DNA from: a bacterium
GTDB lineage: Bacteria > Chlamydiota > Chlamydiia > Chlamydiales > SM23-39
Reading direction: 5' to 3'
DNA: 34,400 bases
Assembly (NCBI GenBank): GCA_021809325.1
Contig: JAKBAE010000006.1
Coordinates: 1 to 34,400, forward strand
The notes below the pieces were generated by a model. The model saw only the letters and a list, made by a program, of their open reading frames with translations. It made no database searches and had not been told where the DNA came from. The position numbers and the translations under genes were made by a program. Shown here one piece after another: positions 1 through 34,400 of the stretch (positions within the stretch are counted from its first letter, which is position 1; each line of letters starts with the position of its first letter).

Positions 1-2
1 AT

Positions 3-353
3 CTTACGGGCGAAGGACTGGACTTCCATCGGAAACATCCCCAGGATCCTCGGAAATTTCAAACTATGCAGCAAGTGAAGATCCCCATTGCAAGTATTTC
101 AAAACAACTGATTGAGGATTTTTCCTATCGATTCTCAACTGTCGAATATTTGTATGAGATGATTTATAATCTTCCGGGCGCCAAAGTACTCGTCTCTGAC
201 TCCATTCCTTGGCAAACCATGCAAAAGGGCAATGATTGCAGCCTGAGGTGGATTTTAGCTTTCTGCAAAAATCAGATGCCTGAGGAAGAATATAAGAATA
301 TGCTTGCACAGCTGAAACTAGATTGCCAATACGCTCGAGCCTACGGTGTGTAG
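3..353 (+). CDS. Hypothetical protein, 3' part (5' end outside window)
   Basis: The reading frame is open from the window edge to a TAG at 351-353, giving 116 visible codons. An ATG at 66 could start a 95-residue protein, but it has no Shine-Dalgarno sequence and the frame stays open upstream. I therefore read this as the C-terminal part of a longer protein. No known domain is recognised. The visible part is soluble-looking, with helical, acidic segments near the end and no membrane segment. It converges with and overlaps the last 13 bases of the carboxypeptidase gene on the other strand. A standalone 95-residue protein starting at 66 remains possible. Confidence 0.5.
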   Translation, partial: LTGEGLDFHRKHPQDPRKFQTMQQVKIPIASISKQLIEDFSYRFSTVEYLYEMIYNLPGAKVLVSDSIPWQTMQKGNDCSLRWILAFCKNQMPEEEYKNMLAQLKLDCQYARAYGV

Positions 354-1867
354 ATTTCGCTATATTTAGCTTTCAAATAGCGGCAGTATGCGTCTGCGCT
401 TAAAGGTTTTCCGGTAATTCTTTTCACAAGCTCTTCGCTATTATACTGCTTTCCATGGGAGTGGATCTGTACTTTCAGCCAGTCGCGGACGAAGGCGAGA
501 TCGCCTTTTGAGACTCTCTCTTCCCAATCGCGATGCTCTTTGGAAAAGGCGCTGAAGAATTGGGCGGCGAAGAGATTTCCCAGGGCATAGGTAGGGAAAT
601 AGCCAAAGTCGCCAAGCGACCAATGGACGTCTTGCAGGCACCCTTCCCGGTCCGTTTTGGGAGTGATGCCAAGCAGTTCTTTCATTTTCGATCTCCATGC
701 TTCCGGAAGATCGTAGACTTGTAAATCACCCGAAATGAGCGCTGATTCGATTTCGAAGCGGAGGATCACATGCAAGCAATAGGTCACTTCGTCAGCTTCG
801 ACGCGAATGAAGCCGGGAGAGACTTTATTGATGGCGCGGTAGAAACGATCCAGCGGCACTTTGCCGAGTTTTCCCGGAAACGTTTTTTGAACAAGCGGAT
901 AAAAATGGCGCCAGTAAGCAGAGGAGCGGCCAATGAGCGTTTCCCACCACCTAGATTGACTTTCGTGGATACTCAGGGAGACGGCTTCTGCAAGCGGCGT
1001 TCCCCACTGCTCTGTCGGAAGGCCCATTTCATACATCGAATGGCCGGCTTCATGGAGAACTGAGAAGAGGTTGCTCATGAAGCCTTTTGGTAAAATTCGG
1101 GTTGTGATCCGGCTGTCATGCGGGTGCATGGCGATAGAAAAAGGGTGGGCGGATAGATCGAGCCGGGAATAGGCCGGATCGATTGGCAATGCACTTAGAA
1201 GGCTCTCTCCTAAGGCGATCTGTTTTTTTGCATCGAACGATCCGTGTAAAAACCGATCATCTATCTGCTTGCTTCCTCGGATTTGGTCTAGCAGCCGGAT
1301 CAGTTCTTTTTTTAGCGGCGTGAAAATTTTCTGCAGCTTTGCGCTTGTCATGCAGGGCTCGTAGCATCCGAGAAGTGCGTCATAGGGGTGTTCTTCATAG
1401 CCATAGAGGGAGGTTTTTTCCCGGGTCATATCCAGGATTCGCTTGAGGAAGGGAGCAAAAAGTTTAAAGTTCGATTCTTTTTTCGCGCTCTGCCAAATTT
1501 GACTTGCTTCTGATGTGAGCTGTGAAAATTGCTTAACGAATTTTGGGGAGAGTTTTTGCAGACGGAAAATTTCGTTTGTCCACTCGCGGACGGCCGCCTT
1601 TTCTCTTGCGGAGAGACCTTTTGCTTTGATCCTTCCGGTTGAGATGGAAGCGAGCTTTTCAATCAGGCTTTTATATTTCCGGCTCGTTTTGAGTTCGTGG
1701 ATATACCCGGAGAGAAGGGCTATCTGTTCGCTTCTCGGGACAATAGCCCCCTGGGGCATGAACGTCTCTTGGTCCCAATGAAGAAGGGAGAGGATAGAAT
1801 TAAAAGTTTGGATTTCGACTGATGCTTCTTTCAGATCGAGATAGGCCTGTGGAGCTTTTCTTGCCAT
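341..1867 (-). CDS. Carboxypeptidase Taq family (M32) metallocarboxypeptidase
   Basis: This 508-residue protein is the usual length for M32 zinc carboxypeptidases, which remove C-terminal residues from peptides in the cytoplasm. The zinc-binding HEAGH lies at residues 272-276. It is followed about 25 residues later by the family signature HESQSRWWE, which carries the third zinc ligand. The substrate-binding stretch ending in ADEVTYCLHVILRFEIE matches the conserved TYPLHIILRYEIE-type block. The start at 1867 is the first ATG and gives the expected N-terminus, although no Shine-Dalgarno is visible. The gene lies downstream of lptG on the same strand, separated from it by a palindromic repeat (1906-2068). 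It may be co-transcribed with lptF/G unless that hairpin ends transcription. In this bacterium it probably recycles peptides. Confidence 0.93.
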   Translation of the reverse strand: MARKAPQAYLDLKEASVEIQTFNSILSLLHWDQETFMPQGAIVPRSEQIALLSGYIHELKTSRKYKSLIEKLASISTGRIKAKGLSAREKAAVREWTNEIFRLQKLSPKFVKQFSQLTSEASQIWQSAKKESNFKLFAPFLKRILDMTREKTSLYGYEEHPYDALLGCYEPCMTSAKLQKIFTPLKKELIRLLDQIRGSKQIDDRFLHGSFDAKKQIALGESLLSALPIDPAYSRLDLSAHPFSIAMHPHDSRITTRILPKGFMSNLFSVLHEAGHSMYEMGLPTEQWGTPLAEAVSLSIHESQSRWWETLIGRSSAYWRHFYPLVQKTFPGKLGKVPLDRFYRAINKVSPGFIRVEADEVTYCLHVILRFEIESALISGDLQVYDLPEAWRSKMKELLGITPKTDREGCLQDVHWSLGDFGYFPTYALGNLFAAQFFSAFSKEHRDWEERVSKGDLAFVRDWLKVQIHSHGKQYNSEELVKRITGKPLSADAYCRYLKAKYSEIYTP

Positions 1868-1905
1868 AAATGCATCAAAACACGGGAACTCTTTTCTTGT
1901 CTATC

Positions 1906-2068
1906 GAGGGAATTGCAAACTCCATTCGGGATCAAAAAACGCTCTTTTGCCGAATGACTGTTTTTTCGCGGGACCTCTAAATCCAAAAGGTTATGTGGTC
2001 CCGCGAAAAAGCAGTCATTCGGCAAAATCATCGTTTTTTGATCTGCGAAGCGAGTTGGCAATTCCCTC
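1906..2068 (-). repeat. Palindromic element copy C (163 bp), overlapping the lptG 3' end
   Basis: The two ends form a long imperfect inverted repeat. Arms of about 70-80 bases (about 1906-1975 and 1996-2068) pair with roughly 80% identity around a short loop. Outer ends read GAGGGAATTGC on both strands. Read on the minus strand, the right arm closely follows elements A and B (ACTCG, CAGA, AAAA, CGATGATTTTG in the same order). The left arm carries the alternative CGCTCTTTTG seen at the matching place in A and B. The conserved arm asymmetry makes this a third, more divergent member of the same family. Its right arm encodes the last 17 residues and stop codon of lptG, so insertion appears to have replaced the original gene end. 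Confidence 0.8.
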
Positions 2069-3103
2069 TATCCATTGCCTTGCTGCCCCAAGCAGGCTAA
2101 AAATGGAGAGGAGCCAGATCGAAATAGCGGGCGGCAGCACGCGGTTTTCCGCCAAAATCAACATGCCATCCAAGACAGTGAGGAAGCCTACGAGAAGAAA
2201 AAGGCTTGCCGATGCGATGAGGAAAAGAGGCTTAGTCCTGGAAAAGCGCAAAAGGTGGGGGGAGAGGGTAAATGCGATGAGAAGAGGCAACAGCGCAAGC
2301 GCTAATTTGTAATGCAGATGCGCCCGGATCGCGCTGACATCGGCTCCCGGTTTCACGCTTTGGAAAAGAAGCGTTTTGAGCGGGCGATTTTCGAAGGGGA
2401 CAAATTTTTGCAGCATCTCTTCATCGGAAAAATAGAGACCCTCGATTTGCAAATTCTCAAAAGAGCGGATAAGCGCCATTTGCTTATTGGCGTTGCGCTC
2501 AAAGCAATCGACGAATGAACCGATGCCTTGCATCGTAAGCGTTTTGATGTGCCAGATCTCTTTAGAATTTCGGAGCCAAAATACGTCGAAGAGTGTCTTT
2601 TCTTTGGGATCAAAGCTTTGATAGACGAGCTCGGAACCATCGCCGAGGCTTGCTGTTTGAGCATGCGAGCGCAGTTCTGATTTTTTTCTCTTGGCGTGTG
2701 TGGCCCTGAACGCATCGATCGAATCGAGGGCCTGAGGGGAGAGCCATTCGGCATTGACAAGAGAGAGGACCGCTAGAGTGAGAGCAACAGCAAAGAGGGG
2801 CGCTGCCAGCTTTTTCATGGACAGACCTGCCATATGGAGTGCGATGAGTTCCGAATGGTGCGCCAGATCGCTGAGCACTTTCAAGGTTGTCAAGAGAAAG
2901 GAGAGGGAAAAAAAGAGATCGAGATGCTGCGAAAAAGATCGTACGTAATAAAGGATCAAGTCGACCCCTCCCGCTGTTCCCGAAAAAAAACGGATCCCAT
3001 GAACCGACAGGTCCATCAAGGTATAGATGCAAAAGAGAGAGGCGAGGATCAAGGCGAGAGTTTTAAAGAGCCGTCCTAAAAGGTGTCTTTGCCAGATTTT
3101 CAT
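2015..3103 (-). CDS. lptG: LPS export ABC transporter permease LptG (YjgP/YjgQ family)
   Basis: This 362-residue inner-membrane protein has the six-helix YjgP/YjgQ plan: membrane segments near the N-terminus, a central periplasmic beta-rich region and C-terminal membrane helices. LptG and LptF form the permease that, with the LptB ATPase, extracts lipopolysaccharide from the inner membrane. The start chosen is the ATG at 3103, because it overlaps the lptF stop as ATGA and gives the family N-terminus MKIWQRHLLGRLF. The frame is open for 69 more codons upstream, but these lie within lptF. The last 17 residues (EGIANSLRRSKNDDFAE) and the TGA come from a palindromic repeat, so the extreme C-terminus is probably not ancestral. 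F and G are told apart here only by order, with F usually first. Confidence 0.85.
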   Translation of the reverse strand: MKIWQRHLLGRLFKTLALILASLFCIYTLMDLSVHGIRFFSGTAGGVDLILYYVRSFSQHLDLFFSLSFLLTTLKVLSDLAHHSELIALHMAGLSMKKLAAPLFAVALTLAVLSLVNAEWLSPQALDSIDAFRATHAKRKKSELRSHAQTASLGDGSELVYQSFDPKEKTLFDVFWLRNSKEIWHIKTLTMQGIGSFVDCFERNANKQMALIRSFENLQIEGLYFSDEEMLQKFVPFENRPLKTLLFQSVKPGADVSAIRAHLHYKLALALLPLLIAFTLSPHLLRFSRTKPLFLIASASLFLLVGFLTVLDGMLILAENRVLPPAISIWLLSIFSLLGAARQWIEGIANSLRRSKNDDFAE

Positions 3104-4188
3104 GCAGACCCTTTTGCTACCCGTTTGAGCTGGGCTAGGCTTGCCGCCCAAATCAACGGGTGGGGAGATAGAAAGATTGCAAAAGCGGGCAGCGCTTGCG
3201 ATTTCAGCCCTTTGCCTAAGAGATAGCTGACCATGACGGTCAGTGCGAGAAGAAGCATGGCCAGGGTGCGCTGTTTTGCAACCCGTTTCGTGGAGATGGC
3301 AAAAGAGCATCCGAGGAGAGTAAAGCTGAAGACGGCCAAAGAGAGCGTCGATCTTCTCAGGATCTCGATGCGCGCTCTTCCCGCAGTCTTTTTCTTTTCC
3401 AGTTTTGCTTGCAGCATCAGCATCCTCAGCGACTTTGCTTCTGCCTGGAGCTTGGGAAGGCTTTTTTTCAGAAATTGCGACAAGACCGGGGCCGCTGTTG
3501 AAAGAGATACCTGGTTTTCAATGGCTAGAGAATCAAAACCCTCTTCTCTTGCTTCCGGGTGCGAAAGGAAAAAAGAGTTTTGCCCGATCAGCTCATCTTC
3601 TTCCATGAGGAGCCTTTGAGCTTGCAAGAGGATGAGGCGCTTTTGGTTTTCATTATAGCCGATTAAAGTGACATCCTTTGCGCTTTTCCCCTCCACCTCC
3701 AGAGTCATATTCAAGTAGGCATGTTTCAGCTTGCCCAAATGCTGGCGCTGCAAGAGAAGCAGGGGGTTGGCGCTTGTTTCGCGAAAGAGCATGGTCTTCG
3801 ATTCCCTGCGGCAAAATGGGGCGAGTTCGGCGCCAATGGAAAAATTTCCTATAGAGAGAAGGGCCGATGCGAAAAGAAGAGGGGCTAAGATCGAAGGAAG
3901 ACCGAGGCCTGTGGCGCGCAAGGCCGTCAATTCTCCCGTTCGGCTCAGCCTTTGGAAGAGAAGATGGGAAGCGATCAGGGCGGAAATGGGGATTGCCATC
4001 GGCAAAATGAGCGGAAACTGGTAAGCTATAAACAATAGCGTCTTTCCCCAATCGCCGCTCAAAGCAGTGAAGCGGGCTATTTCTTTGAAGCGCGTGACGA
4101 CCAAGACGGCAAGAAATGTCGCAACGGAGAGCGTCAAAGTGCGCAGATAGCTTTGGAGGAAAAAGCGCCAGAGAAGCGGTAGAGCCAT
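3100..4188 (-). CDS. lptF: LPS export ABC transporter permease LptF (YjgP/YjgQ family)
   Basis: A 362-residue YjgP/YjgQ permease, partner of the neighbouring LptG in lipopolysaccharide export. Membrane helices lie at about residues 14-30, 50-80 and 100-120, and three more near the C-terminus. Family signatures include the LILPMAIPISALIASHLLFQ segment and the cytoplasmic loop RLSRTGELTALRATGL, the likely contact with the LptB ATPase. The ATG at 4188 is chosen because MALPLLWRFFLQSYL is a typical N-terminus. A TTG at 4254 would add 22 non-homologous residues lying wholly inside tilS. The start codon overlaps the tilS start codon on the other strand, so the promoter must lie within tilS. Its stop overlaps the lptG start by four bases, which indicates translational coupling. 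Confidence 0.85.
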   Translation of the reverse strand: MALPLLWRFFLQSYLRTLTLSVATFLAVLVVTRFKEIARFTALSGDWGKTLLFIAYQFPLILPMAIPISALIASHLLFQRLSRTGELTALRATGLGLPSILAPLLFASALLSIGNFSIGAELAPFCRRESKTMLFRETSANPLLLLQRQHLGKLKHAYLNMTLEVEGKSAKDVTLIGYNENQKRLILLQAQRLLMEEDELIGQNSFFLSHPEAREEGFDSLAIENQVSLSTAAPVLSQFLKKSLPKLQAEAKSLRMLMLQAKLEKKKTAGRARIEILRRSTLSLAVFSFTLLGCSFAISTKRVAKQRTLAMLLLALTVMVSYLLGKGLKSQALPAFAIFLSPHPLIWAASLAQLKRVAKGSA

Positions 4189-5425
4189 GGGTAGCAGTCT
4201 AGTCGATCTGAATCTAGTTGTGAAGGAGTTCCTCGAGAGCCGTTGGGATGGCAAAAGCCCCTTGTGCTTAGCCTATTCGGGCGGTCCCGACTCGCGCGCC
4301 CTTTTTTTTGCGCTTTTGCGCTGGGGCAAGGCGCCAATCCATCTCGCCCATGTCGATCACGGCTGGAGAGAGGAGAGTAGACAGGAATCGGCCCTTTTGC
4401 AAAACGAGGCCGAGCAGCTCGGCGTCCCATTTCATCTGCACCGGCTCGAGAAAAGGACTACTGAAGAAGAGGCAAGAGAGCTTCGCTTGCAATTTTTCTC
4501 TAAGCTCAAAAAAAAAGTCCCTTATCAAGCCCTTCTCATGGGGCACCAGGCCAACGACCTTGCGGAAACGGCACTTAAGCGCCTCTTTGAAGGCGCACAT
4601 CTGCCCCGACTCTTTGGCATGCGAAGCGAGAGCCTGCTCCACGGCATTTTAATTTGGCGGCCCCTCTTGAAAGTCCCCAGGAAGGCGATCGAAGAGGCGG
4701 GCGCCATCATCGATCCCTCGAATCGCGACCCCCGCTATCTCAGGGCGAGGATGCGCCTCACCCTTTTGCCTTTTCTTGAAAAGGAGTTTGGAAAGGGGGT
4801 TTTAGAAAATTTGCGGATCTTGGCTGAGAGATCTTTAGAGTTGGACGCCTATTTGGCAAGGCGGGTGGAGAGGATCGAGCTAAAGACGGGGCCTTTTGGA
4901 GTTAGCGTCCATTGCGACGGGGCCGAAAGAGTGGAGCTGCGCTACCTTGTGCAAGAGATTTGTCCAATGCCTCGAGATGCCCTGGAAACGCTTCTTGACT
5001 GGGCTTATAAGAGGGATAAGGGAAGAGAGATGGTAGTCGGTCGAAAACGGATCATAGCCGACAGGGGCTATCTCTTTTTTCTTAAAGAAGAGCTGCCGGG
5101 GTTTCAAGAAAAAATTCTCTTGCCCTTTTCGGGGTGGATCCATTCCGGGGACTGGAAACTTCATATCGGAAGCGTGGATGGGCCGGGAGGCTGGAGGTCC
5201 CTTTGGCAGTCCGGGGAATCGACAATCGCTATCCCTGCAGAAGGGCCCCATTGGCTCTCCTTGCCGCCGCCCGGCATTCAGTGGAAAGATCGGACGCCGG
5301 CCTTTTTACGAAAAATTTGCCCTTGTATCCTAGGTAGGGAGGGGGTAGTAGGGAATTTTTTAAGTCCTCGCAATCAGGTGAAAGGAAAATTTATAAAAAT
5401 TTTTATCGAAAAAAAGATATTGTAA
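4187..5425 (+). CDS. tilS: tRNA(Ile)-lysidine synthetase TilS
   Basis: TilS converts the wobble C34 of the CAU-anticodon isoleucine tRNA to lysidine using ATP and lysine, so that it reads AUA. The PP-loop ATP-binding motif SGGPDS is at residues 31-36. It is followed by the conserved HVDHGWREES block and by GHQANDLAET, which matches the family GHHADDQAET. A C-terminal TilS region is less conserved. At 412 residues it is a normal length. The ATG at 4187 puts the PP-loop at the usual distance from the N-terminus, and it overlaps the divergent lptF start in a CCATGG. ftsH lies 215 bases downstream, the same neighbour as in Chlamydia. Confidence 0.93.
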   Translation: MGSSLVDLNLVVKEFLESRWDGKSPLCLAYSGGPDSRALFFALLRWGKAPIHLAHVDHGWREESRQESALLQNEAEQLGVPFHLHRLEKRTTEEEARELRLQFFSKLKKKVPYQALLMGHQANDLAETALKRLFEGAHLPRLFGMRSESLLHGILIWRPLLKVPRKAIEEAGAIIDPSNRDPRYLRARMRLTLLPFLEKEFGKGVLENLRILAERSLELDAYLARRVERIELKTGPFGVSVHCDGAERVELRYLVQEICPMPRDALETLLDWAYKRDKGREMVVGRKRIIADRGYLFFLKEELPGFQEKILLPFSGWIHSGDWKLHIGSVDGPGGWRSLWQSGESTIAIPAEGPHWLSLPPPGIQWKDRTPAFLRKICPCILGREGVVGNFLSPRNQVKGKFIKIFIEKKIL

Positions 5426-5514
5426 ATCAGTGTTTTATGATTGCCCTTGTCTCCTTTTAGCCGAGGCGCTAGGACAATTTAATCCATATTTGTTATAGGG
5501 GGCTTTTCCTAGGG

Positions 5515-5544
5515 TTTACGAAAATAGCTGGGAGATGGTTTAAT
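5515..5544 (+). promoter_or_regulatory. Candidate sigma-70-like promoter for ftsH
   Basis: TTTACG at 5515-5520 and TTTAAT at 5539-5544 are separated by 18 bases, about 95 bases before the ftsH ATG. The tilS-ftsH gap (5426-5640) holds nothing else I recognise. The hexamer match is moderate, so this is a prediction only. Confidence 0.3.
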
Positions 5545-5640
5545 TTCCTCGTTAAGTGTTCGTTTCTAAAGACTGAAAAAGAATAAGATAGAGGCATTTG
5601 AGGAAAAAGTCCTTAAAAGTCTCGCTAGACGCCGGGGTAT

Positions 5641-8385
5641 ATGGCAAAAGACAATAAGTTTAAAGATTCCAAGCGCGGACTTCCAGGGGGATTTCTCCTC
5701 TTTTTGCTAGCCGCAATCGTCATCATGCTGACGATCCAATCCCTTACATCTAGCCATTTGGCAAAAGTCTCCTTCAGCCATCAGGTCGAACATTTGATCA
5801 ATTTGGACTTGACCGTACCTGAAGATAACCGGCAAATTGCCCAAAATGACAATCTCGTCACATTCATCGGAAAGTTTCGCGACCATCTTCCGGCAGAGAG
5901 CGAAGATCGGTATCACTATTTGGATTTGCTCAATGCCAATCACGAATTAACCGCCCGCCAAAGAGCCCTTACTCAGGATCTCGAAGAATCCCGCAAGAGC
6001 GTACAAGACTCTGCATCGCTCTTTTTGCAGCTCAGCGGCCAAGGCATCCCCAAGGGGGGCTATGTAGTCGTAGGGCCTCTATATGATACGGCGCAAAGCG
6101 AAAACGCGATTGTCATCCGTCAGCTCAGCGGCCGTGAAACGATCAGCTACCCTGCCGTAGAGCTTGCCCTGACCCGCGCCCAGCAGCTTCCGAATGAAGC
6201 GAATGTGGAAGAGCTTGGCAAAGAGCTACGCTCCCTTGTCGCAATGCTGCGATCCCCGGCTTTAGGAATTGGGACAGAGTCGATTAAACAAAACCTCAAA
6301 AACCTCGACCAAAAACTCTCCCTCGCATCCGATCAGTCCTACGACAACCAGATCGCTGTCTATCGGCAAGGCGTCAGCCAGGTTGGAACTGTTTTGCGCG
6401 AGCTCAATCGGGAACAAGACGGCGTACGCCTCCTTCATCTTCGCAGCGTCCGCAACTACGTCAAAGAGCTGCAGCAGAATAGTGAAGTGACTCAGGAGCT
6501 GGAGAATAACCAAGTCCGTCTCGACAAGGCCCGAACCAAAGTGGCCAATGTGATTTGGTATTTCAATAACCAGGAAATCTCGACCCGGGCTCTTGAAAAG
6601 CAGGATCCGGAAGTCTACGGCCGCTGGTTTGCCCAAGCAAAAGAAGAGTGGAAAAGCTTTGATGCGAATAAAGGGCTTGAGTTCCGTGCGCCCGACCAGC
6701 CTCGCAATACCGTTCTGGATAGAAACTTTAAGAGCCAGGAGCCCTCTCCCAACTACTTTAGCTATTTCATTACGGTTCTTCCCGTGCTCCTTGTGTTCCT
6801 CTTCCTTTACTTTATCTTCTCCCGTCAGATGAAAGGCGTAGGCTCTTCTGCCATGAACTTTGGCAAATCGCCGGCAAAATTGATGACGCGCGAGTCGAAC
6901 AAAGTGACCTTTAAAGACGTCGCCGGATGCGAAGAGGCGAAAGAAGAGCTGAAAGAAATTGTCGACTTTTTGAAAGATCCGCAAAAATTTACGGCGCTCG
7001 GAGCCCGGATTCCTAAAGGCGTTCTTCTTGTCGGATCGCCCGGCACAGGAAAAACCCTGATCGCAAAAGCGGTAGCCGGCGAAGCGGACCGGCCATTCTT
7101 TTCTATCTCAGGTTCTGACTTCGTCGAGATGTTCGTTGGCGTAGGCGCAAGCCGGATCCGCGATATGTTCGATCAGGCCAAGAAAAATGCCCCTTGCATC
7201 ATCTTCATGGATGAGATTGACGCTGTCGGGCGCCATCGCGGTGCAGGCATTGGCGGCGGCCATGATGAGCGCGAGCAGACCCTCAACCAACTCCTCGTGG
7301 AGATGGATGGCTTTGATACGAAAGAAGGGGTGATCTTAATGGCGGCAACCAACCGCCCCGACATTCTCGACCGCGCACTTCTCCGTCCCGGCCGCTTTGA
7401 CCGCAGAGTTACGCTCGATCTTCCTGACGTCAAAGGCCGTCTTGAGATTCTTAAAGTCCATGCACGCCGCATCAAGATCGATCCTTCGGTAGATCTCAAT
7501 GACCTTGCGAAATCAACTCCAGGGGCTTCCGGCGCCGACCTTGAAAACATCCTCAATGAAGCGGCTCTCCTCGCCGCACGCAAAGGCCGATCGGCGGTTA
7601 CCTCTGTCGAGGCGAAAGAGGCGTGCGATAAAGTACGCTATGGAAAAGAGCGGCGCAGCCTTGAGATGGATGAGAGCGAGAAGCTGACTACGGCTTTCCA
7701 CGAATCCGGCCACGCCATCGCCGGCCTCATTGTCAAGCATAGCGACCCTGTTGACAAAGTGACGATCATCCCTCGTGGCTTTTCTCTTGGCGCAACCCAT
7801 TTCATGCCCAAGAAAAACCGCCTGAGCTATTGGAAGAAGGAAGTGCTCGACCAGCTCGTCGTCCTCATGGGCGGCCGTGCAGCCGAAGAGATTTTTGTCG
7901 GCGACATGTCCTCCGGCGCCCAGCACGACATTGCCCAAGCGACAAAGATTGCCCGGAGCATGGTCTGCGAATGGGGGATGAGCGATATTCTAGGCAAAGT
8001 TTCTTACGATGAGCGCGCCGAATCGGGACAGTACCTTGGCCTTTCCACCTACCACGATAAGAACTACTCCGAAGAGACGGCAGAAAAGATCGACCTCGAA
8101 GTTCGAGCGCTTATTGAAGAAGCCCACAAACGGGCGATCCAGATCCTCGAAGAAAACCGCGATAAGGTCCAGCTCATGACCGATATGCTCATGGAATTCG
8201 AAACCCTTGACGCTATCGATATTAAGAAAATCATGGACAGCACCTGGAATGCCGATGAAAAACGCCAGCGGATCCAGGCCGCAGACGAGCTGCAGCGCAA
8301 ACAGCCGCCGCCCCCGCCGCCGCTCCCTTCAGAAGTTCCTCAGCCGCCGATAATCAGCGATCAGCCTGACGTGCAGCCTTCTTAA
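5641..8385 (+). CDS. ftsH: ATP-dependent zinc metalloprotease FtsH
   Basis: A membrane-anchored AAA+ protease that degrades misassembled membrane proteins and short-lived regulators. Order of parts: membrane helix at about 17-34, a large N-terminal periplasmic-side domain (35-371), a second helix at about 372-394, then the AAA module. The AAA module has Walker A GSPGTGKT at 465-472, Walker B with D524-E525, and the second-region-of-homology arginines. The protease zinc motif HESGH is at 687-691, with D763 as the probable third ligand. The tail is proline-rich (PPPPPPLP near residue 885). At 914 residues it is far longer than the roughly 640 of E. coli because of the enlarged N-terminal domain, a feature I recall for chlamydial FtsH. 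No strong ribosome binding site precedes the ATG. Confidence 0.97.
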
Positions 8386-8447
8386 AGAGGAGGCTTCAAA
8401 GCAAAAAGTCCGAATTCACAAAGCCTTCCTGCGCGCGGCGTATAAAA

Positions 8448-9500
8448 ATGTCTTTAAAGATCAAACACCTCCTTGTAATGAAAGAGACCCGAGCAGGGGA
8501 GACGCGTGTTGCTGTAACTCCTCAGGCAGTGTCATTACTACGATCTCCGCATTACCGCCTTCTCGTTGAATCGGGTGCTGGCTTTAAAGCGGGTTTTTCC
8601 GATGCTGAATATATCCAAGCCGGAGCAGAGCTCTTTTCTTTGACAGAGGAGGGTTATCCTGCCGATACTCTTTTTCTAAGGGTAAAGCGGGCAGAGAAAG
8701 ATCGCGAATCCTTAGAACCTAAGTGGTTTAGTGAGAATACCGCTATGATCGGATTTTTAGATCCATTAGATGAGCCGGGAGATCATGTTCTCAGTTGGCA
8801 GCAGGCGGGGATCACCACATTTTCTGTAGACGTATTTAAAAGCTTGCCAACAGATGATCCTCGCAATATGCAGGCGGCGATGAGCCGAATGGCCGGAAGA
8901 TTGGCCTTTCGGGATGCTGTAGGACATGTTCTATCCAAAGAGCCGCCCAAATTAACTGTCTTAGGAACGGGTCCTGCTGCGATGAGCGCTGTTTTGGAAG
9001 CCATTGAGACCGGCGTTCCTGTCCAAGTATTTGGACTGCAGGAAAAGTATCGCAACCGGTTTGAGTCTCTTGGCGCTCTATATCGCTTAATTCCAGAACA
9101 TGCTGATCAGACAGAGTTTATCCGCCAGTATCTCTCGGATCAAACAATGGTTGTTTCGGCTGTAAGAGTAGCAGGAGTAAAGCCTCCGCTTTTAATCGAT
9201 GAGGCGAGTTTGCAACTCCTTCCTAAAGGCGCTGCGCTTGTCGATCTCACTGTTAATGAAGGCGGCAGCATTTTTGGAAGTAAAAATGACCAAGTTGTGG
9301 AATTGTATGGTGTGTTCATTAGTCACATGTCTGGTTATCCAAAGATGGAGCCCAAGGAGGCTAGTGAGGCATATGCATCCTGCATGGTTCATCTTCTTCG
9401 TGAGATTCTTACCCCATTTGGAGAGATTTTACTCAATCACGACCTTGCAAGAGAGTCCTGGATTACGCATCAGGGAAAGTGCAATCCTTTCTTCATCTAA
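8448..9500 (+). CDS. Alanine dehydrogenase / NAD(P) transhydrogenase alpha-like protein
   Basis: A 350-residue protein with the two-domain AlaDH/PNT fold. The N-terminus contains MKETRAGETRVAVTP, close to the family KE...E.RVALTP signature. A segment around residue 105-125 (IGFLDPLD, then GITTFSVDVF) resembles transhydrogenase alpha more than alanine dehydrogenase. The nucleotide-binding loop VLGTGPAAMSAV (about residue 166) lacks the third glycine of a classical GxGxxG. The histidine expected in alanine dehydrogenase near residue 110 is replaced by aspartate. No transhydrogenase beta partner is nearby. It could be a divergent dehydrogenase or an enzyme that has lost its usual activity; substrate and cofactor cannot be inferred. 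Its codons look AT-richer than ftsH, and it sits where Chlamydia goes directly from ftsH to pnp. Confidence 0.75.
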   Translation: MSLKIKHLLVMKETRAGETRVAVTPQAVSLLRSPHYRLLVESGAGFKAGFSDAEYIQAGAELFSLTEEGYPADTLFLRVKRAEKDRESLEPKWFSENTAMIGFLDPLDEPGDHVLSWQQAGITTFSVDVFKSLPTDDPRNMQAAMSRMAGRLAFRDAVGHVLSKEPPKLTVLGTGPAAMSAVLEAIETGVPVQVFGLQEKYRNRFESLGALYRLIPEHADQTEFIRQYLSDQTMVVSAVRVAGVKPPLLIDEASLQLLPKGAALVDLTVNEGGSIFGSKNDQVVELYGVFISHMSGYPKMEPKEASEAYASCMVHLLREILTPFGEILLNHDLARESWITHQGKCNPFFI

Positions 9501-9571
9501 CGAATTTCTGTGCGGAGCCCAAGTCACTCAATCAGTCGATTAATATCAATAAGTATTTTGCTTTTAATTGC

Positions 9572-9601
9572 TTGAATTTTTCAGGGAAAGTGGTGTATAC
9601 T
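9572..9601 (+). promoter_or_regulatory. Strong sigma-70-like promoter for the cysteine-rich protein gene
   Basis: TTGAAT at 9572-9577 and TATACT at 9596-9601 are separated by 18 bases. A start near 9608 leaves a leader of about 19 bases before the ATG at 9627, which supports that start codon. Confidence 0.55.
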
Positions 9602-9626
9602 ATTTGCGCTTTTAAAGAAATTGGTT

Positions 9627-10544
9627 ATGACTACAGCCATTGCAGTTTATGTGCGCAAATCCCCCATGAACGTGGGACTAGAAAAAGTTGGTTTTCTGAC
9701 ACGAGAAAATAACCTTATCTATAGCGATGAGGGGCATCTCAGCACGATTTTGAAATTCAGTATTTTGACGGTTGCCTCTCCCTTAATTGCAACTGCCCGC
9801 CTCGTGCGCTCTGCTGCATTTCTTCTCGACTTGGATTTCAAGAGGGCCGGGGCGGAATTTATCGGTGGCATAGCGCAGACGTTGGTTGCCGGAGGCTGCC
9901 TTGCAGGGACGTTCCTCTCTTCTTCTCTCTGTGTAATTAGCGGCGGGGAGATTTCGTTCTATGTCACACTCAGGCGTACCTATGCCTATTTCGAGGCGTG
10001 GATCAATCGAATTGATCTCAAAGCCCCTGGCCTTGTGAGCTATTCCCATCGCATTAGCCCATCGATAGAGCCTTGCAATAGGATCTGGACGACGGCCCCT
10101 TGCATGCAGCCGCTTTTAGAAAGAGGCTACGCGAAGCAGGGTGGGTTGCAGGATCCGATCCGAATGCAACGCATTTTCCCATTTATCCCTGTTCACGACA
10201 TGAGGATAGAAAATCGCAAGGTGGTGATCCAAAGCGATTATGTCGATCATGACATCCATTTCACAGCATGCAACGACGCATGCGAACATAGCAGCCATGA
10301 GCGCACATGCTGCTGTTGCTTTCGCGTCGAAGCTGTCTATGACCGCTTTCTATGCACTGAAATTGGACAGGGAAAATGTACTTCCATGATCAACGCAGGC
10401 GATTCTTGCGGCATCGTTAGTTGCAATACATGCGGGATCGGGGCTTGCTGCTGTTATTTGCAGGAAAACAATGAAGTAACGCTTGTGAACGCAGGGTGTT
10501 TTGGGCCGCAGGGGCCGAGCTGCCTCATTGGCATTACAAATTGA
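9627..10544 (+). CDS. Cysteine-rich putative membrane protein of unknown function
   Basis: I do not recognise a family. The 305-residue product has two long hydrophobic segments, roughly residues 40-65 and 78-105, separated by a short charged stretch. Its C-terminal third holds about 16 cysteines, including the clusters TCCCC and ACCC and repeated CxxC-type spacings (ACNDAC, CNTC). The bilobed hydrophobic hairpin resembles the layout of chlamydial inclusion-membrane or host-interface proteins, and the cysteines could form disulfides or bind metal; both are inference. The ATG at 9627 is preferred over a TTG two codons earlier because it lies just behind a good promoter. The gene is transcribed alone and converges with the dcd-like gene 88 bases further on. 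Confidence 0.75.
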   Translation: MTTAIAVYVRKSPMNVGLEKVGFLTRENNLIYSDEGHLSTILKFSILTVASPLIATARLVRSAAFLLDLDFKRAGAEFIGGIAQTLVAGGCLAGTFLSSSLCVISGGEISFYVTLRRTYAYFEAWINRIDLKAPGLVSYSHRISPSIEPCNRIWTTAPCMQPLLERGYAKQGGLQDPIRMQRIFPFIPVHDMRIENRKVVIQSDYVDHDIHFTACNDACEHSSHERTCCCCFRVEAVYDRFLCTEIGQGKCTSMINAGDSCGIVSCNTCGIGACCCYLQENNEVTLVNAGCFGPQGPSCLIGITN

Positions 10545-10631
10545 GCTTAGCAGCCTGCGATATTGAATCAATACAGGCCTGTTTAGCCCGAATTCCAAGT
10601 TTTGCCAGAGTACATTCTGTCTCTGAGAAAA

Positions 10632-11180
10632 TTATCTTTTTTGTAGTTTTAAGTTAGGTGCAACAACGCCTTCTTGATCTTTGTATTGCTTTTGTGTAGC
10701 TTGTTCAATATCAGTAGAAAGTTCAGTAAAAGATAACATAGCCAGCGCAATTCTATGTCTTAATACGATATCAAAAGGTCCAACGTTTTTCATTTCCAAC
10801 ACAATTGTTCTTGCTTCTTCAAAATTGCCATCGATGACGCCTGAAGTGCAATGAATAGCTAATCCTACTCTAGCAACAGTACTTCGTCCTTCTATATGAC
10901 ATACTATGCTTCGTGGGACTTGAAATTTTTCGAAAGTAGTACCTAAAATAAATTGGCCGGGTTTTAATATAAAAAAGTTATTTAAAATACTAACTTGATT
11001 GAAGGCTACATTTTCATTTGATGCTAAATCCACTGTTTGATTTTCAATTGGAATCAACAGCTCACTCCCTAGATGAAGGCGGATACCTACAGGGCGAACA
11101 TCCGATAGGTTAAATTCAGGAAATATTTTTATTTTTCCTGTCGCAATATAATTACGAATCGTTTTATCAGAAAGAATCAT
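10632..11180 (-). CDS. dcd: dCTP deaminase-like protein (dCTP deaminase/dUTPase superfamily)
   Basis: dCTP deaminase makes dUTP from dCTP for thymidylate synthesis. This 182-residue protein is close to the usual trimeric enzyme length. It keeps the N-terminal MILSDKTIRNYI block, the GRSTVAR active-site loop (family GRSSxAR) and the HCTSGVID segment. The region that normally reads GxxTLE.xN appears as ARTIVLEMKN, keeping the catalytic-type glutamate but losing a usual glycine. GGAG lies 5 bases before the ATG. It is AT-rich and lies 50 bases downstream of a VapC-type toxin gene in the same direction, so the three genes may be co-transcribed. Chlamydia carries dcd in another neighbourhood, so this may be an additional or acquired copy; that is inference. 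Confidence 0.82.
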   Translation of the reverse strand: MILSDKTIRNYIATGKIKIFPEFNLSDVRPVGIRLHLGSELLIPIENQTVDLASNENVAFNQVSILNNFFILKPGQFILGTTFEKFQVPRSIVCHIEGRSTVARVGLAIHCTSGVIDGNFEEARTIVLEMKNVGPFDIVLRHRIALAMLSFTELSTDIEQATQKQYKDQEGVVAPNLKLQKR

Positions 11181-11230
11181 GTTTTCTCCAGATTTAGGAA
11201 TAAATTCAAATCTCTCATTGAGCTTATGAA

Positions 11231-11662
11231 TTAAATTAAAGGATTGAACAAGGGAACATCAGTATCTTGAAAATCCTTGATATTGTCTGTTACTAGAACA
11301 AGTTGATGTTGTAAGGCTGAAGCAGCTATAAGAGTGTCAATGACAGGAAGGGGGCGTCCCTTGTTTTGAGCTTCTCCCATGAGACGTCCCCAGAGTAAGC
11401 AAGTATGCTGATCAATTCCAAGAATACGATCGGCAAATCTTGGAATCAATTCGCTGAGAAGCCAATTTTCTAAAATCATTTTTTTTGTGTGTTCTTCGCG
11501 TTTGAGCTTTGAAATGCCCGATTGAATTTCTCCAATACTGACAGCACTGATAAAATAACTTGATTCGGGATACGTTGTAAGCCATTTTCTCAGCTTATCG
11601 TAATGAGAAACGGATAGTTTTCTCGATTTTGATAATATACAGGTATCTAGTAAGAAGCTCAT
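11231..11662 (-). CDS. vapC: PIN-domain toxin, VapC/FitB type
   Basis: A 143-residue PIN-domain ribonuclease, the toxin of a type II toxin-antitoxin pair. The acidic metal-binding residues expected of the fold are visible: D6 in the N-terminal FLLDTCILS, E45 in SIGEIQSG, D109 in PVIDTLIAA and D126 in LVTDNIKDF. Relatives cleave tRNA or other RNA in the cytoplasm. Its ATG overlaps the antitoxin stop by four bases (ATGA), indicating coupled translation. The next gene on the strand is the dcd-like gene. The actual RNA target cannot be read from the sequence. Confidence 0.9.
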   Translation of the reverse strand: MSFLLDTCILSKSRKLSVSHYDKLRKWLTTYPESSYFISAVSIGEIQSGISKLKREEHTKKMILENWLLSELIPRFADRILGIDQHTCLLWGRLMGEAQNKGRPLPVIDTLIAASALQHQLVLVTDNIKDFQDTDVPLFNPLI

Positions 11663-11955
11663 AAATCAATGTCTCTTCCAAAGTCTTTGGTTCTTTTTAT
11701 ATCCAAATCGTATTCGAATAGTGGGGAGTCAAGCAAGAAATCGCCTAAATTTTTTTTAGGCTTTTTAATTTGTTCGAATTCATCATGAGAAATGAGCACT
11801 GCAACCGGACGTCCGTTTTTCGTAATGGTTTGGTAGCCATCTTCCATTACTTCAGTAACTAATTCTGAAAATTTCGCTTTTGCTTCCTGCAATTGCCAAG
11901 TTCTATGCCTACGCCCTTTGCGAACAGAGGAACGTTTTTTTTTAATTTTGCTCAT
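11659..11955 (-). CDS. Phd/YefM-family antitoxin
   Basis: The 98-residue protein has the Phd/YefM DNA-binding fold signature: WQLQEAKAKFSELV, then DGYQTITKNGRPVAVLISHDEFEQI. An acidic C-terminal tail (DSPLFEYDLDIK) probably wraps and neutralises the toxin. The lysine/arginine-rich N-terminal 18 residues precede the family core. Antitoxins of this type bind their own promoter together with the toxin, and a palindrome lies directly upstream at 11964-11980. The gene overlaps the toxin by four bases, the normal antitoxin-first order. Confidence 0.88.
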   Translation of the reverse strand: MSKIKKKRSSVRKGRRHRTWQLQEAKAKFSELVTEVMEDGYQTITKNGRPVAVLISHDEFEQIKKPKKNLGDFLLDSPLFEYDLDIKRTKDFGRDIDL

Positions 11956-11963
11956 ATTTGCCT

Positions 11964-11980
11964 ACTAGTCTGACTAGTCA
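11964..11980. promoter_or_regulatory. Candidate toxin-antitoxin operator (ACTAGT repeats)
   Basis: Two ACTAGT palindromes lie 9 bases apart (11964-11969 and 11973-11978); the second is inside the perfect 10-base palindrome TGACTAGTCA. They fall between the predicted -10 box and the antitoxin start, where binding by the antitoxin-toxin complex would block transcription. Confidence 0.45.
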
Positions 11981-11981
11981 T

Positions 11982-12010
11982 AGTTTAGCAGAGGGTACTA
12001 ATTTTAACAA
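11982..12010 (-). promoter_or_regulatory. Candidate promoter of the toxin-antitoxin operon
   Basis: On the minus strand TTGTTA (12005-12010) and TAAACT (11982-11987) are 17 bases apart. The predicted start falls inside or next to the ACTAGT repeat operator. Confidence 0.45.
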
Positions 12011-12048
12011 GATACTCACTAATTCATTCACAGAAAGTGGGTTAGTGA

Positions 12049-12426
12049 TTAGAATTCAGCGCTTTGATATTTCCAGATCCCTTCCTCTTTGACAAAGCGG
12101 CTCTTTTCGGTAAAAGAGACATCGCGCCCCTTTTGCTCAAGGTGGGCTGTGAAGGTGACAAAGGCAATCGTCTCTCCATCAACCCATTCATGGATTGTGA
12201 GGTCTTTAAATTTTGTTTCTTTAGAAAAGCGGAGAATCTCCTCTCGATTATTGGAGAAGTGGGGATTTGTTGGATGCGTTGTTTGGATGATGTAGTCTGC
12301 AAGTCCGAGCGCATAAGCTGCATAGCGAGAGCGCATGAGTAAAAGGACGTTTTCTGGCGGTTTTCCCTCATGAAAGGGCTTGCAGCACTCTTCGTAGGAC
12401 TTTCCACTATGGCAAGGACATTTCAT
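12049..12426 (-). CDS. YchJ-like SEC-C motif protein (UPF0225-like)
   Basis: A protein of 125 residues from the ATG at 12426. It begins with the SEC-C zinc-binding motif CPCHSGKSYEECC at residues 3-15, where the cysteines and one histidine can hold a zinc ion. This is followed by the YchJ-type block LLMRSRYAAYALGLADYIIQTTHP and an NTF2-like C-terminal part with FxEKSRFVKEEGIWKYQSAEF. YchJ-family function is not established. The start at 12426 is preferred because it places the zinc motif at the N-terminus, as usual, and has AGAGGT just upstream. An ATG at 12501 would add 25 residues (150 in total). No operon partner is evident; two unknown genes lie upstream on the same strand. Confidence 0.85.
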   Translation of the reverse strand: MKCPCHSGKSYEECCKPFHEGKPPENVLLLMRSRYAAYALGLADYIIQTTHPTNPHFSNNREEILRFSKETKFKDLTIHEWVDGETIAFVTFTAHLEQKGRDVSFTEKSRFVKEEGIWKYQSAEF

Positions 12427-12573
12427 TAGACCTCTTGGTTTTGTCGTTTTCGATTTTTTGGGAGGAGGAAAGGATATGCCGCCCTCGGTCAGATTTAACA
12501 TGATCGAGGTCGCTGCGGTTTTGTCAAGTCATCCCTTTACTCGCCTTCCATGGAGCGCGGTATGTAGTCCTCA

Positions 12574-13179
12574 TTATTTCTTAGACATTGGAGTAAATTT
12601 CCTGCGCTCAGGGGGGGTGTCAGGAAGCTTATGTTCTGCTCTGTATCTCCTTTCTCTTTCTGTCATATCTGCTGACATATTATGTTCGCGCATACAGGGA
12701 ATCATGTTAGTGTTTAACGTGCTATCTGCTAGGTACATGAGTGAAGTTGAGGGGAGGGCTATAATTTCTCTTCGAACTTTGTTGGTCTTTTCCGCCAATG
12801 TAGCCTGAGATCCACGCGAATAGTGATGAGAGTACTTTTCTCTCTTTCCTGTGTAGCAACCGCTTTCATCCCAAACTGATTCAGACCATAGTCCTCTCTC
12901 ATTTGCTGGTGTAACTTCTCTTATATATCTAATAAAAATGTCTTCATAGTAATTATATTTACTTGGAAGGTTGGATTTTATCCATTCAAGGGCGTCATTC
13001 GCCTCTCTTCGGTATTTGTTGTGTACCTTGGATGATGAACTAGCTGGAGGGGGATTCATTAAAAGATCATGAGCTGTTTCATATTTTATTTCAAAAGCGC
13101 GTAAATCAAGGATTTCTTGGGTTCTTTGGTAAGCCTCACCACCAATTAATCTAAATGTAGAGTCCCAATAATTGCTCAT
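12574..13179 (-). CDS. Hypothetical protein, paralogue of the upstream neighbour
   Basis: I do not recognise this 201-residue protein. Its first 90 or so residues align end to end with the preceding gene (both read YW...GE..RR/QR.QEI.DLR.FEIK.ET.H.LL.NPPPA and W IK.NLPSKY.YY). The C-terminal half is unrelated to the neighbour: soluble, charged, ending in a proline/lysine-rich tail (PDTPPERRKFTPMSKK). The ATG at 13179 is chosen because GGAG sits 7 bases upstream; the frame is open further but without that signal. The gap from the upstream paralogue is 14 bases, so they probably form an operon. The region is AT-rich. Function is unknown; a lineage-specific host-interaction role is only a guess. 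Confidence 0.75.
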   Translation of the reverse strand: MSNYWDSTFRLIGGEAYQRTQEILDLRAFEIKYETAHDLLMNPPPASSSSKVHNKYRREANDALEWIKSNLPSKYNYYEDIFIRYIREVTPANERGLWSESVWDESGCYTGKREKYSHHYSRGSQATLAEKTNKVRREIIALPSTSLMYLADSTLNTNMIPCMREHNMSADMTERERRYRAEHKLPDTPPERRKFTPMSKK

Positions 13180-13193
13180 AATGAATCTCCGTG

Positions 13194-13769
13194 TTATAAG
13201 TTGTTGATAATTCTTTTTTCGAGAACTGCAATTGCCACGTTTGTCGCTAAAATATAGCAAAGGTTAGTCATGGGAAAACAAGTTGCTAGTATAGTCGCCA
13301 CGACTAATGAGCGGATCCATGTTTTTTCTAAATACAATTTTCCGAAATTATAGAGTGTTTCTCTAGCTATGTAACTTATTGTTAGAGTGGGTTTAGGTGT
13401 TTTGTTGGTTAGTAATTTGAGGGTATTAGGATGAATGTTTGTGTGCGAGATTTTAGTAGTGGATCTCTTCACTTCGTTTGCATCATTCAATCCAATTTTA
13501 TTTAAGAGATTCAAGTATTCAGAAAAAAGGTTTGTGTAATAACTGTATTTGCTCGGTAAGTTTTCTTTAATCCAGTTAAGAGCCTCTTTTGCTTTTATTT
13601 GGTAGCTAGTGTGTATTTCGTAAGCAGCGTTTGCTGGAGGTGGATTTTTTAAAAGTTCATGAACTGTTTCTTGCTTAATTTCAAAAGTACGAAGGTCTGA
13701 AATTTCTTGAAGTCTTCGAAAAGTTTCGCCTACAACAAAACTTGACAGACCTCTCCAATAAACACTCAT
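13194..13769 (-). CDS. Hypothetical protein with C-terminal hydrophobic hairpin, paralogue of the next gene
   Basis: This 191-residue protein shares its N-terminal domain (about residues 1-90) with the next gene downstream; by eye roughly 45% of positions match. In place of the neighbour's charged tail it ends in a hydrophobic region, about residues 148-185 (IRSLVVATILATCF, then LCYILATNVAIAVL). This looks like a membrane hairpin. The ATG at 13769 has GGAG 8 bases upstream, matching the leader of the paralogue. One protein therefore looks membrane-anchored and the other soluble while sharing a head domain. No known domain is recognised. The base composition is AT-rich, like the surrounding accessory genes. 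Confidence 0.75.
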   Translation of the reverse strand: MSVYWRGLSSFVVGETFRRLQEISDLRTFEIKQETVHELLKNPPPANAAYEIHTSYQIKAKEALNWIKENLPSKYSYYTNLFSEYLNLLNKIGLNDANEVKRSTTKISHTNIHPNTLKLLTNKTPKPTLTISYIARETLYNFGKLYLEKTWIRSLVVATILATCFPMTNLCYILATNVAIAVLEKRIINNL

Positions 13770-13878
13770 AAATAGTCTCCTATTTAAAATTTCAAGTTCT
13801 CTTACATTCACTCATTTGAACATTCGAAAATTGTAAAATGCGAAAGAATCCTAAGAGAATGAAAAATTTAATACAAGA

Positions 13879-14060
13879 GAAGGTGGTTGCAAAACTTGCG
13901 CATCCAGAAAAATCGATGATTTTGAGACAGTTTGCCAATCACGAAGCGGATGAAGCCCTGTTTCTGAGCACATACTTAAGGTGAGTAGCGCTAAGAGGCA
14001 GCGTGGCAAAATGACTCAAAAGGGCGATTATTCTGGGCGCCCCAGTTTTGCAATTGCCTC
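13879..14060 (+). repeat. Palindromic element copy A (182 bp), at the aspS 3' end
   Basis: The stretch aligns colinearly with the reverse complement of copy B (15951-16132) over 182 bases with no gaps and about 83% identity by hand count. The two ends form an inverted repeat of about 56 bases. An inner stem is kept partly through substitutions that preserve pairing. It fills almost all of the 297-base gap between the unknown gene start at 13769 and the aspS stop at 14067. A 15-base piece of its right end (14037-14051) recurs inside the last codons of aspS (14082-14096). Confidence 0.85.
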
Positions 14061-14066
14061 AGAGGT

Positions 14067-15875
14067 CTATTCTTTGCCGAAGCGCCCCAGTTTTGCCTCT
14101 GCTAGAACGAGTAGGTCTTTCGATTTCATGATGATCGATTCGGTTTGCGATCCGCAGTTAAAGGCGGATCTCTCCTGACTTGCAATGCGGTCATCGAAAT
14201 AGTTGTCGAGGTTGATCAGGTTGCCAAACGGCGGCACGCCGCCAACGGGGAGTCCAAAACGTTCCAGGATAATAACAGGATCTTCGAATTCGCATTTTTC
14301 TCCGACCGTCTCGGCGCAGGCCTTCATGTCGAGCTTCATGTGGGAGGGGATATTGAACTGGTAGTTTTTCTTGCTGCTTTTTCCTCGAACGATGATCGAT
14401 TTGACTCCCTCTTCCAACGTGGTATTGCGCACTCTCGCAGAGTCTTGCGAAGTAGGTGTTGCTTCATGGGTTAAGTGTTCGAATTCGCACTCTTCCTTGC
14501 GGAGCTTGCGGATGATCTCATTGCGGATATTTTCACCGCCGAAGAAGATTTTCGCTTTGATTCTATTCCCGGCAATTCGCTTGGTGTCGGAGGGGAAAAG
14601 CGAGGCTTCTCGGATATTTTTTAGCTGCAATAACGTCATCGTGAGCCTTTCCAGTCCCATCCCAAAGCCGCCATGCGGAGGCATTCCATAGCGAAAGATG
14701 CTCAGATAGTCGGCGAAGTTATCGGGGTTCATCCCTTTCATGAGGATACCTTCCAGCATCGACTCATAAGTGTGGCGGCGCTGTCCCCCCGAAGTGATCT
14801 CGACTCCTGCGCAAAGAAGATCAAACGTATTGGTCAGGTGCGGGTTTTCCTCATTTGGAAATGCGTAGAACGGCCGCTTTTCCGTCTTCCAGTCGATGAT
14901 AAAAATTAGATCGGTACCAGAGGTCTCGCGGCTCCACGTGCAAAGCTCGCGCTCTGCGGCGGGGCTCAAGTCAGGCTCGTTTCGCTCATCGATGCCGGTG
15001 CGCTGAAAATAGATCTCTTGCGCCTCTCTAAAGGTGAGCCTTGGAAACGGCACATCTTTGGGGCAGCGAATCAACGGCTGGCCCAGCGCTTCTAAATCGC
15101 TTGCACACCTTTTTTGCAGCGATTCTACAATATACTTGATGCACCCTTCTTGGATGTCGAGGACCTCATGCCAGTGCTCAAAAAAGCCCATCTCGAACTC
15201 AAGCTGCTTTCCTTCTGATAAGTGCCTGGATGTGTGAGACGGCTCTGCGCGGAAAAAGGGCATCAAGGCGAAGACGCGCTCATTGACGCCGACCATGATC
15301 TGCTTATAGAGCTGGCTGCTTTGTGCAAGCGTTGCCGTATACCCAAAATAGTCGACATTGAAAAATTCCGCACCTCCCTCAGAAGAGGCGCCGATGATAT
15401 TGGGGGCGAAATATTCGACAGCATCCACATGGTCATGCATATAAACCTGATAAGCATGTGCGATCTCAGCTTGGATGCGAAAGACTGCTTGAAGGCGGCG
15501 GTTGCGAAGCGCAATCGGCCGATGATCAAGGACAAAGTCAAGATCATTGTGCATCTCCGACTTATAATATTCCAAGGGGGGCGCCTCTCGGATTGCCTGC
15601 TCAACTGTGATTTTTGGATGATGAATCTCTGCGCCGAGGAGCGCTTCTTTCGAAGAGGCAGCCGTCCCTTCGACCTTTAAGATCGATCCTGGCTGTAGAG
15701 CTGCGATTTTTTTCCCCTCAATCGGATCTTCAATTACAACCTGGACGATGCCGGTTCTGTCTCGTAAAAGAAGAAATGTGAGCTTGCCAAAAGCGCGTGT
15801 TGTACTAAGCCAGCCACGCAAAAAGACGGTTTTTCCAATATGTTGAGAGATTTCTTGAACAAGTGTGCGATGCAT
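14067..15875 (-). CDS. aspS: Archaeal-type aspartyl-tRNA synthetase fused to a YbaK-like editing domain
   Basis: The 602-residue protein has two parts. Residues 1 to about 437 form a complete class II AspRS of the short archaeal type. It has an OB-fold anticodon domain, EFFNVDYFGYTATLAQSSQLYKQ, motif 2 FRAEPSHTSRHL, and motif 3 GGFGMGLERL at 402-411 followed by NIREASLFPSD. It lacks the large insertion of bacterial AspRS. Archaeal-type enzymes often charge both tRNA-Asp and tRNA-Asn. Residues about 445-602 look like a YbaK/EbsC aminoacyl-tRNA deacylase: K492 in GVKSIIV, GGVPPFG at 545-551 and a CGSQ segment near 575. AGAGGA lies 8 bases before the ATG. The gene interrupts the chlamydial ftsH-pnp order and is bracketed by two repeat copies, which suggests transfer. 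Confidence 0.88.
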   Translation of the reverse strand: MHRTLVQEISQHIGKTVFLRGWLSTTRAFGKLTFLLLRDRTGIVQVVIEDPIEGKKIAALQPGSILKVEGTAASSKEALLGAEIHHPKITVEQAIREAPPLEYYKSEMHNDLDFVLDHRPIALRNRRLQAVFRIQAEIAHAYQVYMHDHVDAVEYFAPNIIGASSEGGAEFFNVDYFGYTATLAQSSQLYKQIMVGVNERVFALMPFFRAEPSHTSRHLSEGKQLEFEMGFFEHWHEVLDIQEGCIKYIVESLQKRCASDLEALGQPLIRCPKDVPFPRLTFREAQEIYFQRTGIDERNEPDLSPAAERELCTWSRETSGTDLIFIIDWKTEKRPFYAFPNEENPHLTNTFDLLCAGVEITSGGQRRHTYESMLEGILMKGMNPDNFADYLSIFRYGMPPHGGFGMGLERLTMTLLQLKNIREASLFPSDTKRIAGNRIKAKIFFGGENIRNEIIRKLRKEECEFEHLTHEATPTSQDSARVRNTTLEEGVKSIIVRGKSSKKNYQFNIPSHMKLDMKACAETVGEKCEFEDPVIILERFGLPVGGVPPFGNLINLDNYFDDRIASQERSAFNCGSQTESIIMKSKDLLVLAEAKLGRFGKE

Positions 15876-15912
15876 CTTTGGAGTCCTCTTTCGATTCTAC
15901 AAAGGACGCAGA

Positions 15913-15938
15913 CCTTCGGAAACTTGGGTTTCCAAAGG
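15913..15938. other. Hairpin in the aspS leader
   Basis: An 11-base stem (15913-15923 with 15928-15938) closes a 4-base loop; on the minus strand one pair is a G-U wobble. It lies between element B and the aspS start. It has no T-run, so it is not a clear terminator. It could be a leader structure or the processed end of the pnp transcript. Confidence 0.35.
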
Positions 15939-15950
15939 GCTGGCCCGTTT

Positions 15951-16132
15951 GAGGCAATTGCAAAACTGGGGCATCCAGTAAAATCGCCCTTTTGAGCCAT
16001 TTTGCCACCCTGCCCCCGAGCCCTACTCACCTCGAGTATGTGCTCGGGGGCAGGGCTTCGGCCGCTTTGCGGCTGGCAAACTGGCTCAAAATCATCGATT
16101 TTTCTGGGTGCCCGAGTTTTGCAATTGCCTCC
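15951..16132 (-). repeat. Palindromic element copy B (182 bp), between aspS and pnp
   Basis: The same element as copy A, in opposite orientation on the other side of aspS. Terminal inverted repeats of about 56 bases start and end with GAGGCAATTGCAAAACT. Inside is a second, GC-rich stem (CCCTGCCCCCGAGC pairing with GCTCGGGGGCAGGG) and a small GCCGC-AAA-GCGGC hairpin. A transcript would therefore fold as a nested multi-stem structure. It makes up most of the 300-base gap between aspS and pnp; the rest of that gap holds only the aspS leader. Confidence 0.85.
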
Positions 16133-16175
16133 TTTGGCGGGATCGTAAGGGCGGAGCCCTTACTTAACCACCTAC

Positions 16176-18275
16176 CTATCGATTCGCGCTTTGAGCTAAA
16201 AGAGCCTTATGGCTGAGCTTGATTTGCCCTCTGTCGTTGACGTCAAGGACCTTGACATCGATCGTGTCTCCAACGCGGAACGGGGTATCCTTGATGTTCG
16301 CAATGCGTTGGTGGGAGATTTCGGAGATGTGGCAAAGCCCTTCTTTGCCGAAAATTTCGACAAAAAAGCCGAAGTCGACGATCGAGCTGATCTTTCCGGT
16401 ATAGGTCTTGCCGATCTCCACTTCCGCTGTCAGGTTGTGGACGATCTGCTTCGCCTTTTCCATCGCCTCGACGTTGGTGGAAGAGATGCTGACTAGCCCG
16501 CTGTCGTTGATGTCGATCTGGACGCCGGTCTCTTCGATGATCGCGCGGATTTGCTTACCGCCCGGGCCGATGACGACGCCGATCTTGCTCGGCTTGATCT
16601 GCATCACTTCGATGCGCGGGGCATAGGAGGACATCTCTTCACGCGATTTGGGGCACGCCTCGAGCATCTTTTTCAAGATGTGGATTCGTCCCATTTTCGC
16701 TTGGGCAAGCGCGCTTTTCATGATCTCGAAGGTGATTCCTTCGACTTTGATGTCCATCTGGAAGGCTGTGACGCCTTGCTCGTCGCCTGCGACTTTAAAG
16801 TCCATGTCGCCGAGAGCGTCTTCTGCTCCGAGGATGTCGGAGAGGATCGCGAAACGATCACCTTCCAAGACAAGGCCCATCGCGATGCCAGCTACTGGCC
16901 TTTCGATTGGGACTCCGGCGTCCATCATCGCAAGGCAGCCGCCGCATACCGAAGCCATCGAGGAAGATCCGTTTGACTCGGTGATGTTCGATTCAATGCG
17001 GATGACGTAAGGGAACTTTTCTTGTTTAGGCAAGATAGCGGCGAGCGAGCGCTCGGCTAGCTTTCCATGGCCAATTTCGCGGCGCCCCGGTGCTCCCATG
17101 CGGCCGACTTCGCCGACCGAAAACGGCGGGAAAAAGTATTGCAGGTAGAAGCGGTGGGTTTTTTCGCCGTGCAGATCTTCGTAGCGCTGCGCGTTGGTCT
17201 CTCCGCCGAGCGTACAGACGGCGATCGTCTGCGTCTCTCCGCGGGTGAAAAGCGAGCTGCCGTGCGTCCGAGGAAGGAGCGACTGCTCGACATGGATCGA
17301 TCGAACTTGGTCGAGCGCCCTGCCGTCGATACGGCGCTTTTCGTCGAGGATCATCTGGCGCATTAAGTCTGACTGCAAGTTTTTGAATGCGAACACAACG
17401 TCTTGCTTTTGAAATTTCGCGTCGGTTTCAGGAAGCAGTTCCTTTAGAAGAGCTTCTTTGATCGAGCCAATTTCAATTTCGCGCTCGCCTTTGGCAGCGA
17501 TGCGAAGAGCCGTGTGCAATTTGGAAGAAACGCGGTCTTTGACCGCATCGATGACCTCTTGCGGGATTTTGCGGATGGTGTCGCGTTTTTTGGGGCGGCC
17601 GATCCGCTCTTGCCAAGCGCTGAGCTGGATGCAGATCTCGCGGATGGCCTTATGGCCTGTTTCGATCGCCTCCAAGATTTGCTCTTCTGTAAGAAAATCG
17701 CAATAGCCTTCAATCATGAGGATGGCATCTTCTGTTCCCGCCAAAACGAGGTCGAGCTTGGACGATTTCATCTCTTCGGTTGTCGGGTTAATTACGAATC
17801 TATCCTCGAGATAGCCTACGCGGACGGCGCCAAGCGGCTTCGATAGAGGAATATCGCTTAAGACTAGGGCGGCAGAAGCGGCGCAGATTGCCAGCACGTC
17901 CGGGCTGTTTAGACTGTCGTAGGAGTAGACGTAGGCGAGGACTTGCGTTTCGGTATAAAAGCCTTCTTCGAACATCGGGCGCAGCGGCCTGTCGATCAAA
18001 CGGCTAACGAGAATCTCTCTTTCTGTCGGTCTTCCTTCCCGTTTGATGAATCCGCCGGCCGTTCGGCCTACGGATGAATAACGCTCTTGGTAATCGACGC
18101 GGAGAGGGAAAAAGTCAATGCCTTCTGCGGGGGCGGCGGCTGCGCAAGCGGTTGCGAGGACGACGGTGTCTTCACAGCGAAGGACGACGGAACCATTTGC
18201 TTGACGGGCGATTTTTCCTGTTTCGAAGTGGAGGGTTTTTCCACCGATGGATACGGTGATAGTATCTCTGTTCAT
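16176..18275 (-). CDS. pnp: Polyribonucleotide nucleotidyltransferase (PNPase)
   Basis: PNPase degrades RNA from the 3' end with phosphate and can add tails in reverse. The 699-residue protein is full length. Two RNase PH-like domains fill residues 1 to about 545 (FFPLRVDYQERYSSVGRTAGGF in the first, then the GFMQ-region equivalent TAFQMDIKVEGI in the second). A KH domain follows with GVVIGPGGKQIRAI, then an S1 domain (GKTYTGKISSIVDFGFFVEI) to the end. AAAGGA sits 6 bases before the ATG at 18275. It follows rpsO on the same strand as in many bacteria, with a stable hairpin in the 150-base spacer that could be a processing site for autoregulation. The C-terminal tail after S1 is short. Confidence 0.97.
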   Translation of the reverse strand: MNRDTITVSIGGKTLHFETGKIARQANGSVVLRCEDTVVLATACAAAAPAEGIDFFPLRVDYQERYSSVGRTAGGFIKREGRPTEREILVSRLIDRPLRPMFEEGFYTETQVLAYVYSYDSLNSPDVLAICAASAALVLSDIPLSKPLGAVRVGYLEDRFVINPTTEEMKSSKLDLVLAGTEDAILMIEGYCDFLTEEQILEAIETGHKAIREICIQLSAWQERIGRPKKRDTIRKIPQEVIDAVKDRVSSKLHTALRIAAKGEREIEIGSIKEALLKELLPETDAKFQKQDVVFAFKNLQSDLMRQMILDEKRRIDGRALDQVRSIHVEQSLLPRTHGSSLFTRGETQTIAVCTLGGETNAQRYEDLHGEKTHRFYLQYFFPPFSVGEVGRMGAPGRREIGHGKLAERSLAAILPKQEKFPYVIRIESNITESNGSSSMASVCGGCLAMMDAGVPIERPVAGIAMGLVLEGDRFAILSDILGAEDALGDMDFKVAGDEQGVTAFQMDIKVEGITFEIMKSALAQAKMGRIHILKKMLEACPKSREEMSSYAPRIEVMQIKPSKIGVVIGPGGKQIRAIIEETGVQIDINDSGLVSISSTNVEAMEKAKQIVHNLTAEVEIGKTYTGKISSIVDFGFFVEIFGKEGLCHISEISHQRIANIKDTPFRVGDTIDVKVLDVNDRGQIKLSHKALLAQSANR

Positions 18276-18390
18276 GAGTTTCCTTTTGTTGTATTTGGGT
18301 GAGGAATCTCAAGGATAGAAATCAGAAAGAAGACCTTTTCGGCTAGGGCTTGTTTCTGCTCTCTATCATTTTGAGTCCTACCCGGTTGTT

Positions 18391-18413
18391 GCCGGAGAGG
18401 CATGCTCTCCGGC
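18391..18413 (-). other. Stable hairpin in the rpsO-pnp spacer
   Basis: A perfect 9-base stem, GCCGGAGAG with CTCTCCGGC, closes a 5-base loop 13 bases after the rpsO stop. On the minus strand no U-run follows, so it is not a standard intrinsic terminator. In enterobacteria the corresponding spacer holds RNase III sites that control pnp; a similar role here is inference. Confidence 0.45.
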
Positions 18414-18425
18414 GTTGAAAAATTT

Positions 18426-18695
18426 TTACTTTCTCAGGTTCAGTCGGACAATCAGGTTTTGATAACGCTTGGTGTCCGTAGAATTGAGATAATCGAGTAA
18501 TTTTCGACGTTGGCCGACTAGCTTTAGCAGCGCGAGCCGGGAGCTATGATCTTTCGGTGCCAATTTCAAATGCTCGGTCAGTTCAGCAATGCGCTCGGTC
18601 AGAATTGCGATCTGGACATCTGCAGAGCCGGTATCCTTCTCATGCAATTGAAATTTTTTGGTGATTTCTTCCTTCGTACCCTTATCTAGTGACAT
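18426..18695 (-). CDS. rpsO: 30S ribosomal protein S15 (uS15)
   Basis: The 89-residue product is the normal S15 length. It contains the conserved [22 protein letters not shown] and [21 protein letters not shown] segments that bind the central domain of 16S rRNA. The first ATG is used. It precedes pnp, the order found in Chlamydia and many other bacteria. A well-matched promoter lies 44 bases upstream, leaving a leader of about 37 bases, which could hold an autoregulatory site. Confidence 0.98.
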
Positions 18696-18738
18696 TGGGA
18701 GAAGCTCTCCATTTGAGGTTTTAGACGTTTACGGATAG

Positions 18739-18767
18739 ATTCTAACCGAAAATCAATATACTCGCAA
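18739..18767 (-). promoter_or_regulatory. Candidate promoter for rpsO-pnp
   Basis: On the minus strand TTGCGA (18762-18767) and TAGAAT (18739-18744) are 17 bases apart, and the start would lie near 18732. It is divergent from the promoter at 18830-18858. The palindrome GGGTCTTTTAAGACCC at 18795-18810 lies between the two promoters and could be an operator or structural element. Confidence 0.45.
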
Positions 18768-18829
18768 CCGCTCAGTTGATCCCCTTTCGGATTTGGGTCT
18801 TTTAAGACCCTGATTACACTGGTCTTGAC

Positions 18830-18858
18830 TTGCGAAAACGGCGCTCTCCTGCTATGGT
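18830..18858 (+). promoter_or_regulatory. Candidate promoter for the hypothetical-tadA operon
   Basis: TTGCGA (18830-18835) and TATGGT (18853-18858) are separated by 17 bases. The predicted start near 18865 leaves about 15 bases, including an AAAGGAG ribosome binding site, before the ATG at 18880. Confidence 0.4.
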
Positions 18859-18879
18859 ATTCCCACAAAGGAGCGCCCT

Positions 18880-19536
18880 ATGCAAAAAAATCCCTTCCCG
18901 TCCATCGGTCCATGGATCCCAAAAATACTACATGCGATTAAGAAGGACATCAAGACGGACCACCTCAGTGCTGATAAAATTTTTTATAAGACCCATTTCG
19001 GCAGCCGCCCCCTCAATAAGCTGACCATAGACGAGATCCTGGCGGTCTATGAGAGAGAGCTTCTGGCTGGAGCCGAGGATCTTGTCGAGTGGGTTGTCAA
19101 TCGGTGGGTCTTCAAACATGGCGATCTCTATCAGCGATTTGCGGGGCTGCTCTCCCAGGTTGACCCCGAATTTCATGCGATCGATTTGCTGACAGAGGCT
19201 CAGTCGGAAAAGCTGCTCGGCTCTCTTGGCGATTGTAGTGCGATCGAGGTTTACCTTTTCTCCCACATCAACCGCGTCGTATTTCCTGAGGCGGTTTTTG
19301 AGCGCTTACGAATAGCGGCCGAAGCGGAATCTGCGGCAGAGCAGGAAAATGAAGCGAATAAGAAGGCTGAAGAAACGGCTGCGGATGAGCTTCAAAGGCT
19401 CCGCCGCGATGTATGCCGGCTCAAGGAGAAATATGAAGAGAAGCTGGCCGGAGTCCAGCGCAAATATCAGACTGATATCGATGCGCTGAAAAAGCAGATT
19501 CGCGCTCTTCAGCAAAAACTGGATAGACAATCGTGA
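18880..19536 (+). CDS. Hypothetical protein with C-terminal coiled coil
   Basis: I do not recognise a family for this 218-residue protein. Residues 1 to about 145 look globular and helical. From about residue 148 the sequence becomes a long, highly charged helix with heptad-like leucines (ELQRLRRDVCRLKEKYEEKL, later KKQIRALQQKL), a strong coiled-coil candidate. There is no signal peptide or membrane segment. AAAGGAG lies 8 bases before the ATG, and the stop overlaps the tadA GTG by four bases, so the two are translationally coupled. Its place between rpsO and tadA suggests a conserved chlamydial gene. A structural or scaffold role, possibly near the ribosome or tRNA machinery, is guesswork. 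Confidence 0.85.
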   Translation: MQKNPFPSIGPWIPKILHAIKKDIKTDHLSADKIFYKTHFGSRPLNKLTIDEILAVYERELLAGAEDLVEWVVNRWVFKHGDLYQRFAGLLSQVDPEFHAIDLLTEAQSEKLLGSLGDCSAIEVYLFSHINRVVFPEAVFERLRIAAEAESAAEQENEANKKAEETAADELQRLRRDVCRLKEKYEEKLAGVQRKYQTDIDALKKQIRALQQKLDRQS

Positions 19537-20051
19537 CGGCGCTAACAGAAGGGGAAGATCTACGCGATATCGCTTTCATGAGAGAGGCTCTCAAGGAGGC
19601 GAAGCGGGCGTTTGACGAGGATGAAGTTCCGGTTGGGGCCGTCCTTGTCGTTGACAGCCGAATTGTTGCTCGCGGCCGCAATCAGGTCGAGCTTCTCTCC
19701 GATGCAACCGCCCATGCGGAGATGATCTGTCTCAGCGCAGGGGCGGCGCAAGCTGCGAATTGGCGGCTGGGGAATGCGACCCTTTATTGTACTCTAGAGC
19801 CTTGCTCTATGTGTGCGGGAGCGATGTTTCTTTCGCGTCTCAAGAGGCTGGTCTGGGCTGCTCCCGATTTGCGGGTTGGGGCGAATGGAAGCTGGATTGA
19901 TCTTTTTTCGCAAAAACATCCGATCCATACGGTAGAAGTGGCCTCTGGTATTTTGCAGGATGAGGCTGCCGATTTGATGCGGGCGTTTTTCCAAAAACAA
20001 AGGAAGAAGAGTGAGCCAAGAGATACGTGCTCTCATGCAAGAGATGGTTGA
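19533..20051 (+). CDS. tadA: tRNA-specific adenosine deaminase TadA
   Basis: TadA converts the wobble A34 of tRNA-Arg(ACG) to inosine. The zinc-dependent deaminase signature is complete: H61-A62-E63 (HAE) and P90-C91-S-M-C94 (PCSMC), with E63 as the proton shuttle. At 172 residues it is typical. The GTG at 19533 overlaps the upstream stop; an ATG at 19578 gives a shorter N-terminus but has no better ribosome binding site. The last 41 bases overlap the next small gene. The C-terminal residues after about 160 (KKSEPRDTCSHARDG) are probably a loose tail. Confidence 0.95.
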   Translation: MTALTEGEDLRDIAFMREALKEAKRAFDEDEVPVGAVLVVDSRIVARGRNQVELLSDATAHAEMICLSAGAAQAANWRLGNATLYCTLEPCSMCAGAMFLSRLKRLVWAAPDLRVGANGSWIDLFSQKHPIHTVEVASGILQDEAADLMRAFFQKQRKKSEPRDTCSHARDG

Positions 20052-20250
20052 GCAGCAAAGAGCTAAGCTGCTAGCGTGCGCACGGAGAATTCTGCCGTAC
20101 GCCACATCCGACGATATCTTGCAGCCGAATGATTTTCCTGAGTTGGAAAACCATCCCCACTTCCGTTATGAAGAGGGGATTTTAGACGGTCTTCAGGCAG
20201 CTCAAGCAGCGCTCTTAGCGGCATTAAAGAACGATGGCTTGGTTTTGTAA
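20011..20250 (+). CDS. Small hypothetical protein downstream of tadA
   Basis: A 79-residue acidic, helical protein starting with GTG at 20011 behind AGGAAGA, overlapping tadA by 41 bases. No domain is recognised. As I recall, a small gene of unknown function also follows tadA in Chlamydia, so it may be a conserved member of this operon. It has no membrane segment. The overlap and shared strand argue for co-transcription with the 18880 gene and tadA. Confidence 0.75.
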   Translation: MSQEIRALMQEMVEQQRAKLLACARRILPYATSDDILQPNDFPELENHPHFRYEEGILDGLQAAQAALLAALKNDGLVL

Positions 20251-20259
20251 CCGCCACCT

Positions 20260-21150
20260 TCATACAGGAAGTATTGGTGATTTATGGGGCGTTAGCTGTT
20301 CTTGAGCGGCTAAGACACGTCCAATGGCGTGGCCTATGGTGAAGATGGTTATGACGGGTATTGCTGCCTGTATCAAACTGTTGCAAGCGTTCATATCACC
20401 TAACATGCAATTTTTAGTATCAAGATATATCGACAGCGAACCTTTTGAAACCATCACGGCACAGTAAGAAGCGAAGGCGGGAATGAGAGTTTTGAGCGCT
20501 GATTTTACTGCATCGAGCTGTCCATGATCGCGGAGGTATTGAATCGCGTTGTTTGAAGCTTGGTATTCTTGATAAAGTGTGGGTAAGCCACCAACTATTG
20601 GCGAAACAAAAGAAAATATAGGAGAGCGGGTCAAGAAGTAGAGCGACGGGTTCAGTCGATGTTGGAAATCCTGCGCGTGGCCGCATTCATGTAGAGCCAT
20701 CGACGGATCGTTGGAAAAGAGATTGACGGTGTTAGCCATCGGGTCATAGTGGTCAGCACCTATCAATTTAAAGAGGCCCAAGGAGTGGGTTATGCCTGAC
20801 CCCAAACCTAGGGTGCATTTACCTAAGAGGCTAGTACGGGGATTGGAAAAAATCCGATGCCAAACAGTACCCGGGCTATAAGCATCAGCTAAAATGGCTA
20901 CGTTATGTAGCCCGCCATCATGAAGAAACGTCTTGGCGGCGTCAATCGTTTCAGCCGAAATGTTTCCCGAGCCTATATATCGATTCCAGAGCAAAAGTTT
21001 GCTAGGCGCATTAAATAAAAATCGGAATGCGCTTAGGGCTGTTCCTGTTTTGCCTTGTTGGACTTCGACATCTTCTTTCTTAGCCGAAGGTCGGAGGGAG
21101 GATGTGGTCGCAAATGGGTTGAAGTAAGCTAATATCGTGTTTGGTGTCAT
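20260..21150 (-). CDS. Putative membrane-associated zinc peptidase-like protein (HECGH motif)
   Basis: The 296-residue protein contains HECGH (ALHECGHAQDF, about residue 153), a HExxH zinc-site motif. A glutamate about 40 residues later in LYQEYQASN could be the third ligand. Hydrophobic stretches occur around residues 170-190 and near the C-terminus (AAIPVITIFTIGHAIGRVL), consistent with membrane association. Preceding text such as ADHYDPMANTVNLF resembles the edge strand before the helix in gluzincin-type peptidases. I do not assign a named family. The start has AGGAG 7 bases upstream; that ribosome binding site can pair with CTCC just before it. The gene is a single unit, converging with the small gene after tadA and divergent from the 21443 gene. 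Activity is unproven. Confidence 0.78.
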   Translation of the reverse strand: MTPNTILAYFNPFATTSSLRPSAKKEDVEVQQGKTGTALSAFRFLFNAPSKLLLWNRYIGSGNISAETIDAAKTFLHDGGLHNVAILADAYSPGTVWHRIFSNPRTSLLGKCTLGLGSGITHSLGLFKLIGADHYDPMANTVNLFSNDPSMALHECGHAQDFQHRLNPSLYFLTRSPIFSFVSPIVGGLPTLYQEYQASNNAIQYLRDHGQLDAVKSALKTLIPAFASYCAVMVSKGSLSIYLDTKNCMLGDMNACNSLIQAAIPVITIFTIGHAIGRVLAAQEQLTPHKSPILPV

Positions 21151-21377
21151 ATTTTTCTCCTTTTTGGAGCGGATAGTCTAAATATAGTAGGGATTATTAG
21201 TCTACAAGAAGAGAGTTGGATTGGAACAGCCCATAGATCATAAGCCCATCACCGATCACTAAAAAGGATGATGCCTCGTTTACACAGCTTGGGCAGTTTT
21301 TTAAACGTATCAGCCCTTTTGGGTGCAAGTGAAGTGGAACCACTATAGGTTGTTATGCTTGCGAGTTGGAGTGGTTG
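21151..21377. other. Non-coding part of the divergent gap 21151-21442
   Basis: This stretch between two divergent genes contains no open frame I can support. Besides the predicted promoter at 21378 I see only AT-rich sequence, with a possible minus-strand -10 (TATATT near 21185) for the HECGH gene, too loosely spaced from a -35 to assign. Confidence 0.3.
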
Positions 21378-21407
21378 TTGATTTCAAAGAAGGGGCTGGT
21401 TTAAGAT
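21378..21407 (+). promoter_or_regulatory. Candidate promoter for the 21443 gene
   Basis: TTGATT (21378-21383) and TAAGAT (21402-21407) are separated by 18 bases, with about 30 bases to the ATG. The hexamer match is moderate. Confidence 0.3.
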
Positions 21408-21442
21408 AATCGCTTTAAATTTAAATTTTCACTTGGTGATTT

Positions 21443-22057
21443 ATGGCGGTTTGTATGGCTTCATCTTTGAATAGGCATAGTTTTGATAAGCGTTGTTTTG
21501 AAATTGACTGTTCTGATTTGGAGGTGTGTCTAAAAAATCGGGAATTTGAACGCGTACTGTCAGATACATATTTGTTTTGGAAAGCATTTTGCAAGGTGTT
21601 CATGGAAATGTCCCTTTCCAAGCACTATTTTTCTGTTCGTAAAATGGGGAACTCGGTTCTTCGAATAAAGGGAAAAGAGGGTAACATTAAGGAGATCAGC
21701 GAAACCGTAGGAAAGCTTTGGAAATTTTTTAGGGAAAGAAACTGCACCTTTGTAGCGATACGAATCTACGATTCTTATAACGGGCTTTCATCGTATTATT
21801 TTGAGAAAAAAAAGGAGCGTATATCCCTTTTGAATGTGTCCGATTCTCAGCTTATTTCAGGCTCTCTATTTGACCAATGCCTATTGCCCGTGTTGCCAAA
21901 ATTAGCTAATACCTTGGGCTTAAGCATGAAAAAAACCGAGAGGCAGCAAGTTGTTATTCCTTCCGTGGCGCCAATTCTCTTTGGCTTATATAAGACAGCA
22001 ATGCCCCCAGAAGAGACCGTTCTTTGTGATGAGTATCAGCTTGGCAGTGCTGAATAA
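21443..22057 (+). CDS. Hypothetical protein
   Basis: I do not recognise this 204-residue protein. It is soluble in appearance, with alternating charged and aromatic residues, eight or so cysteines scattered through it and no signal peptide or membrane segment. The ATG at 21443 has a weak GGTGA upstream, and a second ATG lies four codons on. The gene is AT-richer than the housekeeping genes around it, suggesting lineage-specific or acquired origin. It ends one base from the stop of the rhomboid-like gene on the other strand. Confidence 0.68.
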   Translation: MAVCMASSLNRHSFDKRCFEIDCSDLEVCLKNREFERVLSDTYLFWKAFCKVFMEMSLSKHYFSVRKMGNSVLRIKGKEGNIKEISETVGKLWKFFRERNCTFVAIRIYDSYNGLSSYYFEKKKERISLLNVSDSQLISGSLFDQCLLPVLPKLANTLGLSMKKTERQQVVIPSVAPILFGLYKTAMPPEETVLCDEYQLGSAE

Positions 22058-22058
22058 T

Positions 22059-22844
22059 TTACTTGGATAGGTTCTTGTTGCGGGAGATCTGCTCCATCCG
22101 TTTTTTCTCTTGAGGAGTGAGAGAGCCCTCTCCGTGTAAAGAAATTCTTGCGAGCATCGCGTCCATGAACTTATCGTCGTCCTGCACCGGCCGTCCCGAG
22201 TGGATATCGAAGATCTTGGCTTCCTTAGAAAATGTATTCCTTCGGCTAAAGAGGGCTGGCATTTTACTGTAGAGCCATCCAAAAAGAGCGCCTCCTGCAT
22301 TGGCTGCCAGGGGAACCCAGTTGTTTTGCGAGAGGTGGATCAAAAGATCCATGCCGATAAAGGAGCCGATAAGCAGGCCCGCTTTGATGGAAAATCCGAG
22401 AATGAGGAGCGATGCGCCGCGGTTGAGCTGCATCCAGGCAATAAGGATCGCGAAAAAGATCGGGGCCATCCCGGTCAGGGGGAGGGGGGATTTCAGGATC
22501 AGGGACGCTAAGCCCGCCGAAAGGGCGGCCCCTGCAATCAAGGCAAAAAAAGATTTGTTCCCCTTCTGCTCTACAATGGATGCGCTATAGATCCAGAAGA
22601 AAAGGAGCTCGAGGGCTAAAAAGATCAGCGACCACCAGCTCAGGGGCGCTCCCAGGATAAATGGGTATGTAAAGAGCTGCCAGACCTTTCCTTGCAAAAT
22701 CCCCGTATAGGAGAGGCCGAAAGAGAAGGCGGCGGATCGGAAAAACAGGCCGGACAGGATCGAGCCCAGGCCAAAGGCAAAGAGGATCCCCCTCAAAAAG
22801 GGAGGGGTCGTCTCGGGGGTATAGCGTCTGTGATATGGGTCCAT
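22059..22844 (-). CDS. Rhomboid-family membrane protein, probably catalytically inactive
   Basis: The 261-residue protein has about six hydrophobic helices and the general rhomboid plan. It also has the C-terminal cytoplasmic helix pair found in bacterial rhomboids of this size (FMDAMLARISLHGEGSLTPQEKKRMEQIS). In active rhomboids helix 4 carries GxSG and helix 6 a histidine. Here the helix-4 position reads PLTGMAP and the helix-6 position reads AANAGGALFG, so both the nucleophile serine and the histidine seem to be missing. That points to a pseudoprotease that binds or escorts membrane proteins rather than cleaving them. The ATG start gives the cytoplasmic N-terminus MDPYHRRYTPETTPP. It is divergent from rpmE. 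Confidence 0.8.
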   Translation of the reverse strand: MDPYHRRYTPETTPPFLRGILFAFGLGSILSGLFFRSAAFSFGLSYTGILQGKVWQLFTYPFILGAPLSWWSLIFLALELLFFWIYSASIVEQKGNKSFFALIAGAALSAGLASLILKSPLPLTGMAPIFFAILIAWMQLNRGASLLILGFSIKAGLLIGSFIGMDLLIHLSQNNWVPLAANAGGALFGWLYSKMPALFSRRNTFSKEAKIFDIHSGRPVQDDDKFMDAMLARISLHGEGSLTPQEKKRMEQISRNKNLSK

Positions 22845-22866
22845 ATTTAGAAGTTTGTGAGAAAAC

Positions 22867-22895
22867 TTGTTTTTTTGCCAGAAGAAGGGTATGCT
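22867..22895 (+). promoter_or_regulatory. Candidate promoter for the rpmE-prfA-prmC run
   Basis: TTGTTT (22867-22872) and TATGCT (22890-22895) are separated by 17 bases. The start near 22902 leaves about 30 bases to the rpmE ATG. Confidence 0.45.
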
Positions 22896-22932
22896 TTCTG
22901 TGCAAAACAGATTCTATTGTATAGGAGCTCCA

Positions 22933-23247
22933 ATGAAAGAAAATACCCATCCCCCTTATGGTCCAGTGCTTTTCGTCGATTCCGCGACGGGAACCAAATT
23001 TCTGGTCGGAAGCACGCTTCAGCCAAAAGAAACCGAGACGTTCGAAGGAAAAGAGTACCCCGTTGTACGCGTTCCCGTCTCTTCCGCATCCCATCCCTTC
23101 TTCACGAAAGCGACCCAGTTCATTGATACTGAAGGCCGCGTAGATAAGTTCACCAAGAAATACCAACGCAAACGTGAACAAGAGAAGGAGAATCAGGAGA
23201 AGCAGGAAGAAGCCAAAAAAGCGAAGACTAAAGCGAAGAAGAAGTAA
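22933..23247 (+). CDS. rpmE: 50S ribosomal protein L31 (bL31), type B-like
   Basis: From the ATG at 22933 (AGGAG 6 bases upstream) the product is 104 residues. It carries the L31 blocks [15 protein letters not shown] and [24 protein letters not shown]. It lacks the zinc-binding cysteines of some L31 proteins (C-minus form). A lysine/glutamate-rich tail of about 25 residues extends beyond the usual end. Longer in-frame starts upstream overlap the promoter and are not used. L31 leads a run with prfA and prmC, as in Chlamydia. Confidence 0.93.
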
Positions 23248-23258
23248 CCTCTCTTCCC

Positions 23259-24320
23259 ATGGAAGAAAAGATTCAACAGCTTCTTTTTAGGTTGCATGAG
23301 GTTGAGGAGGCCCTTGGCCAGCCCGATTCGGTGGCTGACCAAAAGTCCTATCGTCTCTTGGCGCAAGAGCACGCCCATCTTTCCGAACTCCGGGAAGCTT
23401 GGGACGAGCTCCAGGCTGTTCAAAAAGAGTTTGCCGAGGCCAAATCGCTTATCGCGACCGAAAATGATCCCGAATTGCAGCAGATGGCTCGCGACGAGAT
23501 CATTCGGCTCGAAGCAAGGAAAGAGACTCTCAACCAAAAGATTCAGACTTTGCTTGTCCCTCCCGATCCGCGCGATAGCCGAAATATCATCTTGGAGATC
23601 CGCGCCGGCACCGGGGGGGAAGAGGCGGCGCTCTTTGCCGCCGATTGCGCGCGGATGTATCGCAATTATGCCGATTCCAAGGGCTGGAAAGCCGAGGTGC
23701 TCTCTGCATCTCCGGCTGAACTTGGGGGCTATAAAGAGTATATTTTCTCCTTGTCCGGCCAGTTTGTCTTTCGGCTGATGCAGTTTGAAGCCGGGGGGCA
23801 CCGTGTGCAGCGGGTTCCGGATACCGAAACGCAGGGGAGGGTCCACACTTCGGCTGTGACGGTCGCCGTTTTGATGGAGCCGAGCGAAGAGGAAGTTCAT
23901 ATCGATGAGAAAGATCTCAAAATCGATACCTACCGCTCTTCCGGCGCCGGCGGACAGCACGTCAACACGACCGATTCCGCCGTCCGCATCACCCACTTAC
24001 CAACGGGGACGGTTGTCGCCTGCCAAGATGAACGGAGCCAGCATAAGAACCGGGATAAAGCGATGCGTCTGCTTTCGGCCAAAATTGCTGAAGAGCAGCG
24101 GCGCAAAAGCGAACAGGAGATGGCCTCTCTCAGGTCTACCCAGGTTGGCAGCGGAGACCGCTCCGAGCGGATCCGCACCTACAATTTCCCGCAAAACCGG
24201 GTGACGGACCACAGGATCGACTTGACCCTCTATAAGCTTGACCGGATCATGGAAGGGGATCTCGATGAGCTGACCGGAGCTCTTGTTTCCCATTTCTATC
24301 AGGAGAAGCTCAAAGAGTGA
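23259..24320 (+). CDS. prfA: Peptide chain release factor 1 (RF1)
   Basis: RF1 recognises UAA and UAG stop codons and triggers peptide release. The 353-residue length is standard. The catalytic GGQ is G231-G232-Q233 within [17 protein letters not shown]. The segment [14 protein letters not shown] holds the PxT-type stop-recognition motif of RF1 (PDT here) rather than the SPF motif of RF2. The glutamine of GGQ is the methylation target of PrmC, encoded directly downstream with a four-base overlap. It starts 12 bases after rpmE with no obvious Shine-Dalgarno, so translation may be coupled. Confidence 0.97.
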
Positions 24321-25165
24321 AGACGATCGCCGAGATCTTGGCTCTTTCCACTACATTTTTAGCTGAAAAGGGGGTTTTTCGGCCCAGGCGCTCAGCCGAA
24401 GAGATCCTCTCTTTGATTCTTGGCGTCAAGAGGATGGACCTCTATCTGCAGCATGACCGCCCTCTTATTGAAGGCGAGTTAGAGGCGATCCGTCCGCTTT
24501 TGAAGAGGCGGGCCGCGGGGGAGCCGTTAGAGCAGATACTGGGCGAGATCGAGTTTTATCATTGCCGGTTAGCCGTCACTCCCAATGTCTTGATCCCCAG
24601 GCAAGAAACGGAGATCCTTGTCGATCTAGTTGTGAAAAAGTTAAACGAGAGGCCGCTTGCGGGGAAAACTCTCTGGGATATCTGCACAGGGTCCGGCTGT
24701 ATAGGCTTGGGCTTGAAAAAGGCGCTTCCCCAGCTCAGCGTCTCCCTTTCCGATCTTTGTCCCAAAGCCTTGGCCGTAGCAAAAAAAAATGCGGAAGCAA
24801 ACGGTCTTGATGTTGATCTTCGCCAAGGAGATCTTTTAGAGCCTTTTTTTGGCGAGGCGGCGGACTTCATCATCTGCAATCCTCCGTATGTCTCAAAGAA
24901 TGAGTACGAGGCCCTTGATCCGGGCGTGCGCGATTTCGAGCCTAAAGGGGCACTTTTGGGCGGAGAGAGGGGAGACGAGTTTTATGAGCGCCTAGCAAGG
25001 GAGATTCCCCCGTTTCTCCGCCCCGGGGCGCAGATCTTTTTTGAGATCGGAGAGGCGCAGGGAAAGGCTGTTCAAGAAATTTTTCACTCGCTGCCTTGGC
25101 GCCAAAGCCGGCTCCTCAAAGACTGGGCCGGAAAGGATCGTTTCTTTTTCCTTGAAATCGAATGA
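24317..25165 (+). CDS. prmC: Release factor glutamine methyltransferase PrmC (HemK)
   Basis: PrmC methylates the glutamine of the GGQ motif in release factors with S-adenosylmethionine. The 282-residue protein has the N-terminal helical domain, the SAM-binding loop ([13 protein letters not shown]) and the catalytic NPPY at residues 188-191. EPKGALLGG follows, close to the family EP..AL.gG block. The GTG at 24317 overlaps the prfA stop (GTGA), so the methylase is coupled to its substrate gene. Confidence 0.95.
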
Positions 25166-25219
25166 TTTTTTCCTCTATTCTATTACACAAAAAAGACCTG
25201 CTTTGATTTTGGAAAAAAT

Positions 25220-26569
25220 ATGTTTCAGGGACTGACTGATAAGCTTCAATCCGCCTTTGCCGCCTTGCGTGGGAAAAAGGTTCTCTCCGAAGAGAACATT
25301 TCCGATGCAGTCAGGCAGGTAAGGCTAGCCCTTCTCGACGCAGACGTCAACTATGGCGTAGTTGGCGAGTTTGTTAAGCGGGTGCGGGAAAAGGTGATTG
25401 GTTCCGCGGTCCTTAAGTCGGTATCCCCGGGCCAGCAGTTTATTAAGCTTGTCCACGAAGAGCTAGCTGCCTTCATGGGCCTCGAAGAGGCGCCGCTCGA
25501 TCTCAACGGAAAAATCTCCGTTGTAATGCTCTGCGGCTTGCAAGGGTCCGGCAAGACGACGACCTGTGCGAAGCTTGCGGCTTATATCGGGAAGAGTGAA
25601 AAGCACAAGCGCGTGATGATGGCGGCTTGCGACTTGCAGAGGCCCGCTGCAGTTGACCAACTGCAAAAACTGGGGCAGGCGATCGGCGTTAGCGTTTTTG
25701 CAATGCCGGGAGAAAAAGATCCGCTCAAAGTGGCGAAGAGAGCGATGGAAGCGGCCAAAGAAGGGGATTACAACGTCCTTCTCATCGATACGGCCGGACG
25801 CCTTCACCTCGATGAAGAGCTGATGGAGGAGTTGGAAGCTCTAAAGAAAGAGCTCGACCCTCGGGAAATCCTATTCGTCGCCAATGCTGCGACAGGACAG
25901 GATGCCGTTCGGACGGCAGCTGAGTTTGATAAGCGGGTCCAGATAACGGGATCGATCCTCACGATGCTCGACGGCAATGCACGCGCAGGCGCTGCGATTT
26001 CAATCCGCGAAGTGACGGGAAAGCCGTTGAAGTTTGAAGGGGTAGGTGAAAAGAGTTCCGATTTTCAGGTGTTTAATCCACGTTCGATGGCCGACCGTAT
26101 TCTCGGCATGGGCGATGTGATCAATCTGGTGAAAAAGGCGCAAGAGGCTTACGACGAAAAGCAAACAGAAGAGCTGGAAGCGAAGTTGCGAAAGGCCTCT
26201 TTCACCTATGAAGATTACCTGAAGCAGATGTCGATGATCCGGAAGATGGGATCGTTTAAGAGCATCTTAAAGATGCTCCCGGGAATGAGTTCTCTCGGCG
26301 ATCTTGATTTTTCCGAAAAGGAGTTTGGAAAACTCGAGGCGATGATCCTTTCGATGACGCCGGAGGAGCGCCAAGAGAAACACGAATTGACGGTCAGCCG
26401 GCGCAAGCGCATTCAAGCCGGCAGCGGTGTGCACATCGATGAAGTAAACCGGATGGTCAAGGGATTCAAACGGGTAAAGCAGCTTTTTAAAAGCATGCCG
26501 AATATGAAAGCGCAAGCAAAAAAGATGGGCTTGAGCGATATGATGAACATGGGCTGGCCCCCAAAATAA
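25220..26569 (+). CDS. ffh: Signal recognition particle protein Ffh (SRP54)
   Basis: Ffh binds 4.5S RNA and signal sequences and delivers ribosomes to FtsY at the membrane. The 449-residue protein has the N domain, the G domain with GLQGSGKT at 106-113 and DTAGR, and a methionine-rich M domain from about 300. The M domain includes the RNA-binding helix RRKRIQAGSG. The guanine-recognition motif, normally TKxD, reads TMLD, with methionine at residue 249 in place of lysine. The start is preceded by GGA at a suitable distance. It is the first of a close run ffh-rpsP-trmD-rplS. Confidence 0.96.
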   Translation: MFQGLTDKLQSAFAALRGKKVLSEENISDAVRQVRLALLDADVNYGVVGEFVKRVREKVIGSAVLKSVSPGQQFIKLVHEELAAFMGLEEAPLDLNGKISVVMLCGLQGSGKTTTCAKLAAYIGKSEKHKRVMMAACDLQRPAAVDQLQKLGQAIGVSVFAMPGEKDPLKVAKRAMEAAKEGDYNVLLIDTAGRLHLDEELMEELEALKKELDPREILFVANAATGQDAVRTAAEFDKRVQITGSILTMLDGNARAGAAISIREVTGKPLKFEGVGEKSSDFQVFNPRSMADRILGMGDVINLVKKAQEAYDEKQTEELEAKLRKASFTYEDYLKQMSMIRKMGSFKSILKMLPGMSSLGDLDFSEKEFGKLEAMILSMTPEERQEKHELTVSRRKRIQAGSGVHIDEVNRMVKGFKRVKQLFKSMPNMKAQAKKMGLSDMMNMGWPPK

Positions 26570-26581
26570 GAAGGATAAATT

Positions 26582-26896
26582 ATGGCATTAGTAATTCGCA
26601 TGAGGCAGCAGGGCGCCAAAAACAGGCAGACCTTCCGCGTAGTTGTGACCGATGAGCGGAGCCCCCGCGATGGAAAATATCTTGAGAAACTTGGCTGGTA
26701 CAATCCGCATGCGGAAGAAGAGAAAAATTTGCATCTCGATCTTACACGTTTGCAGTATTGGCTGGACAACGGTGCGCAGATTAGCGACCGCGTCAAGACG
26801 CTGGTAAAAAAGACGGCGCCTGATGTTGCCAAGCAAATTTCCGCAAAAAAAGTAGCCGCGAGAGCAAGAGCCAGGGCTAAGCTGAAGAAGCAATAA
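26582..26896 (+). CDS. rpsP: 30S ribosomal protein S16 (bS16)
   Basis: The 104-residue product begins MALVIRMRQQGAKNRQTFRVVV, the S16 N-terminus that contacts 16S rRNA, followed by YLEKLGWYNP. The C-terminal 20 residues are an alanine/lysine/arginine-rich extension. AAGGAT lies 6 bases before the ATG. It is followed 4 bases later by trmD, as in most bacteria. Confidence 0.97.
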   Translation: MALVIRMRQQGAKNRQTFRVVVTDERSPRDGKYLEKLGWYNPHAEEEKNLHLDLTRLQYWLDNGAQISDRVKTLVKKTAPDVAKQISAKKVAARARARAKLKKQ

Positions 26897-26900
26897 AGAG

Positions 26901-27584
26901 ATGCTGATCGATATCCTCTCCCTCTTTCCCGCCTATTTTAAAGGGCCGTTCGATGTGAGCATTATCGGCCGGGCGATCGAGAGCGGATTGGTACAGATCA
27001 ACTTGATCGATATTCGCGACTTCTCTCAAAACCGGCATAAAAAAGTTGATGACCGACCCTTTGGCGGAGGGCCTGGAATGGTCATGGCCCCTGAGCCCGT
27101 AGCAAGTGCGATCCGGAGCGTGAAAAAAGAGGGGTCCCATGTGGTGTACCTTTCTCCTCAGGGAAAAAAGCTCGATGCCGCTAAATGCAAAGAGCTGGCG
27201 AAGCACGAGCACTTGATCCTCCTTTGCGGCCACTATGAAGGCATTGACGAGAGGGTGATCGAGAAAGAGGTCGATGAAGAGATTAGCATCGGCGACTATG
27301 TGCTGACGAATGGATGCGCAGCAGCCATAGTCTTAGTCGATGCGACGCTTCGTTTTGTCGAGGGAGTCATTGGACATCCCGAAGCGGCGATGAAGGATTC
27401 ATTTGAAGAGACGGGGCTCTTTGACGCTCCGCACTTCACGCGCCCCGTGATGTTTGAGGGAATGGAGGTCCCCGAGGTTTTGCGCCAAGGAGACCATCAA
27501 AAAATAGAAAAGTGGCGTAAAGCCCAAGCAAGAGAAAAAACAGTCCGGGTACGACCCGAATTAGTGAAAGGAGAATCATTGTGA
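26901..27584 (+). CDS. trmD: tRNA (guanine-N1)-methyltransferase TrmD
   Basis: TrmD makes m1G37 next to the anticodon and so prevents frameshifting. At 227 residues it matches the SPOUT-class family. Visible signatures are [13 protein letters not shown], the knot region [13 protein letters not shown], and [11 protein letters not shown]. The last usually reads GDYVLTGGE; here the second glycine and the following glutamate are changed. The catalytic-type aspartate lies in KDSFEE. The gene sits between rpsP and rplS, with a four-base overlap into rplS. Confidence 0.96.
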
Positions 27585-27994
27585 GCCGCACAACTGTCAT
27601 TGAGGAGCTTGAGAGTTCCTATTTGAAGAAGAACTGTCCGAACTTCAACATCGGAGATACGATCCGCGTTCAGACCCGCATTGTCGAAGGGGACAAAGAG
27701 AGAATACAGGCCTTTACCGGCATTGTCATTGCAAAGAAAGGGTCCGGCCTGTCCGAAACATTCACCCTTTATCGGAATGCGTATGGATCGAGCATGGAGA
27801 GAGTTTTTCTCTTGCACAGCCCCCGTATTGCAGAAGTGGAAGTGATCCGCTCCGGAAAAGTCCGAAGGGCTAAGCTTTACTATCTCCGAGGCAAGTCGGG
27901 TAAAGCGACGAAGATCCGCGAGCAGTTTGTCGGTGCAGCGAAAGAGACGGCGCCCGAAGCAACGGCTTCCGAAAACGAAGAACCGCAACAATAA
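27581..27994 (+). CDS. rplS: 50S ribosomal protein L19 (bL19)
   Basis: The 137-residue protein contains the L19 core [35 protein letters not shown] and [33 protein letters not shown], at the subunit interface. A roughly 18-residue acidic tail extends past the usual end. It starts with GTG at 27581, overlapping the trmD stop, with AAGGAG 7 bases upstream. Confidence 0.97.
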
Positions 27995-28025
27995 TTCTTT
28001 TCAAATATTTCGCGGCTGTCTATCC

Positions 28026-28058
28026 TCTGCATCTAAAACTAAAAGTTTTAGATGCAGA
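28026..28058. other. Perfect 15-bp hairpin covering the rnhB start codon
   Basis: TCTGCATCTAAAACT (28026-28040) and its exact reverse complement (28044-28058) flank a 3-base AAA loop. The ATG at 28052 is inside the stem. No U-run follows on either strand, so it is not a classical terminator. It may stop or slow ribosomes between rplS and rnhB, or act as a processing site. Confidence 0.6.
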
Positions 28059-28693
28059 AAACGCTTCTTGATCCAGCCGAATACGATCGTCTTCTCAATA
28101 TGTCCCATTACGAACAGCGCTTAAAGGCTCAAGGCTTTCAAGCGATTGCAGGGATTGACGAAGCGGGCCGAGGACCACTGGCCGGGCCGGTTGTTGCAGC
28201 GGCTTGTATCTTGAAGCCGGGCAAACTCATGGCCGGCCTTAATGACAGTAAGCAGATTAAGGAAAAGCTGCGCGAGTCTCTTTTTGAAGAGCTGCTCTCC
28301 GATCCCGACATCTCTTTTGGAATCGGGATCGTCTCTCCCGAGCGGATTGATCAGATCAATATCTTGCAGGCTACTTTTGAGGCGATGCAAATCGCGGTAA
28401 AAAGTCTACCTTGCCTTCCCGACCATCTTTTAATCGACGGCAGCCAGCTTCCGCGCTTTGAGATTCCCACTCTTGGAATTGTCAAAGGAGACACCCTTTC
28501 TCTTTCCATTGCAGCAGCCTCAATCTTGGCAAAAGTGACCCGCGACCGCATGATGAGAGAGGCCGCCGAGCTTTGGCCTGAATACGGCTTTGAAAAGCAC
28601 AAAGGGTATGGGACGGCGGCCCATCTGGGGGCGCTGCGGCGCTTGGGTCCAACGCCTATTCATCGAAAGAGCTTTATTGGGAGTTTTTTATGA
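28052..28693 (+). CDS. rnhB: Ribonuclease HII
   Basis: RNase HII removes ribonucleotides from DNA and RNA from RNA-DNA hybrids. The 213-residue protein has the catalytic segment GIDEAGRGPLAGP from residue 34 (D36, E37), ILDGNQ-type segment LLIDGSQLP, SIAAASILAKVTRD and HKGYGTAAH. The ATG at 28052 lies within a strong hairpin and has no ribosome binding site. An internal ATG at 28100 gives 197 residues and leaves 17 residues before the catalytic motif, also acceptable. The gene follows rplS as in Chlamydia, and its stop overlaps the start of the methyltransferase gene by four bases. Confidence 0.95.
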   Translation: MQKTLLDPAEYDRLLNMSHYEQRLKAQGFQAIAGIDEAGRGPLAGPVVAAACILKPGKLMAGLNDSKQIKEKLRESLFEELLSDPDISFGIGIVSPERIDQINILQATFEAMQIAVKSLPCLPDHLLIDGSQLPRFEIPTLGIVKGDTLSLSIAAASILAKVTRDRMMREAAELWPEYGFEKHKGYGTAAHLGALRRLGPTPIHRKSFIGSFL

Positions 28694-29745
28694 AAAAAAT
28701 TTTCTCGCTTTTGTGTTGTAGTGTATTTGTATCAAGCGCTCAGCATGCCTCTCTGCTGCATCCTCAGGAAACGGCCCGTCAAGAACTGCTCACCACTCTT
28801 TCGGGCGAGTGGGTCTCTCGCAGCCTTTATGTCGCAACAAAGCTCGGCATTGCAGATTTTTTGGAGGAAGGCCCTCTTTCTGCGGTGCAGTTAGCGGAAA
28901 AATCCTCTTCCCATCCTGAGTCTTTGAAGAGGCTCTTACATTTGCTCTCTAGCCATGGCATCTTCGAGGAGATATCCGAAGGGGTGTTTATCAATACCGA
29001 GGCAAGCCGGTTATTGATTGCATCCCATCCCAATTCCTTGCATTCTTTAGCTATATTTTATGGGGAAGATATTCACCGCAGCTTCGACAACCTGCTCGGT
29101 TCCGTTCAAACGGGGACGACTACGTTCGAGTTGGCTTTCAACCAGCCTGTGTTTTCCTATTTTAGGAGCCATCCGGTAAATGCGGCCTTGTTTCAAGACG
29201 CGATGAAAGAAAAATCGAGAGCTGTTGCCCTCTCTGTCCTTTCGGCCTATGATTTCAGCCGGTTTTCCCAGATTTATGATATAGGCGGCGGAGTGGGACA
29301 ATTTTTATCTGCCATTTTGACTAAATCTCCTCATGCCACGGGGGTGCTTTTTGAGTTGCCTGAAGTCATAGAGAAGGTCAAACCAATGGATCGCTGTTCG
29401 CTTACGACAGGCGATTTTTTCACATCGGTCCCAACTGGAGGCGATGTCTATTTGTTAAAATCCATTCTTCACGATTGGGATGATGCAAAAGCGAAAGAAA
29501 TTCTCCGTCGTTGCTATGAAGCGATGGGCCCCGAGAGCAAGCTTCTTATCATCGAGGTTGTCTTACAACCTAAAAGCCTTTCTTTATTTGCCAATGCGAT
29601 GGACTTGCTTATGTTAGCCGTCACGGGGGGCAAAGAGCGGACAGCCGCCTCATTTACCAGACTTCTACAGGAAAGTGGTTTTGAGCTGGAGGCGATCTAT
29701 CCGACTACTACTGAATTTTCGATTCTCGAGGCAAAAAAGCTTTGA
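28690..29745 (+). CDS. SAM-dependent O-methyltransferase (plant COMT/HIOMT-like) with apparent signal peptide
   Basis: The 351-residue protein is a class I methyltransferase of the O-methyltransferase family 2 type. An N-terminal winged-helix dimerisation domain covers about 25-115 (WVSRSLYVATKLGIADFL). The SAM-binding IGGGVGQFL starts at 198, and the catalytic-type histidine is H261 in LHDWDD. Relatives methylate small hydroxylated aromatics. The first 20 residues (MKKIFSLLCCSVFVSSAQHA) look like a Sec signal peptide: two lysines, a hydrophobic core, and small residues before a possible cut near 18-20. An exported SAM-dependent enzyme would be unusual. Its ATG overlaps the rnhB stop (ATGA). 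It interrupts the chlamydial order rnhB-gmk and so looks inserted. Confidence 0.85.
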   Translation: MKKIFSLLCCSVFVSSAQHASLLHPQETARQELLTTLSGEWVSRSLYVATKLGIADFLEEGPLSAVQLAEKSSSHPESLKRLLHLLSSHGIFEEISEGVFINTEASRLLIASHPNSLHSLAIFYGEDIHRSFDNLLGSVQTGTTTFELAFNQPVFSYFRSHPVNAALFQDAMKEKSRAVALSVLSAYDFSRFSQIYDIGGGVGQFLSAILTKSPHATGVLFELPEVIEKVKPMDRCSLTTGDFFTSVPTGGDVYLLKSILHDWDDAKAKEILRRCYEAMGPESKLLIIEVVLQPKSLSLFANAMDLLMLAVTGGKERTAASFTRLLQESGFELEAIYPTTTEFSILEAKKL

Positions 29746-29774
29746 GTTTTTTATTTGCTTTTTATTGCTGTGTT

Positions 29775-30200
29775 TTAGTCTATCTCTGAATTAAACACGA
29801 ACTTGGTGTAGGACTCCGTAACCCCTATGGGAGTTGCGTCGACTAGGATTGTAAAAAAGTCGCCCAGGAATTTGGCTTGGTCTTTTATGGAATTTGGAAA
29901 CAAAGCTTCTGCTAACTCTCCCATGTGCTGGCCGCTTTTCCAGTACTCAAACATTTTTTTTCCATTTGTTTGCACTAACGTATCTGTTTCCATCCTCACC
30001 CGACTGCACTCATTCCATTGCAATTCAGCTTTTTCTAGAGCCAGATCAAACTCTGAGCGGTCTGTCAGATCTAGGTTCATGTCTAGGTACTGTACGTGCT
30101 CCCAGGTATGTAGGTTGGCTTCAGAACATGCATGAAATTCATCAATGGCGGCAATGGTTTGAGCGTTTAGAGATACAATTTCATTGAGGGGTGTTAACAT
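29775..30200 (-). CDS. Hypothetical protein
   Basis: A 141-residue acidic, soluble-looking protein with no recognised domain and no signal peptide. The ATG at 30200 is preferred: AGGAG is 7 bases upstream and the leader AGGAGAAAAAT is identical to that of the HECGH gene at 21150. An in-frame start at 30218 would add 6 residues. It is a single-gene unit, converging with the methyltransferase and divergent from yicC, with a promoter of its own. It is probably lineage-specific. Confidence 0.72.
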   Translation of the reverse strand: MLTPLNEIVSLNAQTIAAIDEFHACSEANLHTWEHVQYLDMNLDLTDRSEFDLALEKAELQWNECSRVRMETDTLVQTNGKKMFEYWKSGQHMGELAEALFPNSIKDQAKFLGDFFTILVDATPIGVTESYTKFVFNSEID

Positions 30201-30233
30201 ATTTTTCTCCTGTTGCAATTTTTAAACGGCAAG

Positions 30234-30263
30234 ATTTTAAACTAGTTTAGAAATTCACCACAA
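30234..30263 (-). promoter_or_regulatory. Candidate promoter for the 30200 gene
   Basis: On the minus strand TTGTGG (30258-30263) and TAAAAT (30234-30239) are separated by 18 bases, leaving about 27 bases from start to ATG. Confidence 0.35.
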
Positions 30264-30281
30264 GGAGCTTGTTTTTTGAGC

Positions 30282-30310
30282 TTGACCCCTCTCTAGCTCT
30301 TTTCTATACT
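30282..30310 (+). promoter_or_regulatory. Strong sigma-70-like promoter for yicC-gmk
   Basis: TTGACC (30282-30287) and TATACT (30305-30310) are 17 bases apart. The start near 30317 leaves about 20 bases to the yicC ATG. Confidence 0.55.
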
Positions 30311-30337
30311 GGATCGGATATGGTTTTTTAGGTAAGC

Positions 30338-31222
30338 ATGTTAGTTAGCATGACCGGGTTTGGACGGTCGGATCAAAAAACCTCCTTTGGAAGGATTATC
30401 GTAGAGGTCCAGTCGGTCAACCGAAAGCATCTTGAACTTTTCGTCTCTTTGCCCAGAGACTTTTCTCTTTATGAGATGGAGATCCGAAAGTGCGTCTCCG
30501 AGAAGATTGGGCGCGGCCAGGTGAGTGTACGCGTCTATTTCAGCCCAAACGCCAAGAGCTTAAGCGCGATGCTGCCGGATACAGAGCTTTTACGGCAGAT
30601 GAAAGAGGCTTGGGGGCAGGTTGCTTCTGAGTGCGGCTGCGATCAGCGCCACATTGATCTTCCCTTTTTGCTCCAGGCGCTTGCCAACTTGCCTCAAAGC
30701 AATCCGTCAGAATGGAAAGAGGAACATCTGCAAGCCTTGAAGGAATGCGTTCTTGAGTCAATCGAGGCCGCCCTCCGGATGAAGCGCCGCGAAGGGGAAG
30801 CCTTAGAGCGCGATATTGCAGGGCGTTTGCACCAAATCCAAAGATACGTTGAGGAAATTAAAACGCTTTCTCCCGATCAAGTATCTCGGCAAAGGGCCAA
30901 GCTGCAGGAGCGGATGAAAGAAGTGCTTGAGCCGGGAAGCGATCTCGATGAGCGGCTCCTTCGGGAGGTGGCATTTTTTGCGGAAAGGGTCGATATCGCA
31001 GAAGAGCTGACACGCATGCACTCCCATTTTAGGCAGTTTGAGCAGGTGCTCCGCTCGACTGAGGGTACGGTGGGCCGGAAGCTCGAATTTATTTTGCAAG
31101 AGATGGGAAGGGAGATCAATACGATCGGGTCCAAGTCTCAGGACGCAGCAATCACGAGGTTGGTGGTTGAGGTAAAGAGCGAACTTGAAAAGATACGCGA
31201 ACAGATCCAAAACGTAGAGTAA
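30338..31222 (+). CDS. yicC: YicC/YloC family endoribonuclease
   Basis: The 294-residue length and both ends match the YicC family: SMTGFGRSD at the N-terminus with VEVQSVNRKHLEL, and a C-terminal block REVAFFAERVDIAEELTRMHSHF plus GRKLEFILQEMGREINTIGSKS. E. coli YicC and B. subtilis YloC are reported RNA endonucleases. The ATG at 30338 has AGGT upstream, and a later in-frame ATG (30350) starts directly at MTGFGR. It lies one base before gmk, an arrangement seen in many bacteria. In Chlamydia gmk follows rnhB more directly, as I recall. Confidence 0.94.
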   Translation: MLVSMTGFGRSDQKTSFGRIIVEVQSVNRKHLELFVSLPRDFSLYEMEIRKCVSEKIGRGQVSVRVYFSPNAKSLSAMLPDTELLRQMKEAWGQVASECGCDQRHIDLPFLLQALANLPQSNPSEWKEEHLQALKECVLESIEAALRMKRREGEALERDIAGRLHQIQRYVEEIKTLSPDQVSRQRAKLQERMKEVLEPGSDLDERLLREVAFFAERVDIAEELTRMHSHFRQFEQVLRSTEGTVGRKLEFILQEMGREINTIGSKSQDAAITRLVVEVKSELEKIREQIQNVE

Positions 31223-31223
31223 C

Positions 31224-31832
31224 ATGGGACAGAAGCTGCTTGGCTCTTTGAAGAACGGGATTGTCTTTGTCCTCAGCGCTCCTGCCGGCACGGGGAAAAC
31301 GACGCTCGTTCGGATGCTGACAGAGGAGTTTCCTTCCGTTGTGGAAAGTATTTCCTATACGACCCGCAAGATGCGCCCCAATGAAATTGAGGGACGGGAT
31401 TACCATTTTATCGGAAGAAGCGAGTTCGAAAAGAGGGTCCGGCAAGGCGATTTTCTCGAGCACGCGGAGGTTTTTGGGGAGCTATACGGCACTTCCAAAA
31501 GCGCCGTAGAATTCCAGCAGCAAGCAGGGAAGCATGTCGTTTTGGTGATCGATACACAAGGGGCGATGCAGCTGATGGGGCGGATGGATGGGGTCTTTAT
31601 ATTTCTCTCTCCTCCGGATATCCAAGAACTGAAACGGCGTCTGTCAAAGCGCAAGTCGGAGAGTCCGGATAAAATCGAAGAGCGGCTCTCTTGGGCTAAA
31701 AAAGAGATGGAAACATCCGATCGCTACGACTACCAAATCATAAACGACGATTTAGAGACGGCCTATGCGATCCTTCGAGCGGTCTTGATCGCCGAAGAGC
31801 ATCGGACAAGACAGAGAAAAAAGTTGATTTAG
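31224..31832 (+). CDS. gmk: Guanylate kinase
   Basis: Guanylate kinase makes GDP from GMP and ATP. The 202-residue protein has the P-loop APAGTGKTT at 19-27, then the GMP-binding SYTTRKMRPNEIEGRDYHFI and the FLEHAEVFGELYGTS block. It begins one base after the yicC stop, so the pair is likely co-transcribed. The next gene has its own promoter within the gmk 3' end and spacer. Confidence 0.97.
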   Translation: MGQKLLGSLKNGIVFVLSAPAGTGKTTLVRMLTEEFPSVVESISYTTRKMRPNEIEGRDYHFIGRSEFEKRVRQGDFLEHAEVFGELYGTSKSAVEFQQQAGKHVVLVIDTQGAMQLMGRMDGVFIFLSPPDIQELKRRLSKRKSESPDKIEERLSWAKKEMETSDRYDYQIINDDLETAYAILRAVLIAEEHRTRQRKKLI

Positions 31833-31852
31833 TGTTCAATTTCTGATATTCT
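31824..31852 (+). promoter_or_regulatory. Candidate promoter for the rpoZ-like ORF and metG
   Basis: TTGATT (31824-31829) and TATTCT (31847-31852) are separated by 17 bases; the -35 hexamer overlaps the gmk stop. The start near 31859 leaves about 19 bases to the small ORF. Confidence 0.45.
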
Positions 31853-31877
31853 TTTGGGAATCTTATAGGGGTTTTCT

Positions 31878-32054
31878 ATGCTAACAGCTGATATGACAAC
31901 CGAGCGGTTTAGAAAAAAGTTTAAGACAAACTTTGATCTTTGCAATTTTTCCATTAATATCGGACGCAATATCGTCTTGTCAGGCGTCCCCTCGACCTTG
32001 AAGTCAATTCTTGAGGCCGTTGACGAGAGATCAGATGAGCTTGTCCGAAAATAA
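31878..32054 (+). CDS. Small protein between gmk and metG, possible divergent RNA polymerase omega subunit
   Basis: A 58-residue ORF starts with ATG at 31878 behind AGGGG (6-base spacing) and its own promoter, and overlaps metG by 20 bases. The segment NFDLCNFSINIGRNIVLSG resembles the omega core NRFELVxxAxxRARQLxxG, with matching spacing of the hydrophobic and arginine positions. gmk-rpoZ is a very common bacterial order. Chlamydia has a small unannotated-function gene at this exact place, as I recall. It could be a shortened omega or an unrelated chlamydial protein; the similarity is weak and was judged by eye only. Confidence 0.65.
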   Translation: MLTADMTTERFRKKFKTNFDLCNFSINIGRNIVLSGVPSTLKSILEAVDERSDELVRK

Positions 32055-34077
32055 AAAGATCCTGATTACCTCTGCGCTGCCTTATGCAAATGGCCCTCTT
32101 CATTTTGGGCATATCGCAGGGGCTTATTTGCCCGGAGATTGCTATGCCCGCTTTGAAAGGCTGCGGGGCAATGAAGTCCTTTATCTCTGCGGGTCCGATG
32201 AGCATGGCGTTGCGATAACGCTGAGCGCGGAGATGGCCGGCCGTACTCCAAAGGAGCATGTCGATCATTTTCATCAGGTCATTCAAGGGATTTTTCATCA
32301 GCTTCAATTCTCTTTTGACCACTACAGCCGGACAACTTGGCCTGGTCATTACAAGACCACGCAGGAATTTTTCGAGGTTCTGGAAAAAAAAGGCTTTATC
32401 GAAGAGAGAACGGAAAACCACCTTTTTTCTGAGAAGGAGAACCGCTTTCTCGCTGACCGCTATGTCGTAGGGACTTGTCCGAAGTGCGGGTTTGATGCCG
32501 CAAGAGGGGATGAGTGCCAGCGCTGCGCTAGCTCTTACGAGGCGATCGATTTGAAAAATCCCCGCTCGAAATTAACCGGCTCTCCTTTAGTGCTGCGGCC
32601 TAGCTCTCACCTCTATTTGCGGTTCGATCTTTTTAAAGAGAGGCTCAAAGATTGGATTTTGTCCAAGAACTGGAAGGAAAACGTCGTTCGCTTTGCCATG
32701 GGATATATCGATGATCTCAAGCCAAGGGCGATTACGCGGGACTCCGATTGGGGCGTACCGGTTCCCGGCTATCCGAATAAGGTCTTCTATGTCTGGTTTG
32801 ATGCGCCGATCGGCTATATTAGCGCCGCCAAAGAATGGGCGGAAAAAATTGGTCAGCCTCAGCGCTGGAAGGATTTTTGGCTTGATCCCGAAACGAAGCT
32901 GGTTGAGTTTATCGGTAAGGACAACATCCCGTTTCATGCCGTCTTTTTCCCTGCGATGCTGATGGGGCAAGATCTGCCCTACAAGCTGCCGGATGAGCTG
33001 CCTGCGAATGAGTTTTATCTATTGGAAGGGCGCCAGTTTTCCAAGTCGGACAATTGGACCATCGATTTGGAGTCGTTTTTTCAAAGCTATACTTCCGATC
33101 AAATCCGTTATGCTATCGCGGCCAACGCTCCGGAGACAGCGGATTCTGACTTTAGCTGGAAAGATTTTCAGATGCGCTGTAATGCAGAGCTGCTCGGCAA
33201 GCTAGGCAACTTTGTCCATCGGGTCCTTGTGTTTGCCCATCAGCACTGCCAAGGAAAAGTTCCTCCGCTCCATCCGATTGATGACGCTGACAGAGACTTT
33301 TTGGAGAAGATCACCCTGCAAGTGGAATTGGCTGCTCAGTGCTATGAAGCCTTTCATTTGCGAAAAGCGTGCCAGACGCTTATGGAGCTTTGCCAGATTG
33401 CCAACAGTTATTTCGATGCGAAAAAACCTTGGGTACTAGCGAAAGACCCAGCGCGCAGCCAAGAGCTTTATTCTTGTATTGCTCTTTGCCTTCACTGCAT
33501 CAAGGCAATTGCCCTTATCGCGTCGCCGCTGATTCCTGAGTCGGCTCAAAAGATTTGGGAAATGCTGGGAAATAGCACTAAATTGAACGAGTCTCGTTGG
33601 AAAGAGATCCAAGTGGGCCATCTTCCTCTTGGACAAGCTCTTTTGCCCTCTCAAGTTCTCTTTCGCAAAGTGGAAGACGCCGAAATTCTTGAGCAGATTG
33701 AAAAACTGGGAAAAAAGACAAAACAAGAAGAACCTATTTCTTATACACCTTTAAAAAAGACCATCCATATCGATCAATTCCGCGAGATCGATCTCCGTGT
33801 AGCGCTTGTTCTGGAAGCAGAGCGGGTCCCCAAATCGAAGAAGCTTCTTAAATTGAAGGTCGATCTGGGCTTTGAAAAGAGGACGATCCTCTCCGGCATC
33901 GCATTATCCCATACGCCGGAACAGTTGATCGGTAAAAAAATTATTGTTGTCGCTAACCTTGCGCCTGCAACACTCATGGGCATTGAGAGCCAGGGCATGG
34001 TTCTTGCCGCTGCTTTAGGAAATCGGTGCGACCTTCCCGAAATTCAGAACCTACCCCCTGGTAGTGCCATAGATTAA
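32035..34077 (+). CDS. metG: Methionyl-tRNA synthetase with C-terminal tRNA-binding domain
   Basis: MetRS charges initiator and elongator tRNA-Met. The 680-residue enzyme has the HIGH-type motif HFGH at 23-26. A zinc-knuckle insertion has cysteines 148, 151, 161 and 164. The KMSKS-type loop reads FSKS at 335-338. After the helical anticodon domain there is a Trbp111/EMAP-like tRNA-binding domain from about 578 (IDQFREIDLRVALVL... to LAPATLMGIESQGM). The ATG at 32035 is used because it gives the normal N-terminus MSLSENKKILITSALPYANG; an earlier in-frame start at 32011 adds 8 residues. Start and the small rpoZ-like ORF overlap, indicating joint expression. Confidence 0.96.
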   Translation: MSLSENKKILITSALPYANGPLHFGHIAGAYLPGDCYARFERLRGNEVLYLCGSDEHGVAITLSAEMAGRTPKEHVDHFHQVIQGIFHQLQFSFDHYSRTTWPGHYKTTQEFFEVLEKKGFIEERTENHLFSEKENRFLADRYVVGTCPKCGFDAARGDECQRCASSYEAIDLKNPRSKLTGSPLVLRPSSHLYLRFDLFKERLKDWILSKNWKENVVRFAMGYIDDLKPRAITRDSDWGVPVPGYPNKVFYVWFDAPIGYISAAKEWAEKIGQPQRWKDFWLDPETKLVEFIGKDNIPFHAVFFPAMLMGQDLPYKLPDELPANEFYLLEGRQFSKSDNWTIDLESFFQSYTSDQIRYAIAANAPETADSDFSWKDFQMRCNAELLGKLGNFVHRVLVFAHQHCQGKVPPLHPIDDADRDFLEKITLQVELAAQCYEAFHLRKACQTLMELCQIANSYFDAKKPWVLAKDPARSQELYSCIALCLHCIKAIALIASPLIPESAQKIWEMLGNSTKLNESRWKEIQVGHLPLGQALLPSQVLFRKVEDAEILEQIEKLGKKTKQEEPISYTPLKKTIHIDQFREIDLRVALVLEAERVPKSKKLLKLKVDLGFEKRTILSGIALSHTPEQLIGKKIIVVANLAPATLMGIESQGMVLAAALGNRCDLPEIQNLPPGSAID

Positions 34078-34099
34078 TTGTATGATGTTGTTTTAACTT

Positions 34100-34128
34100 T
34101 TTACTTATTTTGCGTAATTGCGTATAGT
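34100..34128 (+). promoter_or_regulatory. Candidate promoter downstream of metG
   Basis: TTTACT (34100-34105) and TATAGT (34123-34128) are separated by 17 bases. The start would fall about 5 bases before the ATG at 34140, so that gene would be nearly leaderless. Confidence 0.35.
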
Positions 34129-34139
34129 ATATAGATATT

Positions 34140-34334
34140 ATGGCGGCAATTAATTATCCTGTTACAAACGGTGTTTATTCTGATGCGGTGTTGGCAAAAC
34201 AGCATGCATTGGGAGAGCCCCAGGCGCCTGTTCCAGGCGCTAACCAACCCAACCCAGCTCTAGCGCGTCAGTGGGTCGCTATGCATCCTGATGATGTACG
34301 ACCTAGTACAGCTTTACAAAAGTATTTAAAATAA
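34140..34334 (+). CDS. Small hypothetical protein
   Basis: A 64-residue ORF, proline- and alanine-rich (LGEPQAPVPGANQPNPALARQ), with no recognised domain, signal peptide or membrane segment. No Shine-Dalgarno is present, and the predicted promoter would give an almost leaderless message, so the start is doubtful. Codon use is unremarkable. It lies between metG and the gene beginning at 34384. A real short protein and a chance ORF are both possible. Confidence 0.45.
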   Translation: MAAINYPVTNGVYSDAVLAKQHALGEPQAPVPGANQPNPALARQWVAMHPDDVRPSTALQKYLK

Positions 34335-34383
34335 TTCTTTACATTTGCTAAACTTTGACGCGCTAAAATATTATGGAGGCGTC

Positions 34384-34400
34384 ATGGCCAGGAAAGTTGA
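34384..34400 (+). CDS. Start of a further gene, cut off by the window edge
   Basis: An ATG at 34384 follows a good GGAGG (34375-34379, 4-base spacing) and opens a frame beginning MARKV. Only five full codons are visible, so no product can be named. Confidence 0.5.

Follow-up and report, generated by a model that had tools for sequence, protein, structure and literature searches.

A protein in which an aspartyl-tRNA synthetase (AspRS) of the archaeal type is joined at its C-terminus to an editing domain of the INS superfamily is encoded in the window, the 34,400 nucleotide stretch of Chlamydiota DNA that we have analyzed, and the same fusion, either complete or truncated where a contig stops, is present in 71 of 234 Chlamydiota genomes, or about one third. 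The gene is a single unbroken open reading frame on the minus strand (Table 1), with residues 1-436 forming the AspRS part and about 445-602 the whole INS/YbaK-superfamily domain. A first-pass annotation of this DNA, which gave no strand, had described an archaeal-type, short-form AspRS followed by a YbaK-like domain, and its account of the synthetase part holds, as this region matches the NCBIfam model NF003483, 'aspartate--tRNA(Asn) ligase', with 455.9 bits against a cut-off of 353, the nearest solved relative being Thermus AspRS2 (1n9w). The domain search that it proposed for the tail returns Pfam tRNA_edit over residues 470-589 at 9.3e-16 (58.5 bits, cut-off 25.5), and the motifs that it had picked out in the tail, K492, GGVPPFG (545-551) and CGSQ (574-577), lie at these positions in the reading frame. 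Both domains are thus above curated thresholds, and across the 71 genomes the editing domain is covalently attached, within one reading frame.

Table 1. Position of the fused gene in the window, with its domains and key residues.
Feature	Window coordinates	Strand	Basis
Whole fused aspS gene (602 codons/aa), encoding archaeal-type AspRS and the INS-superfamily editing domain at its C-terminus	14067..15875	-	ORF analysis, Pfam, NCBIfam
OB-fold anticodon-binding domain, residues 18-91	15603..15824	-	Pfam PF01336, 6.7e-12
Class II (D/K/N) aminoacylation domain tRNA-synt_2, residues 113-430	14586..15539	-	Pfam PF00152, 7.8e-70
INS-superfamily (tRNA_edit) core, residues 470-589	14109..14468	-	Pfam PF04073 and structure model
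Inter-domain junction, approximately residues 436-452	14520..14570	-	Model confidence low over 428-448
K191 of QLYKQ, AspRS hallmark lysine	15303..15305	-	Alignment, 49/49
E226, replaces Asp of other AspRS, aligned with amide-binding Glu of AsnRS	15198..15200	-	
R366, substrate-binding arginine common to AspRS and AsnRS	14778..14780	-	Alignment
K492, catalytic lysine of INS superfamily	14400..14402	-	Invariant, 49/49
GXXXP loop GGVPP, residues 545-549	14229..14243	-	G545 and P549 invariant, 49/49

The host genome of the window comprises 2.19 Mb in 159 contigs and is 97% complete; its relatives are metagenome-assembled genomes (MAGs) of Chlamydiota. The fusion gene is flanked by two MITE-like palindromic elements of 184 nt in opposite orientation (13878-14061 and 15950-16133) that have terminal inverted repeats of 29-36 nt, are 84% complementary to one another and have 29 matches in the genome. 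Further away in the window are a PIN-domain toxin and Phd/YefM antitoxin pair (11231-11955, minus strand) and, downstream of a gene for an FtsH-type protease, an alanine dehydrogenase/PNT-like gene (8448-9500). A search for an operon partner was unsuccessful, with no gene common to most of the flanks and the commonest true neighbor present in only 10 of 41 loci.

Since the full-length fusion is shared by approximately 70 other, independent Chlamydiota genomes, near-complete assemblies among them, an artefact of assembly, sequencing or reading frame is ruled out, and with it the first-pass concern that the frame joining the two parts might be in error. The homologues are 59-77% identical to the query, with the exception of one at ∼45% that derives from a reduced genome of 0.8 Mb (G107), and all conservation counts given below refer to 49 non-redundant fused sequences. 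Among the 234 Chlamydiota genomes the fusion was not found in one family (f4, which from its ProRS type and its small, complete genomes is probably the Chlamydiaceae) and is nearly absent from another (f28), these absences carrying the uncertainty that goes with genomes that are mostly MAGs. In a tree the fused enzymes cluster as a single clade with respect to their unfused archaeal-type counterparts, with two of the families (f22 and f25) intermingled, and distances computed from the AspRS part and from the tail are correlated (Mantel test, r = 0.89, p = 0.001, falling to r = 0.53 when the two most divergent sequences are left out). The single clade and the correlated distances fit a history of one fusion event followed by joint descent of the two parts with losses or transfers. 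Sampling outside the Chlamydiota covered plasmids, viral contigs and, from a single further phylum, 298 genomes. Spread on plasmids was considered and rejected, as only 130 of 72,556 plasmid records match and none of these covers 80% of the query; no fused copy was found in the viral contigs and none in the 298 further genomes, which belong to the phylum of G234. This genome and G235, MAGs deposited as Gammaproteobacteria and Legionella, contain one fusion gene each (L058 and L065, respectively), which may reflect contamination or transfer.

No bacterial AspRS was found in 52 of the 71 genomes that carry the fusion, the host and G107 included, and in these the fused enzyme is apparently the only AspRS; in the host the best match to the bacterial enzyme, at 1e-30, is a cross-hit. 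The standard bacterial AspRS about which the first-pass annotation had asked is therefore not found in the host, and 19 of the 71 genomes have both types. Over all 234 Chlamydiota the counts are 52 with the fusion only, 141 with the bacterial enzyme only, 19 with both and 22 with neither, so that the two tend to exclude each other (Fisher p = 6e-19, a value that treats related, non-independent genomes as independent). The 22 genomes with neither include G054, G059 and G204; several of the 22 are incomplete, but others exceed 90% completeness, with values of 96-98% among them, and they may lack the relevant contigs or possess a further type of AspRS. The class IIb enzymes of the host are the fused AspRS, an asparaginyl-tRNA synthetase (AsnRS, 667.9 bits) and EpmA. 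Every AspRS catalytic residue that was checked is conserved, with K191, R209, R366 and R410 invariant in all 49 sequences, and the fused enzyme is probably a working AspRS. Where both types coexist the fusion can decay: one near-complete genome with a bacterial AspRS (G096) has a broken copy with an in-frame TGA and split frames (L105, G096:C1:795500-800500), and within the same genus two genomes (G095 and G097) are without the fusion while a third (G098) has it in full length. An unfused archaeal-type AspRS was seen in only one Chlamydiota genome (G091, locus L104, G091:C301:8000-13500), where it is ∼40% identical and frame-broken; this genome, too, has a bacterial AspRS.

A feature of the synthetase part that is absent from the first-pass annotation is a family-wide change in the amino acid pocket. 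Position 226 is Glu in each of the 49 fused enzymes and lies in a stretch, E221-G-K-Q-x-E226-x-E228, whose named residues are all invariant. The same column is occupied by Asp in every unfused AspRS of archaeal or eukaryotic type that was checked, namely the structures 1n9w, 3nel, 1b8a, 1wyd and 6iy6, the frame-broken enzyme of G091 and six plasmid-borne unfused archaeal-type AspRS (L124-L129; the C-terminal part of L129 is out of frame and only the region before it was used). The Asp of the (S/T/F)-x-D-x-E motif of other AspRS, a criterion noted in the present analysis and not a published one, is thus replaced by Glu in all of the fused enzymes, and because the curated cut-off of NF003483 is passed the replacement is a change within that family. 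Glu is found at this column in AsnRS, including that of the host itself, that of T. thermophilus (E225 by counting, 5zg8) and that of P. horikoshii (E228, 1x54), and we take it to be the amide-binding Glu of AsnRS, which in the Thermus structure is E225, alongside R368. In AsnRS a Glu and an Arg hydrogen bond the amide of Asn, and in AspRS a Lys and an Arg bind Asp (PMC7387524). Since K191 (and R366) are kept while E226 matches AsnRS, the pocket of the fused enzymes is, by alignment, a hybrid of the Asp and Asn types in which the AspRS lysine is combined with an AsnRS-type glutamate.

The tail is predicted with high confidence (AlphaFold2 with the 49 tails, pLDDT 94.9, pTM 0.90), and Foldseek matches the model to ProXp-x (2cx5), YbaK (1dbu), 1wdv and 2dxa with query-normalized TM scores of 0.79-0.83, so that the YbaK fold, whose absence from a structure prediction was to count against the first-pass reading, is present. 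The full-length model has a pTM of 0.59, its pLDDT drops below 50 in the linker and in some of the active site, and it is unusable for the orientation of the domains. Taken alone, all 49 tails match tRNA_edit. The INS superfamily is defined by a catalytic lysine and a GXXXP loop (PMC11286415); K492, G545, P548, P549, G551, E579 and S580 are invariant in the 49 homologues, and lysine and loop are retained even in the 45%-identical protein of G107. This pattern of substitution indicates that the tail is under constraint, and it bears on the possibility that a former deacylase has become an accessory module for tRNA binding or structure. Conservation of the tail is slightly below that of the synthetase part (mean pairwise identities of 66% and 72%, respectively, over the fused sequences), as such a role would allow, and appended domains often function in tRNA binding alone; nevertheless, with the very residues that define the superfamily kept in every sequence, we consider an inactive module to be quite improbable.

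Within the superfamily the tail is not a YbaK, as follows from a score of only 38.8 bits against the YbaK_EbsC model TIGR00011 (equivalog cut-off 153.25) and from its position in a small tree, where the tails group together (support 84) outside a separate group made up of YbaK and ProXp-x (90). What remains of the first-pass assignment is hence the INS/YbaK fold with its catalytic lysine, and not orthology to YbaK. Mean bit scores of the tails are 61 for YeaK/ProXp-ST1, 46 for ProXp-x (a partial sequence), 44 for YbaK and 0.4 for the INS domain of ProRS; a freestanding chlamydial ProXp-x-like protein scores 56 bits against the tails. YeaK joins the tails in the small tree only weakly, with a support of 64, a long ProXp-ala-like branch intervening. 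Sequence comparison therefore assigns the tail to a separate branch of the INS superfamily, by score nearer to E. coli YeaK (ProXp-ST1) than to YbaK among the characterized members compared. The host genome also encodes a freestanding INS-superfamily protein near the ProXp-x group (L001:1429-1896).

We propose that the fused enzyme is an AspRS with its own post-transfer editing of misacylated tRNA-Asp, bearing Asn, Ser or another small residue, and consider the chances that this is correct to be about even. The OB-fold and class II domain would charge tRNA-Asp and the C-terminal domain, using K492 and the GXXXP loop, would hydrolyze mischarged tRNA made or held by the synthetase part. The hybrid pocket, with E226 alongside K191, is a likely reason that an editing domain is needed: it may be poorer at excluding Asn, or a small amino acid like Ser, and tRNA-Asp charged in this way would be cleared by the editing domain. 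Catalytic activity of the tail, its action on tRNA-Asp in preference to other tRNAs and the identity of the amino acid removed are all inferred, the pocket suggesting Asn and the similarity to YeaK suggesting Ser or another small amino acid. Because the fusion and E226 each arose a single time, both at the root of the same clade, they amount to one instance of co-occurrence, and a functional link between the glutamate and the tail is put forward as a hypothesis. The description of AspRS as an enzyme that does not use editing (PMC7387524) counts against the proposal. A more specific version, in which Asn is misactivated by the hybrid-pocket chlamydial AspRS and then taken off tRNA-Asp by the attached deacylase, which would represent a new INS subfamily, seems unlikely to us; characterized enzymes of the superfamily remove Ala, Cys, Ser, Thr and Abu, all small amino acids, and no report of Asn removal by this superfamily was found in the literature examined.

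A different use of the tail had been suggested in the first-pass annotation, namely that the AspRS is non-discriminating and that the tail removes Asp from tRNA-Asn. The synthetase part does match the aspartate--tRNA(Asn) ligase model and has the non-discriminating Thermus AspRS2 as its nearest structure, and 11 of the 71 fusion genomes, including the fairly complete G058 and G165, have no clear AsnRS. We nonetheless disfavor this reading, and regard it as very improbable, because AsnRS is present in the host and in 60 of the 71 fusion genomes and GatB, for which together with AsnRS a search had been recommended, is present in the host as well, where Asp-tRNA-Asn would serve no need and, even if it were formed, would not have to do harm. 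Such intermediates have, moreover, been described as resistant to proofreading (PMC9976931). The column that aligns with the Pro of Thermus AspRS2 (KAPGG) is without Pro in all 49 fused enzymes. Feng and co-workers are said to have found in 2005 that this Pro is required for recognition of tRNA-Asn by Deinococcus AspRS2; as it is missing also from other unfused AspRS compared, its absence is no more than a hint as to discrimination against tRNA-Asn.

Compared with built-in editing of tRNA-Asp, a role as a broad trans-editing deacylase of the YeaK/ProXp-ST kind that is merely carried on AspRS strikes us as rather unlikely, although it has more in its favor than the other alternatives. The tail would then clear Ser-, Thr-, Ala- or Cys-tRNAs produced by other synthetases, for example a ProRS without an INS domain, and the ProRS of the host is indeed of the archaeal/eukaryotic type (TIGR00408) and lacks this domain. 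YeaK, the closest characterized relative, has broad tRNA specificity (PMC11295145), and in many fusion genomes no tRNA_edit domain was found besides the tail. However, freestanding tRNA_edit genes occur at similar frequencies in genomes with (18 of 71) and without (34 of 141) the fusion (p = 0.87), so that the tail seems to be no substitute for them, and the idea that it replaces ProRS editing or freestanding genes was set aside for want of any association. Further, ProRS in Chlamydiota seems not to demand a tRNA_edit domain, since 97 of the 234 genomes have no match whatsoever, and trans-editing leaves unexplained why the tail has persisted on one synthetase across all branches.

The fusion is, on the basis of its domain matches, a new and conserved combination of known domains. 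Archaeal-type AspRS or AspRS2 (Thermus 1n9w, Deinococcus) has the same arrangement of domains, the same class II motifs, the lysine of QLYKQ and the short form without the bacterial insertion, but those checked end at approximately residue 435 and have Asp at the 226 column, where the fusion has its tail and Glu. YeaK/ProXp-ST1 (E. coli b1787, a Ser/Thr-tRNA deacylase) has the INS fold, conserved Lys and GXXXP loop of the tail as well as the RGTxLxxGxKAL and FNxG motifs, yet it is freestanding and only ∼28% identical. YbaK (Cys-tRNA-Pro deacylase; 1dbu, 2dxa) shares superfamily and fold with the tail, which lies on a separate branch and far below the cut-off. Covalent attachment of an INS-superfamily deacylase to a synthetase is seen in ProXp-ala fused to ProRS (Plasmodium, Trypanosoma) and in the INS domain of ProRS; these join ProRS N-terminally or as an insertion, in contrast to the C-terminal position on AspRS in Chlamydiota. 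SadB-like proteins (9qzk, 3mem), also among the Foldseek matches, contain the fold within a larger protein with partners that are not synthetases.

A review from 2024 names seven synthetase families that possess editing domains, AspRS not included, and describes INS-superfamily members other than the ProRS insertion as proteins of a single domain; its exceptions are the ProXp-ala that some eukaryotes have fused to ProRS and a C-terminal extension in plants (PMC11295145). The first-pass annotation knew of no such system, and no description of an AspRS-tRNA_edit fusion was found in the 5.39 million open-access papers to which our search was confined; automatic database annotations of the fusion genes probably exist. 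If the proposal of built-in editing is true, AspRS would be the eighth synthetase family with an editing domain of its own and the INS superfamily would gain a new partner; should Asn be the residue removed from tRNA-Asp, the substrate would be one unreported for this superfamily in the literature examined. The fusion also touches on a long-standing issue in AspRS and AsnRS evolution, how Asp is distinguished from Asn, and it provides a natural experiment on whether replacing one pocket residue, Asp by Glu, makes proofreading necessary.
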